Positions 1 to 64,000 of a stretch of DNA of 64,000 nucleotides are shown piece by piece (within the stretch, counting starts at the first letter, position 1; each line of letters opens with the position of its first letter). The translations under genes and the position numbers were made by a program. The notes beneath the pieces are model-generated. The model did not search any database, had not been told where the DNA came from, and worked only from the letters and a program-made list of their open reading frames with translations. Source of the stretch: Methanosarcina mazei S-6 (GTDB lineage: Archaea > Halobacteriota > Methanosarcinia > Methanosarcinales > Methanosarcinaceae); NCBI RefSeq assembly GCF_000970205.1, contig NZ_CP009512.1, positions 1,612,001 through 1,676,000 of the forward strand. The letters run 5' to 3'.

Positions 1-548
1 TGCAGAGCCTATTACTGCAGTGGAAACCAGGACTCTTCTGGTCATCCCGCCTGAGAGTTCATGAGGAAACATTCTTTCAACATCCGGTTTTAAGCCGTAT
101 CTCTGAAAGATTTCCCTCTGGAGCTTCTTCATCAATCCTGCTTTTTCTTCCTCCACACACCCTATTACCTGATCTGAAACCCTCATTAAAGGGTCCAGAT
201 AAGTTACGGATTGGGGAACCAGGGCTATTTCTTTACCCCTGATTTCTTCTTTCTTTTCCTGAGTAAGCTGCATGCCATTGTATTCAATTTTTCCATTAAG
301 TATCGCGTTAGGAGGCAAAATTCCTAAAATAGCATGGGCAAGAAGGCTTTTCCCGGAACCGCTTGATCCCACAACAGCCAGTATTTTTCCTCTATAAGCC
401 TCTATACTTAAATTGGAAATTACTTTTAGCTCGGTCTGTCTGAGCCCTGAGGTGTACTGGATAAAGGAGAGTGAGAGATCTTTTACTTTTAACAGGGCTT
501 CAGTTTTCCTGCTTTCTTCAGCATTATTCTTAGCTTTATTTTTCATGT
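1..548 (-). CDS. ABC transporter ATP-binding protein (DppD/NikD-like), partial
   Basis: Reads from ATG at 548 leftward past base 1, so only about 182 N-terminal residues are in the window. A polar start of about 18 residues precedes an ABC ATPase domain: Walker A GSSGSGKS at about residues 60-67, Q-loop in ALVPQS near 112, and signature LSGGM near 164-168. The Walker B region lies outside the window. It follows the permease gene ending at 582 by 33 nt on the same strand, so it is the energising subunit of the importer encoded at 1-6628; the second ATPase gene usual in these operons would lie off the left edge. The peptide/nickel ABC family is clear, the substrate is not. Confidence 0.9.
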
Positions 549-581
549 TCCCACCTTTAGATTGAAATTTTCACATACAAC

Positions 582-1439
582 TCATTCATGAGCAGTTTTC
601 GGATCAATTATTTTTCCCAGATTGTCTCCTATCATGTCAAATGCCAGAACCACAATCAGGAGTGATAACCCTGGGAAAAATGCAAGCCACCAGTATCCTG
701 CGGAAAGGTATTTCATAGACTCTGATAAAATGATACCAATTGCCGGTTCGTGAGGGGAAAGCCCAAATCCAAGGAATGTGACCGAAGCTTCGTGCAGAAT
801 AGCATGAGGAAACATCAAAATAGTGCCAAGCAATATCTGCGGAATTAAATGGGGTAGAATGTGTTTTGTGGCTATCCACCATTTTGATTTTCCAAGGTTT
901 TTCGAAATATGGATGTATTCCTGGGTCTTGAGCTGCTTGATCTCTGCTCTGACCACCCTTGTCAGGCTTGTCCAGTGCGTTAACGCAACACCCATAATGA
1001 CTCCATAAGCTCCTCCTCCGAGTCCTATGGAGATAAGAATTATCAAAAGAAGGTGAGGGATCGAAAGAAACAGGTCCACCAGCCAGGAAACAAAGGAATC
1101 TACAGCTTTCCCTGCACTTGATAGAAGGCCCAACACTACAGCCAGTACAGTACTGATTGTAGAAGCAAAAGCTCCGACCAGAATGCTTAAACCAAGCCCC
1201 TTGACGGTACGTATAAACATGTCCCTTCCCATCCAGTCTGTCCCAAACGGATGTTCAGCTGAAGGGTTAAGGTTTTTAGAGCCAAAATCGGTCTTCAAGG
1301 AATCTTCATCCATAGTGACACTTGAAACCACTATCGTAAGCAGCAAAAGTGATGTCAGACCTATAATCAGCAGGGTCTTCTGTCTCAGGTTCAGTCCCCG
1401 GAATACTCCTTTGTTAGCTGTTACAACAGCAGTGCTCAT
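582..1439 (-). CDS. ABC transporter permease (DppC/NikC-like)
   Basis: 285 residues, full length for the family. A first membrane segment near residues 22-43 is followed by the motif FGTDWMGRDMF, typical of DppC/NikC permeases, then about five more membrane segments. The EAA loop that docks the ATPase is visible near RAEIKQLKTQEYIHISKNLG. A GAGG-rich ribosome binding site lies just before the ATG. It sits 22 nt downstream of the DppB-like permease gene and 33 nt upstream of the ATPase gene, so the three are cotranscribed. It forms the membrane channel with the 1462-2454 product. Peptide versus metal-chelate substrate cannot be told from sequence alone. Confidence 0.92.
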   Translation of the reverse strand: MSTAVVTANKGVFRGLNLRQKTLLIIGLTSLLLLTIVVSSVTMDEDSLKTDFGSKNLNPSAEHPFGTDWMGRDMFIRTVKGLGLSILVGAFASTISTVLAVVLGLLSSAGKAVDSFVSWLVDLFLSIPHLLLIILISIGLGGGAYGVIMGVALTHWTSLTRVVRAEIKQLKTQEYIHISKNLGKSKWWIATKHILPHLIPQILLGTILMFPHAILHEASVTFLGFGLSPHEPAIGIILSESMKYLSAGYWWLAFFPGLSLLIVVLAFDMIGDNLGKIIDPKTAHE

Positions 1440-1461
1440 AATCCAGCCTCCTCTATAATGT

Positions 1462-2454
1462 TCATACTGTTGCCTCCTGCTGTTTTATTCTGGGGTCAAC
1501 GAATTCGTAAATAGTGTCAGCAATCAGGTTTCCGCAAAAGACAAATATAGCACTGAAAATGACTACCCCTAAAAGCAGAGGCACATCAGATCTCAACCCT
1601 GCTGCTACTGCTGCCTGTCCGATTCCAGGATAGGAGAATACCTGCTCAACAAGAACTGCTCCTCCGAACAATTCGCTGAACCCTAAAAATTGCAGAGTAA
1701 TTGCAGGAAGTGCAACGTTTCTTATCCCATGTCTTAATACCAGGTCCAGCCCTTTTTCACCTCTTGCTTTTGCGAATAACACATAATCGCTGGAAAGAAC
1801 TTCGATTAGTTTTTCCCGGGTAAACATTGCAATCTGGGCTACTCCCAGTAAACTCAGGGTCAATGCAGGGAGAATTAAATGCTGTATCCGGTCAAAAAAA
1901 GTTACATTTTCAGCCGTAACCCCTATGGGTACACTCAGGCCTATCGGGAACCACCCCAGACTTACAGAAAATACCATTAGCAGAACCAGTGCCAGCCAGA
2001 ATGTCGGGGTGGCTGCCAGCACGTAACAGTAAGTTTTTATTGCTCTGTCAATCCATGTGCCCTTATTCATTCCTGCCACTATGCCCAGGATGAAGCCCAG
2101 CACTCCTGAAAACAGCCATGAAGTTGCCATAAGGACAAAAGAGGCCATAGCTCTTTCTTTAATCACATCGGCAACAGGCATCCGGTAAATCAATGATACC
2201 CCAAAATCCCCTTTGAGAATATTTCCTGCCCAGTTCAGGAATTTTTCCTGCGGAGGAGTATTGACTCCCCAATATTCTTCAAGTTTGGCTTTATGCTCTT
2301 CACTGACTGTCATTTCTCCTATATAGGCTCTAACAGGGTCTATGGGCGAGTATTGAATAAGCATGAAACTTACAAAACAAACTACAGCAAGAAGACTTAC
2401 CAGCCTGAGTATTTTTTTTCCTGCAAAACTCGCTATTTTTTCGGTATCCGGCAC
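1462..2454 (-). CDS. ABC transporter permease (DppB/NikB-like)
   Basis: 330 residues with six predicted membrane segments. The N-terminal helix is followed by the periplasmic-side region with WGVNTPPQEKFLNW and GDFGVSL, characteristic of the DppB/OppB/NikB family. The cytoplasmic EAA loop is near SSDYVLFAKARGEKGLDLV. It is the partner permease of the 582-1439 product. A 333-nt gap carrying two inverted repeats separates it from the substrate-binding protein gene upstream, so permease and ATPase expression may be lower than that of the binding proteins. The assignment to this permease class is firm; the cargo is unknown. Confidence 0.92.
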   Translation of the reverse strand: MPDTEKIASFAGKKILRLVSLLAVVCFVSFMLIQYSPIDPVRAYIGEMTVSEEHKAKLEEYWGVNTPPQEKFLNWAGNILKGDFGVSLIYRMPVADVIKERAMASFVLMATSWLFSGVLGFILGIVAGMNKGTWIDRAIKTYCYVLAATPTFWLALVLLMVFSVSLGWFPIGLSVPIGVTAENVTFFDRIQHLILPALTLSLLGVAQIAMFTREKLIEVLSSDYVLFAKARGEKGLDLVLRHGIRNVALPAITLQFLGFSELFGGAVLVEQVFSYPGIGQAAVAAGLRSDVPLLLGVVIFSAIFVFCGNLIADTIYEFVDPRIKQQEATV

Positions 2455-2642
2455 ACTCTTCCCTCATTATTGTTACTTGATAATAAACTTACTTCAGGAT
2501 TATTGCAATATTTGTTATTATTTCAATTAATATTCTTATCCATAGGTTGAAATAGATTCTCCAGGTATCTTACATTTGTACTCTCAGTTATGGCTGTAAA
2601 TAAAAAACGCACATGATATTCTTCGAATAACATGCCCATAAA

Positions 2643-2729
2643 ATGAAAGTACTTGAGAGCACTTTCATGCCAAATAAAAAGGGGGATTCAAAGCGCAGTT
2701 TATTAAAGTGGCAGAATCTCTCACTTTAA
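2643..2729. other. Two stem-loops between binding-protein and permease genes
   Basis: Two perfect 8-bp inverted repeats lie in the gap between the SBP stop and the permease start: ATGAAAGT / ACTTTCAT (2643-2650 and 2661-2668, 10-nt loop) and TTAAAGTG / CACTTTAA (2703-2710 and 2722-2729, 11-nt loop). Hairpins after the binding-protein gene are common in ABC operons, where they stabilise the upstream mRNA or reduce readthrough. That role is inferred. Confidence 0.5.
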
Positions 2730-2787
2730 TCAGCATTTATTTCTAATCGCCATTTGCTTTGAACCATTTCTCTTTTTTTAGTATCAC

Positions 2788-4467
2788 TCATTTCTGAGCT
2801 GTATCTGTTGCACTTGTCCTTGTCCACTCGTAGATGTTTCCTAAAATATCTGACCCGGCATTTTTCTCCGGGGTTCCCATATCTATGGTTTCATCCACCG
2901 CGTAGAGATAGTCCATTGTTACAAGCCACAGCCATGTTGCATCCGCGGAAGGCCCAAAACCGGTATTTCCATCGTATGCAGCTAACTTCCAGTTTTCAAT
3001 AGCCTGTTCCTGGTCTGAAGTTCTCAAGGCTGTTTCCAGATACCCGTCCACAAAAGGGTTGCTGTAAAGGCCAGGGTTTCTGTATGTATCATCGGCTTCT
3101 TTAGTATGGTATTGCTGGTACAGATTGAAAGTATCTATACTGCTGTAGGCGTATAAAACCGCTGAACTGTACTGGTTTGCGTATATTTCATCCCAGTTTG
3201 TGCCGACAAGGTTTATTTTTATACCTAATTTTTTTGCCTGCTCGCTTACGGCTACTGAAAGAGCCTGCCTTGTCTGGTCAGAGGAAGAGTAATACAGTTT
3301 AAATTCTGCTTTAGTTCCGTCTTTTTCCCGGATTCCGTCGCCGTCTGTATCTTTCCAGCCTGCATCTTCAAGTATTTTTATAGCTTCTTCAGGTTTTGAG
3401 TCTTTTATCCTGGCTTCGGGGTTTCCAAATGTTCTCTGGTCTACTCCGGTGTATTCCACATCCCCTTTTCCGTATATTACTCCGTCAAGTATGGCTTTTC
3501 TGTCAATTCCCGTGTTCAAAGCTTTCCGGACTGCGATATCTGCAGTTACATTGTTGCCGATCGTGTCTCCAGTAAGGCTTTTTTTGCCGGTATTGTTCTG
3601 CATGGGGAAAGAAACTCCGAATGCCCTTGAGGAAGGAAGCGAGATTATATCATAGCCGTTTATGGACTGGTTTGCATGGGTAATATCGATTTCAGCTATG
3701 TCAACATTGCCGGACTTTGCAGCTGCAAATGCAGTATCCTTGTCCAGGAATAACATGGTTATTTTTTTGAAGTACGGCTTCTGTCCATAGTAATTGTCAT
3801 TAAGTTCAAAGATCGCCTGCTGACCTTTGTCCCACTGTACCAGTTTGTACGGGCCTGAACCGATCGGGCTGGCTCCATAGGTTTCTTTTTTATAGGCATG
3901 CTCAGGCACAATCCCAACATACCTGAGTCTCCATATGAAACTGGACTGGGGCTCTTTTAAATTGAATTCAACAGCCGTATCATTTACTGCCCTGGCATTT
4001 TCAAGGTTACTCATGTCGAGTTCGGAATTACTTCCAATTGCAGTATTGAATGTAAATGCAACGTCTTCAGCTGTTAGCTTCTCTCCATCCGTGAATTTGA
4101 CATCATCTCTTACATTTACAGTCCATGTCTTCCCGTCAGGACTGGCAGAATAACCTGTAGCAAGGTCATTTATGATACCGCCTTCATCATCTGTTTTGAA
4201 GAGGGTGCTCTGTATTAATGGCTCAAAATTCACATGACCGCATCCCCATCCGAGAAGAGGGTCAAACCCTGTTTCCGGTTCTCCTGTATGTGAATACACA
4301 TTTACTACCAGTTCATCGGAAGCCCTGGAAGTCGAGCTGGCTGATACAGAACCTGACTCTGAGCCTGATGCAGAACCCAGTTCGGAATCATCCGTTGGGC
4401 TGGATACGCAGCCGGACATGGAAGTGATAATACCAATAATTGCTATAATTACGATTAATGTCCCCAC
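2788..4467 (-). CDS. ABC transporter substrate-binding lipoprotein (SBP family 5)
   Basis: 559 residues. A hydrophobic signal segment (residues 2-19) ends in a lipobox-like MSGC, so Cys20 is probably lipid-anchored; a Ser/Gly/Glu-rich linker follows. The rest matches family 5 extracellular solute-binding proteins (DppA/OppA/NikA): GWTVNV-like strand, DDVKFTDGEKLTAEDVAFTF, and GSGPYKLVQWDKG. It is a close paralog of the adjacent 4946-6628 product, sharing long stretches such as GSGPYK.VQWDKGQQ and TAFAAAK, so the pair arose by tandem duplication. It should capture the ligand outside the cell and deliver it to the permeases encoded at 582-2454. Nickel chelates or short peptides are both plausible ligands. 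Confidence 0.9.
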   Translation of the reverse strand: MGTLIVIIAIIGIITSMSGCVSSPTDDSELGSASGSESGSVSASSTSRASDELVVNVYSHTGEPETGFDPLLGWGCGHVNFEPLIQSTLFKTDDEGGIINDLATGYSASPDGKTWTVNVRDDVKFTDGEKLTAEDVAFTFNTAIGSNSELDMSNLENARAVNDTAVEFNLKEPQSSFIWRLRYVGIVPEHAYKKETYGASPIGSGPYKLVQWDKGQQAIFELNDNYYGQKPYFKKITMLFLDKDTAFAAAKSGNVDIAEIDITHANQSINGYDIISLPSSRAFGVSFPMQNNTGKKSLTGDTIGNNVTADIAVRKALNTGIDRKAILDGVIYGKGDVEYTGVDQRTFGNPEARIKDSKPEEAIKILEDAGWKDTDGDGIREKDGTKAEFKLYYSSSDQTRQALSVAVSEQAKKLGIKINLVGTNWDEIYANQYSSAVLYAYSSIDTFNLYQQYHTKEADDTYRNPGLYSNPFVDGYLETALRTSDQEQAIENWKLAAYDGNTGFGPSADATWLWLVTMDYLYAVDETIDMGTPEKNAGSDILGNIYEWTRTSATDTAQK

Positions 4468-4720
4468 AGACAGATGTTGCTGGTTTTTCTTGATCGGAAC
4501 TCCTCCTGATATATTAGTATCCTGAATACTCTCGACTGAAACTCATAGCGGTTTTCTATGAATCTTTATTGAAATAACGAGAGTTTTTTGAATAATATTT
4601 GTACAGGAAATCTGTAGAAGTGTTACTTTTTCTTAAAGTAATGTTAAATGGAACTAAAACCAATTTTTTCTATAAGTACTTTACCATAAATATGTAATAT
4701 TTAATCTAAATTTTAGAAAA

Positions 4721-4740
4721 TTTAGTAACACTAAATATAA
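4721..4740 (-). promoter_or_regulatory. Upstream element shared by both SBP genes, copy 1
   Basis: The stretch AGTAACACTAAATATAAATT, about 255 bp upstream of the SBP start at 4467, is nearly identical to GTAATACTAAATATGAATTT at 6849-6868, about 220 bp upstream of the paralogous SBP start. The rest of the gap 4468-4945 is AT-rich and has no gene. The element is either a shared regulatory site or a relic of the gene duplication. Confidence 0.35.
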
Positions 4741-4945
4741 ATTCTTAATTCTTGCTGAGTTTTTTGGTAAGTATTCTATGAATAAAAAATATAATTTTTT
4801 ATTATCAAAAGCAGGGAGTATCGACAGTTTAATTTTTATCTCAGTATTAAACGATTTTGATCCTGTCTATTGAATGAAGATAGTCTCCCCGAATAACCTG
4901 TAAAAATAAGAGGATTTGAGTGAATACTCAAATCCCTGTTTAATC

Positions 4946-6628
4946 TCATGCACGTTTCCATTCCAGAATGCTGCCAAAGATATCTGCCCCATGGGGCTGT
5001 ATTTTTGGAGTTCCGATATCAAGGTCTTCATCCATTATGTAGACATAATTAATGGTCGCCATCCACATCCAGGAAGCGTCCCCTTCTGCGGAGAATCCTG
5101 TTGTCCCGTCCCATGCAGCCAGCTGCCAGTTTTTGTTGGCTGTTTCCTGGTCAGGACTGGTTATGGCTGTTCTCAGGTAATTGTCCACAGCAGGATTGTT
5201 GTACATTATTACGTTGTTACGGGTTGAAGGATCGTAGCTCTTGCTGTAGTATCTTAAGTATATGTCAGTCGGATCCAGTGATCCGTAACCCCAGACATTT
5301 GGAGTCGAATAGCAAAGGGTGTAAATTTCATCCCAGCTCTTACCTTCAACTTTAATATTTATACCCAGTTTTTTAGCTTCTTCACTCATTGAAACCGCCA
5401 ATGCCTGTCTTTCCTGGGCATTTGCAGGATATAAAAGGGTAAATTCGGCTTTCAGGCCTTTTTTCTCAACAATGCCGTCTCCGTCAGTATCAGTCCAGCC
5501 GCCTTCGGCAAGGATTTTCTTTGCTCCTTCTATATCTCCGTCTTCGAAAATGGCTTCCTTATTTCCCCAGGGCAGTTTGTCCACGCCTGTGAATTCTTCT
5601 TTTCCCTGTCCGTTCAAGGCACCGTCAACCAGTGTCTGCCTGTCTATCCCGATGTTCAGAGCTTTTCTTATTGCAGGATCAGAAGTCACGTTGTTTCCAA
5701 TTACATAGCCGTTTTCGGTTTTTTCTCCAGTATTCGGATTCATCGGGAAACTTATTCCACGGGCATCAATAGAGTCGAGAGAAACTATTTTCATTCCATC
5801 GACTGTTTGATAGGCATAAGATGACGGAATTTCAGCAAGGTCAACCTGTCCGGCTTTTGCTGCTGCAAAAGCAGAGTCTGATCCCATAAAGAGCATTGTT
5901 AATTTTTTAAAGTACGGCTCCTGTCCGTAATAATCCTGATTTGCTTCAAAGATTACCTGCTGCCCTTTGTCCCACTGCACAAACTTATATGGGCCCGAAC
6001 CTATCGGACTGGACCCGTATGTTTCAGCATTGTAAGCATGTTCGGGGACAATGCCAAGAGCTACCAGTTTATTGATAAAGGTAGACTGAGGGTCGTTCAT
6101 CTCAAATTCAACTGTATAATCATCGGTTGCTGTCGCCTTTTCCAGCATGGATAAATCTATGCTCCCACCTGCATTTGCTGCCGTGTTAAATGTGAATGCC
6201 ACATCTTCGGCTGTTAAAGGCATTCCGTCATGGAACTTAACGTCATCCCTTATTGTAACGGTCCACTTCAGTCCATCGCTGCTGACAGTATAATTTGCAG
6301 CCAGGTCATTAATCAGGCGTGCCTCGCTGTCCCTTTTGAAAAGAGTACTCTGGACAAGAGGTTCCCTGCTGTTACCCCATCCGGTAATCGGGTTAAAGCC
6401 GGTTTCCGGCTCTCCTCCATGGGTCCCTACGGCTGCAACCAGTTCATCAGACCCTGGAGAGCTCAGTTCTTCAGATCCCTGGAGCGCCGTTTCCCCGGCA
6501 ACCTGGGAAGTCTGTTCTGTGGGTTCCGAATCTGCTGCAGGGCTGGACATAGAGCTGACAATAATGGCAGCTGCTATAACTATGATTATTGAGCCTATGA
6601 GCAAATACTGCTGATTTTTCTTAATCAA
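4946..6628 (-). CDS. ABC transporter substrate-binding protein (SBP family 5)
   Basis: 560 residues, tandem paralog of the 2788-4467 product. An N-terminal hydrophobic segment (about residues 10-27, IGSIIIVIAAAIIVSS) serves as signal or anchor, but unlike its neighbour there is no lipobox cysteine (SSMSSPAADS), so it is probably held by an uncleaved helix or released. Family 5 features are clear: DDVKFHDGMPLTAEDVAFTF, GSGPYKFVQWDKG and the C-terminal lobe. It is the first gene of the importer operon, preceded by a good ribosome binding site (AGGAG on the minus strand) and an AT-rich 600-bp upstream region with repeated TGTAATACT motifs. Divergence from its paralog suggests a second ligand for the same permease. 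Confidence 0.9.
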   Translation of the reverse strand: MIKKNQQYLLIGSIIIVIAAAIIVSSMSSPAADSEPTEQTSQVAGETALQGSEELSSPGSDELVAAVGTHGGEPETGFNPITGWGNSREPLVQSTLFKRDSEARLINDLAANYTVSSDGLKWTVTIRDDVKFHDGMPLTAEDVAFTFNTAANAGGSIDLSMLEKATATDDYTVEFEMNDPQSTFINKLVALGIVPEHAYNAETYGSSPIGSGPYKFVQWDKGQQVIFEANQDYYGQEPYFKKLTMLFMGSDSAFAAAKAGQVDLAEIPSSYAYQTVDGMKIVSLDSIDARGISFPMNPNTGEKTENGYVIGNNVTSDPAIRKALNIGIDRQTLVDGALNGQGKEEFTGVDKLPWGNKEAIFEDGDIEGAKKILAEGGWTDTDGDGIVEKKGLKAEFTLLYPANAQERQALAVSMSEEAKKLGINIKVEGKSWDEIYTLCYSTPNVWGYGSLDPTDIYLRYYSKSYDPSTRNNVIMYNNPAVDNYLRTAITSPDQETANKNWQLAAWDGTTGFSAEGDASWMWMATINYVYIMDEDLDIGTPKIQPHGADIFGSILEWKRA

Positions 6629-6707
6629 AACTCCTCCTTGTTTTTTATTAAAATCTGGAATTACTTTACAATACTCCTTAACCTGTATTTTTCCCGATTG
6701 TGAAATG

Positions 6708-6868
6708 TTTAATACTACCTTGCATTAAACAATTATAATTATGTAATACTTTTTTAAAGATTTTTAAGACAAACTGAATTAAAACATTTTTGTATATATA
6801 CTTTCCTAAATGAATGTAATACTAAAATGTATACTTTATTTCTAAGTGTAATACTAAATATGAATTTT
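6708..6868 (-). promoter_or_regulatory. Repeated TGTAATACT motifs upstream of the importer operon
   Basis: Direct repeats of (T)GTAATACT or a close variant start at 6708 (TTTAATACT), 6742, 6815 and 6847. They form two pairs spaced 34 and 32 bp, about three helical turns. They lie 80-230 bp before the first SBP start. The last overlaps the element shared with 4721-4740. This is a candidate operator array; the regulator is unknown. The remainder of 6629-7243 holds no convincing gene. Confidence 0.35.
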
Positions 6869-7116
6869 TACTCAAATGTGGGTTTTTATCATCTACAGTA
6901 ATAGGTTGTTGAAAATGAGTCAAAAATTTGAGAATTCAAAGGATCAGAATTTAAAAGTCTAAATTTTAAAATTCAAGGATTTAAAGTATTAAGGTTGAAA
7001 TTCAGGAGCCTGAGACCTCAAAATCAAAATCAAAATCTTAAACTCAAAGTCTCAAAACGCCAGAAAGTGCCATTTATATAGCAGTATCATGTTTTTACAC
7101 TGGATAGAAAAAAATA

Positions 7117-7216
7117 ATGAAAAAAATTTTAGTGGAAAAATTTTAGTGGAAAAATTGTAATGGAAAAATTGTAATGGAAAAATTGTAATGGAAAAATTGT
7201 AATGAAAAAATTGTAA
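7117..7216. repeat. 14-bp tandem repeat upstream of the GNAT gene
   Basis: About seven copies of a 14-bp unit, GTAATGGAAAAATT with AGTGGAAAAATTTT variants at the left, end about 28 bp before the acetyltransferase start. Copies are near-identical, so the expansion is recent. It lies in the 5' flank, where copy number could affect promoter spacing. Confidence 0.85.
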
Positions 7217-7243
7217 AGTCATTAAATATTTCGTGGAGCATAT

Positions 7244-8020
7244 ATGCCTGATATAGAAATAATAGACCTTAATCCTGAAAACATTGCTGACTACGGGGTT
7301 TGCGGATACAAAGATTTTAAAAAACACCTTGAGTTAAGAAGGAAAATCGACTGGTTTAAGGAATATTATTCTAAAGGGCTCAGGATAAAAGTAATTTTTT
7401 CAAGAGAAGGCGGTTATCAGGGCATGCTTGAATACATTCCAGGAAAATATGCACACCGCCCGGTAGATGCAGAAGGATATATGTTTATCCATTGTATTTT
7501 TGTCGGATTCAAAAACGAGTTTAAAGGGAAAGGCTATGCTTCTTCTTTGATTGAAGAGTGCATTAAGGATGCAAAAGAAGCAAACATGCAGGGCGTTGCG
7601 GTTGTTACAAGAAACGGCTCATTTATGGCTAAAAAAGATATTTTCTTAAAAAAAGGATTTGTACCTGTTGATGAGGTTGAACCTGATTTTGAATTACTGG
7701 TTTTAAAATTCAACCCGGGAGCCGACGATCCGAAATTTAAAAATATATCGCTGGACACGGAGAAATATGGAGAAGGCCTGACTGTTATCCGTTCAGCCCA
7801 GTGCCCATACTCAGTAAAAAACGTGGATGCTATTTTGAAAACTGCAAGGGAGAAATTGAAAATAAAGGCTAACCTGATTGACCTTGAGAGTTCAGATGAG
7901 GCTCAGCATGTGCCCTGTGCTTTCGGGACCTTCTGTATTATTTATAATGGCAAGGTTATCAGTCATCATCCAATCAGTAATACAAGATTTGAAAACATTA
8001 TGAAAAAAATAATTCAATAG
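7244..8020 (+). CDS. GNAT-family N-acetyltransferase with C-terminal YoaP-like domain
   Basis: 258 residues. Residues about 60-145 hold a GNAT fold with the acetyl-CoA loop region FKGKGYASSLIEECIKDA, followed by GVAVVTRNGSFMAKKDIFLKKGF. The C-terminal part, about 165-255 (RSAQCPYSVKNVDAI, then IDLESSDEAQHVPCAFGTFCIIYNGKVISHHPIS), matches the thioredoxin-like YoaP domain often fused to such enzymes, including Cys residues at CPYS and VPCAFGTFC. It would acetylate an unknown amine. The ATG follows GTGGAG at a good distance. It is next to the CRISPR leader, but nothing in the sequence links it to CRISPR function. Confidence 0.85.
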   Translation: MPDIEIIDLNPENIADYGVCGYKDFKKHLELRRKIDWFKEYYSKGLRIKVIFSREGGYQGMLEYIPGKYAHRPVDAEGYMFIHCIFVGFKNEFKGKGYASSLIEECIKDAKEANMQGVAVVTRNGSFMAKKDIFLKKGFVPVDEVEPDFELLVLKFNPGADDPKFKNISLDTEKYGEGLTVIRSAQCPYSVKNVDAILKTAREKLKIKANLIDLESSDEAQHVPCAFGTFCIIYNGKVISHHPISNTRFENIMKKIIQ

Positions 8021-8228
8021 TCAATACCAGATTTCAAAACCCGTCCACAGATTTAAAAACAAAAGTTTAATAGAAAGAAAAGCATATTTTGAGATGTTTC
8101 CAAACCACTAAAAAACCCTTTTTTTCTTGTATTTATAAAGGGTTTGATAATTTTCCAGCAAGAATTTTAGCCCCGAAAAAGGGGATATTTCCCGCCTTTT
8201 CTGGCCATATAACGGAAATTTTTGCCCT
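8021..8228 (+). promoter_or_regulatory. CRISPR leader (also 3' flank of the GNAT gene)
   Basis: AT-rich 208 bp between the acetyltransferase stop and the first repeat. It has a 9-bp inverted repeat AAACCCTTT / AAAGGGTTT (8113-8121, 8137-8145), whose T-run may also end the upstream gene, and a CCCC / GGGG hairpin at 8171-8184. The leader is placed here because the conserved repeat end ATTGAAAC (the crRNA 5' handle) fixes transcription as rightward and the degenerate repeat is at the far end. Confidence 0.7.
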
Positions 8229-11200
8229 ATTCGTGAGCAAGATCCACTAAAACAAGGATTGAAACATCTCCACTCCCTAGTTCCAATCTTCCCCCCCGTC
8301 GTATTCGTGAGCAAGATCCACTAAAACAAGGATTGAAACTTTCTTTTGCAAGTGGTCCTTTGTTTAAGATCGCTGATTCGTGAGCAAGATCCACTAAAAC
8401 AAGGATTGAAACTAGGGAATGTCTATGAAAATCCTGAACTTATTGAGATTCGTGAGCAAGATCCACTAAAACAAGGATTGAAACATTACCATTTTTATTT
8501 AATTAGCTATAAGTACTAATTCGTGAGCAAGATCCACTAAAACAAGGATTGAAACTAATGGGCGTTTACTGGGTAATAGAGTCCATAATATTCGTGAGCA
8601 AGATCCACTAAAACAAGGATTGAAACACATAAACATAATCACCTAATTTTACTTGTGGGGTATTCGTGAGCAAGATCCACTAAAACAAGGATTGAAACTA
8701 GATGTTGTCGGGGGAGACATCTATAGCAATATTCGTGAGCAAGATCCACTAAAACAAGGATTGAAACACTTGCAGTGCAACACAGTATCAGACAACACCA
8801 TATTCGTGAGCAAGATCCACTAAAACAAGGATTGAAACAGGGTTTCATGCTGTTTTCCGTTCATTCAACCTCTGATTCGTGAGCAAGATCCACTAAAACA
8901 AGGATTGAAACCGGACATTGACAGAATCATATCAAAGGGCAATTTTGATTCGTGAGCAAGATCCACTAAAACAAGGATTGAAACCGAGGTTTCCGGCGGC
9001 TGCGCTTGGGCGTTGTTGGATTCGTGAGCAAGATCCACTAAAACAAGGATTGAAACTACCAAATTAAAAACGTTGTCATTTTTGCGTTGTCTATTCGTGA
9101 GCAAGATCCACTAAAACAAGGATTGAAACCTGCTTGTAAGATGAGTTCGTTTACCATTGTTTTATTCGTGAGCAAGATCCACTAAAACAAGGATTGAAAC
9201 AAAATTCCTGCACTCGCGGGTTGACGGGCTGTATCATTCGTGAGCAAGATCCACTAAAACAAGGATTGAAACTGATACGTCTCTGAATACTCTCTCGCGA
9301 ATTCGTATTCGTGAGCAAGATCCACTAAAACAAGGATTGAAACCCGAACAGCATTTCGCCTATTTTCCGGGCTTCTTCGATTCGTGAGCAAGATCCACTA
9401 AAACAAGGATTGAAACTGAATTCAGCAATGGCTTCATGGGTTTCCCGAAGGGATTCGTGAGCAAGATCCACTAAAACAAGGATTGAAACCGCAAACCGTA
9501 ACCATGTGGTTACGCTGATGCTGTTATTCGTGAGCAAGATCCACTAAAACAAGGATTGAAACCTGATTTCGGTTTTCAATTCTTTTTCCCCTTCTTATTC
9601 GTGAGCAAGATCCACTAAAACAAGGATTGAAACTGAGATAAGCCTCATTCAGGAACGGGTTAAGCTGGATTCGTGAGCAAGATCCACTAAAACAAGGATT
9701 GAAACAGGGCCTTTGCGATCTCGCTATACTGGCTTATATTAAATTCGTGAGCAAGATCCACTAAAACAAGGATTGAAACTCTCCTCTTGCATTTCTGTCT
9801 CCTATTTTTTGGCAATTCGTGAGCAAGATCCACTAAAACAAGGATTGAAACTGCAATGTCGGGGACCAATCCAGGTCAGCCTCGGTATTCGTGAGCAAGA
9901 TCCACTAAAACAAGGATTGAAACAGGTGTTTCGATGGCTCTGTGTTCGATTGCTGACGATTCGTGAGCAAGATCCACTAAAACAAGGATTGAAACCAACA
10001 ATAGAATCGTGCGCCCTGGCCACGAGGGGGATTCGTGAGCAAGATCCACTAAAACAAGGATTGAAACCATTATTCCAGGTGAATGTCATATTTCCATTTG
10101 TAATTCGTGAGCAAGATCCACTAAAACAAGGATTGAAACCTCATTGTTCCCACGCTCCTGTTTTGGCGTTATATATTCGTGAGCAAGATCCACTAAAACA
10201 AGGATTGAAACCATTCCATTTGTTTCCATCCATATCTGTTAATGTATTCGTGAGCAAGATCCACTAAAACAAGGATTGAAACAAAACCTTAAAGACTTAG
10301 TAGAAAAGTCAAAAATATTCGTGAGCAAGATCCACTAAAACAAGGATTGAAACTTAGCTTGCCATATGCTCTGGCTATTTTTCTTTCCTCATTCGTGAGC
10401 AAGATCCACTAAAACAAGGATTGAAACCTGCGTAAGGCTCTCTAAGATACAAGCATATTCCATTCGTGAGCAAGATCCACTAAAACAAGGATTGAAACCC
10501 TGATGTTAGTCTTAAAGTTCGGAGCCACCAACAATTCGTGAGCAAGATCCACTAAAACAAGGATTGAAACTCTTGTATCCTATTTCAGTAGCAATTGCCT
10601 TATAGATTCGTGAGCAAGATCCACTAAAACAAGGATTGAAACAGCTTAAGCTCAGGCGAAGAGCAAATGGTAAGAATGATTCGTGAGCAAGATCCACTAA
10701 AACAAGGATTGAAACTGGAGATGGGAACCGGAAAGACAAGGACAGCAATCGAATTCGTGAGCAAGATCCACTAAAACAAGGATTGAAACTTACGTGATAG
10801 ATGGGAATCAAACAACCGAGATCAATTCGTGAGCAAGATCCACTAAAACAAGGATTGAAACAGAGGATTCAACATTTGATTGATCGTGCTAAATTTATTC
10901 GTGAGCAAGATCCACTAAAACAAGGATTGAAACCCCATGAATGTCCTCTTAATTGACGTAGATTCGACTATTCGTGAGCAAGATCCACTAAAACAAGGAT
11001 TGAAACTAAATGTGGTCAGATGAAACACATAGCAGGAGTGGATTCGTGAGCAAGATCCACTAAAACAAGGATTGAAACTGATTAATTCCCTGCCCTATTC
11101 TAACACCTTCTTTATTCGTGAGCAAGATCCACTAAAACAAGGATTGAAACTTTCCAAGACGGAGATATCTGGAGAGTTGATAATGATTCGTGAGCAAGAT

Positions 11201-13484
11201 CCACTAAAACAAGGATTGAAACGTATTTATGGGCGTTGCTTGCTCCGGTTTTGTACGATTCGTGAGCAAGATCCACTAAAACAAGGATTGAAACTGGAGA
11301 GAAACGACATCATGACAATAGATCATGAAATTCGTGAGCAAGATCCACTAAAACAAGGATTGAAACTCAAACAGTGATTGTACTCTCAGAACCCTTTCAA
11401 GATTCGTGAGCAAGATCCACTAAAACAAGGATTGAAACGTGATATTGTTTTTGGCATTGTTTTACCTTCACTTATTCGTGAGCAAGATCCACTAAAACAA
11501 GGATTGAAACTGGTTTTAATCCTATTTGCAACAATTGAAGAATCTATTCGTGAGCAAGATCCACTAAAACAAGGATTGAAACATATCGGCTCGATCTTAT
11601 AAAATTTATTTTCAAATTCGTGAGCAAGATCCACTAAAACAAGGATTGAAACTTAATTCGCTTGCCCCTTCAGAAATCTTAAACTGAATTCGTGAGCAAG
11701 ATCCACTAAAACAAGGATTGAAACAAGGTTCTAATAACCGAAACAAAGCTAGGCAACGTATTCGTGAGCAAGATCCACTAAAACAAGGATTGAAACCAGC
11801 TTCAATGCCTATGACTCATGAAGAAGCTGAGAAATTCGTGAGCAAGATCCACTAAAACAAGGATTGAAACTGTTAGGTTGTCCTATTCGACTCCGTACGC
11901 AGCCAAATTCGTGAGCAAGATCCACTAAAACAAGGATTGAAACAAAGAGGGATCGAATGAAAATAGCCGGGGTAAAGTATTCGTGAGCAAGATCCACTAA
12001 AACAAGGATTGAAACGATATACCTTATAGTGTATACGTTAAAGGTACACCGTATTCGTGAGCAAGATCCACTAAAACAAGGATTGAAACTAAAGCTTCGC
12101 TTAATTTTCCGGACAACCTTCGAAAAATTCGTGAGCAAGATCCACTAAAACAAGGATTGAAACTCCGGTTCGCCTGGTCGAACGCGTCGAGCGTCCTATT
12201 CGTGAGCAAGATCCACTAAAACAAGGATTGAAACAGCGCTAGACCACGCACATATAGTATATCCTTAAAGTATTCGTGAGCAAGATCCACTAAAACAAGG
12301 ATTGAAACAGGATATACTATAAACGACGTACTTTAAGGATATACTAATTCGTGAGCAAGATCCACTAAAACAAGGATTGAAACACTGACTGTTTTCGCGA
12401 TTGAATACATATACTTACGAAATTCGTGAGCAAGATCCACTAAAACAAGGATTGAAACACTCTAAAAGAACTCGGTTTGATCACGCTGAATCTAATTCGT
12501 GAGCAAGATCCACTAAAACAAGGATTGAAACGCATTGAAAGCACAATGGGAATCTAAAGCACAAATCAATTCGTGAGCAAGATCCACTAAAACAAGGATT
12601 GAAACCGATCCTTATATCTCCTGCGTCTGTTGCTGTCATGTATTCGTGAGCAAGATCCACTAAAACAAGGATTGAAACTTATCCCTGGAAGATGTAAATC
12701 TATTCAGGAGAGTAGAATTCGTGAGCAAGATCCACTAAAACAAGGATTGAAACTCGCCCGGCTCCTCCTCCTGCCGCTGTAGTATAAATTCGTGAGCAAG
12801 ATCCACTAAAACAAGGATTGAAACGATACTGGCGTTATACAGTTTTGAAGTTCGAAAATACCATTCGTGAGCAAGATCCACTAAAACAAGGATTGAAACT
12901 CTGATATAATGAAAAATGCCTTCGAAGATGCAAATATATTCGTGAGCAAGATCCACTAAAACAAGGATTGAAACTTCGCCTCCCTTACTCGACCAATGAC
13001 ACATAAAGCATTCGTGAGCAAGATCCACTAAAACAAGGATTGAAACTTGAGAATCCACTGTCAAGATCCTGGCTTTTAGACAAATTCGTGAGCAAGATCC
13101 ACTAAAACAAGGATTGAAACTGAACATATTTTCTTGCCTCTTCTGTTGAATATCCATTCGTGAGCAAGATCCACTAAAACAAGGATTGAAACTTGTACCT
13201 GTAATTAATGGAATTGGTACATAGCCTTATTCGTGAGCAAGATCCACTAAAACAAGGATTGAAACTAGACACGACAGCAGGAAATGTTTATATTTCTAAA
13301 GCATTCGTGAGCAAGATCCACTAAAACAAGGATTGAAACAACTCATTCCTTCTTGATGTCTGAAGCCAGCCTTCCCATTCGTGAGCAAGATCCACTAAAA
13401 CAAGGATTGAAACTGATCGAGATAAAGATAACTGATGAAATGCGAGAAAATTCGTGAGCAAGATCCACTAAAACAAGGATTGAA
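8229..13484 (+). CRISPR. CRISPR array, 73 repeats and 72 spacers
   Basis: The 37-bp repeat begins ATTCGTGAGCAAGATCC and ends ACAAGGATTGAAAC. I counted 72 full copies starting at 8229 with no variant noticed by eye, plus a final copy at 13450-13484 that is intact to ...GGATTGAA and then runs into other sequence. Spacers are 32-38 nt. Orientation is left to right from the 3' ATTGAAAC handle, toward the cas genes on the same strand. The repeat is of the Methanosarcina type; as I recall, M. mazei Go1 has both a I-B and a III-C system with nearly identical repeats. Spacers 56 and 57 overlap in sequence, and several translate as open protein-like frames. Confidence 0.99.
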
Positions 13485-14153
13485 GATAAACTGATACTTT
13501 CCCTTGTCCAGGACTGGCTCAAGAAAGGCTCACAGGCAAGCGGTTCCGGGAAAAATTCTGGAAAAGGGCTGCTTCAGGGTGGGATAATCTCTCCGCTTCT
13601 TGTAAACTTCTACCTGGACCAGTTCGATAACCACTGGGCTGAAATCGGGCTCAAGAATGTTGAAGGGGAATCAATTGAGCACCTTGTCCGTTTTGCAGAT
13701 GATTTCGTGGTCCTTTCAAAGGAATGGATCAACCCTGAGAGAGTTAAGGAAGCTATGGCTGAACTTGGACTTGAATTAAACAAAGATAAGACCTATGTCG
13801 GGACTGCCGTAAATGGGTTTGAATTCGTGGGTTTTTACTTTGAGGAAATTGAAGAGGAAAACGGGGCTGGGAGCATTATAAGAGTTATGCCTACCGAAGG
13901 GTCTATTGAGAAGGTAGTCGAGAGTATTGAAAGTATTGGAAGTAATGGAGATGTATATAATATAAATAGCATAGAAAGTCAAGGAAAACACGTAGTTAGC
14001 GATAAAAACAAGGTTCAGGCGCTGGATGATGTAATAAAAAATATTTATGATGTCGTTAATCCCTGGGTGAGCTATTACAGGCATATGGATTATGCTGCCG
14101 GGCTTGAAAGAATTGAACAATGTTTTAATGAAAAAATTAAAGAATGTATTTAA
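13485..14153 (+). pseudogene. Reverse transcriptase, N-terminally truncated, fused to the last CRISPR repeat
   Basis: An open frame runs from the broken end of the last repeat to a stop at 14153 (about 222 residues; first internal ATG 13707). It contains the RT hallmarks GKGLLQGGIISPLLVNFYL and the catalytic FADDFVVL box, then a thumb-like region ending NPWVSYYRHMDY. The fingers and the first catalytic Asp are missing because the gene is cut where the repeat begins. There is no Cas1 or HNH domain after it. Methanosarcina carry both group II intron RTs and CRISPR-associated RTs; position suggests the latter but the fragment alone does not decide. No start or ribosome binding site is seen for the fragment. 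Confidence 0.8.
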
Positions 14154-14275
14154 ATATATATCCGGTTTATATTTATTTAGAAAACTTATTCGATTAATAT
14201 GATAAGCTATTTATCTTATAACAAAAAACAATAAAATTTAAAAAATGTATTTGTAAAAAATTCTTTATAGATTTT

Positions 14276-14989
14276 ATGAGTCCAGGGAATATTAAGCTCA
14301 AAACCCTTGAAATGACCTTTGAAGGCTCAGGGGAATTCAGGGGAGATGCAAATCAGATCCGTGGTTTCTTTGCGTCAAAATTCAATGAATACGACCTCCT
14401 CCATAACCACAATACCGACAGGTTTTGTTACCGCTACCCTCTTGTGCAGTACAAAGTTCTTGACAGGATTCCTCTCGTGGTCGGTGTAAATGAAGGCGCA
14501 GAAATCTTGAAAGGTTTATTTGATAAATTTGATACCGTCACCCTTCCTCACGAGGATTTTGAGATCACAGAACGCTCTTTGAGGATCAAAAAACAGGAAT
14601 TCGGCCTTACAAAAAGCATCTACTTTTACGAATTTCTCACCCCCTGGCTTGCACTTAATAAAGAAAATGAGGAAAAATTCCTTGAGGCCAGAAACCCCGA
14701 CGAGCAAAAGGAAATGCTAAGAAAGACTCTGGCAGGAAATTTGCTTTCCATGTCAAAAACTCTTGGGTATACGGTTCCTGATACCATAAAGTGCGATGTT
14801 GATGTGGAACTCAGGCGTTCAAAATACAAAAATATGGATTTTACTTCTTTTACGGGCGGTTTTATAGCCAATTTTTTGATCCCGGATTTCATGGGGGTAG
14901 GAAAGGGGGTTGCGAAGGGGTTTGGGACTGTGAGGAAAATAACAACAAATGAAGATAATAGGAATTATTCTAACTTCAATGATATTTAG
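14276..14989 (+). CDS. cas6: CRISPR RNA endoribonuclease Cas6
   Basis: 237 residues. It should cut the precursor transcript within each repeat to leave the 8-nt ATTGAAAC handle. Support: position between array and effector genes, family length, and the C-terminal glycine-rich loop FMGVGKGVAKGFGTVRKI typical of Cas6. A region with DRFCYRYPLVQYKVL resembles the first RAMP-like fold of Cas6b-type enzymes. No Shine-Dalgarno is obvious before ATG 14276, so the mRNA may be near-leaderless. The gap to cmr1 is 37 nt, so it may be the operon's first gene. Subfamily (Cas6b) is inferred from the Methanosarcina context. Confidence 0.88.
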   Translation: MSPGNIKLKTLEMTFEGSGEFRGDANQIRGFFASKFNEYDLLHNHNTDRFCYRYPLVQYKVLDRIPLVVGVNEGAEILKGLFDKFDTVTLPHEDFEITERSLRIKKQEFGLTKSIYFYEFLTPWLALNKENEEKFLEARNPDEQKEMLRKTLAGNLLSMSKTLGYTVPDTIKCDVDVELRRSKYKNMDFTSFTGGFIANFLIPDFMGVGKGVAKGFGTVRKITTNEDNRNYSNFNDI

Positions 14990-15026
14990 CATTTGTATTA
15001 TTTGATCCTAAATAGAGGAATTACTT

Positions 15027-16127
15027 ATGATGGAACCTGAACCCATTGTAATTGAAACTCTTACTCCAATATGGACAGGTGGAGTAAACGGGAATTCGGA
15101 TACAGTCAGAGAAACAGGCGTTATCGGTAGCATGCGTTGGTGGTATGAGGCAATAATAAGAGGAATAGGAGAATACGCTTGTGATCCATTAAGTGATAGT
15201 AAATGTATGCTTGATGGGAAGGAAAAAGCAGATGAAAGAAACAAAAAACTGTGCCCAGCATGTTATCTTTTTGGATGTGGGGGATGGAAAAGAAGATTTC
15301 GACTAGAAATAGTGAACTGTAGTGTGAAAGAATCTTTTCATTTAGTTACACTTGATAGAAAAGGGATTGGAAATAACTGGTGGCTATCAACAATATTCGA
15401 AAAAAATCTTAATAATAGCCTTTCTTTTGGAACATTTACTTTTAAAATATATCCAGTTGGCAGAGACGACAAATCAGAAATAATCACACAGATAAAAGCA
15501 TTACTTTCCATAATGTCCCATGTTGGTGCTATTGGTGCCAAAAGTCAATATGGTTTTGGTCAGTTTGAAATGGAAAATAGGATGGATTTTAAACGAGCCA
15601 TAAACGAGATAAAAAATTTCTCTAACAAAGATGAGTTCAAAAAAGAAGTAAACAAACCAGACTGCTACTCTTTATCAAATTTTTGGTGTTACGAGTTTAA
15701 AATTCCTGCAAGAAACCAGTTAGTCCAAAATTTTCAGAAATCGAACAACGTTGGAAATAAATCTTCGTCCACAAGTTATCTGCCTGTATCTTTCGATATC
15801 AGGTACAAACTTCCAAATCGCAATAAAGGTTCAGGATTGAGACAGGCGTATTATTCTCATTGTAACGGAGATAAAAACCAAGTTTATAAAATATTTGGTA
15901 CGCTTCCTAAGAACGAGAAAAAGGAAAATGGAATTGGAAGTCGAATTTTTGTAAGTCATTTATTTAGAAAAACTTCAGAAAGTAATTATTTCTTACACGT
16001 TTGGGGTTTTACTGAAAAAGATGTGGGTGACCTTGTGAGTAGGGAGATTCAAAAAATGTTTTCTCTTGATGAAGTTCCAAAAATGAAATATGAAGAGGAA
16101 ATCAATAATTTTTCAGGGGGTGCCTAA
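15027..16127 (+). CDS. cmr1: Type III CRISPR RAMP protein Cmr1
   Basis: 366 residues. The N-terminus IETLTPIWTGGVNGNSDTVRETGVIGSMRWWYEAIIRGIG is split by family-typical signatures: LTPIWTGG and then the G-x-x-GSMRWWYE segment that marks Cmr1. Cysteines at KLCPACYLFGC may bind metal. A Gly-rich loop, GAIGAKSQYGFGQF, lies near residue 180. Cmr1 caps the effector complex and contacts the 3' part of the target RNA. The start follows GAGGA, and the ORF ends directly against the next gene (stop 16127, ATG 16128), showing translational coupling. Confidence 0.92.
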   Translation: MMEPEPIVIETLTPIWTGGVNGNSDTVRETGVIGSMRWWYEAIIRGIGEYACDPLSDSKCMLDGKEKADERNKKLCPACYLFGCGGWKRRFRLEIVNCSVKESFHLVTLDRKGIGNNWWLSTIFEKNLNNSLSFGTFTFKIYPVGRDDKSEIITQIKALLSIMSHVGAIGAKSQYGFGQFEMENRMDFKRAINEIKNFSNKDEFKKEVNKPDCYSLSNFWCYEFKIPARNQLVQNFQKSNNVGNKSSSTSYLPVSFDIRYKLPNRNKGSGLRQAYYSHCNGDKNQVYKIFGTLPKNEKKENGIGSRIFVSHLFRKTSESNYFLHVWGFTEKDVGDLVSREIQKMFSLDEVPKMKYEEEINNFSGGA

Positions 16128-17420
16128 ATGAACATTGATTGGGGTTCGGTTCTTTATCAACAGGAAGAAGCCTCCATAAATGATCTCAAAATAATTGTTG
16201 AGGAACTCGATCAGGCAGAAAAGGAAGAAACAGAAGAATTAGAAAAAAAGTTAGAGACCAAACTTAAGGATCTAATTTTGCCTAATGAACATCTAGCTTA
16301 TCATTACATGTCTACCATTAATCAAAAACTGTCAGATAATTTCCGAGAAGCATGGCAGAAACAGAACCTGGAAGTTAATTTAGAAGAAGTTATCGAAAAA
16401 TGGGAACTTACAAAATATGTTAAAGACAATTTCATATGTCCAGAGGTAAATATTTCTACATTACCCAGCTACTCTTTTGTTCTCAAATTTATGTTCAAAC
16501 TTAAAAAGCCCTATATATCTCTTGATGAAAATGATTTTTACATTATTGATAATCCTTTGAGGAAAGATAAAGTTTTAAACCTTCCATTTGTCGCACCTTC
16601 TTCTTGGAAAGGAAGTCTCAGGAACTCTCTCTGGCAACTTAATTATGATTATGAAAACGATAAGATAAGACGTATTTTCGGAAACGAGAGATCTCCAAAC
16701 TCCGAAGATATAGTTCTAAGGATGGGAAGACTGTATTTTTTCCCTACATTTTTTTCCAAAAAATCATTGGAAATAATTAATCCTCATAACCGAGAGAGTA
16801 GAGTTGGTACAGTGCCGATTCTAATGGAAAGCGTTCCGCAAGATACAACGGGATATTTCACTCTTATCTATGTTCCTTTTGACTTGATTGGATGTGAGGA
16901 AAACGAGATAAAAAAACAGGTTGCATGCGATATACAATTGATTTCAAAGGGATTAAAATCGATGTTTACTTATTATGGATTCGGAGCCAAAACATCAAGT
17001 GGATACGGGACATCATACGAAGATATTACAGATGGTACGATCACTTTAAGGGTTAAAGGAATAGAAGTTTCTCTAAAAGATATAGATGAAGTAAAACCTC
17101 CTGCTGAAGGCTATAGTAAATATCTTAACGAAGATGGCAGTGTCAAGGAAGAGTTTAAAGGATCTGGAAAATATGGACTTCTAAGTGATAAAGAATATTA
17201 CAAAATAAAAAACCAGCTCGAAGGAAGTAGAAATGAGTATAGAGATTTCAGACAATGGTATGGGTTAAATGGAGAAAAGTGGCAAAAACACTTAAACTCT
17301 TTTAAATATCCAAAACCTGAATGGCCAACTTGGAACTTCGGAAATTTCTTCCAGTTAATCGAGGTCTCCAAAAATATTGCTACCTCTTTAGAACTTTCGG
17401 GGGCTCACAATGAGTGCTGA
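16128..17420 (+). CDS. Type III CRISPR RAMP protein, Cmr6-like
   Basis: 430 residues. An N-terminal acidic, helical segment of about 130 residues (EELDQAEKEETEELEKKLE) precedes a RAMP domain: PFVAPSSWKGSLRNSLW, IRRIFGNERS, then glycine-rich GFGAKTSSGYGT near residue 290. In Cmr operons the remaining Cas7-type RAMP subunit is Cmr6, so I infer that role; the long N-terminal extension is unusual for Cmr6 and is seen here directly. Its 3' end overlaps cas10 by 11 nt. It could instead be a lineage-specific Cas7. It acts as a backbone or cap subunit of the RNA-targeting complex. Confidence 0.75.
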   Translation: MNIDWGSVLYQQEEASINDLKIIVEELDQAEKEETEELEKKLETKLKDLILPNEHLAYHYMSTINQKLSDNFREAWQKQNLEVNLEEVIEKWELTKYVKDNFICPEVNISTLPSYSFVLKFMFKLKKPYISLDENDFYIIDNPLRKDKVLNLPFVAPSSWKGSLRNSLWQLNYDYENDKIRRIFGNERSPNSEDIVLRMGRLYFFPTFFSKKSLEIINPHNRESRVGTVPILMESVPQDTTGYFTLIYVPFDLIGCEENEIKKQVACDIQLISKGLKSMFTYYGFGAKTSSGYGTSYEDITDGTITLRVKGIEVSLKDIDEVKPPAEGYSKYLNEDGSVKEEFKGSGKYGLLSDKEYYKIKNQLEGSRNEYRDFRQWYGLNGEKWQKHLNSFKYPKPEWPTWNFGNFFQLIEVSKNIATSLELSGAHNEC

Positions 17421-20172
17421 TCTAAAAGTTCTTGCTGACAATAAAGCCAACCTACTCTTAGCAGAGGTTGCTGCTTGGTTGCATGATATGGGAAAATGCA
17501 GTGATAAATTTGTAATAAGTAGTTCTTGTGACAAACCATCAGGTTTCGAGTATAAATCAAAAGAAGATTATTTGTCAAACTTTAATGAAAATAATAACGA
17601 GATTAAATCTATTTTTGAAAACACATTTGTTGATTTTTCTAAAGTTAATTTCATCAATGAGAAAGTTACCCTAAATGATCTTATTGTAAAAGGTCTTCCG
17701 AGGACAAATAAAGAGAAAGAAAAAGATAAATTTCCTTGGTTGGTAAGAACATTAGGGCGTTGTCATGGTGCAGCACATATTGAAAAAGAGGATTCTAAAG
17801 AATTTAAACAATATAAAAATTATACAATGATCAGCAATCCATTTGGATTTGAAAAAGGAATGGAAGGACTTTCCTCAAAATTAATAACTATTCCGTATAA
17901 CAAAATAAATGACCGATCTTTTTTTGTCAAGTCAGTAGTTGAATCTTTTAACTACGCATTAGGTGATACTAGAAGACCAACAAATGAAGTTACACTTACT
18001 GATTGGTCAGGTATTGTTGCTGCGTTATATAAATCTGCTTTAGCTAGTGCATTGCTCCTAAAGATAAAAACAGATCCAACTGAACTGAAGTGGAGATTTT
18101 TATCAATCAGGTTTAATTCAGAACAGATATGGGGAAACGCTCAAAATATACCAATATTAGCAACAAGAAAAAAAATGCTAACGGAGGGATTGGACCGAGT
18201 AAAACTTCTTCTTGAAGAAACTTACCCATTAGGAAACGAAATATATCGAGATGAAGACAACAGTATATTCGTTGTACCTGATATCTCCTATTTACTGGAC
18301 AAAACATCTGAAAAAAATGAACCGCTAAAACAATTAATAGCAAATGAATTTGGATTTGAAGGTGAGGTCGTTATCACTCCTGAAATTGGTAATGAATGGT
18401 GGGCACAAAAACCAGATCGAGAAAATGAGATGCAAAACGATGAAATCCCTCCTATAGCAAAAATCCTTTCTAATCAAAGACTTTACTCTCCAGCAGATCC
18501 CAAAGATGTTGCAAAATTTTGGGAAGGAACTTCAAATAGAGGAATTTGTACCATCTCTTGGTTACGTCCTCAAGGACCCACTTCAAAGGGATTTAACAGA
18601 AAAGCTTCAGATTGCTGGGTCGAGAGAGTAACTTGGAGAGCGAATGAGTGGTATCATAGTCTTGATAGTACTATATGGATTGATGAGGTTGCTGATTCAA
18701 ACGACAGAATCTGCTTATTAACCGGCAGATTCGATCTTTTAGAATGGCTAAAACCAGATGGGTATATTTCTACCATAAAGATAAGATCTGAACCAAATGG
18801 CAAAGTTATTACAAAAACTCCATCTTTTGCTCGTATGAACAGGATTTGGAGAACAACCAAAAAATTCTGGGAAGATGTAGAGAATGAGCTAGGAGTAAAA
18901 ATAGGTCAGATTGACAATAGGTTGAAGATTATTGGAAAATTTCAACCTGAGAATAACAGTTCCCTTAAAATGGGTCATTCTTATAAAGCTATGTTAGATA
19001 GAATCGGTTTCAGTATTTTTTATGGAAAAGAGGATGAATTTCTAGTAATCGAGAACCACAAAGAACTAGCAAATAAATTTGGTTTTGATTCAGAAAAATA
19101 TGTTGATAAAAATCCTACTAGGCAACTTAAAGAATATTTATCCACTAAAAAAGTTAAAATTTACGATTCAGAGGGAAAAAACCGATCAAATCCCATTGGC
19201 ACCTTAGAAATATTAGAAATGAAAGAAGAGGATACTCCTTACGTTCCTTTAATTCCTATACTAACTGAACCGAGCATATTCATGGCTATAATTCCAGCAG
19301 AAAAAGCTCTTGACGTATCCAGACTAATAAAAATAAAATATGAAACGGAAATGGGGAAAGTAAGGAATCGTTTACCTTTAAGCCTTGGGATGGTATTTGC
19401 TAAGTCTCACACTCCTTTAGCAGCTTTAATGGATGCAGGTCGGAAGATGCTGCGAAAATCAAACAAAGAAAAGTCAGCTAAAGAGGATAAATGGATACTG
19501 GAAGAAAATCCAATTAAAAACTATAATTCATTCACTCTTAAATTTAACAATGGGATAAAATGGAAAATCCCTTCAATAATGGGAGATGAAAAAACTCTCG
19601 ATATTTGGTATCCCTATTTTTATGTTGATGGAGAGCTCCGTAATCGTTCTGACTCCTTTATACATTCCTTTAAAAATCCTGAAAATTCAGATAGATGGTT
19701 AGTTCATGTTAGTGAATTAAAAGAAGGAGATATAGTAGGGATTTTGCCTTCGAAATTCGATTTCGAATTTTTGGATTCAGCTTCTCGCAGATTTGAGATC
19801 TGTTATGATGAGAAAGGGAATCGTAGGGGCAGTCTAAAAGCTCTAAGACCTTATCTTCTTGAAGAACTTGATAATTTCACTGATTTATGGAATATATGCT
19901 CCAAGAACTTATCAAATACTCAGATAAGAAATATAATCACTCTTATTGAGAAAAAAAGAGAAGAATGGGACATCGGGGAAGATACAATTGTTTTTGAAAA
20001 TTTTGTTCATGATGTCCTCTATAATGCAAACTGGAACAATGGAAAAAGACCAGATGACGCAAAAATGACTGAACTGGAGGATGCGGCAAAGTCTGGTAAA
20101 TTAAGGGATATTTTAGAGTTAAATCTGAATATTTTAAAAAATAGAGCTGAGGAAGCTTCTGGAGGAATTTGA
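17410..20172 (+). CDS. cas10: Cas10 (Cmr2-type) with HD motif but no GGDD
   Basis: 920 residues. The N-terminal HD domain is intact in motif: AAWLHDMGK (H25, D26) and GRCHGAAH (H119, H123), so DNase activity is plausible. A first palm-like segment, ICLLTGRFDLLEWL, is near residue 440. In the second palm, where active Cas10 has GGDD, the aligned segment reads PILTEPSIFMAIIPAEKAL (about 615-633): no Gly-Gly-Asp-Asp is present, so cyclic-oligoadenylate synthesis is unlikely. This pairing with Cmr-type subunits is the hallmark of subtype III-C. No CARF/Csm6-type effector gene is found nearby. It abuts cmr4 (20172/20173). Confidence 0.92.
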   Translation: MSADLKVLADNKANLLLAEVAAWLHDMGKCSDKFVISSSCDKPSGFEYKSKEDYLSNFNENNNEIKSIFENTFVDFSKVNFINEKVTLNDLIVKGLPRTNKEKEKDKFPWLVRTLGRCHGAAHIEKEDSKEFKQYKNYTMISNPFGFEKGMEGLSSKLITIPYNKINDRSFFVKSVVESFNYALGDTRRPTNEVTLTDWSGIVAALYKSALASALLLKIKTDPTELKWRFLSIRFNSEQIWGNAQNIPILATRKKMLTEGLDRVKLLLEETYPLGNEIYRDEDNSIFVVPDISYLLDKTSEKNEPLKQLIANEFGFEGEVVITPEIGNEWWAQKPDRENEMQNDEIPPIAKILSNQRLYSPADPKDVAKFWEGTSNRGICTISWLRPQGPTSKGFNRKASDCWVERVTWRANEWYHSLDSTIWIDEVADSNDRICLLTGRFDLLEWLKPDGYISTIKIRSEPNGKVITKTPSFARMNRIWRTTKKFWEDVENELGVKIGQIDNRLKIIGKFQPENNSSLKMGHSYKAMLDRIGFSIFYGKEDEFLVIENHKELANKFGFDSEKYVDKNPTRQLKEYLSTKKVKIYDSEGKNRSNPIGTLEILEMKEEDTPYVPLIPILTEPSIFMAIIPAEKALDVSRLIKIKYETEMGKVRNRLPLSLGMVFAKSHTPLAALMDAGRKMLRKSNKEKSAKEDKWILEENPIKNYNSFTLKFNNGIKWKIPSIMGDEKTLDIWYPYFYVDGELRNRSDSFIHSFKNPENSDRWLVHVSELKEGDIVGILPSKFDFEFLDSASRRFEICYDEKGNRRGSLKALRPYLLEELDNFTDLWNICSKNLSNTQIRNIITLIEKKREEWDIGEDTIVFENFVHDVLYNANWNNGKRPDDAKMTELEDAAKSGKLRDILELNLNILKNRAEEASGGI

Positions 20173-21120
20173 ATGAGTGGATCACACAAACTTTATACTC
20201 AACAACGCTACCTATTCATGGCACTGGACCCCGTTCATATAGGTACTGGACAATCCCAGCTTGGAAGAGTTGATAATACGATAGTCAGAGAACCTGGAAC
20301 AAATATCCCAAAAATTCCAGGAACAAGTTTAATGGGAGCAGCACGTCACTATGCCTCTATGAAATATGGAAAATTAGAAGCAGCTGGTCAGCATAAAACA
20401 CTAAAGGGAAAAAATCATGAAAAATGTCCAATAATCTATACATTCGGCACATATACAGAAACAGAAGGGGGCCAGCAAGGTAAAATTAGCATAAGCGATG
20501 CACAAATCTTATTATTTCCAGTGAATTCTATTGCAGGTCCTTTGTGGGTTAGTACAAAAGAGATTCTTGAAACTGCAGGATTTTCTATACAAGATACTGT
20601 TGAGATTTTCGATGAAAATGTGTTTACTTCTATGAATTGGGAAAAAGACACTTTAAATCTTGGGTGGCTCTCACTGAAAGCAATTACTGGGTTAAATGTA
20701 GTTCCTCCTCATACTATTAAAGAAAAAGATGAATGGAATTCCATAGCAAGCAGACTTTCAATTGTATCTCCTAAATTATTTTCTCAAATCGTAAATAGTA
20801 ATCTTGAAGTTCGTACTTCGGTTGCCATAAAACCAGAAACTGGAACAGCTGAAGATAAAGCTTTGTTTACTTATGAAGCAATCCCTAGAACTACTTGGTT
20901 ATTTTTTGATGTAGTACAGGATGATTATAAAAATGAGTTCCCACCAACTGAAAAACAGTATAAAGATGGAGATAATGAAGGTGATTCACTTGGGGAAGTT
21001 TGGAACTCACCTATTGATGTTTTAAACGCGGGTTTTCATTTAATAGAGTATCTGGGTATTGGGGGAATGGTTACCAGAGGATTTGGAAGAATGAAAAAAA
21101 TGTATGCCTGGGAGGTTTGA
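20173..21120 (+). CDS. cmr4: Type III CRISPR RAMP protein Cmr4 (Cas7 backbone, target RNase)
   Basis: 315 residues. The start DPVHIGTGQSQLGRVDNTIVRE carries the Cmr4 G-x-GQ segment and the conserved Asp (D34 here) equivalent to the catalytic Asp that cleaves target RNA at 6-nt steps. KIPGTSLMGAARHYAS is the next hallmark, followed by ISDAQILLFPVNSIAGPLWVST and a final Gly-rich loop GIGGMVTRGFGRM. It is expected in several copies along the crRNA. RNA cleavage ability looks intact even though Cas10 signalling is lost. It lies contiguous with cas10 and is followed 2 nt later by cmr5. Confidence 0.94.
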   Translation: MSGSHKLYTQQRYLFMALDPVHIGTGQSQLGRVDNTIVREPGTNIPKIPGTSLMGAARHYASMKYGKLEAAGQHKTLKGKNHEKCPIIYTFGTYTETEGGQQGKISISDAQILLFPVNSIAGPLWVSTKEILETAGFSIQDTVEIFDENVFTSMNWEKDTLNLGWLSLKAITGLNVVPPHTIKEKDEWNSIASRLSIVSPKLFSQIVNSNLEVRTSVAIKPETGTAEDKALFTYEAIPRTTWLFFDVVQDDYKNEFPPTEKQYKDGDNEGDSLGEVWNSPIDVLNAGFHLIEYLGIGGMVTRGFGRMKKMYAWEV

Positions 21121-21122
21121 AA

Positions 21123-21521
21123 ATGAATCTTGATCTCGAGGCTGCACGATCCTCTCAGGCACTCATGAAAGATACGATTAATCAACAAAGCAATAGTGTA
21201 GAAAATCTCATCGCAAAGACTTTAGGTGTTTTGCAGGAAAATGGAGTTTATGCTTGTATGTTATTTCTTCATTCTCGCAATAGTTCTGAAAAAGAAATTG
21301 CTAAATGTATAAGGAATAGACTCTTAGAAACGACCAAATTTGTGGGAAAAAAATTGCCAGAAGGAGAGAACTCCATAGAGATCTTAAACGACTCCGAAAA
21401 AATCTTAGAATTCATCACAGATAATATTTGTAATGACATTGATACTCTTTTCTTAACCAAACAACTCTGGGAGCAGATATTAACTTATTCCCGATACGGA
21501 GCAAAAGCGAAGGAGGACTAA
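21123..21521 (+). CDS. cmr5: Type III CRISPR small subunit Cmr5 (Cas11)
   Basis: 132 residues from ATG 21123. This start is preferred over TTG 21117 because GGAGGT at 21111-21116 is 6 nt before it and would overlap a TTG start. The protein is all-helical and ends YSRYGAKAKED, with the Tyr-Gly-x-Lys/Ala feature seen in Cmr5. It lines the inner filament of the complex against the target RNA. Length and position between Cmr4 and the last RAMP gene agree with the family. One nucleotide separates it from the next ORF. Confidence 0.88.
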   Translation: MNLDLEAARSSQALMKDTINQQSNSVENLIAKTLGVLQENGVYACMLFLHSRNSSEKEIAKCIRNRLLETTKFVGKKLPEGENSIEILNDSEKILEFITDNICNDIDTLFLTKQLWEQILTYSRYGAKAKED

Positions 21522-21522
21522 A

Positions 21523-22344
21523 ATGGTATGGTCCTTATATCGTGTAAGTTTACGTCTTCTTTCTCCAGTTCATATCGGGTGGAAAAAAACAGATAACTTA
21601 CAACAAACACGGCCTTATGTTCCTGCCAAAACAATGTGGGGTGCATTAACGGCAAGAATAGCCAGGGACTATGGAAGTTTTGACTATGAAAATATTGGAA
21701 ATAAAGTAGCAGAAAATCTACGATTCAGTTATTTCTATCCTACAATAATAATTAATGAAAATGAAAGAGTCCCTACTAGAATTGATATTTTTCCTTGGGA
21801 AAATATTGATGACTTTTCCTGGAAGTATTTGAGTAGTTCCCAGAATACTGCTCTGAACCAAAAAACAGCAGAAGAGGGTTCCCTCCACGAGACCGAAAAT
21901 ATATCAAATAAGACCCGTAGCGGAGATCCCGTTTATCTTTTAGGTTACGTTTTCGAAAAAGAAGGGAGTAATTTAAAATGGCAAGAATCATTAAAAAAGA
22001 TTCAGATTGGGGGAGAACGTGGATATGGATGGGGAAAAGTTGAAATTTCAGATATATCCAATTTTCAAAAAGAATGTTTTAATGGGTACAATGTAAGTTT
22101 AACTAGCGAGCATCCAACTATAGATGTTACTATAGAAAATAAATATGTGTTAGCGCATGTCCTTACGAAAAATTTGAATCTAAATGGTTTGGTAGAACCA
22201 TTTGTTGGTAGAGAGACATCGAAAAATAAGTACTTTGGTGGAAAATATTCGAGTGCTGAGATTTGCTGGATGCCTGGAAGCACTGTGAAAGAAAACGAGA
22301 AATTTGAAATTTTACCTACAGGACTATGGAGAAGCATGAATTAA
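21523..22344 (+). CDS. Type III CRISPR RAMP protein, Cmr3/Cas5-like
   Basis: 273 residues. The N-terminal strand LRLLSPVHIGW, then RPYVPAKTMWGALTARIARDYG (split by its own P-x-K-x-MWGAL motif), is a RAMP ferredoxin-like fold; IQIGGERGYGWGKVEI is a Gly-rich loop near residue 170. Because every other Cmr subunit has a candidate, this is most likely the Cas5-group subunit (Cmr3 position) that holds the crRNA 5' handle, although it is shorter than Cmr3 and resembles Csx10/Cas5 forms. Last gene of the operon; no cas1, cas2 or accessory nuclease follows. Confidence 0.72.
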   Translation: MVWSLYRVSLRLLSPVHIGWKKTDNLQQTRPYVPAKTMWGALTARIARDYGSFDYENIGNKVAENLRFSYFYPTIIINENERVPTRIDIFPWENIDDFSWKYLSSSQNTALNQKTAEEGSLHETENISNKTRSGDPVYLLGYVFEKEGSNLKWQESLKKIQIGGERGYGWGKVEISDISNFQKECFNGYNVSLTSEHPTIDVTIENKYVLAHVLTKNLNLNGLVEPFVGRETSKNKYFGGKYSSAEICWMPGSTVKENEKFEILPTGLWRSMN

Positions 22345-23147
22345 AGCAAATAAAAGCCTGAAGAAACCTTTGGAAGATATGATGAAACTTCATTGTATAA
22401 TTAGGGACAACAAAGCATTTCGAGTCTTAATTTTATTGTAAATTATGGAAGTATATATTTTCGTGGAGATGGAAATCACGAACCCCACAAAATCTAGCTT
22501 TCACTTCAATACAGCAGAGCTATAATGAAAGTGACACAAAGACAAATTACGACAGTAGCTGTCTCACTCATTCTTTTCACCTCTGTATGTTTAGGGTTCT
22601 GCACACCATGGACCTAGAGCATTCCAGATCCACAGGTCAGAAAGAGACCCGTTGAGCTAAACCCAAAACATGACGAACGCTATTTTTATGGGATGTGTTC
22701 GAATCCAATCTCCAAGTATATTATATTCATTTTTGGTATAAGTATCTATTCTTAACTTCCAAAGTTTAATCTTAATGAGTTATCTAACAAATTTATCAAT
22801 GTAGGATGCCTTAAAACTAGTAGTGAGATTTCGAATTATGTTCAAAAAACTTAAGTTTAAGTATGTCCAATGGTCATGAACTCTCACTAAATTAAGGATC
22901 TTGATTTGGAATTTAAACACTAGTAACATAATATTTAAGTAAAATTTAAGATTTCAGTAACAGGCTAGTAAAAAGATAAAAGTTTATAACTTACTGCTCC
23001 TCATATACACCTTAGCTATTTGTCGACGGACAAATTTGGTTAACCAAAACAAAAACAGGTACATTCCCAATATTAGACAGTTAAGGTAAAAAATAAGCTG
23101 TTTGATGCTGATTTTCAGATTTGAAATTACTTAATAATTCGCTGAAA
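22345..23147. other. Gene-free stretch after the cas operon
   Basis: About 800 bp with stops in all frames. It has small hairpins TTCGTG / CACGAA (22460-22482) and ATTTGTC-gacg-GACAAAT (23018-23035). A 71-nt segment at 22594-22664 looks faintly tRNA-like on the minus strand but lacks a T-loop. No gene can be supported. Confidence 0.6.
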
Positions 23148-23165
23148 ATAAGGGAAAACGACCGT

Positions 23166-23276
23166 GTCGAGAGGTAGCTTCCACTAAAACAGGGATTGAA
23201 ATGCAGACGAAAAACGCAAATAAGAGTACAGACAAATTCATTCGATAACAAGATCCATTAAAACAAAGATTGTAAT
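23166..23276 (+). CRISPR. Relict two-repeat CRISPR unit, copy 1
   Basis: A 37-bp repeat of a second type (GTCGAGAGGTAGCTTCC...GGATTGAAAT, 23166-23202), a 37-bp spacer, and a decayed copy of the main repeat (ATTCGATAACAAGATCC...AGATTGTAAT, 23240-23276). Exact 37-37-37 spacing shows it was a real array. The flank ATAAGGGAAAACGACC (23148-23163) recurs before the second relict at 26307. Substitutions in the crRNA handle suggest it is dead. Confidence 0.75.
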
Positions 23277-23313
23277 TCTATTTCTTCAAATTTTTCTAAA
23301 GAGGTTAACCAGA

Positions 23314-24228
23314 ATGTCTAAGAAAATCGGCAGAAATGATCCGTGTCCATGTGGTTCAGGTAAAAAATATAAACATTGTTGTTTAGGTAAAAAAGCAGCC
23401 GATGCGAATCTAACTACTTCAAAATCTAAAACTAGTCCAAAATCTGAAGCTCCAGTCATTAACCGGTTAGCCATTATGAGGTTTGAACAGAAATTGCAGG
23501 ATAATCCCGAGGAACTGGAAAAAATTGGTAAAGAACTTGAAAAATATTCCGGTGACAGGGATACGGACTTCAAAGAGTTTATTCAAAGAATGTGGAGTAT
23601 TGATAAAGTAAAAAAGATGAGCACTTCAGAAATAATTGAAAAGTTACAATCAATGAATATTGATTTCGAAATAGAACGTTTTAAAAAACAGGCTCAAAAT
23701 CATATCTCTGCAATTCAATTAGCAGAAGATCATTATTATACACAGGATTTCCATGCCCCAGGTCTGGATGAAGATTTCATCTGGCTGGCAATGATAGAGT
23801 TATGGAACCGGATAATCCCGGAGAAATACAATTTAGAAATGATCGATGATTTGATGCAGGAAGGCTACGAAGACATTGATAAACAGAATTACGGCGGAGG
23901 ACTGGAAAAATGGGAAAAGACCTGGGACATGATAATAAGTATTGTTCCTCCTCATATAAAGTCCGTTACTGAAGCCGATAAATTCATTCCGGATCTGACG
24001 CAAAGTATTTTTAACTGGTGCCAGGATTTTGAAATTGAACTGGGCAGCGCAGGGATGAAAGATAAATCCTTTTACGCAAAAAGGATAAAATACTGCCAGG
24101 ACTTCCGTCGGCGTTTCCCAAAATCGGATAAATCGATACTGGAAAATATGCTCAGAGCAGAAGCTGAATCATACACTGAGCTTGGGGATATGGAAGCAGC
24201 AAAAAAACTATTACAGGAGATAGATTGA
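23314..24228 (+). CDS. SEC-C motif protein of unknown function
   Basis: 304 residues. The N-terminus NDPCPCGSGKKYKHCC (about residues 7-22) is the SEC-C zinc-binding motif of SecA tails and many stand-alone proteins. A Lys/Thr/Ser linker is followed by an all-helical domain with NPEELEKIGKELEKYSGD and DEDFIWLAMIELWNRIIPEKY, which I do not recognise. The last helix resembles a TPR-like tail (YTELGDMEAAKKLLQEID). The stop codon lies inside the first unit of a 19-bp tandem repeat, so a slippage event has occurred at the gene's very end. No operon partner. Confidence 0.85.
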   Translation: MSKKIGRNDPCPCGSGKKYKHCCLGKKAADANLTTSKSKTSPKSEAPVINRLAIMRFEQKLQDNPEELEKIGKELEKYSGDRDTDFKEFIQRMWSIDKVKKMSTSEIIEKLQSMNIDFEIERFKKQAQNHISAIQLAEDHYYTQDFHAPGLDEDFIWLAMIELWNRIIPEKYNLEMIDDLMQEGYEDIDKQNYGGGLEKWEKTWDMIISIVPPHIKSVTEADKFIPDLTQSIFNWCQDFEIELGSAGMKDKSFYAKRIKYCQDFRRRFPKSDKSILENMLRAEAESYTELGDMEAAKKLLQEID

Positions 24229-24343
24229 GTTACAGGAGATAGATTGAGTTACAGGAGATAGATTGAGTTACAGGAGATAGATTGAGTTACAGGAGATAGA
24301 TTGGGTTACAGGAGATAGATTGAGTTACAGGAGATAGATTGAG
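24211..24343. repeat. 19-bp tandem repeat, seven copies, starting in the SEC-C gene
   Basis: Seven head-to-tail copies of TTACAGGAGATAGATTGAG, one with a single change (TTGGG in copy 5). Copy 1 encodes the last codons and the TGA of the SEC-C gene. Because 19 is not a multiple of 3, the unit brings stops in all frames. Each copy carries an AGGAGAT Shine-Dalgarno-like core. Confidence 0.97.
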
Positions 24344-24469
24344 TTGTTTTCAGATGGTCTCCGAAAGGTTTTGCAAGTGTAAGATAAACGCTAAGTTAAC
24401 TCTCAAAACCTTGATTTGATTACTCTACTTTCCCTGCTAAAAAAGTAGAACTCTCTCCAGGATGAAGCC

Positions 24470-24497
24470 TGAACTCGCTTTCGAGTTCATCGTTTTT
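24470..24497 (+). terminator. Hairpin plus T-run
   Basis: Perfect 8-bp stem TGAACTCG / CGAGTTCA with loop CTTT (24470-24489), followed by TCGTTTTTTCT. It lies 240 bp after the SEC-C stop and before the next gene fragment. Archaeal termination depends mainly on the T-run, so the function is inferred. Confidence 0.5.
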
Positions 24498-24553
24498 TCT
24501 TATCCTGGCCCAGCTGTTTTATCCCAAAAGTATTTCACTCTTTTAATTTCTTT

Positions 24554-24760
24554 TACTTTTGTGCGAAGTACGCTTCCCCGGACCCGCGTTCCATATCCCC
24601 ATTCTTTGAAGTTAAGTTCGCCCGCATGGAATATGCTGGTGACGGTTTATTCAATCTTTCATACATGAGACACACAGGGAAATGGTTTGAAATTTTTCAA
24701 GACCTGTCCGTTGATGAATGTTTGGAGACGATCAGGAATTTTCCCCACTTCCAGCCATGA
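24554..24760 (+). pseudogene. C-terminal gene remnant
   Basis: An open frame without a start runs to TGA at 24758-24760. Its last 50 residues look like a genuine protein end, including EVKFARMEYAGDGLFNLSY and RHTGKWFEIFQDLSVDECLE, with good archaeal codon use. The upstream part degrades into AT-rich sequence. I recall similar C-termini in Methanosarcina hypothetical proteins but cannot name the family. Confidence 0.5.
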
Positions 24761-24893
24761 AGAAAAGACCATACATCGGCCGCAGATTAAGAAATTTTCT
24801 TATTATGTGTTACAAAATTTAACTGATTCGGGACAAAAATCCCCCAAAACCTGAAATAGTGAGATTAAGATAATTTATCCGGGTGAAAATTTT

Positions 24894-25460
24894 ATGAAAA
24901 AGACTTTTGAGAAGGTGTACCATCTAAAGCTTTCCATAAAAGGCATTACTCCTCAGATCTGGCGACGAATCCAGGTGCCGGAAAATTATACTTTCCTTGA
25001 TCTTCATAAGGCTATCCAGGCTGTAATGGACTGGGAAGATTACCACCTGCACGAATTCGAGATGGTAAACCCAAAGACCGGTATGCTTGATAAAATTGGG
25101 GCTGAAGGAGATGATTTTGATGCTTTTGGAGGGCCTTTAGTGTCGGAAAAGAAAGCAAAACTCTCCGATTATTTTACGCTGGAAAATAAGGAAGCTCTGT
25201 ACACCTATGATTTCGGGGACAACTGGCAGGTGAAAGTCCGGCTTGAAAAAATCCTTCCTCGAAAAGAAGGTGTAGAGTATCCCATCTGTACTGCAGGAAA
25301 AAGGGCAGCCGTACCGGAAGACAGCGGAGGGGTCTGGGGCTATGAAGAGATGCTGGAGGTCCTGAAGGATTCTGAGCATGAGGAATATGAAGATACTGTG
25401 TTATGGCTGGGGGATGATTTTGACCCCGAATACTTTGACCCAAAAGATGTTTCTTTCTGA
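24894..25460 (+). CDS. Plasmid pRiA4b ORF-3-like protein
   Basis: 188 residues. The sequence carries the whole pRiA4b ORF-3 signature: LKLSIKGITPQIWRRIQVPE near the start, FLDLHKAIQAVMDWEDYHLHEFE, the Tyr-Asp-Phe-Gly-Asp-Asn-Trp core YTYDFGDNWQVKV, and the closing YPICTAGKRAAVPEDSGG then YFDP. The family is widespread in mobile and chromosomal DNA; its biochemical role is not established. It is a single-gene unit about 130 bp after the remnant at 24760, inside a zone full of decayed mobile DNA, which fits acquisition by transfer. Confidence 0.9.
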   Translation: MKKTFEKVYHLKLSIKGITPQIWRRIQVPENYTFLDLHKAIQAVMDWEDYHLHEFEMVNPKTGMLDKIGAEGDDFDAFGGPLVSEKKAKLSDYFTLENKEALYTYDFGDNWQVKVRLEKILPRKEGVEYPICTAGKRAAVPEDSGGVWGYEEMLEVLKDSEHEEYEDTVLWLGDDFDPEYFDPKDVSF

Positions 25461-25635
25461 ACCGCAAACGCTTCCGAACCCGGATGTACACCACAGTTTG
25501 AGGTTTTTTTCTTTTTTCCTGTTTTGAGACTTAATTTGGTGAGCTGTTAAAATATAAGGCGCTGTTAAAATATAGGGCAGATAAGCAGATAAAGCAGTTT
25601 ATTTCTTTTTAATCAAAGAAGTCGGGTGAGATTTT

Positions 25636-26291
25636 TTGAGCACAGTATCACCAGAAGGGAAATTTTGCCAGAATTGCAATACTGGCAGAGAAAAAAATAG
25701 CAGGTTTTCTAAAGAATTACATAATTGATAAAAAGATGGCTACAGATGAAGTGGTTTATCAGCTCGAAGAAGGTAAACTGGAAGGTGTCTACTCCGATGA
25801 AATGTTTTTTTCAAATCTGGTGCAGTCCGAGCATGGTTTCCGGTTCGACATGACCACTGTCACCCGTGAGAAAATATACATCCTGGATTCGGATAAGAAA
25901 AGAAGTGAAGTTAAAAAAGACTTCAATGGGTGAGCGTATTTCGATACGAGCTGGCAGAACGCAAAAGTACCTCAGCAGTAACCGGAATAATGAGGCTGGT
26001 CTCATCGACTGTCCGTGACCATCAATGGAAGGAGTTGCTTACGGAGTATATGATGTGCAGCTCGAAAACAGCCAGCTAAGCTGGAAAGAATAGCAATTGC
26101 TGTACAGGGATATGCCAGCGGAAAATGATAATTATCGTCCGGTTGTTTTTGATGCAAAAATAAGGTTTTATCTGGAAAACGGAAAATTGAGGTTTGAATA
26201 CATTCCTGCGTACTATGATTTCCAGCCAGACAAACTTACAAGAACGTTATCTAAAGACCAGTATCCTCCTTTTGTGACAAAAGAGCGGTAA
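25636..26291 (+). pseudogene. Decayed gene, possibly a zinc-ribbon membrane or signalling protein
   Basis: A frame starting near TTG 25636 reads a zinc-ribbon-like GKFCQNCNTG, then shifts frame to AILAEKKIAGFLKNYIIDKK and DEVVYQLEEGKLEGVYSDE, stops at 25931-25933, and resumes around 26035 (VAYGVYDVQLEN) through a UAG at about 26092-26094 to FYLENGKLRFEYIPAYYDF and a final TAA at 26291. Several kinds of stop and at least one frameshift show it is dead. The original product is not recognised. Confidence 0.6.
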
Positions 26292-26306
26292 AAACTGCTT
26301 TTTTTG
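26284..26306 (+). terminator. Weak hairpin plus T7
   Basis: AGCGGT / ACTGCT (one G-U pair, AAAA loop) followed by seven Ts, overlapping the stop of the decayed gene at 25636-26291. It probably ended that gene's transcript. Confidence 0.4.
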
Positions 26307-26324
26307 ATAAGGGAAAACGACCCT

Positions 26325-26435
26325 GTCAAGAAGTAGCTTCCACTAAAACGAGAGTTGAAACTCTTCAGGTGGTCCCATGAAAATTATCAGTGACCTTTAT
26401 TTGTGAGCAAGATCCACTAAAACAGGGAATGAATA
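26325..26435 (+). CRISPR. Relict two-repeat CRISPR unit, copy 2
   Basis: Same architecture as 23166-23276: second-type repeat (GTCAAGAAGTAGCTTCC...GAGTTGAAAC, 26325-26361), 37-bp spacer, then a decayed main-type repeat (ATTTGTGAGCAAGATCC...GAATGAATA, 26399-26435). The same 16-bp flank ATAAGGGAAAACGACC stands before it at 26307-26322. The two spacers differ. Either both are remains of old arrays or one was copied from the other. Confidence 0.75.
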
Positions 26436-26680
26436 TTTCCCAGGTTTCTTCGGTAATCCGAGCTTTTCTCTTATCATATACGGAGAGCTTCTTAAGTTTT
26501 AAAGTAGCAAATAACCAAAAAAGAAGACCAGAATATTGAAAAATCCGGGTAACTAAAAGAATTTTTAGAGCACTTCCTTTATCCTGAAAATGATTCCTGA
26601 GGTATGGCGGATTACTTTGTTCTATACAATTATGCTCTATAGAATTCTATAGGATATTATATGACAGCTACAACTACGAT

Positions 26681-26884
26681 AAGTTAAGGTATGCTCGGCG
26701 GCTAGAAATTTGTCAGATAGTGTCTTATAATCCTGTAGTTGAGCGGCTAATCAGGACAGCATATGATAAGGAGCCGTTTAGTGAACAGAAAATTGAAGGA
26801 ATAGAAGAAAGCCTGAAAGATATCAAAGCAGGAAGAGTTATAGCGAAAGAAAGCAAAAAATCATTAGGCATTCAAGAGAAATGA
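26681..26884 (+). pseudogene. RelB-type antitoxin, N-terminus replaced or missing
   Basis: The frame from about 26681 to TGA 26882-26884 ends with FSEQKIEGIEESLKDIKAGRVIAKES, a typical C-terminal toxin-binding tail of RelB/DUF-type antitoxins. The part before it (KLRYARRLEICQIVSYNPVVE) does not look like a usual antitoxin DNA-binding half and has no clear start. The stop overlaps the toxin ATG (ATGA), the standard arrangement of such operons. Confidence 0.55.
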
Positions 26885-27149
26885 TGTACACTGTTGAATA
26901 CACTTTACGTGCGATCAAAGACATCAGCAAATTCCCGCCTGAAATTAGAAATAAATTTTTCATGCAATTGATGGAATCAAAGAAGACCCTTATTTGCATG
27001 TCAAGAAGCTTAAAACTCCTGCTAATTCTTCTGTGAATTCTTTGATAATTGGAGAATATAGGGTAATGATGTCAATTAAGGATTTGAAGCTTATTATTCT
27101 GGTTCTGGGAGCTGCTGGAAATCGAAGTAAAGTCTACAAAAAGTTTTGA
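26884..27149 (+). pseudogene. RelE/ParE-type toxin, frameshifted
   Basis: Begins MYTVEYTLRAIKDISKFPPEIRNK, then near 26965 the frame is lost; the other frame continues IDGIKEDPYLHVKKLKTP, IIGEYRVMMSI and ends GNRSKVYKKF with TGA at 27147-27149. Together these parts give a complete RelE fold, including the Arg of GEYR and the C-terminal Arg/Tyr of the ribonuclease site. A single-base shift has killed it, consistent with a defunct antitoxin next to it. Confidence 0.75.
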
Positions 27150-27326
27150 AAAATCTGTTTTTACAGCTATTACATTCACAAATCTATTATTTAATTATTG
27201 CTTCATGGATTTAATTACTGTTTTCAGGGGAATAGTTCAGGCCTTTTCTAGCCGAATAATAGAATTTTTACCCTATTCGAAAGATCCCTGACGATAATTC
27301 TCAGTAATTTCAAATGGCGATGAAGT

Positions 27327-27776
27327 CTATTTTATACGTATCTCAAGACCTTTTATGTTCACAATTCTGTCTATTTCAGACTTGTTTTCACTAAGGATAT
27401 AGCTCATTTTTTCATGAGCTATATTTGCCAGCCAGGGTTTGCCATTTTTATAAAAGCTTAAATCCTCGGGAAAATTTTGCTGCACCCATGCATATAATGA
27501 ATTTGAAACCTCTTTTATTATTTCCCTAGCTTCCGGGTTAATGTGGTAATGATAAACATATGCAGTTCTTCCGCACGCCAGTTCTGTACCTGCCCATTTC
27601 GATTGCTCTTTCATTTCTTCTAAATGTGGATTTAGCTTTTCCAATACGGATTTACCTTTATCGTTTAGGTCAATTTCTTTGCGTACAACGAGAATAAATT
27701 CGTCACATATATCAAAAGCCAGGTCTATCAAATGCCAGTAAACATCACTTTTAGGCTCAGAATCAATAATAATCAT
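27327..27776 (-). CDS. Hypothetical protein
   Basis: 149 residues, mostly helical, no signal or membrane segment. Visible features are an acidic N-terminus with DSEPKSDVYWHLIDLAFDICDE, a VYHYHINPEAREII segment and a C-terminal half rich in Asn/Lys. I do not recognise the family. The ATG at 27776 is preceded by GGGAGG, a good ribosome binding site, so it looks real. It lies just outside the IS66 element and transcribes in the same direction. Confidence 0.6.
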   Translation of the reverse strand: MIIIDSEPKSDVYWHLIDLAFDICDEFILVVRKEIDLNDKGKSVLEKLNPHLEEMKEQSKWAGTELACGRTAYVYHYHINPEAREIIKEVSNSLYAWVQQNFPEDLSFYKNGKPWLANIAHEKMSYILSENKSEIDRIVNIKGLEIRIK

Positions 27777-27862
27777 TGAGTTTCCCTCCCATATAAATTC
27801 ATTTATAGCATCATACTATGCAAATATGATTATATCACTAATTGTTTATTTTTTGTAACTAT

Positions 27863-29320
27863 TTAGGGTATAGTTAACGGCGCTCTCTTGAGCGCCGCTA
27901 TAATACCCTCCAAAACAGGTAATCCGTTCTTTCTAATTGTAGAGATGTAAGCTCTAATTCTGCAGAAAGCTTCCGCTCCTTGTATAGTTCTGAAAGTTCC
28001 TGATATTTTCTGCTGTAATTTCATCATCCTGATATCTCTTTCTGCTTGATTATTCTCAAACGGAACTTTCAAATCTGTCAGGAATCTCAGAATATTTTCT
28101 TTGTGTTCTATAAACCTATCTAGCAGATTCCTTGCTTTTGTTTTTGGATTTTTTCCACGTTTTCCTTTCTTTTCAGGATTTAGAGATTGTGGATTTTCTT
28201 CAATTCCTTTAATTATGATAGCATCGAACCTTTCTTCCAATGCTTTAATTTGCTCAAAATCCAGTTCTTTGACTTGATCCTTGCATTCGTCGGTATACTT
28301 TTTCATCTCAGTGAGCAATTCATTCATTTCTTTAGCCCACTGCTGTTTATAGTTCTCTTCAATTCCAGTAAGTTCTCTCTGTAAATGAGCATTACAGAGA
28401 GCATGATCACAGTCATAAACGTTGTAAGGTTTCCATCCGTCGTGAACTGCTACTCCCTTAAACTCCGGAAGAATACCCATAGCGTCTATTGCTTCTGCTC
28501 CTCTTTTTGAGTGAGGTAAATAACAGGTGTATTTCTCATTAGAAGCTACATGAAGCCAGTGTCTTTTTCCTTCAATCTTCATACCAGTTTCATCAAAATT
28601 GATTACAGGCGAGGCTAATAACTTCTCTCTAATAACGTTTTCAAATTCCTCTAAATTCTGGAAACATTCTCTTTCTGCTCTAATTATCGTAGCAGGACAG
28701 ATTTTTATTCCCATTATGTCCTCAAAAAATTCGGAAATTCTTTCATAGGGGATAAAATGGTGATTTTTACAGTAAATAGCTGAAGCTAAAATATTTGGAC
28801 CATACTGAACTGGATATTTAACTGATTCAGGAAAAACAGCTTTATTTATTTTTCCACAGTAAGGGCAGGTCTTTATCTGACTTTTGTGTTCTGTAACAAT
28901 CAGATTTACAGGAGGAATATCAAAGACCTGTCTTTTCTCATAGGCTTCAACTTCAACATTCTCAAGAGTATGGCCACATTCTTTGCAGCAACTCAAAGAA
29001 TGTTCTATTACCTACTCAGGATGATCAACCATTTCAAGAGTTGTTCCTGGATGACCATCTTGACCTCCAGGTTTTTTGCCACTCTTTTTACGGAGACTCT
29101 TGGGGTTAGGTTTCTCCTTGATAAAAAAATCAGTAGAAGGAGGGCGACTGCTGTTACGACTGTTTTGGTTTAAACGAGATTCTAATACCTTTACACGTTC
29201 TTCGAGTTCAGCAATACGAATAGATTGTTCTTCTATGATAGTCTCAAGCCTCTGGATTACAGAAATTACAGCTTCAGGACCAGCGTCATAAATGATAAGA
29301 ATCTCTTCACGTGTAAGCAT
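27863..29320 (-). CDS. IS66 transposase with one in-frame UAG (codon 103)
   Basis: 485 residues if the UAG at 29012-29014 is read through. Residues 1-102 are the coiled-coil/Pro-rich N-terminal part (SRNSSRPPSTDFF, KKPGGQDGHPGTT). After UAG the same frame continues VIEHSLSCCKECGHTL, the zinc-finger domain (CxxC, then CPYCGK), and the DDE catalytic core (INFDETGMKIEGKRHWLHVAS, AVHDGWKPY, and the last acidic residue near NNQAERDIRMMK). No other stop or frameshift occurs. The organism decodes UAG as pyrrolysine in mtmB, so readthrough is possible and the gene may be functional. Otherwise the downstream part could restart at TTG 28996. Confidence 0.85.
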
Positions 29321-29353
29321 AATAACGAAAGGAAATAGGATTCAATTTATATG

Positions 29354-29398
29354 CAATTTTTCCTCGAAAAGAGGAAAAATTGTAGCCTTTCAAAGGCT
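29354..29398 (-). promoter_or_regulatory. Hairpins in the transposase 5' flank
   Basis: Inside the right end of the element: a 12-bp perfect stem CAATTTTTCCTC / GAGGAAAAATTG (29354-29365, 29371-29382, loop GAAAA), and a 6-bp stem AGCCTT / AAGGCT (29384-29398). They lie between the inverted repeat and the transposase ATG. Such structures often shield a transposase from outside transcription or hide its start; that role is inferred. Confidence 0.5.
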
Positions 29399-29623
29399 CT
29401 ACCTGAATAGTTACTATTTTTTTTAAATTATACAGGGATATTCTGGCAAAAGGCAATATATCCGTATAAAATTATTTTGTCATTAAGTACTTAGTTGTTA
29501 AGTACATAACTCTTAATATTTCTTATTTATTTTTGCTTGTTTTTATTTGTGTCAAAAATAAATCTAAATGAAACCAAAACCTAAAATAACTTCAAAAGCT
29601 ATTATTTGTCAGGGTGAAAATTT

Positions 29624-30106
29624 ATGACCAGCGAACTCGAAACTCCTGAATGCTGCCCTCGATTTGACCCCGCCCCCTGGGACGGAAAACTCTTTGAATG
29701 GGACAATAAAAGGTTCATCAAGGATTCGGTTACCACACAGTTTTTTGCACCTCTGAATTTTGGAGAAGTAATAATGAGGATGAACGAAAAAGTTGCAAGC
29801 GCTGGAGCGGAAATGCCTGACTGGCTCTGCCTTTCGGATCACACTTCGGAAAGCAGTATGGACATTTATCTGGCTGTTGATAGAGAAGTAGCCGGAGCTG
29901 AAAACGTAACCCTGAGTGGAAAGTTTCTGACCAGAGCATACGAGGGAGATTTCGAAAAAACAGGGGAATGGTGTGCGGACTTTGAAGGTTACGCAAAAAG
30001 CCAGGGTCTTGAAATTAAAAAATGGTATATGTGGTACACTACCTGTCCGGCCTGCGCTGAAAAATATGGAAAAAATTATGTGGTGGTTGTTGGAGAAGTG
30101 CAGTAA
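29624..30106 (+). CDS. Conserved hypothetical protein (often annotated hydrolase)
   Basis: 160 residues, soluble. It has conserved blocks that I recognise from a family common in archaea and Chloroflexi, often labelled hydrolase without biochemical proof: PECCPRFDPAPWDGK at the start, MPDWLCLSDHTSE, and the closing WYMWYTTCPACAEKYGKNYVV with a CxxC pair. The cysteines at PECC and CPAC could bind a metal or form a redox pair. The ATG follows GGGTGAAAAT, a usable ribosome binding site. It stands alone; a degenerate 19-bp tandem repeat follows 80 bp after the stop. Confidence 0.8.
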   Translation: MTSELETPECCPRFDPAPWDGKLFEWDNKRFIKDSVTTQFFAPLNFGEVIMRMNEKVASAGAEMPDWLCLSDHTSESSMDIYLAVDREVAGAENVTLSGKFLTRAYEGDFEKTGEWCADFEGYAKSQGLEIKKWYMWYTTCPACAEKYGKNYVVVVGEVQ

Positions 30107-30186
30107 ATCTTTAACAATAAATAGATATCTAACAGACTGTTTATTTAAAATCTGTCCGTTTACTGGAACTAACTATTTATTGCAAA

Positions 30187-30262
30187 CCAGACTGTTCATT
30201 GCAAACAGGACCGTTTATTGTTAACTAAACTGTTTATTGCAGACCTGATTGTTTATTCAGAG
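30187..30262. repeat. Degenerate 19-bp tandem repeat, four to five copies
   Basis: Units such as CCAGACTGTTCATTGCAAA, CAGGACCGTTTATTGTTAA, CTAAACTGTTTATTGCAGA and CCTGATTGTTTATTCAGAG run head to tail, with weaker copies to the left from about 30132. The rest of 30107-30449 holds no gene. Confidence 0.75.
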
Positions 30263-30449
30263 AACTTCAACTTAAAAACGGTTAAAACTATTTTTTTCAA
30301 TATTATAGGGCCTGCATCAGTAACAAACTGCCTTTTCGTTCAGGTGTCATCTCTCTGCTGTGTGATGACCGCTTTCATGATGAGAACTTTTTGCCTCTTT
30401 GCGAACTTTCATAAACAATAAGGTACAATAATAATTTGGGGGAATTATT

Positions 30450-30623
30450 GTGTCTAAAACCATGAAAATTGTAGGTCTAGCCTTAGCAACAACAGGACTC
30501 GCTTATGCTGTAAAAAAATTCATGCATAAGGAACATCGTTCAGACTGGCATAAAGTAAAAGTAGAAGGAGAAGCAGAAAAAAGAACCGGTACAAGGTACG
30601 GTTCTAATCCGATTAAATATTAA
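30450..30623 (+). CDS. Small membrane-anchored protein
   Basis: 57 residues from GTG 30450 (GGGGG at about 30438-30442 as ribosome binding site). Residues 5-21 (MKIVGLALATTGLAYAV) form one hydrophobic helix, followed by a charged tail HKEHRSDWHKVKVEGEAEKRTGTRYGS. Codon use and the clear ribosome binding site support a real gene despite its length. An internal ATG at codon 5 is the alternative start. Function unknown; it is likely a one-helix membrane protein with a cytoplasmic tail. Confidence 0.6.
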   Translation: MSKTMKIVGLALATTGLAYAVKKFMHKEHRSDWHKVKVEGEAEKRTGTRYGSNPIKY

Positions 30624-30821
30624 ATCGAGTATAAATTTAAGTTTTTTAATAAATTTGAGTTTTTTACTTTACTTTTTTACTTTATTTTTATTATTTTACT
30701 TTTTAATCTATTTTTCTTCATCTTCCTTTTTAACTTTATTTTAATTTATTTTGTATTATTTGAGTACCAGTTAGATATCTGGACTTAATCTTAATCTTCA
30801 GCCTTTTCTCTCGAGGGCTGC

Positions 30822-31169
30822 TCACCTGGTTCGCAGGCTTTCACAATTTATCTTTTTATACCTTATCAACCTGGATATTGAATGCAGCAGAATTCCTGTA
30901 AAAGACATAAAGATCCCTGTAAGAGTTAACAAAAATATCCAGATTGCGGACCCCAGATCAAAACTTCCACCCGGATAAGCTGTCATTATAAGATTAAGGC
31001 TCATATTCAGCCCTCCTGCCATAAGAATAAAGCCTGGCAGAGTGAAAAAATATAGAGGCTTATCAAATTCCATACCGTTAAAAGTTGTAAATAGATTACT
31101 CATTCCATTTCTTATAGGGTTTACCGCCGAGCGGCTTACTTCACGCATTTGAGCTACGTTTTGAATCAT
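30822..31169 (-). CDS. Two-helix membrane protein, like the C-terminus of a GT2 glycosyltransferase
   Basis: 115 residues. The sequence VSRSAVNPIRNGMSNLF, then two membrane helices (LYFFTLPGFILMAGGLNM and IWIFLLTLTGIFMSFTGILL), ending LLHSISRLIRYKK, resembles the membrane tail of family 2 glycosyltransferases found in Methanosarcina. The catalytic domain is absent. It may be a truncated remnant or a stand-alone anchor. The start ATG 31169 lacks a strong ribosome binding site, which favours remnant. No neighbour acts on cell-surface glycans. Confidence 0.55.
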   Translation of the reverse strand: MIQNVAQMREVSRSAVNPIRNGMSNLFTTFNGMEFDKPLYFFTLPGFILMAGGLNMSLNLIMTAYPGGSFDLGSAIWIFLLTLTGIFMSFTGILLHSISRLIRYKKINCESLRTR

Positions 31170-31491
31170 AAAATCGCCTTCCAGATATTTGATAATTGTT
31201 GAACACCCTTATTGGACCAATTTTTTTGGGATGAAGATACTTCATAATATAAAAACCCATCTGAAAGAAAAGACCAGAGTAAAAATACATAGGCTGGAAA
31301 AGCAGAGGAGTATGTAAAATATGGAAATTCTTTGCCCTTAATCCATTTTAAAAATTATCAATAAACCGGAGCTTTTCCTTAAGAAAAGTTTACTTTTCTG
31401 AACTGAAAAACAGGCTACTCGGTTGTAATAAAGGTGTGGTTAACCGTCTAACCAGGCGTCATTTATAATCAGCCGGTTTAACTCCCAGCCA

Positions 31492-31571
31492 CATTATAAA
31501 ATAACTACATTATAAAATAACCACATTATGAAATAACCACATTATGAAATAACCGCACTATGAAATAACCA
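31492..31571. repeat. 16-bp tandem repeat, five copies
   Basis: Five copies of CATTATGAAATAACCA or close variants (31492-31507, then every 16 bp). They end 18 bp downstream of the TPR gene stop at 31589 (minus strand). The remainder of 31170-31491 is gene-free. Confidence 0.92.
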
Positions 31572-31588
31572 AGCTATAAGAACGTGAA

Positions 31589-32842
31589 TTATTTTTTCTC
31601 CTGACCTTTTCCTGTATTTTTCCTGCTTTCTTTGCCTCTTCGCTCTTTTACCTGATCCCGGTTTTTCTCATCACCTTTTTCTTCTGGCTTTTCCCCTGCC
31701 TTTTTACTTCTCCTGACCTTTTCCTCTCTCTTCTCTCTTCCCTGCTCTCCTGTTCTCTTTATTATCTCAGTTGTAGGCTCTTTCCGCGTCCAGACGCTCT
31801 TCCTCGGTTCCGGCTTTTTCTCTTCCATTTCTTCTTCCTCGTCTTCGAGGCCGATTCCGAGTTTGGAGCTTACGGCATTTCTGGCTTTTCTTGCGTCTGC
31901 ATGTTCCGGATCGATTCTGATGGCTCTCTCAAGGGCTCCAAGGGCTTCTTCGTCCTTATCCAGTCCTGAAAGAGCAACACCTTTACAGTACCAGGCGTCG
32001 GCAGAATCTGGCTTTATTGTGATAGCTTTATTACAGGGATCAAGTGCTTTTTTGTATTTGCCAAGCCTGAGGTGTACCATTGCTTTTCCGGTCCATGTCT
32101 TTGCATTATCAGGGTTTATTTTGAGAGCAGAGTCATAGGCGATTATGGATTCAACCGGCCTGTCCAGGCTGTAGAGAGCAAAGGCTTTTCCCTCCCAGGC
32201 TCGTGCCATATTCGGTTTTATTTTCAGGGCGGCATCATAAGCCTGTATGGCTTCTTCATATCTTCCAAGGGCAGAAAGAGCAGAGCCTTTCGCGTGCCAT
32301 GCACCTGCAAGCCTGGAATTGGAAGCAAGGGCTTTTTCAGAAGCTTCAAGGGCTTTTTCTTGCTGACCGAGCCTGCAGAGAACTGAAGTTTTCAGGTTCC
32401 AGGCTTTGTCGCTGTCAGGTTTTATTTCAAGCAGCATGTCAAAAGCTTTCAGGGCATCTTCTTCTCTGTTAAGCTGGAGGAGCACGAAACCCTTTTCATA
32501 GATGTAAGACGGGTTTTTGGGGTCTATCTCAAGGGCTTTTTCAAAGGATTCCAGGGAATCCCTGTACATTCTGTGCTTCAGGTACACCGAGGCTTTTCCC
32601 GCCCATGCGCCTGCATCATCAGGGTTTTTCTCAAGGGTTTTTTCATACGGTTTGAGGGACTTATTCAGGCGGTCATAGACTGTCTCACCAGCATTATCAG
32701 CCCTTTCCGTAGCTTTTCTTCCTGTCTTTCCGGTTTTACCTGTTTTATATGCTCTATCAGGTTTTCCTGTCTTTCCTGCCCTGCCTGTTCTGCCGGGTCT
32801 ATCTACCTTTTTTCCTCTATTTTCATCAGAATCATTTGCCAT
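31589..32842 (-). CDS. TPR-repeat protein with basic low-complexity ends
   Basis: 417 residues. About eight tetratricopeptide repeats fill residues 55-320; good examples are AWAGKASVYLKHRMYRDSLESF and AWHAKGSALSALGRYEEAIQAY. The first 45 residues are a Gly/Lys/Arg/Thr-rich tract (repeats of GKTGK and GRTGR), and the last 85 are highly charged (KKAGEKPEEKGDEKNRDQ). TPRs mediate protein-protein binding; the basic tails may bind nucleic acid or acidic surfaces. No signal peptide. Partner unknown. Methanosarcina genomes have many such TPR proteins. Confidence 0.88.
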   Translation of the reverse strand: MANDSDENRGKKVDRPGRTGRAGKTGKPDRAYKTGKTGKTGRKATERADNAGETVYDRLNKSLKPYEKTLEKNPDDAGAWAGKASVYLKHRMYRDSLESFEKALEIDPKNPSYIYEKGFVLLQLNREEDALKAFDMLLEIKPDSDKAWNLKTSVLCRLGQQEKALEASEKALASNSRLAGAWHAKGSALSALGRYEEAIQAYDAALKIKPNMARAWEGKAFALYSLDRPVESIIAYDSALKINPDNAKTWTGKAMVHLRLGKYKKALDPCNKAITIKPDSADAWYCKGVALSGLDKDEEALGALERAIRIDPEHADARKARNAVSSKLGIGLEDEEEEMEEKKPEPRKSVWTRKEPTTEIIKRTGEQGREKREEKVRRSKKAGEKPEEKGDEKNRDQVKERRGKESRKNTGKGQEKK

Positions 32843-33108
32843 AGTATCGGTCCCATTTAATTGTTCTGGAGTGGTATCTCGTAAATGAAAATCAGTAAAT
32901 GCCCAGCCTCCCCTGAAGGGCGTATTCTCTGGTTTATATTTCGGGAAATCTTATTTCAAACTCCGTTCTCTTATTTTAAGCTGATCCTGTTAGTCATCTA
33001 AATAATAATTCTGAATTACTGATCAGAAACTTAATCCTCAGAAAGGACGAACCCCTTTCACATGTATATCTGATCTCTTCATCCTTTTTCATTTAAATAG
33101 TATTCATT

Positions 33109-33171
33109 AGACTGGAATTTATTGCTGATAAACTGGAATTTATTGCTGGTAAACTGGAATTTATTGCTGGT
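33109..33171. repeat. 21-bp tandem repeat, three copies
   Basis: Three copies of a 21-bp unit with core ACTGGAATTTATTGCTG, the last two identical. It lies in the gene-free stretch 32843-33208 between the TPR gene and the remnant at 33209. Confidence 0.9.
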
Positions 33172-33208
33172 AAAATAGTCACCGCAACGATAATCATATG
33201 AATCTTAC

Positions 33209-33421
33209 ATGAATCCCGGCAGAATAGAAGCTTTTGTTCTGAGCCCGGGCATCAGGATCATTAAAGGTATTGACAAAGTCCATGCAGTTACGGGAGGCTT
33301 TTATCAGAATGGGCAAATATCTAATTTTATCAAGCCCACAATTGGTGAAATAAAAGAACTGGTCCTGATTATGTCGCGCCCGTGTACCGACTGGCCGGAA
33401 AGCAATAAACAGGTTTACTGA
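33209..33421 (+). pseudogene. Metallo-beta-lactamase-fold gene remnant
   Basis: Short frame with RIEAFVLSPG, GIDKVHAVTGGFYQNGQ, then FIKPTIGEIKELV and RPCTDWP. This order matches the C-terminal half of MBL-fold proteins related to the ribofuranosylaminobenzene phosphate synthase group, where GGFHL and a P-x-HCTGW block bind metal; here His is lost in GGFY and HC became RPC. The N-terminal HxHxDH half is missing, and the usual closing Met-Pro-x-x-Phe appears only after the stop (33429). Dead remnant. Confidence 0.6.
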
Positions 33422-33744
33422 AGAGATGCCGGCAAAATTTCTTTCCCGGTACTGCCGACACTGCTATATTTTTCTGGCTGATGCCGCTAACTTTTAAAAT
33501 GCTAAAGTTTACGATGGCAGAATACAGGTTGATTTGAAAAGAAACAGGCACGTTAAACACGATTATTATTTGAACAATATTCCCCTATTCATTATAAATT
33601 AATTTTTTTCAAGACAAAACATTATTTAATTTTATTATATTAATGACTTTATACGGGCACTTATGTCCATACATGTTTTATGTTCCCTGTCCGCTGAAAA
33701 CTATGGAAATTATTAATCAAAACAGACTAACGTTTTCATTAAAA

Positions 33745-33759
33745 CGAAAGAGTTAAATA
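33745..33759 (+). promoter_or_regulatory. Archaeal promoter (BRE plus TATA)
   Basis: CGAAAGAGTTAAATA has a purine-rich BRE directly before a TATA-like TTAAATA (33753-33759), with no ORF downstream. It is correctly placed to start a transcript near 33783-33788 for the candidate small RNA. Confidence 0.4.
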
Positions 33760-33784
33760 CATCACATGTATAATATATATCATC

Positions 33785-33903
33785 TGAATAATAACTCAGG
33801 CGGGTTTCTGGCATATTGCCCGTGTGAGTACCAGCAATACAACCTCCGTGGCAGGGAAAAGGGTTCCACTCCTTACCTTCTCCCTGCCAGCATAAACTTT
33901 TTT
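33785..33903 (+). ncRNA. Candidate structured small RNA
   Basis: About 119 nt in a 750-bp gene-free stretch. It ends in a strong hairpin: GGCAGGGA / TCCCTGCC (33850-33857, 33881-33888), an A/C internal loop, then AAGG / CCTT with a 13-nt loop, followed by T6 at 33898-33903. Upstream, CGGG...CCCG and CTGG...CCAG can pair. GC content is clearly higher than in the flanks, and a BRE/TATA element stands about 25 bp before the proposed start. A long-hairpin terminator of an unknown transcript is the alternative. Confidence 0.5.
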
Positions 33904-34172
33904 AATAATATTTAATAAATGATCTTTGAAAAGGAGTCAAAAAGTAATAATTATCTTCTGGATTAAATATTTGCAGAGATCCCCAGATAGTTGTTTTAAG
34001 TTATTGGGTTTTATTACCTGCAGGCTATAAAAAGTTAGAACTGGAAGCGAATCAATCAAATATATTTTTCTGAAAGACAGACATGTAAACGATCCGCGTA
34101 AATAGATAGAAATAAAAAATCCGGAAAAAGTAGAGAAAAAAATAATAAATAAGGTTTCGGGGGCTCTCCCTT

Positions 34173-35060
34173 TTACAGGCCTGAATAAACTTTTTTCTGT
34201 ATCTCCTTTATTTCGTGAAGTTTTTCTATATTTTCACTGGTCTCTGCAATATCTGTAAATTTAAAGCTTTCAAGAGCCATTTCCGCAACAATAGGGGAAT
34301 TGGTAAGGGCTTTTTCTTCAGCCTGTATTTTCAAGCTTTCAAGAGCCCACTGGCTCTGGAGTGCAGCCTCACGGAGACCCTTCTTTAAGGCGATCTTTCC
34401 CGTTTCTTCAATAGAAAGGGCTACGGAACTCAGGGCTTCGTCAAAGTATTTTTCTGCAGCAAGCCCGCCTATTTCTTCAAGCAGCAGAAGAGTGTTGATG
34501 GTTTCGGTTTCCAGTTTTTCTGCAGCTTCTTTTTTTCCTGCTTCTCCAAGACAGGTTACTGCATTAAGCAGAGCTTCTTCCATACCCTGTCCCGCTGCAG
34601 CAGCTCCTATGTCTTTTAAGAGCAGGGAAAAAGCAAACAATTCTTCACGGTCTTTGTTTTCAGGATATGAAAAGTTCCATATTTCCATTAAGGTTGTGGC
34701 AGCTACTTTTGAGCCCGCTTCCATAGAGTTTGATGCTGCTACTTTCCCCAGTTTTCCTGTTGCTACTGTTGCTCTGTTCAGAGCCATCACATGTCCTTTT
34801 TTTGCAGCTGCTTTTGCCAGTTTTCCGAGGGCAAGGACTGAACTGATCGTAACAAGTTCCATACCTTCCTGTGTAGCCGCCTGTGCAATATCCGAAATCG
34901 ACAGGATAACTCTTGCAGCATCTGCCTCTTCATTTTCAGAAATGAAACCTTCTGCAATTCCTGTAAGGGAATCAAGGGCCTGGAAAACTCTGCTCTCGTT
35001 TCTCTCCTCAACTGAGGATATGCCTGCATCGACCGCCTCTGCTTCGTTTAATGTGATCAT
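34173..35060 (-). CDS. 23-residue helical-repeat protein, paralog 1
   Basis: 295 residues, no signal peptide or membrane segment. After an N-terminal region (MITLNEAEAVDAGISSVEERNE) the protein is built of 23-residue units of the form LxEIGKxAAxQxMExAxL; four consecutive units begin at LKDIG, LGEAG, LEEIG and IEETG. Two short helices per unit would stack into a solenoid. It is one of three paralogs at 34173-37417, all on the minus strand with their own spacers. I do not recognise a named family; a scaffold or protein-binding role is the only reasonable inference. Confidence 0.8.
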   Translation of the reverse strand: MITLNEAEAVDAGISSVEERNESRVFQALDSLTGIAEGFISENEEADAARVILSISDIAQAATQEGMELVTISSVLALGKLAKAAAKKGHVMALNRATVATGKLGKVAASNSMEAGSKVAATTLMEIWNFSYPENKDREELFAFSLLLKDIGAAAAGQGMEEALLNAVTCLGEAGKKEAAEKLETETINTLLLLEEIGGLAAEKYFDEALSSVALSIEETGKIALKKGLREAALQSQWALESLKIQAEEKALTNSPIVAEMALESFKFTDIAETSENIEKLHEIKEIQKKVYSGL

Positions 35061-35394
35061 TCTTTTTGCCCCTTTTTGTCAGTTTATGTCAATTAAACCT
35101 TTAATCCTGTTTTCCTGCACATTTCACACCGTTAAGTTTATTTTTTGCTGCAGGTGTTAATTTATATATTTTACACAGCAATAAATTCTTAGGCCGGATT
35201 GAACTGTTGCAGGGGTATTTCCTGGCTTTACTCTATGAAATCCGATGATTATTATTTTTGCTATTTTGTAATGAAGATTCTTAAATTGAGAAACTTTTAA
35301 GATATGAAGCCGCTGATCGGCTGAAAGGCCATTTTTTTATCATGGGCAAAAAGCTGTTTAAAGTTCAGCAAGCATGTTCCGGTAAAAACCATGA

Positions 35395-35555
35395 ATTGAA
35401 ATTATGGATAAAATTTTACTGAAAAAATTTTACTGAATAAATCTCAAGAAATAAATTTTAATTGATAAAATTTTGCAGAATGGATCTTATCGGATAAATT
35501 TCACAGAATGAATTTTATTGAATAAATCTTACTGTAAAAATCTTACGGGGAAAAT
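35395..35555. repeat. Degenerate AT-rich tandem repeat
   Basis: About nine irregular copies of a 17-18-bp unit like GAATAAATTTTACTGAAT, starting about 40 bp downstream of the stop of the 35596-36429 gene (minus strand). The rest of 35061-35595 has no gene. Confidence 0.65.
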
Positions 35556-35595
35556 TAGAATTAAGGTTTGATATCTGTTTTTTAAGGCAATTTTC

Positions 35596-36429
35596 TCACT
35601 CAAAGGATTCAGCTTCATGGATATATTCAGACCCATTAAAAGTTTCAATAGAAAGCTTTGTCATGAGCATATAGCTTACAAGAAACTTTTCCCCTGGTTC
35701 AAGCATCATGGTTCCAAGCGCATTGGAAGCCTTTATAATAATATCCTCAAAGTTTCTGAAGTCTGTATCCGAGAAATGCTGGCTGGTAAAAATAGGAGTG
35801 TGCTGAAAAGGTCGGATCTCTCCCCTGTGCTCCATAAGGTGTGCCAGGGTGCCCTGGAGTTCTTCAGTAAAAATGGTCGGCTCCATCTCCTGAATGGATG
35901 AAAAAATGCCTGATCCTGCGGAAAAGATCCCGCCGTTTTCCGGAACCCTGATTATTTGCTGCCCGGATGTCTCTTTTCCTATGGCTCCTATGGCAAGAGT
36001 AGACACAAGGGATTCCCTTTTCAGGTTATGGAGGGAGGCAGAGTTTGTAATCTCTCCGAGGTATGCAACTGCAATCCTGACTGCTGCTTCCATCTCCTGT
36101 CCGACTGCGGACTTTCCGACTGCACAGAGAGAGTAAATAATGCTCAAACCGGCATTAGACATTTTCTGCTCTCTTGCAACCTCAGCCATCCTCCCCAGCG
36201 ATACCAGGGAGATCAGAACTCCAAGCTCCATTTTTTGAAGAGCAGCGGCGTTTCCAATATCTCTTATACTGATTATGGTCCTTTTTGCGTCAGGCTCAAG
36301 CCCCTGATTTATATACTTTGTTCCCTGATCTGTTAAAAAATCTATAGACCTCAATACTCCCAGTTCATTATTATCTTTAACAGAACTCAAGCCAAGGTCT
36401 ATTGCCCTGGATTCGTTTAAAATAGACAT
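35596..36429 (-). CDS. 23-residue helical-repeat protein, paralog 2
   Basis: 277 residues. N-terminus MSILNESRAIDLGLSSVKDNNE aligns with paralog 1. The middle has 23-residue units starting IRDIG, LGRMA, LCAVG, LGEIT and IGAIG. The C-terminal third (after about residue 165) departs from the repeat: ENGGIFSAGSGIF, then FQHTPIFTSQHFSDTDFRNFEDIIIK and a final helix region, suggesting a different end domain or decay of the repeats. Function unknown. It has a promoter-sized gap on each side, so the three paralogs are probably separate transcripts. Confidence 0.78.
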   Translation of the reverse strand: MSILNESRAIDLGLSSVKDNNELGVLRSIDFLTDQGTKYINQGLEPDAKRTIISIRDIGNAAALQKMELGVLISLVSLGRMAEVAREQKMSNAGLSIIYSLCAVGKSAVGQEMEAAVRIAVAYLGEITNSASLHNLKRESLVSTLAIGAIGKETSGQQIIRVPENGGIFSAGSGIFSSIQEMEPTIFTEELQGTLAHLMEHRGEIRPFQHTPIFTSQHFSDTDFRNFEDIIIKASNALGTMMLEPGEKFLVSYMLMTKLSIETFNGSEYIHEAESFE

Positions 36430-36589
36430 TCAGAACACCCCATTTAGATTTCTTATTATCAGGCAGGTAATCCCCGGTGTGAGATTGCCTTACGGCATTC
36501 AAACCCTGCTCTCGTAAAACAGGTCAAGTTTTTCAGATGCTCGTATGAGTTTTCGCCTGGAATGCTTCATTCGGGACTCGAAATACTTA

Positions 36590-37417
36590 TCAATCGTTAT
36601 TGGTAAATCTTCTCTTCCCTCTGAAATTCTTATTCAGCTTTTCTTCCAGTTTGTTTAGATCCAGACTCTCAAAATGCATGAGAGCTACTTCAGCTATGAT
36701 GGATGCATTCATGAGATAGCGGTCTTCTGCATCGAATTTAATCGTCTCAAGGGAGTAAACCGCCTGAAGCAATGCCCTTTCAAGCCCCTGCCTGTCAGCG
36801 GCTTTTCCGAGATCCCCAAGTAAGCGGGCACTGGTACTGGCAGTTTCTTTAAGGTTTTTTTCAATTGCACCCTTTCCTATTTCCTGTAACAGAAGCTCGA
36901 CATTCAATGTTGCATCTTCAAATTTCTGGTTTGCTGCAACTTTTCCTGTTTCCCCAAGTAAAGCTACCGTACTGTTTGCGACATCTCCCAGACTCTGATT
37001 TGTTAAGCTTTTTCCAATCTCCCCAAGAGCAAAAATGATTGCGATTATTTCTTTTCTGGTCTTTGTAAAGGCTGCGGTATTTCCCATTTCCCCAAGACAC
37101 GAAGCTGCAGTTTTTGCCGGGATTTCCATCTTCTGCCCGGCTGCCGCCTTTCCAACTTCCCCAAGGGCAAGTGCAATGTTGACAAGAGCATTTTCCATTC
37201 CCTGTCTGCAAGCTTCTTTTGCAACAGGAGAAAAAAGTAGAATGGTATTCGTAACAACTATCTCTTGCCGTGCAAGAGCCGATGCTACCCCGATCTCTTT
37301 CATGTATTCAATTAACTTCCTGGTGTCATTTTCCAGTCCTTCATTTGCATATCTTGCTGCAAGCCCTGACAGGTAGTAAAGGATCTCGATTACACCGGCT
37401 TCATCTTTTTCTTCCAC
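36590..37417 (-). CDS. 23-residue helical-repeat protein, paralog 3
   Basis: 275 residues from GTG 37417. The clearest repeat of the three: six consecutive 23-residue units start LGEVG, LGEMG, LGEIG, LGETG, LQEIG and LGDLG. The real N-terminus is probably longer: upstream codons in the same frame read ILPLDEEEALEIGLASVEEKDEA, which aligns with the starts of paralogs 1 and 2, but there is no ATG/GTG/TTG at that point; an ATG near 37472 is one base out of frame. Either a frameshift has removed the start or a rare start is used. Cytosolic, function unknown. Confidence 0.75.
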   Translation of the reverse strand: MEEKDEAGVIEILYYLSGLAARYANEGLENDTRKLIEYMKEIGVASALARQEIVVTNTILLFSPVAKEACRQGMENALVNIALALGEVGKAAAGQKMEIPAKTAASCLGEMGNTAAFTKTRKEIIAIIFALGEIGKSLTNQSLGDVANSTVALLGETGKVAANQKFEDATLNVELLLQEIGKGAIEKNLKETASTSARLLGDLGKAADRQGLERALLQAVYSLETIKFDAEDRYLMNASIIAEVALMHFESLDLNKLEEKLNKNFRGKRRFTNND

Positions 37418-38004
37418 CGAAGCCAGCCCTATCTCTAAGGCTTCTTCTTCGTCAAGCGGTAGAATCCTTCATGCCCCCAGATTCTCTTTTGATTATGTAT
37501 GGATATGTGAGGATATTAGCTTTGTCATAAATGGATAAGAAAGGTGCTGAAGAATTCTACTTTTTCCTCTTTTAACATATAATGAAAATGCCTGACCCTG
37601 TGAAATACTGCCTGATATATTTTTCAATGACATAATAATCAGAATTTTTCATTACCAAAAGTTTTAAATAGAAATATACGGTAGTAAGATACCGGTTGCT
37701 TACGAGTAAATCAAAGCCTCATTTCACACACACACGAGAATCGAAACGATTACTCTAGAAGGATAGGTTTCATCCCTTCTTCCTGTCCGTTCCTGACGTT
37801 GACTCGTGAGCAACTAACTTCCTTCATTTTTTCTTCAAAACTTTCTCTGGACCTGAGACTTAATCACAATCTTCCTGTTCTGCTTTTTCTCGTAATCATC
37901 AATTCCCTGCAGATAGAGCCTCAATTCTGCAAAGCCAGATATTTTTTAAATTGGAAGCCAATATTAAAGGGATAAAAACAGGATTCTGGAATAGGGGGAG
38001 CTGT

Positions 38005-38250
38005 ATGGAAGATTCAACGCATATTCCATCAATTACAAAACAGGAAGAAATTGTCACACAGATGTGTATCTGCCCTGACTGTCCTTCATGGGTTGAAAGC
38101 GGGGAAAGAGGTGGATTCTGCCTGGACACGATATCGAAAAGCAAATACATAAGCGAAAAAAATGGATGCATATGCTCAGAATGTCCTATTGCAAAAAGAG
38201 TTGGGTTCGAGAATTCGTATTATTGTATGAGGGAATCGTCAGAGAAATAA
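38005..38250 (+). CDS. DUF2769 cysteine-rich protein
   Basis: 81 residues from ATG 38005, chosen because GGGGGAG lies 4-10 nt before it; an in-frame ATG at 37951 has no ribosome binding site. Eight cysteines fall in the DUF2769 pattern: CICPDCPSW, GGFCLDT, GCICSECPIAK and YYCMRES. The spacing suggests two metal sites. DUF2769 proteins are small, common in Methanosarcina, and of unknown function. It is divergent from the mtmB operon end; 37418-37950 upstream has no gene. Confidence 0.85.
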   Translation: MEDSTHIPSITKQEEIVTQMCICPDCPSWVESGERGGFCLDTISKSKYISEKNGCICSECPIAKRVGFENSYYCMRESSEK

Positions 38251-38381
38251 ACCAGTAACCTGTTTTCCAGGCCCTGAATAAGTTACTATCGGAAAGCGAA
38301 AGAAGGAACACCATAAATTAATTAGTGGGAAATAACTGATTCGGGCTCAAAAGCCCAGATCAGCTGATTTATACTTTTTTC

Positions 38382-39758
38382 TTAGAATACAAGTCCCAGG
38401 TCTTCGAGCTTCTTCCTTGCTCCGTCATATACCTGCATGTATTCTTCAGTTGGGGTAATTGTCTTTACGTCGTAGCATTCCTGGAAAGTCTTTCCTGCTG
38501 GTGCAGTTGCGTAATTCTTCTCATAAAGCGGCACAAGAGCATTGAGGGCCTTGTTAACTTCTGAGATTTCCATACCTGCAGTTGCCCTTGCTACTTCTCC
38601 CATCATCCTTGCTTCCATACCTGTTGTCTTGTCAGTCACTACACCCTTTGCGGATGCCACACCTGATAGGATTTCCCTTCCAGATGCCGTGTCTGTAATA
38701 GACTGTGCTGAAGCTTCGAGGAGACACATCTCAGTACACGGACCTGCGCACGGGTAGTACTGGTTTCCTGAGAGCATATCCGTAAACTCTGAAATAGTTG
38801 CACATGCCCATCCTGCAATGGTCAGAGTTTCCCTTGTGTTGGTCGATCCCCAGCGGATGTGGACAGGCCCGTCAAGGTGCCAGCTTGCACTGCTCATAAC
38901 AAAAGCGTTGATGTGTGTTGCAATGTCAACAATTGTTGTTTCTTCAATGCCGCCTGCGTATCCTCCGAAGATCGGCATCTGTTCGTCCATGATAATGTCG
39001 CTGTTTCCTTTGTAGTGTGCGATTACTGCAATGGCATCAAGGTCGATCTTGAGTTCATTGAGCTGTGACACTTCGTGGCTGTCTGATGAGATCTGGCCTC
39101 CCATGCAGTCAGAGGATATATTTCCCTGAGCTGACAGGGAAGTCTCTGGTCCCTATATGCCCATTCCCGGGCGTCCTGCCATAGCGCATGCCTGCTTTAT
39201 AAGGCGTGTTTCTGTCTTTGCTGCGAGGACTTCGTAGGGGCTTCCTGGAATCGGAGCTTTTCCACGCACTGATGTCATTACACCGTCTACAATTGTGTCC
39301 ACTTCTCTCTCAAGAGCGTAGCTCATGTGTACTGGCATGAAAACTTCTTCAGAGATTGGAGACCCGGTAGGACCGCCCTGAACGATCGGTTTCCTCTTGT
39401 CGCCAACACTTCTCTTCCTTACGTTTACTGCATCCCTGCCAGTACCGAGTGTGAATTCTTTCTGGACGTTGTTGATTGCGTCCCAGATTTCGTCTTCGGT
39501 ATACTTTACGATCCTGTGAGTGTCCGTACAGTAGATACCACACTCAAGGAGCATCTCAAATCCTGCCTGGAAGAGCTTTTCCATCATGCCCTTGTCTGTT
39601 GGGACAAACTCTCCTTTGAAGTCAAGCCCGTACTTCTGCTTGAGCTCCATTGCTTTCATAGGGATCTTCATAAGGTCCCAGTCGTCCTGGGTGCACTTCT
39701 CTCCTACTTTTGCCCTGTCGTAGAAGTCGTAGCAATCAAATGATTTTCTGAATGTCAT
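38382..39758 (-). CDS. mtmB: Monomethylamine:corrinoid methyltransferase, pyrrolysine protein
   Basis: 458 residues including pyrrolysine at 202, the usual MtmB length. The frame runs from ATG 39758 through UAG at 39153-39155 (context GRPGMGI-UAG-GPETSLSAQ) to a TAA-type stop at 38382. It transfers the methyl group of monomethylamine to the cobalt of MtmC; pyrrolysine activates the amine. Sequence either side of UAG matches MtmB closely. A 7-bp hairpin follows the UAG by 12 nt. mtmC lies 19 nt upstream in the same operon; pylTSBCD, needed to make and load pyrrolysine, are not in the window. Confidence 0.97.
39122..39141 (-). promoter_or_regulatory. PYLIS-like hairpin after the mtmB UAG
   Basis: On the mRNA strand, TTCCCTG / CAGGGAA with a 6-nt loop, beginning 12 nt after the UAG codon. 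A stem-loop has been described at this place in mtmB (PYLIS) as a possible aid to pyrrolysine insertion; its necessity is disputed. Confidence 0.65.
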
Positions 39759-39777
39759 GTGCTTTTGCCTCCCAGGT

Positions 39778-40434
39778 TTATTTCATAATGTTAAGTGCAA
39801 CTTTTGCAGCTTCTGCAGCATTTTCTGCGGTTGCGTCCGCACCGATTTCATCAATCCATTTGTCGGATACAGGTGCTCCTCCGAACATGCATTTTACGCT
39901 GTCCCTGAGGTTTTCTTCCCTGAGCCTGTCCATGAGGTCTTTCTGGCCAAGCATGGAGGTGGTCATAAGGGCTGAGCCAACAAGAATGATTTTCTGCCCC
40001 TTGCGCTTTGCAGCCTCTTCAATAACAGTCTCGTTAAGGACGTCTACTCCAAGGTCAAGGATATCAAACCCGTTTGCTCCGAGCATGGTTGTAACAAGGC
40101 GGTGACCGATATCGTGGATGTCTCCTTCTGCAACAAAGGTGATTGCAAGCCCGGTTCCTTCCTCTCCTTCTACTCTGGTCTTCTCAAGCTCGGGGGTAAG
40201 GATTCCCATTGCGCTGCTCATGGCTTTTCCGGACATCATGATCTGAGGCAGAAAGATCTCTGCAGCTTCGAACTTGTCACCGATAATCTTCATTCCTGGG
40301 GAAAGGCCCTTTGTGATAATGTCAAGAGGGGAAATTCCTGCATCCAGGGCTTCCTGAGTCAGCTTTGCGCAGCCTGCGATGTCCTGAGTTACGATCGCAT
40401 TGGTTAACTTGTTAAATATTTCAGTATTTGTCAT
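39778..40434 (-). CDS. mtmC: Monomethylamine corrinoid protein
   Basis: 218 residues. N-terminal helical domain (about 1-90) plus a B12-binding Rossmann domain with DxHxxG in EGDIHDIGHRL (His107 is the lower cobalt ligand), VGSALMTTSM and FGGAPVS. It accepts the methyl group from monomethylamine via MtmB and passes it to MtbA and coenzyme M. First gene of the mtmCB pair; the start follows GTGAT/GGGATG-like sequence and a 290-bp AT-rich upstream region that should contain the promoter. Typical for the family in every respect. Confidence 0.96.
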   Translation of the reverse strand: MTNTEIFNKLTNAIVTQDIAGCAKLTQEALDAGISPLDIITKGLSPGMKIIGDKFEAAEIFLPQIMMSGKAMSSAMGILTPELEKTRVEGEEGTGLAITFVAEGDIHDIGHRLVTTMLGANGFDILDLGVDVLNETVIEEAAKRKGQKIILVGSALMTTSMLGQKDLMDRLREENLRDSVKCMFGGAPVSDKWIDEIGADATAENAAEAAKVALNIMK

Positions 40435-40726
40435 CCCATAATCACTTCTTTCTGTTTTCCAGTCCTTTTTTGTACAGGAAATTTCTCTATTAGCCGGCTA
40501 TCGGAATCTCTTTACCGTTTATTAATATAAATAAATTTCTATCGAATCTAATAACTATATATAATTTACCCCCGAGAAATGCGGGAAAATGGATTCACAT
40601 GTAAATAATATTCGGTGAATATAAAAATAAAATAGTATAAAACCTGAAGTAAATAATTTTTTTGAGAAATTGAAAAATAGCCGCAGGCCGTGCAGATCTG
40701 GTAATAAAGCTTCGCGTTAAAAGAGT

Positions 40727-41059
40727 TCACCTGAAATAGGCGAGAAACATGATGAATGATGCAATGTTCAGCAAAAACCCGAATACACTTGCTGTAAGCC
40801 CTGCCTGTGCAGTTGAGTCCCTGCTTTCTTTGAGGCGTGATCTGGCAAGGACAATCCCTGCAAGGGCAAATGGTATTGCAAAGGATGTAAGGAACAGGCT
40901 GCCTATCCCGACCCAGAAAGAAAGAGAAATAAATACGCTGATCAGCCCGAAAAAAAGGCTCAAAATTCCTTTAATGCCAGAATCCCCGTTAATACTGTTT
41001 CCCCCTGTTGCTGCTTCTCTCCCTGTTGCAGTATGGTTAATCTTAAAATCCCTTAACAA
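40727..41059 (-). CDS. Small membrane protein, DUF4190-like
   Basis: 110 residues. A polar N-terminus rich in Gly/Asn/Thr precedes two long hydrophobic stretches (about 30-66, ILSLFFGLISVFISLSFWVG; and 86-109, GLTASVFGFLLNIASFIMFL) flanking LARSRLKESRDSTAQAG, the layout of DUF4190 proteins. Inner-membrane location is clear, function is not. It lies 290 bp from mtmC and 80 bp from the Rieske gene, all on the minus strand, so cotranscription with the latter is possible. Confidence 0.7.
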   Translation of the reverse strand: MLRDFKINHTATGREAATGGNSINGDSGIKGILSLFFGLISVFISLSFWVGIGSLFLTSFAIPFALAGIVLARSRLKESRDSTAQAGLTASVFGFLLNIASFIMFLAYFR

Positions 41060-41139
41060 CGGATATATTGTTTATGTGTTCGAGGCAGGTACTTTTTCCA
41101 GGACAGGTTTTTGTTTTTCACTCCCGGTCGCTTCCGGAT

Positions 41140-41532
41140 TTATTCAATTTTGACTCCAACCTTTCCGCCCTCAATTTTCCACTCATAACGCTTCAACTGC
41201 AGTGAATCATTAAGGCACTCACCTGTCCTTACATCGAACTTTCTGCCGTGGCAGATGCACGTCAATATAAATTCTTTAAGCGTGCCCCTGTCCATAGGGC
41301 ATTTCGCATGAGGGCAGAGATTTGTGAAAGCATGAATTTCGCCTTCAGCCTTAAGGAGTAACACATTTCTGCCCCCTGGTTGAACGCGCAGAAGATTTCC
41401 TTCTTTCAGACTGTTTTCTTCAGCTGCAAAAAACCAGGGAGGCTCAAAATCAGAATTCGAGTTTTTTTCAGGTACTTTTTCAGAAGACATATCACCAACC
41501 GCCAGAAACCGGAATTGCGAGATTAATTCCAT
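41140..41532 (-). CDS. Rieske-type [2Fe-2S] ferredoxin
   Basis: 130 residues as drawn; ATG 41490 (MSSEKVPEK) is an equally good start and would give 116. The Rieske cluster motif is CPH at about residues 73-75 and CICH at about 94-97 (C-x-H...C-x-x-H), in a small beta-barrel ending WKIEGGKVGVKIE. It is of the soluble, NirD/dioxygenase-ferredoxin kind. It should pass electrons to an unknown oxidoreductase; the FAD enzyme at 41867-43321 is the nearest candidate but reads from its own promoter. No membrane anchor. Confidence 0.9.
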   Translation of the reverse strand: MELISQFRFLAVGDMSSEKVPEKNSNSDFEPPWFFAAEENSLKEGNLLRVQPGGRNVLLLKAEGEIHAFTNLCPHAKCPMDRGTLKEFILTCICHGRKFDVRTGECLNDSLQLKRYEWKIEGGKVGVKIE

Positions 41533-41624
41533 TCCCGGTCTCTTTTAATCCCGGAATTCTTTTCTTTCCAGTTAATCATTGGACTGGCCACGTATAAGTT
41601 TTGCTGAACTCAAATAAAATGAAA

Positions 41625-41825
41625 TTAAAGAAATAAAGAGAATAAAAAGCGGACTGAGGCAGAGGGAGCAGAAAGAATAAAAAGAAAGGAACGAAAAACG
41701 AGTAAAAAAGAGAAAAAAACGAGTGAAAAGAAGAACGGGTGAAAAGAAGAACGAGTAAAAAAAGGAGAAAAAGAACAAGTAAAAAAGATCGAAAAAAGAA
41801 CAAGTAAAAAAGAAAAAATTAGAGA
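41625..41825. repeat. Purine-rich low-complexity tract
   Basis: About 200 bp in which the plus strand is almost all A and G, with imperfect tandem units such as AAGAACGAGTAAAAA. It starts about 40 bp downstream of the FAD oxidoreductase stop (minus strand) and yields Phe/Ser-only open frames on the minus strand that are artefacts. Confidence 0.85.
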
Positions 41826-41866
41826 ATTTCGATTTTTAATTTGACTCGGGTGCTCGACTCAGGTGC

Positions 41867-43321
41867 TTAATGGAGATTCCCATCCTCATTGAGGATTTTC
41901 AAAAGCTCTATTATCGAGTACGCTGCCCTCGTAATGCCCATACTTCTCCTGTCCGTATCCGTGCCTGCAATATACAGGTTTTTGACCGGAGTCCGGATAT
42001 CCGAAAATTTTCCATTAATTGTGACTGCGGCTTTTTCAGGAATCATGATCTGCTCATGCTGCATGTCAATGTATTTTTCAATATTGGGAAGGGCGCGGAA
42101 AATTGTGTCATAGGCTTTTTTAAGCTCATGTTCTTCTGTCTGTTCCGAGTCTATCACAAAAGAAAAACCTACAAGCTGCTTATCTTTAGGGGCAAGGGAA
42201 GGGTCATAATTGCTGATAGGCATTGCCCAGTAAGCAAAATCCTTGAACCATATCTCTGAGCCCGTATATTTGAATTCGGGAAGCTCCTCTTTTAGCCCGA
42301 GCCAGATTGTAAGGCTTTTGGTGTGAACAATCCCTTTCAGCTCTTCGATATAAGCTTGCGGCAGATCCTTAATGAGTTCCGGGAGGTCGGTTGCAAAGCC
42401 TGTATAGATAATCAGGTCAGCCAGATAAATATCGTCTGCTTCCACTCCATAAACCTTCTCGTTCTCTACCAGGATGCCCGTCACTTCGCATTCGGATTTT
42501 ATTTCCACGGTATCGGGGAAGGAATAAAGAATTGCATTTAAAAGGGCTTTCAATCCTTTTCTCGGGTATCCCTGGGAATAGTTTACTTTGTTTGTGGCAA
42601 GCCTCTCAAGAGATGTGAACGGCTGGGCAACTTTATCCACACGGGCCTGCAGGGAAGCATGAAGGTGATATGGGAGGATTGATGAGAGGATAGACTCAGT
42701 TGACTGTCGTTTTTTGTGCTCGAACTTGCCTATCATAGCATCAAACTGCTCCTGCGTAATGCTGTCCCTGACAAAACTGCTGCCAGAGAGAACACGCTGT
42801 GCAGAGGTATCTTTCATCGACTTTCCCGAAAGAAAACCCGAGATCGTATCCACAAAGTCGTAGGTATCTTTACATAGGTTCTTTGGGAGAAAATCATAAA
42901 CCGACTGGTCCGAAAGGTCTATCCCGAAAGATGAAAGAGTAAGGGCTTTCGTGAGGGTCTGTGAAAGGATAAGCCTGTCTTTCCTTGGGAGTACATCAAA
43001 AGTCACGAAGTCCTTCAGGTTCGAAGGAACTTTGGTTAAACCGTTTTCAGTTCTTACATAATAATAACCGTAGTCCTCAAACACAGGGAGGAAGTCAAAA
43101 TAATTATCCATCAGTCTTGGTAGTGGTCCCTCTATCAGATGGGTTATTGCATGTGCTCCGGTGTCAACCTGATAGCCGTCTACCACATAGCTGTTGCAGT
43201 TCCCCCCTAGATGCTCTCCTTTTTCAAGAACAAGGACTTTCTTTCCATGCTTTGAAAGCGTCAGCGCAGCTAGAAGCCCGCTTACTCCAGCTCCGACAAC
43301 AATTACATCATATTTCTTCAT
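41867..43321 (-). CDS. FAD-dependent amine oxidase/phytoene desaturase-like oxidoreductase
   Basis: 484 residues. The N-terminal dinucleotide fold YDVIVVGAGVSGLLAALTLS, with the acidic residue at VLVLEKGEHLGGNCNSY, binds FAD; the C-terminal YIAGTDTDRRSMGITRAAYS closes the flavin site as in carotene desaturases and CrtI-like isoprenoid reductases. Length fits the family. In Methanosarcina such enzymes act on prenyl lipids or remain uncharacterised; the substrate cannot be told here. It is a single gene, with a good GGGAAT/GAGG-type site before ATG 43321 and a 650-bp gene-free upstream region. Confidence 0.87.
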   Translation of the reverse strand: MKKYDVIVVGAGVSGLLAALTLSKHGKKVLVLEKGEHLGGNCNSYVVDGYQVDTGAHAITHLIEGPLPRLMDNYFDFLPVFEDYGYYYVRTENGLTKVPSNLKDFVTFDVLPRKDRLILSQTLTKALTLSSFGIDLSDQSVYDFLPKNLCKDTYDFVDTISGFLSGKSMKDTSAQRVLSGSSFVRDSITQEQFDAMIGKFEHKKRQSTESILSSILPYHLHASLQARVDKVAQPFTSLERLATNKVNYSQGYPRKGLKALLNAILYSFPDTVEIKSECEVTGILVENEKVYGVEADDIYLADLIIYTGFATDLPELIKDLPQAYIEELKGIVHTKSLTIWLGLKEELPEFKYTGSEIWFKDFAYWAMPISNYDPSLAPKDKQLVGFSFVIDSEQTEEHELKKAYDTIFRALPNIEKYIDMQHEQIMIPEKAAVTINGKFSDIRTPVKNLYIAGTDTDRRSMGITRAAYSIIELLKILNEDGNLH

Positions 43322-43614
43322 TCCCTAAACTACCTCTATTTTTTCCATGAATCGTTTAAGTTAATGCATTAATGCATCATATGATCTTAACTCACAATAT
43401 TCTCTGTATGTGCCGAACATATTTTTAACAAAAATTATCTTCAAAATTTTAATAAATTATTTTAAACAGGGGGTTATGTTTGGAATTCTTTTATATGTAA
43501 TTTATGATTCAAAGAAGATAACTTGATATCTTCTTTCTATCTGTAGAAGTAGTATAGAGAGAAAAATAGTATTTAATATTATTCCGAATGCTGGAAATTT
43601 TCATAATTCGGCTT

Positions 43615-43659
43615 TTTTCCTGAACTTTGTCTTAAAAGTTTTCCTGAACTTTGTCTTAA
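43615..43659. repeat. 24-bp direct repeat
   Basis: TTTTCCTGAACTTTGTCTTA occurs twice, 24 bp apart (43615 and 43639). Further right, 43866-43965 has loose TATTGATGT / TTACTGATGT repeats. The stretch 43322-43976 has no gene. Confidence 0.8.
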
Positions 43660-43976
43660 CAGATTACTGATCTGAAAGTTTTTCAGTGCTTATTTTTCTT
43701 CAGGGCGCAAAACAGTAAAACTTATTTTCTCAGGATATGCTCATAAAAAGTATATTTTTGTATTTTGTTGTAAATATCATATCAGGGAGAGTTGCCGGTT
43801 AAGAGGGAACTATCTGGATTTAATTTAATATTTATATGTTTCTGTAAGAATCCTCTGAATTAACCGATTGATTACTGATGTTTATTATGTGTATGTTAAT
43901 GAGGCTTATTGATGTGTATATTACTGATATTTATTGATGTTTACTGATGTGTGTATTTTAGTGAGGTTCTGATGCT

Positions 43977-45028
43977 ATGACTGGGAAAGAAGATGAATAC
44001 GAATTCGAAAAAACAGAAAAAAGCTCATCACTCGATGAAGAATCTACCGGTTCGGAAGTAAATGAACAGAAGGAAAGTTACCTAGACATAATTAACATCA
44101 TCGGGTCTTTAATGCAGGATGAAAATTATTCTCTTAAAAACGAGAGCATTCTAACCATAAGTAAAATATTATCTTTCCTCAATAAGGAAATATACGAAAA
44201 CAAAAATTTTACTGAAGCATGCTGATTAAAGGCACGGTCCTCTATAAGACCGGCAAATATAACGGCGCAATAGATGCCTTTGACGGCGCTCTGGAAAGTA
44301 TGTCAGAAAAGACGTCGGAAGAAAAACTGGATACATGGATAAAAAGCTATGGTATCAACTATAGATATGCACTGAAATTCAAGGCATTTTCCCTGTGCAA
44401 ACTTGGAAGGTACAGAGAGGCTTTAAATGCACTTGACGAGATTTCAGCTATTTATCCTGAAGATCCCGAAATCGAATCACATAAAAACATGCTTCAAACT
44501 CTTGAAAACGAGAGGCTTATAAGAAGAACAGGTAGTATCCAGGATCAATCCCCAAAACATCCCGGCATCTGGGAGCGCAGAGGAAAATCTTCTTATAAAC
44601 TGGGCAAATACGAAGAAGCAGTAAAGGAATTTGACAGATGTCTCGAGAGCAACCCGAAAGATGCAGATATCCTGCGGAATAAAGGTTCTGCCCTTTACAT
44701 GCTTGGAAGGTATGAGGAAGCTATAGGGGCTTTCAATAAATCCCTCGAGCTCAATCCCCGAGATGCAGATGCCTGGAACTTAAAAGGCTCCACTCTTTAT
44801 ATGATCGGCAAGCCTGAAGAAGCTCTTAGAGCACTTGATAAAGCACTTCAAAGAAATCCAAATATATTTGAAGCCTGGTTTAATAAGGGGTCCATTCTCT
44901 TTGAACTTGGAAGGTATAAACAGGCGTTATCTGCAGTGGAAAATGCCTTAAGGATCAATGCTGAAGATATAAATGCCTTAAACCTCAAAACTTCAATCCT
45001 GTCCGGACTCGAACCGGATGAAAAATAA
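43977..45028 (+). pseudogene. TPR-repeat protein split by a frameshift
   Basis: Two overlapping frames: 43977-44225 (82 aa, acidic start, ends ENKNFTEAC) and 44219-45028 (269 aa, starts MLIKGTVLYKTGKYNGAIDAF). The second begins mid-TPR and the first ends just where a helix should continue (FTEA-LIKG), so one gene of about 350 residues has been broken by a one-base change at GAAGCATGCTG. The second frame keeps about six TPRs, e.g. ILRNKGSALYMLGRYEEAIGAF. Possibilities are a true mutation, a sequencing error, or translational coupling through the 7-nt overlap. Confidence 0.75.
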
Positions 45029-45094
45029 CAGGACTCTGTCCTTCAAACAGGACTCTGTACTATAATTTGGTCTCTGTACTGTAATTTGGACTAT

Positions 45095-45153
<59 letters not shown>

Positions 45154-45284
45154 GTTACTATTATTCTTGTTAACATTATTCTTGTTAATATTATTATTTA
45201 TATTCTGGATCTCACCTAACACGAATTCAAAGATAATCTAACCTTAAATTTTTCTAAGTTCTGCAATTTCATAGAGGCGGAAAA

Positions 45285-45935
45285 ATGAAGTACAGTACCG
45301 TTATTTTCGATTTTGACTACACACTTGCAGATGCCACATATGGTATTGTATCAAGTTTCAACCACGCATTCAGCAGGTTGGGCATTCCCGGACATGACTG
45401 TGAAAGCATAAAAAGAACTGTAGGTTTGCCTCTGGACGAAGCATTTGTACAGCTGACAGGTCATAAAGATGAAGCCCTGATAAATTGTTTTAAAACTTTA
45501 TTCCGGGAAAAAGCCGATGAAATCATGTCAAAGAATACCAGGCTTTTTGAGGATACTGCAGGCACACTTCAGCGGTTAAAATATAATGGAATTTATACCG
45601 GAATTGTGACTACAAAATATCATTATAGAATAGATGAGACATTAAATATCCACGGCATTTCACACCTTGTAGATGTTATTGTGGGAGGAGAAGATGTTAA
45701 AGTTCCAAAGCCTTCTCCCGAAGGGCTTTTACTTGCAATTGGCAGCCTTAACTCGAAGATGAATGATGTGCTGTACATTGGGGACAGCCTTGTTGACGCT
45801 AAAACAGCTCTTGCAGCAAATGTAGATTTTGCTGCGGTGACCACAGGGACGACAAACGAAAAAGAGTTTTTACAGTATCCGTGCATAAAGGTATTAAATA
45901 ATTTATCAGAACTTAAAGAGCTTATCAAAATCTGA
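45285..45935 (+). CDS. HAD-superfamily hydrolase (phosphoglycolate phosphatase/PpaX-like)
   Basis: 216 residues. HAD motif I FDFDYTLAD (nucleophile D9, D11), a helical cap with AFVQLTGHKDE, motif II GIVTTK, motif III KVPKPSPEG (Lys) and motif IV YIGDSLVDAKTA are all present, so it should be an active phosphatase. Closest in layout to the phosphoglycolate phosphatase/pyrophosphatase PpaX group; the substrate is not determined. The ATG follows GAGGCGG, a good ribosome binding site. Stand-alone gene. Confidence 0.92.
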   Translation: MKYSTVIFDFDYTLADATYGIVSSFNHAFSRLGIPGHDCESIKRTVGLPLDEAFVQLTGHKDEALINCFKTLFREKADEIMSKNTRLFEDTAGTLQRLKYNGIYTGIVTTKYHYRIDETLNIHGISHLVDVIVGGEDVKVPKPSPEGLLLAIGSLNSKMNDVLYIGDSLVDAKTALAANVDFAAVTTGTTNEKEFLQYPCIKVLNNLSELKELIKI

Positions 45936-46164
45936 AGGTTTTATCTTACTTTCTACAGGTTTCATCAGATTTAAAATGTTTAATTGAGTTTAAAGAATTT
46001 ATCAGAACTTTTCAATCGAGAAGATAAGTGGATATAAACACATTCATAAAAATTCTAACAGGGCTTTTAAAGACTTAATTCTTCAGTTAAATAATAACTC
46101 TTCAGTTAAATAATAACAATACCATTTTTTTAATCAAAAACTGGTGAATCAGAGGTAATCCAGA

Positions 46165-46869
46165 GTGAAAATACACTGCATCCAGCACGTCAGGTTTGAA
46201 GTCCCTGGAACCATTAACGAATGGATTGAAGAGAAAAATCATCTCCTGTCAACCACTCATGCATACGAAAGCGAAAACTTTCCGGAAACCGGTTCATTCG
46301 ATCTCCTTTTAGTCATGGGAGGGCCCATGAATATTTACGAGTATGATAAATATCCCTGGCTGAAGGAAGAAAAAAAATTTCTGGAAAAAGCCGTTTCGGA
46401 AGGAAAAGCAGTTCTTGGAATCTGTCTTGGAGCCCAGCTGCTTGCCGATGTCCTCAAGGCAAAAGTGTTTAAGAATGACTATAAAGAGATAGGATGGTTT
46501 CCCGTATCTGTTGTTAAGGATGGAAAATCTGAACTTTCTATCCTCGAAGGCATGCCCGAAAAATTCACTGCATTTCACTGGCACGGAGATACTTTCGGAC
46601 TACCTGAAGGGGCAAAGCGGCTCTTTGAAAGCCAAGCCTGTAAAAATCAGGGGTTCATTTACGGGGACAGGGTAATAGGTCTGCAGTTCCATCTGGAAAT
46701 GAGTGAACAGTCCATAAGGAATGTGATCGAAAACTGCAGGGATGAATTCGTAGAAGGGAAATACATCCAGAGAGAAAACGAAATGCTGGACAGAAAAGAT
46801 TACCTTACAGAATCAAAGAAATTAATGTTCAGGCTAATGGATAATATTGAAAAAGCTATTATGCTCTAA
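46165..46869 (+). CDS. Class I glutamine amidotransferase (GMP synthase-like)
   Basis: 234 residues from GTG 46165. The triad is visible: nucleophile Cys87 in LGICLGAQLLADVL, and His176 with Glu178 in LQFHLEMS. The oxyanion strand is VMGGPMNIY (about 50-58). The stand-alone GATase1 layout with FHWHGDTF is that of YfeJ/GMP-synthase-like amidotransferases. It would release ammonia from glutamine or hydrolyse a gamma-glutamyl compound; partner unknown. The next 1 kb has no gene. Confidence 0.9.
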   Translation: MKIHCIQHVRFEVPGTINEWIEEKNHLLSTTHAYESENFPETGSFDLLLVMGGPMNIYEYDKYPWLKEEKKFLEKAVSEGKAVLGICLGAQLLADVLKAKVFKNDYKEIGWFPVSVVKDGKSELSILEGMPEKFTAFHWHGDTFGLPEGAKRLFESQACKNQGFIYGDRVIGLQFHLEMSEQSIRNVIENCRDEFVEGKYIQRENEMLDRKDYLTESKKLMFRLMDNIEKAIML

Positions 46870-47820
46870 ATAGCCTTCTCGTCTTCCCTGAAAAAAGGCG
46901 CTCCTTTTTTCTCCCTGTCGGTTTCGGGAAGTATCTGAAAAAGCAGCAAAAACAATGAGGTGCCTGATAACAAAAAACAGCTCCAGGTACGCTTTATGTA
47001 ATAATTCCAAAAAATTCTATTCGAAAATAGTAACCCTGAAATCAAGGAAAACTAATTTCCCTTCCTGTCTCCCTCGCCTTTCAGGGCCTCTCCACGATTA
47101 CTCTTTTGCAGGTTCACACACCCTGCACTTCCTGTCTTTTCACCTTTTCCAGGTCTTTAAAAGCCCTTTTTCCAGCAACATCTTCTTCAGGGTTTCTTTA
47201 GATATGGAAAGGGTGTATGATGAGTCATGTTCCATGTTCCGCTGCTTTAAGCCAGGGCCATTTTTCTACAACGTCCTCTGCCGGGCCGGCCAAAATGGAA
47301 CTTTTATCAACCTGTATGACCTGCCAGGAAAAGCCAGAGAAAACGTGGGCTTCCCGACATCCAGGATGATCTTCAGATGACTGGTCGGAACCATGAAGAA
47401 AATACCCGGTTCCGTGCTTGCAACATTTTTTGCATCTGAGCTTAGGGTACACATCCACTGCCCAGAAAGCATTTTGAGGTCATACCCAGTACAGACTGAT
47501 CAGCGTTATTAAAATGAAAAATACACTGAACGTACCGATTATCACCTTGTTCTGCTGCATCATTTTGTGGTGCTGTATGATTTCATCTTGTTGCATATGA
47601 ATCTTCCAGGCCAGATATCTTCGATAGCTACTCTTTTTGTCAAATTGACAAACCGGAATCCGCTATCCTATTTATGTGATTCAATAATAAAGACCTTTCT
47701 ATTTCATTCAGGAAAAGAGCTTTTTTAATCACCTTTGCCGTCTTAATATATTGAAAAAGAAATCCCTGCTATTTTTCAGGCTCTCAATATATCGGAGCTA
47801 TACTGCTTTTTTATTTCAAT
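46870..47820. other. Gene-free stretch
   Basis: About 950 bp with no convincing gene. Overlapping frames on both strands at 46955-47470 show no family features, and a 28-codon Cys-rich frame at 47514-47600 has no ribosome binding site. Confidence 0.5.
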
Positions 47821-47826
47821 GCCACA

Positions 47827-47836
47827 TTATATAAAC
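47827..47836 (+). promoter_or_regulatory. TATA box of the ferredoxin/AOR operon
   Basis: TTATATAAAC lies 47 bp before the ATG at 47883, a good distance for an archaeal TATA box with a start site about 25 bp downstream and a short leader. Confidence 0.5.
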
Positions 47837-47882
47837 TGAAGAAACCTATTTTCATAAAAAGGGAATCCAGAGTGGGAACGCG

Positions 47883-48401
47883 ATGCCAAAAAGGTTAAAA
47901 GTTGCAAACCCGGCCCGTTGCATAGGCTGCTATTCCTGTATGATGGCCTGTGCAAGGACATGGTACGATACCATATCTGTAAAAAACAGCCGGATTGACA
48001 TCCAGACAAAAGGCGGGATAGAAACTGCTTATGCTCAGATTGTCTGCCATGCCTGTGTGGACCCTCCGTGCATGAGAGCCTGTCCTCTTGGAGCACTGAC
48101 CAAAAGGAAAGGAGGAGGAGTCAACCTCAATAGAGAAATCTGCGACGGCTGCGGAAACTGTATGGAAGCCTGCCTTGTGGGGGCTATTCACCTGGATGCT
48201 GAAAAAAAAGCCGTAATCTGCAAACACTGTGGCGTATGCACGAAATTCTGCCCCCATGATGTCCTGGAAATGATTGAAGTAGATGACAGCGGAGAAATAA
48301 AGGTTACTGACACAGGTCCGGTTGAGGAGACAGGCCCGGCTAGCCCCACTGCATCTCATAAGGAACTTTACGGAAAAGAGGAGTCCGGGGAGGAAAAATG
48401 A
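47883..48401 (+). CDS. Polyferredoxin-type electron-transfer subunit of aldehyde oxidoreductase
   Basis: 172 residues with four cysteine motifs in a row: CIGCYSCMMAC, CHACVDPPCMRACP, CDGCGNCMEAC and CKHCGVCTKFCP, giving up to four [4Fe-4S] clusters. The acidic tail (EETGPASPTASHKE) is not conserved. Its stop overlaps the AOR start by 4 nt (ATGA), so the two are translated together and this subunit should carry electrons to or from the tungsten enzyme. The layout resembles the HycB/CooF family. Confidence 0.93.
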   Translation: MPKRLKVANPARCIGCYSCMMACARTWYDTISVKNSRIDIQTKGGIETAYAQIVCHACVDPPCMRACPLGALTKRKGGGVNLNREICDGCGNCMEACLVGAIHLDAEKKAVICKHCGVCTKFCPHDVLEMIEVDDSGEIKVTDTGPVEETGPASPTASHKELYGKEESGEEK

Positions 48402-50164
48402 CAACAGAGAGGTACGCCATTTCAGGTCTTACAAATGTACTCTATATTGACCTGAGCAGCCAGAGCTACCATATTGAGGAAAGGCGGGACCTCTATGAAA
48501 AGTATCTGGGGGGCATTGGAGTTGCTACAAACCTCATGCTTGAAGAGTATAAAGAGGGGATAGGACCTCTCGATCCTGAAATGCCAGTAATCCTCAGCAC
48601 AGGGCCCCTCTCAGGCGTATATCCGACCTGCACAAAAACCGTTGCATTATTTCGTTCCCCCCTTAACGGAGAACTGGGGGAATCCTATGCGGGCGGCCAC
48701 CTTGCCATGTCCATGCGTTATTCGGGATATGAAACTATTGTCATCAAAGGTGCTTCCAGGTATCCGGTTTATGTGGCAGTTCACGACGACAGGGTTACAT
48801 TCAGGGACGCCTCGTCCATATGGCACCTGTCCTCGGCAATTGATGTAGGGAAAATCCTCCGTGAAGTTGAGCCCGGAGCTGGCAGGCGCAGTATTATCAG
48901 GATAGGGCCTGCAGGAGAAAGAGGAGTCACGTATGCGAGCGTTAATGTTGACACTTACCGCCACTTCGGGCGTCTGGGGCTCGGGACTGTTTTTGGGGCA
49001 AAAAAACTTAAGGCTCTTCTTATTTCCGGAAATAAAGAACTAAAAAGCCCTGATCACAAAGCCTACAGAAAAGCATGCAGCATGCTTTATGATACGATAG
49101 TGAAAACGGGGTTGACTGAGAAATACCACAACCTCGGGACAAGCGAAAACATCCTTGTCCTGAACGAACTCAAAGGTCTTCCAACCCGGAACCTGCAGGA
49201 AACCTCTATCGAAGGCGTGGAAAATATCTCCGGAGAAAACTTTGCAGAAAAATATCTGATCCGCAGGGTATCATGCGCAGGCTGCCCTATAGGCTGCGTA
49301 CATATTGCCATGCTCAAACGGCCTTTCTCAAAAGCCCATGAATATGAGACCCTTAACGTATCTTATGACTTTGAACTTATCTACGCGCTTGGCTCAAATC
49401 TTGGAGTTACGGATCCTGAAGCAGTGCTGGAACTTATTGATGCCTGTGAAAAAGCCGGTGTTGATATTATCAGCATGGGAGTGGTGCTTGCATGGGCTAC
49501 TGAGATGCTTTTGCGGGGGAAAATTTCCACTGATGATACGCTCGGGCTCAAACTGTCCTGGGGAGACAAAGCATCTTATTTGCGCGCAATAGAACTGGTG
49601 GTTCAGGCTCCCAATGAATTTTATTCCGCTCTTGGAAAAGGTGTGGAATATGCTTCAAAAATCTATGGGGGGGAAGAATTTGCTATCCGGATAGGAGGGC
49701 TTGAGATTCCAGGCTACCATACAGGGCTTGGGAATACACTCGGGCTTACTGTAGGTTCTCGCCATTCCCATCTTGACAATGCAGGCTATTCAGCTGACCA
49801 GAAAGCATTCAATCATCCAACTACGGATGAGAAGATAGTTGATTACATAATTAACGAAGAAGACCGCCGCAATGCCCTTAACTCCATGGTTTCCTGCCTC
49901 TTTGCACGGAATGTCTATACATATGAAAATATGGTTCTGGCTCTCAAATGCATTGGAATAGACAGGACAGAAGCAGAGCTGGAAGATCTGGGAAAGGACA
50001 TCTTCAGAAAAAAATACGAGCTTAAGAAAAAATTCGGGTTCAGTTTTGAAGACATCGCCCTCCCTAAAAGGTTTTTTGAAACTGCCACCACCACAGGAAA
50101 GCTCGAAGAAGACAGGGTCAGGAAAGCGATAGAAATGTATAAGGAAAAGAGAGGGATTTTATAA
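48398..50164 (+). CDS. Aldehyde ferredoxin oxidoreductase, tungsten type
   Basis: 588 residues. AOR family features: N-terminal YIDLSSQSYHIEE, GPLSGVYPTCTKTV, the cofactor-binding RIGPAGERGVTYASV, the cluster motif SCAGCPIGC (C-x2-C-x3-C near residue 298) with a further Cys in NSMVSCLFARN, and the second pterin loop in ADQKAFNHPTTDE. The enzyme oxidises aldehydes to acids or reduces acids, with ferredoxin. Length is typical. In methanogens its physiological aldehyde is uncertain. Organised with the 47883-48401 ferredoxin gene. Confidence 0.94.
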   Translation: MTTERYAISGLTNVLYIDLSSQSYHIEERRDLYEKYLGGIGVATNLMLEEYKEGIGPLDPEMPVILSTGPLSGVYPTCTKTVALFRSPLNGELGESYAGGHLAMSMRYSGYETIVIKGASRYPVYVAVHDDRVTFRDASSIWHLSSAIDVGKILREVEPGAGRRSIIRIGPAGERGVTYASVNVDTYRHFGRLGLGTVFGAKKLKALLISGNKELKSPDHKAYRKACSMLYDTIVKTGLTEKYHNLGTSENILVLNELKGLPTRNLQETSIEGVENISGENFAEKYLIRRVSCAGCPIGCVHIAMLKRPFSKAHEYETLNVSYDFELIYALGSNLGVTDPEAVLELIDACEKAGVDIISMGVVLAWATEMLLRGKISTDDTLGLKLSWGDKASYLRAIELVVQAPNEFYSALGKGVEYASKIYGGEEFAIRIGGLEIPGYHTGLGNTLGLTVGSRHSHLDNAGYSADQKAFNHPTTDEKIVDYIINEEDRRNALNSMVSCLFARNVYTYENMVLALKCIGIDRTEAELEDLGKDIFRKKYELKKKFGFSFEDIALPKRFFETATTTGKLEEDRVRKAIEMYKEKRGIL

Positions 50165-50270
50165 TCTTCGAAGCTGTCAGGGGCCGGGAGGCCTTAAAGA
50201 TAAAGGAGATCTCTTCAATCGCCCCCGAGCTAAAGATTCAGGGGTTTTACGTTTCTTCCTATAGAATTTT

Positions 50271-50393
50271 ACTTTAATGGTCCAATATATTTTAATGGTC
50301 CAATATATTTTAATGGTTAAATATATTTTAATGGTTAAATATATTCTAAGGTTGAATATACTTTAAGGGCAAAACATACTTTGAGGGTTAAAC
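50271..50393. repeat. 17-18-bp tandem repeat reaching the symporter stop codon
   Basis: About seven copies of TTTTAATGGTCCAATATA, increasingly diverged toward the right (CTTTAAGGGCAAAACATA, then CTTTGAGGGTTAAAC). The last copy contains the TAA of the symporter gene (50388-50390, minus strand), so the repeat grew outward from the gene end. Confidence 0.88.
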
Positions 50394-51950
50394 ATTCGAG
50401 CTCTCAGATGCTGTAAGATCGGTGTTTGTTTTTACCTTATCACCAGTTTTCTCTTCAGGGTTTTTAGTTTCGATTTTGGATGTTTCTTCAGCTTTTCTTT
50501 CAGGCTTTTCCCTGACCCAGCGGTCCATAACTTTGCAGGTAACGAGATCCCCTGCAACATTCACAGCCGTCCTGCTCATATCAAGGATCCTGTCCACTCC
50601 CATTATAAGTGCTACTCCGCTTGTGGGAATTCCTACGCTGTTAAGGATCATTGCAAGGACAACGATTCCCACCCCGGGTATTGAAGGCGTTCCTATTGAG
50701 GCTGCAACAGCCATGGTCATTACTACAAGGAGCTGGAAAGGCCCGAGGTCTATCCCGAAGACTTCAGCCAGGAAAATTGTTGCCACGCCCTGATAAAGAG
50801 CAGTCCCGTTCATGTTTATGGTTGCTCCTAGAGGGACAACGAACTGTGAAATCGAAGGTTTTACTCCTAACCTTTCTTCTGCTGTTTTTATGGATAAGGG
50901 CATGACTGCAGCCGAGCTGGAAGTTGAAAAAGCAAGGAGCATAACGTCCCGGATAGCTTTCAGGAATTCAAACGGGTTATACCTTGCAACAAGAGAGACA
51001 ATAAGAAGGTTCAGGAGCATGAGGAGCATCAGGCTTGCAAGAACCGTACCCACATACACAGCCATTCCCAGAAGGGCTTCAATACCGAGCTTGATGGTGA
51101 ATTTTGTAAGAAGCCCGAAAACTGCGATCGGTGCGAGGGTCATGCTCCATTTTACCACTGTCATGCATACAGCCTGAACTGAGGTGAGAAAGCTTACCAT
51201 TGGGGTAGATTGTTCTTTGTTCAGGGATACAAGGGCAATGCCTATAATTACTGCAATAATCACAACCTGCAGCATTTCCCCGCTGGCAAGAGCTCCAAGA
51301 GGGTTAGAAGGAAGGAGGCCTCCGATAAGCGTTGAAGGCAGGGTCAGGGCAGAAGGGTCGAATCCCGGGCCAGTAGATATTGTCTGAGTCTGGCTCCCTA
51401 AAGCGCTCTCAACTAGATCTCCACTTATAAACTTCCCGGGGCGGATATAGAAAGCCATTCCTATCCCAATAGCGGTTGAGATTGCTGTTGTTATTACAAA
51501 ATAAGTAGCTGTTAAAAGCCCTGTCTTTTTAAGGGCGCTCATGCTCTGGCTCGAAGCCACCCCCAGAATTATTGAGGCAAAGACAAGCGGGACCACGATC
51601 ATCTTCAGAAGACCCAGGAAAATATAACCCGGAAGGGCGATCCATTCCCCTATAATTTCCGCATAAACCGGGTCAACGTATCCTCCGAATGGCCCGAGGA
51701 AAAGCCCCATCAGAACACCAAGCCCCATAGCTATGAGAATCTTCAGCCAGAGCTTCTTTTCAAGCAAATCGCGGAGCTGATTACTCAGGTTTTTCAAAGA
51801 GTTATTTCGCCTGAAATCCAGAGGGTAATAAATACGCGTAATCCCTTCAGTAATTTCCTGGCGAAGAAGCTTTGTTTCCTCTGCGATTTCCTGAGCGAAC
51901 CCCCTCGGGTTCGGGATATAACGGTTTTCCTTCTCTTTCATGGGGATCAC
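50388..51950 (-). CDS. Dicarboxylate/glutamate:cation symporter (DAACS family)
   Basis: 520 residues with eight membrane helices and two re-entrant loops. Signature segments are AFSTSSSAAVMPLSI (hairpin 1, Ser-rich) and GATINMNGTALYQGVATIF (NMNGT, substrate and sodium site). The first 70 residues (FAQEIAEETKLLRQEITEGI) and the last 35 (Glu/Lys/Thr-rich) are hydrophilic extensions beyond the core, the N-terminal one unusual. It takes up a dicarboxylate or acidic amino acid with sodium or protons. Single gene; a 17-18-bp repeat overlaps its stop. Confidence 0.93.
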   Translation of the reverse strand: MIPMKEKENRYIPNPRGFAQEIAEETKLLRQEITEGITRIYYPLDFRRNNSLKNLSNQLRDLLEKKLWLKILIAMGLGVLMGLFLGPFGGYVDPVYAEIIGEWIALPGYIFLGLLKMIVVPLVFASIILGVASSQSMSALKKTGLLTATYFVITTAISTAIGIGMAFYIRPGKFISGDLVESALGSQTQTISTGPGFDPSALTLPSTLIGGLLPSNPLGALASGEMLQVVIIAVIIGIALVSLNKEQSTPMVSFLTSVQAVCMTVVKWSMTLAPIAVFGLLTKFTIKLGIEALLGMAVYVGTVLASLMLLMLLNLLIVSLVARYNPFEFLKAIRDVMLLAFSTSSSAAVMPLSIKTAEERLGVKPSISQFVVPLGATINMNGTALYQGVATIFLAEVFGIDLGPFQLLVVMTMAVAASIGTPSIPGVGIVVLAMILNSVGIPTSGVALIMGVDRILDMSRTAVNVAGDLVTCKVMDRWVREKPERKAEETSKIETKNPEEKTGDKVKTNTDLTASESSNV

Positions 51951-52729
51951 AATAAAATCGTTAGGGGTTCAGCGTTTACTTCTTCCTTTTAAGTCTCAAT
52001 TTAATTTTCCGGCTATAATTGTACGTTTTTCGGGCTAAATTGCACATTTAATTCATAAATTCAATATCTACATTTGTATAATACATTCTCATTAAATTAT
52101 ATAAAAGCTTAGAAAAATACATAATAACTTATCTAGTTTATCCAATTCTCCAGTATGAGTTTCTTTATAAATTCCTTTGAAGGAGATAATAAACTGGTCA
52201 GGGGATAAAGCGACAAAACTGAAATAAATGACTGTTTTTAAGAATATGTGTCGATCAGGTTAATTTTCACTTTGAAATTATTTTCTTACAAACCTTCTTA
52301 AATTTTGTTTTTGTTCTCTTTTTTACGGATTTGAGGGTTTTGCTGTCATGAAACGGTTGACTTTTCCGGAAAGGCTGTTTCTCTTCTTTCATCTTTTCTT
52401 ACAGAGTGTTCAACCCATTCCTCTCTTACAGAGATCAATACCGAGATCAGTAACAATATCCTTATTAGCAGTCCTGAAAGACAAGCAGGACTTAGCATTT
52501 ATGACAATTTCGGAAGTTTTATTTACCTGCTCTAAGTGTATAATAAATGTATAAGAATCAATATAATTTTAATATTTAATATTATCAAGTCAAGGGTTTA
52601 GTCTATTATATATTTTTTATAAGTTATAAAGTGAGAAAGTCAAACAGAATATGGCGCATCGAAATAAAACTCATATTCAGAATAAATTATTCAGAAAATA
52701 TATTCAACATAATTATTCCGAAAAAAGTG

Positions 52730-52755
52730 ATCAGGATAACAATTGTTACCCTGAT
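52730..52755. promoter_or_regulatory. 26-bp near-perfect palindrome
   Basis: ATCAGG, one base, TAACAATTGTTA (a perfect 12-bp palindrome), one base, CCTGAT. It lies 160 bp before the ABC operon start in the gene-free stretch 51951-52916. Its symmetry fits an operator for a dimeric regulator. Confidence 0.5.
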
Positions 52756-52838
52756 GGATAATATGTGTTACTTAATATTAATTGTTTATATTTCTTAAGA
52801 TATTCTACGAGAGTATAAAAATCGTTTACCAATGCCAG

Positions 52839-52860
52839 ACACTTTATAAAGTGTATATAA
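52839..52860 (+). promoter_or_regulatory. 16-bp palindromic operator next to a TATA box
   Basis: ACACTTTATAAAGTGT is a perfect palindrome (52839-52854) directly joined to TATATAA (52854-52860), which is about 57 bp before the TTG start at 52917. A protein bound here would block TBP/TFB. Candidate metal- or nutrient-responsive operator; no regulator gene is in the window. Confidence 0.55.
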
Positions 52861-52916
52861 ATGCAGTTTTCTGGTCAGGATAGACGCGGAGTTTACTTTA
52901 AAAAGGGTGTTTCAGG

Positions 52917-53849
52917 TTGAGTTTACTTACTATTTCCAGTTTGTACGTTGATTTTCCTACTGACGATGGGCTGGTCAGAGCGGTAAATGGGGTAGATCTC
53001 TCTATTGCTGAAGATGAAGTTCTTGGGCTTATCGGAGAATCCGGCTGCGGAAAAAGCGTTCTTGGGCTTTCTATCATCAGGCTGCTGCAAGAAGATGTGA
53101 TTTTCAAAGGGGATATACTCTACCGCGGAGAAAATCTGTATCTGATTGAAAAAGAAGATATGAGGAAACTCAGGGGTAAAGAAATTGGCATGATACCACA
53201 GAACCCCGGAAGTTCCCTTAATCCTGTTTTGACGGTAGGCTCTCAGATAGCTGAACCATTAATGCTTCATAAACACGTAAAAGGCAGCCTGGCTGTCAAA
53301 ATGGCAGAAAAGCTCCTTGAAAGAGTGAGGATCGGTGATCCCCAAAAAAGGGTAAAGGATTATCCTCACCAGTACAGCGGGGGGATGAAAGAGAGGGCAG
53401 TAATAGCAATGGGAATTGCCAGTGAGCCCCGCTTTATTATCGCTGATGAGCCCACTAAGGGACTCGATGTAACCGTAAAAAGAAACATAGTAAAGCTTCT
53501 GAAAGAGATCTCTGAAAAAAAGACTATGCTGATTATCACTCATGACCTTGGAGTTGCAGAGAAAGTATGCGACAGGATTGCTGTAATGTATGCCGGGGAA
53601 CTGGTGGAGGTCTCTCCTGCAGCATTGATGTTTGAAAAACAACTGCATCCCTATACAGGTGGGTTTTTTAACTCACTTCCTTCCAGGGGGCTTAAGCCTA
53701 TAAAAGGCAGCAGCCCTTCTTTGATCGATCCCCCGCAGGGGTGCAGGTTCCACCCACGCTGTAATTATTGCAGTGACAGGTGCAGAACCGAACACCCCCC
53801 CATGATCGAAAAAAACGGCAGGCTTGTGAGGTGTTTCCTTTATGCTTGA
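52917..53849 (+). CDS. ABC transporter ATP-binding protein (DppD/NikD-like)
   Basis: 310 residues starting at TTG 52917. Walker A GESGCGKS (about 38-45), Q-loop MIPQNPGSSLNP, signature YSGGMKERAVIA and Walker B FIIADEPTKGLDV are all present. The C-terminal oligopeptide/dipeptide extension with GCRFHPRCNYCSDRC (four Cys) is typical of this subfamily and may bind an iron-sulfur cluster. First gene of a six-gene operon; its 3' end overlaps the next ATPase gene by 8 nt. It drives import by the permeases at 56566-58327. Confidence 0.93.
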   Translation: MSLLTISSLYVDFPTDDGLVRAVNGVDLSIAEDEVLGLIGESGCGKSVLGLSIIRLLQEDVIFKGDILYRGENLYLIEKEDMRKLRGKEIGMIPQNPGSSLNPVLTVGSQIAEPLMLHKHVKGSLAVKMAEKLLERVRIGDPQKRVKDYPHQYSGGMKERAVIAMGIASEPRFIIADEPTKGLDVTVKRNIVKLLKEISEKKTMLIITHDLGVAEKVCDRIAVMYAGELVEVSPAALMFEKQLHPYTGGFFNSLPSRGLKPIKGSSPSLIDPPQGCRFHPRCNYCSDRCRTEHPPMIEKNGRLVRCFLYA

Positions 53850-54828
53850 GGTTTCTGGCCTTAAGAAAACATTTACTTCAGGAATCATCTCCAGGACCAG
53901 AATCAAAGCTCTTGACGGTGTATCCCTTTACATAAAAAAAGGAGAAACCCTCGGAGTGGTGGGGGAAAGCGGGAGCGGAAAGTCCACTCTCGGACAGTGC
54001 ATCCTGAGGCTGATCGAACCAGCGGAAGGAAAAATCATTTTCAACGGAACAGACCTGACAGCACTTGACAATAAAGCCCTGAACAGCATCCGCCCCAGTA
54101 TGCAGATGATATTCCAGGACCCCGACTCCTCCCTTGACCCCAGGATGACCATAGGGCAGAGTATAGCCGAACCTCTTAAACTTAAAGGAAACGGCGAGGA
54201 AATGGTCAAAAACAGGATCAATGAGCTTATCAGGAAGGTCGGGCTGGGGCCGGAACATGTCAGCCGCTTTCCTCACCAGCTCAGCGGGGGGCAAAACCAG
54301 AGGGTGGTTATCGCAAGAGTGCTTGCCCTTGAACCTGTTTTTATTGTTGCCGATGAGCCGACAGCATCCCTTGACGTCTCAGTGCAGGCGCAGATTTTGA
54401 ACCTTTTGAAGGACCTGAAGGAAGAATACGCGCTTACCATGCTCTTCATATCGCACGACCTTGAGCTGATGAAACACATGTGCGACAGGGTAGCTGTGAT
54501 GTACCGCGGAAAGATCGTGGAAACCGGAAAAATAGATGATATTTTTCAGTCTCCTCTTCACCCCTACACAGAGCTGCTGTTAGTAGGAGATACTGATGTC
54601 GAGGTTGACAACAGTGGATGCGGGAAAGCTGTGGAGACTGCATGTTCTTACTATCAGGAATGTCCCTCAAGATCAAAGATATGCCTTACGGAAAAACCAG
54701 AGTTGAAAGAATTAACAAACAACCACCTGGTGGCATGTCATCATGCACTTAAAAAACGTGTTCCTGAATCTTATCGGGATGAATGTGAAGACAAAACGGA
54801 TGCTGTCATTATTCAGCCTCCTGTATGA
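53842..54828 (+). CDS. ABC transporter ATP-binding protein (DppF/NikE-like)
   Basis: 328 residues. Walker A GESGSGKS (about 41-48), MIFQDPDSSLDPRM, signature LSGGQNQRVVIA and Walker B FIVADEPTASLDV show a complete ATPase of the DppF/OppF type, with a C-terminal YYQECPSRSKIC Cys region. It partners the preceding ATPase in the heterodimer. The ORF overlaps the upstream gene by 8 nt and its stop overlaps a longer frame of the binding protein, whose likely start lies 66 nt further on. Confidence 0.93.
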   Translation: MLEVSGLKKTFTSGIISRTRIKALDGVSLYIKKGETLGVVGESGSGKSTLGQCILRLIEPAEGKIIFNGTDLTALDNKALNSIRPSMQMIFQDPDSSLDPRMTIGQSIAEPLKLKGNGEEMVKNRINELIRKVGLGPEHVSRFPHQLSGGQNQRVVIARVLALEPVFIVADEPTASLDVSVQAQILNLLKDLKEEYALTMLFISHDLELMKHMCDRVAVMYRGKIVETGKIDDIFQSPLHPYTELLLVGDTDVEVDNSGCGKAVETACSYYQECPSRSKICLTEKPELKELTNNHLVACHHALKKRVPESYRDECEDKTDAVIIQPPV

Positions 54829-54893
54829 TATTATTACGGAACTCCGGAATAATGACATTTCAGGAATGCAGTAAAAAATGTGGAGAGGATTCT

Positions 54894-56492
54894 ATGTACT
54901 TGAGTAAAAGAAACCGAATTACATTTATGGTCATGCTTTTAGTCATGGCTACAGTCCTTGGGTCGCTGTGTATCGACCAGGATAGTGAAGAAAAAACCGC
55001 ATCTGCAAACCAGACAAAACCATCAGGCCAGGAGAGCACCCTCAGGTATGCAGCTACTTTCGGTCCTGAAGGCACTCTTGACCCTGCAGTTAAATGGACT
55101 GGCTGGTATCTGCGAGAAGCCGGAGTATATGAAACCCTTTTCAGTTATGATGAAAACATGAACCTCCAGCCTGAACTAGCTACAAAATACGAACAGGTCT
55201 CGGATACCGAATGGAGGATTTTCATAAGGGAAGGGGTAAAGTTCCATGACGGCACGCCCCTGAACGCAGACGCTGTTATATATTCACTTAACAGGGTTCT
55301 TGATGATAATAATACAAGAAAAGGAGAATACGACTTTATTGAGTCCATAAGCAAATACTCTGACAGCGCAGTCACAATAAAAACAAATTCTACATATGCA
55401 CCCACCATAGCAAGCCTCACAGACCCCGTAACTTCCATAGTCAGCCCGGGTACAGATCTGAATATCGCACCAGTCGGGACCGGTCCTTTTAAATTTGAAA
55501 GTTATACCCAGGACGTGAGCCTATCCCTGAAAAAGAACGACAACTACTGGAATGGTACAGCCGGGGTGGACAGGGCCATTATCTATTTTGTCACCGATGA
55601 AATGACCAGGCTCTTCAAGCTGGAAAGCAATGAAGTGGACATTGCTGACGGTCTCCCCCAGTCCGAAATTGCCGGCCTCCACAATAACCCTGAATATAAA
55701 ATATACTCCACCCCTACCTTAAGAACCTACTTCCTGTATGTAAATATGAATAAAGAGCCTCTGAATGATGTAAAATTCAGGCAGGCACTGAACTATGCCA
55801 TTGACCGCCAGCAAATTGTGGACACTGCCCTTGAAGGTGTTGGCGGGACTCCTGCAAAGAGCTTTTTCGGGTCCATGATGAGCTGGTCCATAAACGACAG
55901 GATAGACATGGTTTCAAGGGACGAACAGAAAGTCAGAAGTCTTCTGAACGAAGCCGGCCTGGAGGACATTAATGGGGACGGCTGGCTGGAATATGATAGA
56001 AAGCCTTTCGAACTGAACATAAAGACCTACACTGGCCGGCCTCAGCTTAAACCCGCTGCCGAGGTGATTGAAGCCCAGTTTGAGTCTGTCGGGATAAAGA
56101 CCAGCGTCACCATCCTTGATAAAGGGGCACTGGAAACGGACCTGAATAACAAAGACTACGACCTTTCCCTCTATGCATGGACAGTAGCTCCTACGGGGGA
56201 CCCTGACTACTTTGTTTCAAAGCATTTTGAGTCTACAGGAGCTGAAGCACAGAAATTGAGCTACTCAAACCCGGAGGTAGACGAATGGATAGAAGCCGGC
56301 CGGCTGACCATGAACCAGACAGAAAGAAAGGAGTATTACGACAAAGTTCAGGAACAGGTACTGGACGAATGCCCTGAGATATTCGTATTCTACCAGAACT
56401 CCCTTGTTGGAACAAATAAGAAAGTGGCAGGGTTCAAACAGTACCCCAATGAGATAACTTTCCTGACCAAGGACATATCCATAGAAGAATAA
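54894..56492 (+). CDS. ABC transporter substrate-binding protein (SBP family 5, NikA-like)
   Basis: 532 residues from ATG 54894, chosen because GGAGAGG lies just before it; the in-frame ATG at 54825 lacks such a site and would put 23 odd residues before the signal. Signal helix FMVMLLVMATVLGSLC ends in a lipobox-like GSLC, then a Ser/Thr linker. Family 5 marks: VKFHDGTPLNADAVIYSL, VGTGPFKFESY and DVKFRQALNYAIDR. It is not a close paralog of the SBPs at 2788-6628. The order of this operon resembles nickel/metallophore importers, so a metal chelate is as likely as a peptide. Confidence 0.9.
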   Translation: MYLSKRNRITFMVMLLVMATVLGSLCIDQDSEEKTASANQTKPSGQESTLRYAATFGPEGTLDPAVKWTGWYLREAGVYETLFSYDENMNLQPELATKYEQVSDTEWRIFIREGVKFHDGTPLNADAVIYSLNRVLDDNNTRKGEYDFIESISKYSDSAVTIKTNSTYAPTIASLTDPVTSIVSPGTDLNIAPVGTGPFKFESYTQDVSLSLKKNDNYWNGTAGVDRAIIYFVTDEMTRLFKLESNEVDIADGLPQSEIAGLHNNPEYKIYSTPTLRTYFLYVNMNKEPLNDVKFRQALNYAIDRQQIVDTALEGVGGTPAKSFFGSMMSWSINDRIDMVSRDEQKVRSLLNEAGLEDINGDGWLEYDRKPFELNIKTYTGRPQLKPAAEVIEAQFESVGIKTSVTILDKGALETDLNNKDYDLSLYAWTVAPTGDPDYFVSKHFESTGAEAQKLSYSNPEVDEWIEAGRLTMNQTERKEYYDKVQEQVLDECPEIFVFYQNSLVGTNKKVAGFKQYPNEITFLTKDISIEE

Positions 56493-56565
56493 GTTTCGGT
56501 GGTCCCGGAGTTTTTTCCGGGGCCTCAGAATAAAGTATATCCACAAAAAACAGGAGGTCTGGCAT

Positions 56566-57510
56566 GTGATAGAGTTCATAGCTCGAAGGCTTTTACTCCT
56601 TGTCCCTGTCCTTTTACTGGTATCTGTGATCAGTTTTTCTATAATCTATATCTCTCCCGGAGATACTGCAGAAAACTCCATAATGAACCCGGGGGGAGGA
56701 GTTGACCGGAAAGCCGTGGAGGAGTTCAGGGCTAAAACAGGGCTTGATGAGCCTGTACATATCCAGTATATTAACTGGATGGGCAGAGTTCTCCGCGGAG
56801 ACCTGGGAGAGTCGTACATGACAGGTGTAGGAGTATCTGAGGCTATTTTCAGGTGCTTCAAAGTCACCCTTAAGCTTGCAGTGGTCAGTATGCTGGTCTC
56901 CCTTGTGATTGCACTACCTCTTGGAATCATCTCTGCCCTGAAAAAAGGAACCGTTATTGATGATGTCTGCAGGTTTTTTGCGCTTGCAGGCGTTTCCATG
57001 CCCAATTTCTGGCAGGCTTACCTCCTGATAATAGTTTTCGCACTTACACTGAAGGTTCTGCCTTCGTCAGGATACGGAGACGGAGGAATTACTTATCTCT
57101 TCCTGCCTGCTGTTACCCTCGGGACGGGTTATGCAGCTGTAACCATGAGACTGATGAGATCAAGCATGATCGATGTGCTTCAGCAGGACTACGTCCGGGC
57201 AGCCAGAGCAAAAGGAGTTCCTGAGCATATGGTTATTTTCAGGCACGCTTTGAAGAACTCCCTCATTCCCGTGGTAACGGTTGCAGGCTTGAATTTCGGG
57301 TACCTGCTGAACGGTTCTGTCATAGTTGAGACAATCTTCTCGTGGCCAGGGATAGGAAATCTCATAGTTTCATCCATACTCAGCAAGGATTACCCGATGA
57401 TACAGGGCTGTGTGCTCTTCATTGCTGTGATATTTGTGCTGGTCAATTTTGCAGTGGACATATCCTATGCTTACCTCAACCCGAGGATCAGATATGAAAA
57501 CAAAAATTAA
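56566..57510 (+). CDS. ABC transporter permease (DppB/NikB-like)
   Basis: 314 residues from GTG 56566, with AGGAGGT 7 nt before it. Six membrane segments; family marks are the N-terminal FIARRLLLLVPVLLLVSV, the loop with GLDEPVHIQYINWMGRVL and GDLGESY, and the EAA loop QQDYVRAARAKGVPEHMV. Overlaps the next permease gene by 17 nt. Forms the channel with the 57494-58327 product. Confidence 0.93.
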   Translation: MIEFIARRLLLLVPVLLLVSVISFSIIYISPGDTAENSIMNPGGGVDRKAVEEFRAKTGLDEPVHIQYINWMGRVLRGDLGESYMTGVGVSEAIFRCFKVTLKLAVVSMLVSLVIALPLGIISALKKGTVIDDVCRFFALAGVSMPNFWQAYLLIIVFALTLKVLPSSGYGDGGITYLFLPAVTLGTGYAAVTMRLMRSSMIDVLQQDYVRAARAKGVPEHMVIFRHALKNSLIPVVTVAGLNFGYLLNGSVIVETIFSWPGIGNLIVSSILSKDYPMIQGCVLFIAVIFVLVNFAVDISYAYLNPRIRYENKN

Positions 57511-58327
57511 TAAGAAAAATCCTGGATTCTTCCTCAGTGCAGGGATCCTTGTTTTTTTCATACTTGCAGCGATTTTTGCAGGGTATATAGCGCCTCATGA
57601 CCCCGAAAAAGCCAATCTTGAACTTCGGCTTAAAGAGCCCTGCAGGGAGTTCCCTCTGGGCACAGACCATATGGGACGCTGTATATTGAGCCGCATCATT
57701 TTCGGCGCAAGAATATCCCTGTCTGTTGGGCTTCTGGTAGTAAGCTCTTCCCTGGCACTTGGCCTTGCCGTAGGGAGTCTATCCGGATATTATGGAGGGT
57801 GGGCGGATGAAGCAGTTATGCGGATAGTTGATGCTTTTCTGGCGTTTCCAAGCCTTCTGCTCGCTCTCGGCATAGCAGGGCTTTTCGGGGCAGGGTTCAA
57901 GAATCTGGTTATAGCCCTTATTGTTGTGGACTGGGCTGGATATGCCCGCCTGGCAAGAAGCTCAGTGATATCAGTAAAAGAGCAGGATTACATCAAAGCT
58001 TCAAAAGGGCTTGGGGTGGGGGATATGCATGTGATTGTGCACCACGTAATCCCAAATATAATATCTCCGCTGATAGTAATGGCAACCATAGGAATGGGAT
58101 ATGTTATACTGTCTGCAGCAGGCCTCAGCTTCCTGGGCTTTGGGGTACAGCCTCCAACCCCGGAATGGGGGTCCATGCTCAATGAAGGTAAGACATACAT
58201 CCGGTCTGCCCCCTACATTATGGTTTTTCCCGGAATTGCCATCATGCTTGTGGTCCTGGCTTTCAACTACCTTGGAGATGAATTAAGAGACCTTATTGAC
58301 CCGAGGACGCGGAAAGACATCGAATGA
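57494..58327 (+). CDS. ABC transporter permease (DppC/NikC-like)
   Basis: 277 residues from ATG 57494 (an upstream in-frame ATG at 57434 lies deep in the previous gene and is unlikely). Marks: FPLGTDHMGRCILSR after the first helix, five further helices, and EAA loop KEQDYIKASKGLGVGDMHV. Cys in place of the usual Asp in GRC is a small departure. Completes the importer with the genes just upstream; the MFS gene follows after 68 nt. Confidence 0.93.
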   Translation: MKTKINKKNPGFFLSAGILVFFILAAIFAGYIAPHDPEKANLELRLKEPCREFPLGTDHMGRCILSRIIFGARISLSVGLLVVSSSLALGLAVGSLSGYYGGWADEAVMRIVDAFLAFPSLLLALGIAGLFGAGFKNLVIALIVVDWAGYARLARSSVISVKEQDYIKASKGLGVGDMHVIVHHVIPNIISPLIVMATIGMGYVILSAAGLSFLGFGVQPPTPEWGSMLNEGKTYIRSAPYIMVFPGIAIMLVVLAFNYLGDELRDLIDPRTRKDIE

Positions 58328-58395
58328 CAGTATTAAAGGATAATTTCACTATCCGGTGAACACGCCATTGTTCCAGACCTCTCAGAGCAGCTACC

Positions 58396-59709
58396 ATGAA
58401 AAAGCATGAATCATTAAATAGCAGACAACTTAACAGCAGGTTTCTCCAGACCATGACCATAAATGCTGCAAACGGGTATGTATCAAAGATAAACGGCTTC
58501 AGCAGGAACGCATCCCTGTTCCTGGCATACATTTTCATGCTCTCTTTAAGCCTGGGGATCTATGAAGTAATCTTCAATCTGTATATCCTCAGGCTCGGGT
58601 TTAAGGAAGACTTCCTTGGACTTATGCTCTCACTCGTTTCCATATCCACCGGACTCTTTGCAATTCCGGCAGCCACTTTCTGTGACAGGGCGGGCAGAAA
58701 AAATACCCTGCTGCTGTCATGCCTAATGCTCCTGTTTTCGTTTGCAGTTCTGTACACCACAAGATCAATGTTCCTTCTGGCTTTTTTCAGCATTCTCTAT
58801 GGGGCATCCTCGTCACTAAAAATCGTTACAGCATCAACGTTCATGGTTGAGAACTCCACAAGCTATGAAAGGATGCATCTGTTTTCGATGTACTACCTTC
58901 TGTACACCATAGGAGTTATGCTGGGAAACCTTGCGGGAGGGACTTTACCTCAGGTCTTTATTAACTCCCTTGACCTCGACCCTTCAGGCCCGAAGGCTTA
59001 CCAGCTTTCTTTATATGCGTCTTTAGCTGCAGTCCTGTTTTCCCTGTTCCCCCTGGTATTTATCAAAAATAAAAAGACCGGGCTTGCAGAGAAACCAGCT
59101 CTATTTTCTACTCTTTTTTCAGTTTTAAGGTCAGGAACGATCCGAAAATTGATTGTGGTAAACGGGCTCATAGGCATGGGCTGGGGGCTGATCCTGCCTT
59201 ATTTCAATGTTTACTTCGATGTTGTCCTCGGAGCCGGTTCTGAGCAAATAGGGGTTATCTTTTCCATTTCCCAGCTTGTAATGATGTTCACTCTGCTATG
59301 CGTCCCCTTACTTACTGAAGGGTTCGGAAAGGTGAAGGTTATATCCCTGGTCCAGCTTGCTTCAATTCCTTTCCTTCTGCTCTTCACCTCCACGTCCATA
59401 CTTGCAGTAGCTGCATTCGGATACATCATGAGGACATCTATAATGAATATGGCAAACCCGATAATGAGCAGTTTCAATATGGAGATTGTCAGCGAAGACA
59501 ATAGAGCGACAGTAAACAGCCTGGTCTGGATGAGCTGCTATACATTTGTGGGCCTGAGCACCTATGCCGGCGGTCTGATGATGGCTCGCGGTTATTATAC
59601 CCTTCCGTTCTTTCTGACATGCGGCATTTATGGAGTGGCCGCAGTGCTTTATTATGTCTTCTTTGACAAAATGGAAAAACAGCAGAAGGTTTCAGGTGCT
59701 GCTTTATGA
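58396..59709 (+). CDS. Major facilitator superfamily transporter
   Basis: 437 residues, twelve predicted membrane helices in two six-helix halves split by the loop FIKNKKTGLAEKP. Motif A is seen in FCDRAGRKNTLLL between helices 2 and 3. A 40-residue hydrophilic N-terminus precedes helix 1. Codirectional with and 68 nt after the ABC permease gene, so it is most likely the last gene of that operon. An exporter beside an import ABC system is the layout seen with secreted metallophores, but no metallophore synthesis gene is in the window. Confidence 0.88.
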   Translation: MKKHESLNSRQLNSRFLQTMTINAANGYVSKINGFSRNASLFLAYIFMLSLSLGIYEVIFNLYILRLGFKEDFLGLMLSLVSISTGLFAIPAATFCDRAGRKNTLLLSCLMLLFSFAVLYTTRSMFLLAFFSILYGASSSLKIVTASTFMVENSTSYERMHLFSMYYLLYTIGVMLGNLAGGTLPQVFINSLDLDPSGPKAYQLSLYASLAAVLFSLFPLVFIKNKKTGLAEKPALFSTLFSVLRSGTIRKLIVVNGLIGMGWGLILPYFNVYFDVVLGAGSEQIGVIFSISQLVMMFTLLCVPLLTEGFGKVKVISLVQLASIPFLLLFTSTSILAVAAFGYIMRTSIMNMANPIMSSFNMEIVSEDNRATVNSLVWMSCYTFVGLSTYAGGLMMARGYYTLPFFLTCGIYGVAAVLYYVFFDKMEKQQKVSGAAL

Positions 59710-59742
59710 TTTCCACCCAATATGGGATTAAAAACAGAAAAT

Positions 59743-59814
59743 AACAACAGAAACCAGATTAATAACAGAAACCAGATTAATAACAGAAACCAGATTAATA
59801 ACAGAAACCAGATT
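59743..59814. repeat. 18-bp tandem repeat, four copies
   Basis: Four copies of AATAACAGAAACCAGATT (the first incomplete) start about 33 bp after the MFS stop; the last three are identical. The AT-rich remainder to 59941 has GATAATCAGGG-type loose repeats and no gene. Confidence 0.92.
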
Positions 59815-59941
59815 ATAAATAATCAGAGACAAAAAGAGTAATCTAGGTGCAAAAAGGATAATCAGGGGAAAATAGAGTAATCTGAATTCAAAAAAGATAA
59901 TCAGGGAACATAAATTAATACTCCCTGATTTCACAAATTGT

Positions 59942-62900
59942 TTATTTCAGGAGTCTCTTCTTTGCAAAGAATACCGAAGCAAGCACACCGAAAACCGCAA
60001 AAATACTTTCGAATCCTGGCGTTCTCCTTCTGATCCCTGCTGTCTGCTCTTCTCCTGTAACTGATCCGTTTTCTTCCTCCTGAGTCGGAGTAATTACTGC
60101 AGTACCGAGTTTTTCTCCGGTAATCGCATATCTGGAGAAGCCGGGAGTCTCTGCAGTGAAATAGTAGTATTCTCCATCTTCATAGGTCAATTCCGTAGCG
60201 AGAGGGTTCCATTTCTCATTGTGGAACCTGTTTATCTTTATGGTGGAGACGTCAATATTGTTTTCCTCGACCCAGCTCTTCATTACCCTGAAGTTGATGG
60301 AAGCTCCCCTGATATTACTTTCACTTTCGAACCTTTCATTTCCTACCCGGATATTCATAAGCCTGTAAACTTCTCCTTCGGGTTTTTCTTCCGGACCTGC
60401 GTCCCCAAAGACTTCAACCCTTACAATGACATTTCCTGAATACTGCTGTGAAGTAAAACTGAGCCTCAGTATGTCGGAAACAGGGTTATTGAATTTGAAG
60501 CCTGTCCGGGTTCCTGCAACAACCCTTTTCTGTACACTGTCCATACCTGTTACTCCGGGACTTACACCTGATGGGACGTAGTTTGTGGAACTCTTGTGCG
60601 TGGTCTTTGTCGAAGGAATAACCGTAAGGGGCAGATAGTCAAATGTCCCGTTTTTGATTTCACAGGACGAATCCGCAATTCCGTCCCTGTCAGCATCAGT
60701 GCAGTTTTCGGAAAAGCCTGTCCCGCTGGGGTTTGCCCAGTAGTTGCCTCCCAGGTACGGGCCTCCGACTATGCTTTTCCCTGCTGTTTTACTGGTGTTC
60801 CAGGTATTGTTTGCCTCGCTGCAAAACAGGGTGTTATTTACGTTGTTGAAGTAGTTATTGTAAATAGTGTTGTTTCCGCTTGCTGGACTTTCCATGCTCC
60901 TTAAAAGACCTGTGTGAGGAATAATTTCTTCCAGATCAGGGTCAAAGGCAATTCCAGCAAGGCAGTTCCCGGTCACTATGTTGTCACAGATAAGGCTGTT
61001 ATTTACATCATAAATCACCAGTCCGTAAGAATTTCCTGACAGGGTATTACCTGTAAAATTGCCTTCTCCAGCAGCCAGAAGTCCGAGGTAACTTCTTTCC
61101 ACCTTACAGCCTGAGACCGTATATCCGTCCCCTGCGCCTTCTTCGTTATTGATAACCAGAATTCCTCCTGAAATGCAGTTGTTTGCGGAACAGCCGCTTA
61201 TGCTGACGTTCTCTCCCGATATGGTAACAAGCCCGCCCAGGCAGTTTTGAAGAGTGTTGTTTGCAAGTGTTGCATTTACTGGTTCGATAAGAGACACCCC
61301 CCATACAGAAGAGCAGTCTTTAACCGTATTGCCTTTAAGTTTGAGGTCCTGTAAATTGATGAAATAGATCCCGTATCCCAGGAAATCGGGACCTCCGCTG
61401 ACAAGAGACGAGCTGACAAAAGAGGGATTTTTAGATGAAGGCAGCAAATATATGCCGGTTACATTCTGAACGGTATTGTCCAGGAACTCCACACCTGAAG
61501 ATTCCATAGCATAAATTCCCACAACCCCTGTATCCCGTACCAGGTTTTTCACAAACCCGACATTCTGGCATTCCTCAAGATAAATTCCTGCGATGTCCTC
61601 GTTGTCAACAATATTATTCTCAAACCTGAGATCCCAGGAATATTCCGAACGGATTCCAACACCATAGCCACCCCGGACCCCGTAAAGCTTCGAGTTTCCA
61701 GGACTGTTCTCTTTTATGGGGGTATTTTCTTCTTCTTTAATAAGCTCTGAATTTACAGAGTTAATCTCTGAATTTGCAGAGTTATAGAGCAGGTATCTGC
61801 TGCCTGAGTCCCGGATGGAATTGCCGGTGAGCGTGCAGTTGCGGGAACTGAAAATGTAAACCCCCTGTGTGGAATTTTGAACAGTATTATTGTTGATTGT
61901 TACATTCACTGCTTCATCAAGCTCAATTCCTGAATACAGTGAATTATCAATCCTGCTGTCCGAGACATTGACATCGTGGGAATATGCAATCCTGACTCCA
62001 AATTCGGTATTGTTTATATTGTTGTTTTGCAGATTTGAGCTCGTGTTATACAGGTAAATCGCATATGTGTTATTCTGCAGCACAAGGTCCTTAATTTCGG
62101 CATTTCCGCAGTTTATGCAATAAACGACTCCAGCATCAGTTCCTATTGATGGGTTTTGGACCCCTTCCAGATAATAAATGGGTTTTCCGTCTACAAGATT
62201 GCTGGTATCAATTGTATTTCCGGTTGTGTGATTCAGATCGGACTCATCGCTGTGGAGCCTGAAGTTATACCAGTTCCCGGACATATTGTTGTTTGCAAGT
62301 GTGCAGTTTTCGAGATCATAGAGGCGGAATCCATATTTCCCTGAACTTGCCGTGTTATTTCTCAGGACAGTTCCAGTGGAATAATACATACTGAGGCCGT
62401 AATTTGCGTTTGAAACCATGTTGCCGGTCAGGGTACAGTAATCAGAGGAGGTAATATAGAGCCCGTATGGGCTGTCTGATATTTCGTTGCCGGAAAGAGT
62501 GCAGCTGTCGGACTCATACATATAAATGCCGTCGTCATAAGTATCTAATATCCTGTTGCCAGCAAGATTACAGCCGCCGGAATAATAGAGGTAGATACCG
62601 TCCGTAGCATTTGAAATTGTGTTGCTGTCCAGAGTACTGCCGTTTGATTGATACACACATATGCCTTCATAATAAGTATCTGAGATGGCGTTAGCTGTGA
62701 GAATGCAGTTGCTGGAACTATCCAGATGTATGCCATAATGGTCTGTGTCTGAAACCGTATTGCCTGCCAGGGTACAGCTGCCTGAGTTATACAGATGGAT
62801 TCCTCTGCCGCTATCATAAGTACTTACATAAGTATTTCCTGTTATGTTTGACACTGTATTGCCGGTAAAATTGCAGTTGCCGGAATTATAGAGGTAGACC

Positions 62901-63547
62901 CCGTTTCCGGAAACGTTCGAGATTGTATTGCCATCTAGGGTACAGTTACCGGAGGACAGCAGGTAGATGCCGTAAGAAGATGTATTTGAAACGGTGTTGC
63001 CGGCAAGGGTGCAGTTGCTTGAAGTCTGTATATAGAACCCCTTATCTGCAGAATTCGTAACCGTATTATTGAGCAGGCGGCATCTGCTGGACCCCTGCAT
63101 CTGAACACTGCAGCCATTTCCTGAGAACCTGTTGCCGTTAATGTTAACCCCGGAGACCCCGCTCATATAAATCCCTGTAGGGTATGACCCTGCAATGTTG
63201 AAACCACTTATTGTGACATCTCTGGCGCTTATTTTGAAGTTGTGGCTCAGTACACCCAGGTATTTTACAGTTGTGTCCTCAGGGTTTCCTGAATATGAGA
63301 GAATGCTCAGGTTTGAGACATTAACATTAACGTTTTCGGTATATGTCCCCGGATAGACAATAATCGTGTCTCCGGACGTTGCATTATTAACTGCATCCTG
63401 AATAGTTGTATAATTTCCGTTGCCTTCTGTATCCACATAAAGCACGGAAGGCGAAGATTTTGCGGATGCGCTGCCGTTTATTACGATAAGCAAAAAAACC
63501 AGTAGTGTTAAAATTTGTAAGCTATTTTTTTTATATAGTATACCCAT
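59942..63547 (-). CDS. Beta-helix (NosD/PbH1-like) surface protein with PGF-CTERM
   Basis: 1201 residues. Signal peptide about 1-29 (LQILTLLVFLLIVINGSASA). Residues about 35-930 are right-handed parallel beta-helix repeats of about 23 residues, many of the form GNTVSN or CTLAGNTISN, starting with the NosD-like YTTIQDAVNNATSGDTIIVYPGTY. Then a PGF-pre-PGF domain (FKFNNPVSDILRLSF to YYFTAETPGFSRYAI), and a C-terminal PGF-CTERM sorting signal: TPGFE, a hydrophobic helix and basic KKRLLK. The protein is exported, processed by archaeosortase and probably lipid-anchored. Ligand is likely a sugar or cell-wall polymer. Single gene. Confidence 0.93.
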   Translation of the reverse strand: MGILYKKNSLQILTLLVFLLIVINGSASAKSSPSVLYVDTEGNGNYTTIQDAVNNATSGDTIIVYPGTYTENVNVNVSNLSILSYSGNPEDTTVKYLGVLSHNFKISARDVTISGFNIAGSYPTGIYMSGVSGVNINGNRFSGNGCSVQMQGSSRCRLLNNTVTNSADKGFYIQTSSNCTLAGNTVSNTSSYGIYLLSSGNCTLDGNTISNVSGNGVYLYNSGNCNFTGNTVSNITGNTYVSTYDSGRGIHLYNSGSCTLAGNTVSDTDHYGIHLDSSSNCILTANAISDTYYEGICVYQSNGSTLDSNTISNATDGIYLYYSGGCNLAGNRILDTYDDGIYMYESDSCTLSGNEISDSPYGLYITSSDYCTLTGNMVSNANYGLSMYYSTGTVLRNNTASSGKYGFRLYDLENCTLANNNMSGNWYNFRLHSDESDLNHTTGNTIDTSNLVDGKPIYYLEGVQNPSIGTDAGVVYCINCGNAEIKDLVLQNNTYAIYLYNTSSNLQNNNINNTEFGVRIAYSHDVNVSDSRIDNSLYSGIELDEAVNVTINNNTVQNSTQGVYIFSSRNCTLTGNSIRDSGSRYLLYNSANSEINSVNSELIKEEENTPIKENSPGNSKLYGVRGGYGVGIRSEYSWDLRFENNIVDNEDIAGIYLEECQNVGFVKNLVRDTGVVGIYAMESSGVEFLDNTVQNVTGIYLLPSSKNPSFVSSSLVSGGPDFLGYGIYFINLQDLKLKGNTVKDCSSVWGVSLIEPVNATLANNTLQNCLGGLVTISGENVSISGCSANNCISGGILVINNEEGAGDGYTVSGCKVERSYLGLLAAGEGNFTGNTLSGNSYGLVIYDVNNSLICDNIVTGNCLAGIAFDPDLEEIIPHTGLLRSMESPASGNNTIYNNYFNNVNNTLFCSEANNTWNTSKTAGKSIVGGPYLGGNYWANPSGTGFSENCTDADRDGIADSSCEIKNGTFDYLPLTVIPSTKTTHKSSTNYVPSGVSPGVTGMDSVQKRVVAGTRTGFKFNNPVSDILRLSFTSQQYSGNVIVRVEVFGDAGPEEKPEGEVYRLMNIRVGNERFESESNIRGASINFRVMKSWVEENNIDVSTIKINRFHNEKWNPLATELTYEDGEYYYFTAETPGFSRYAITGEKLGTAVITPTQEEENGSVTGEEQTAGIRRRTPGFESIFAVFGVLASVFFAKKRLLK

Positions 63548-63759
63548 TTTTTAAAGTCTCCTCACATATGAATTACATCAGTATAGGGCTGATTGTAATT
63601 TTATTCCAGACGAAATATCTTATAAATTTTTATATATTGTTGCAATATTTGTGCGGTACTGATATAAATAATTTGATGTTTAAAGGAAACCTATGCCGAT
63701 ATATGTCTACTGCTGAGTAAAATGGGTTAATAGAGGGCTATAAATGAGAAGTGGAATCA

Positions 63760-63985
63760 TAAATTTGCAGAGAAAGAAGAAAATGCATATGAGAATCAAA
63801 AATATCAATTTGCAGAGAAAGAACAAATTTAGTTAAACAAAATTTCATTAAACAAAATTGCATTAAAGAAAAGTGCGTTAAACAAAATTGCATTAAATAA
63901 AAGTGCGTTAAACAAAATTGCATTAAATAAAAATACATTAAAAAAACATTAAGATGCATTGAACAAAAAGTAAAATGCATTTAAG
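63760..63985. repeat. Tandem repeats upstream of the beta-helix gene
   Basis: AATTTGCAGAGAAAGAA is present twice (about 63763 and 63810). From about 63831 a unit of about 30 bp, made of TTAAACAAAATTGCA plus TTAAATAAAAGTGCG, repeats three times, then decays into shorter ATTAAA-rich units. No gene in 63548-64000. Confidence 0.85.
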
Positions 63986-64000
63986 AAACAGTAAGCAAGG

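Follow-up and report, generated by a model that had tools for sequence, protein, structure and literature searches.

In Methanosarcina mazei S-6, a long CRISPR array runs directly into the C-terminal part of a reverse transcriptase (RT) gene. This joint is very probably the scar of a deletion that took out an RT adaptation module and left the array, here called array B, fused to the tail of the RT, as judged from the sequence and from gene order in related genomes. The window (the whole stretch of 64,000 nucleotides that was analysed) contains the following features of the locus.

8047–8228, + strand: leader B of the array, conserved 5′ of B-type arrays in G023, G005, G008 and other genomes (79–90% over ~180 nt)
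8229–13449, + strand: CRISPR array, 72 intact B-type repeats with their spacers (Rfam RF01320 matches; repeat consensus)
13450–13484, + strand: last (73rd) repeat, 35 of 37 nt kept (full span 13450–13486), abutting the RT gene (direct reading of the sequence)
13470–13484, + strand: 15-nt sequence common to the repeat and the RT gene, AAAACAAGGATTGAA (codons KTRIE), the probable crossover zone; matched perfectly by the G023 and G025 RT genes
13485–14153, + strand: C-terminal part of the RT gene (rest of the palm with FADD, thumb/maturase domain), predicted pseudogene (Pfam RVT_1 and GIIM; aligns to residues 155–377 of the G007 RT)
14276–14989, + strand: cas6b (Pfam Cas6b_N/C; PADLOC Cas6b)
15027–22344, + strand: type III-C effector genes cmr1, cmr6-like, cas10c (csx11), cmr4, cmr5 and cmr3 (NCBIfam, PADLOC)

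Structure of the array–RT joint

The array, delimited by Rfam matches and the repeat consensus, comprises 73 repeats at 8229–13486, of which 72 are identical 37-nt copies and the 73rd is partial; its final spacer is of normal length. RT sequence begins at 13485, directly after the last repeat and with no gap, and ends in a stop codon at 14151–14153. Pfam RVT_1 matches the fragment over profile positions 101–204 of 205 (E = 1.8e-12) and GIIM matches it just short of the cut-off (E = 9e-5); the fragment contains QGGIISPLL, FADD (13692–13703) and a maturase-type C terminus. The repeat reading, the RVT_1 match and the two motifs confirm the original prediction that the array runs directly into a truncated RT. 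The N-terminal part is indeed missing, as had also been stated: compared with the 377-aa RT of G007, about 154 residues are gone, comprising the fingers and the motif bearing GDIEDCFD (motif A), which in RTs carries a catalytic aspartate. With motif A gone, the fragment is predicted to be catalytically dead. The front of the RT was not found elsewhere in the M. mazei genome, where the best matches are intron RTs at 32–33%.

The last repeat had been described as perfect up to ATTGAA and as running in frame into the RT. The repeat is kept over 35 of its 37 nt, but the frame at the joint is automatic, since repeat and RT both encode KTRIE there. The repeat also carries an in-frame TGA, and the first later start codon is a GTG at 13707, just past FADD; hence no RT domain would be translated from the fragment in the usual way.

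ATTGAA had further been proposed as the microhomology of a deletion. A microhomology deletion is supported, with a longer shared stretch and with independent recurrences (below), whereas the 6-nt length is not: the shared stretch is up to 15 nt long. Against the RT genes of G003, G030, G007 and G011, AAAACAAGGATTGAA shows one to three mismatches. Because the RT of G007, the nearest intact one, matches the repeat imperfectly at the joint site (AAAACGAGAATCGAA), we can only infer exactly how long the shared sequence was in the ancestor of M. mazei. None of 300 mononucleotide shuffles produced a 15-nt match by chance, either for G023 or for G025; when codons were shuffled with the protein kept, it arose in 0.3% (G023) and 35% (the short G025 piece). 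At these codon-shuffle rates, the protein motif and codon use account for most of the match, and we regard the likeness of repeat and RT as a by-product of KTRIE and codon use that would be enough to guide recombination. Selection to keep a copy of the repeat in the RT gene was rejected, as G007, G011 and G024 differ at the site.

The fragment thus described reads as a pseudogene of a CRISPR-associated RT family. Its frame is open for 222 codons with neither stop nor frameshift, and the pairwise dN/dS of the M. mazei tail against G007 (0.23) is as low as that of the intact pair G003–G030 (0.24), which would suit a tail kept for a function, be it RNA binding in the manner of a maturase or service as a 5′ leader of cas6. 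We consider such a function improbable: the tail has no start codon until 13707, the RT tails of G009, G015 and G028 bear stops or frameshifts, and the polarised changes on the M. mazei branch (11 synonymous and 13 replacement, where the G007 branch has 17 and 11) are at most a hint of relaxation, slight or none being visible yet. The open frame can instead be explained by a young scar, and both dN/dS and branch counts appear to fit a scar of recent origin compared with the split from G007.

Family of the truncated RT

RT relatives were searched in 31 Methanosarcina genomes (close relatives being those with at least 65% identity or E below 1e-40). Close relatives of the fragment are present in about a dozen other Methanosarcina genomes, with intact, unbroken genes in G007, G011, G003, G030 and G024, and relatives also occur in five genomes outside Methanosarcina. 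The fragment is 80% identical to the intact RT of G007. A tree of 32 rows was built that included Methanosarcina intron RTs, bacterial intron RTs and three bacterial RT–Cas1 fusions (a plasmid search for RT–Cas1 relatives gave four usable fusions, three of which were placed). In this tree, the M. mazei fragment is sister to the G007 RT (support 100/99) and falls inside one well-supported group of CRISPR-neighbouring archaeal RTs, with those of Methanosarcinaceae and apart from Methanosarcina intron RTs (support 98–100).

Such RTs have been published as the RT-CRISPR-1 clade of Methanosarcinaceae (Toro 2017, PMC5541045) and as branch 11, a free-standing RT beside cas6 found mostly in Methanosarcina (Silas 2017, PMC5513706). 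Our group corresponds to these, matched by host, gene order and separateness from Cas1 and not by accession numbers. Like their members, the M. mazei RT comes from a free-standing gene beside cas6 and type III genes and lies near but outside the mobile intron RTs; the fragment adjoins the array (end 13484) and cas6b (14276), the neighbourhood characteristic of RT-CRISPR-1. Unlike them, it is truncated and fused to the array, and the complete RT domain (motifs 0–7) of RT-CRISPR-1 is not found, the residues before about 155 being absent. Bacterial type III RT–Cas1 fusions resemble it in tying an RT to CRISPR adaptation, but the M. mazei RT is not fused to Cas1 and is distant from them in the tree.

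The alternative offered in the original prediction was a chance deletion into a group II intron RT, which would make the fragment the remnant of a mobile intron to which the array became joined by accident. A group II intron RT/maturase model does match the RT (E = 8.9e-34, below the model's cut-off), and intron RTs are considered the source of the archaeal CRISPR-RT clade (PMC5541045, PMC5513706). Several observations nevertheless make this alternative very improbable. The fragment lies in the CRISPR clade and not among the Methanosarcina intron RTs; cas6 is the neighbour of the same RT in several species; and no group II intron RNA was detected at 13380–15100, even at E values up to 10, or at the loci of the intact relatives G007, G011, G003, G030 and G024. 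As a positive control, M. mazei's own intron RTs do carry Rfam intron RNA matches. Tree placement and missing intron RNA together led us to rule out a group II intron origin. The phylogeny proposed earlier as a check thus returned the CRISPR-associated clade and not an intron family with domains V/VI downstream.

Group II introns do occur within this RT family. In G008 (L049 9528–11356) the CRISPR RT gene is interrupted by one immediately behind its YADD codons. The RT gene of G023 (L047/L027 and L045) is broken in this region, where contigs end, and one of the contig ends contains part of an intron of that class.

Ancestral locus and recurrent loss

In G007, the closest relative, reading in the direction of the RT, array B is followed by a SEC-C gene, then by CARF, cas2 and cas1, these three encoded on the opposite strand, and next by leader A, array A, the RT, type III genes and cas6. 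Array B, cas genes, array A and RT stand in the same order in G011 and G023, and the same cas1–cas2–CARF block, divergent from the RT, is found in G110 and G184. In G030, array B is followed by two other genes, array A, the RT, cas6 and then III-C genes as in M. mazei (65–91%). The M. mazei window is devoid of a cognate cas1, cas2, array A and RT front, array B alone remaining of the two arrays, whose repeats have a common 3′ part (CCACTAAAACAAGGATTGAAAC).

The absence of cas1 and cas2 noted originally holds for the window, and no close cas1 was found in the M. mazei genome, where the Cas1 relatives are distant (28–32%). Close-kind Cas1 (66–100% identical) occurs in only 4 of the 31 genomes (G007, G011, G023 and G008), and in all four the RT is intact or broken by intron insertion alone; none was found in those of the 31 genomes that have a truncated RT. 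The presence of cas1 and cas2 with an RT, a trait of RNA-spacer modules, is therefore seen in intact relatives and not in M. mazei. Silas 2017 (PMC5513706) described no cas1 in the locus, whereas here a divergent cas1–cas2–CARF block lies within a few kb in G007, G011, G023, G008 and other genera.

We propose that the ancestral order was array B, cas2–cas1 and CARF on the opposite strand, array A, a free-standing RT and type III genes with cas6. An array-B repeat would then have recombined, or slipped, with the repeat-like KTRIE stretch of the RT gene, so that all intervening sequence was lost and array B became fused to what remained of the RT. The locus would have kept cas6 and the type III-C effector but lost its own adaptation genes, and the RT would have been left dead. 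A scar of a lost RT adaptation module, as originally suggested, is well supported by the CRISPR-clade placement, by intact homologues beside arrays, several with divergent cas1–cas2–CARF, and by the lack of the cognate cas1 in the M. mazei genome. The suggested comparison across Methanosarcina revealed both an intact RT beside arrays in sister species and the same type of joint in G028 and G009. Such a deletion would explain how the type III-C system of M. mazei comes to have a long array yet no adaptation genes of its own.

From the joint, read in one M. mazei strain, we infer a single-step deletion driven by the shared sequence. A reading that differs in the number of steps alone is that cas1–cas2 and array A were lost first and that a later, smaller deletion fused array B to the RT. 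This stepwise course has an appreciable chance of being correct, if clearly below even: G003 and G030 have an intact RT and array A with no cognate cas1, G003 keeping a 31-aa cas1 remnant alone, and G024 likewise has an intact RT without cognate cas1. In G007, however, cas1, cas2, array A and RT are still together, and the final joint would look alike under both courses.

Joints of the M. mazei type are seen in other genomes. In G028, array B is joined to the RT at the same codons as in M. mazei; in G009, a partial B repeat is joined to the RT ~20 codons later; and in G005, an array remnant with one spacer precedes an RT cut further in. G013 and G015, in which unrelated sequence precedes an RT broken at the same codons, were left out of the count of array joints. 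In a tree of RT tails, G000 (M. mazei) groups with the intact G007 RT and G028 with the intact RTs of G003 and G030. AU tests reject the forced groupings G000+G028 (p = 3.5e-5), G000+G009 (p = 1.9e-5) and all three (p = 2e-13). One ancestral fusion for M. mazei, G028 and G009 is rejected by these tests, which gene transfer could mislead; array-to-RT joints appear to have arisen at least three times independently, unless gene transfer confuses the tree.

With the RT and adaptation genes placed between two like-oriented arrays, and with the 3′ end of the repeat able to recur within the RT gene itself, the acquisition module may be lost repeatedly by repeat recombination, leaving an array and effector without local learning. 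We advance this generalization tentatively, its chances being only just short of even. The RT family was already known and the mechanism is an ordinary one, and recurrent repeat-driven loss seems unreported; the new elements are the greater length of the shared sequence, the repeated and independent origin of array-to-RT joints, and the cas1–cas2–CARF block near intact RTs. These findings are of interest to CRISPR specialists rather than startling: the joints form a set of cases small enough to count in which CRISPR repeats may have led to the loss of adjacent cas genes, and the intact relatives G007 and G011 are candidates for assaying an archaeal RT in the acquisition of RNA-derived spacers.

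Effector genes and downstream remnants

The genes behind the joint combine Cas10c (Csx11) with Cmr-type RAMP proteins, which identifies the system as type III-C. It shares a III-C effector and a long array with M. mazei Go1's type III-C system (cited in PMC9694453 and PMC7465815), and differs in its RT fragment, of which the passages searched in these papers make no mention. Judging by gene content, the array can probably still be processed and used as crRNAs with cas6b and the III-C effector. Among Methanosarcina species (L036–L051), the RT–cas6 border is kept and the type III effector set behind it varies, as if modules had been swapped.

Downstream of the III-C genes, two remnants of another mini-array (22969–23276 and 26307–26435) lie on either side of a SEC-C gene and a pRiA4b-like gene. 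They contain the array-A leader or its end (22969–23201 and 26307–26362), an A-type repeat, one spacer and a decayed B-type repeat. With remnants of the array-A leader beyond the effector genes, the locus has been rearranged more than once, and its history may have had several steps. We considered that these A-type leader and repeat remnants might be the reciprocal product of the deletion, but G011 has A-type repeats downstream of its effector genes although its RT is intact.

Only one other array-linked cas1 was found in the M. mazei genome, at 900541. The array next to it has a repeat unlike that of the window array (ATCGCAATCGGTTAGAAAACTCGTTAGAGATTGAAAC), and just beyond this neighbouring array come six scattered B-type repeats (L191 and L192, ~901.8–906.2 kb and 907–913.6 kb). 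The genome's two further Cas1 relatives (407 aa) probably belong to casposons. Finally, Rfam sRNA154 of Methanosarcina is found at 37693–37826, ~15 kb downstream of the effector genes.
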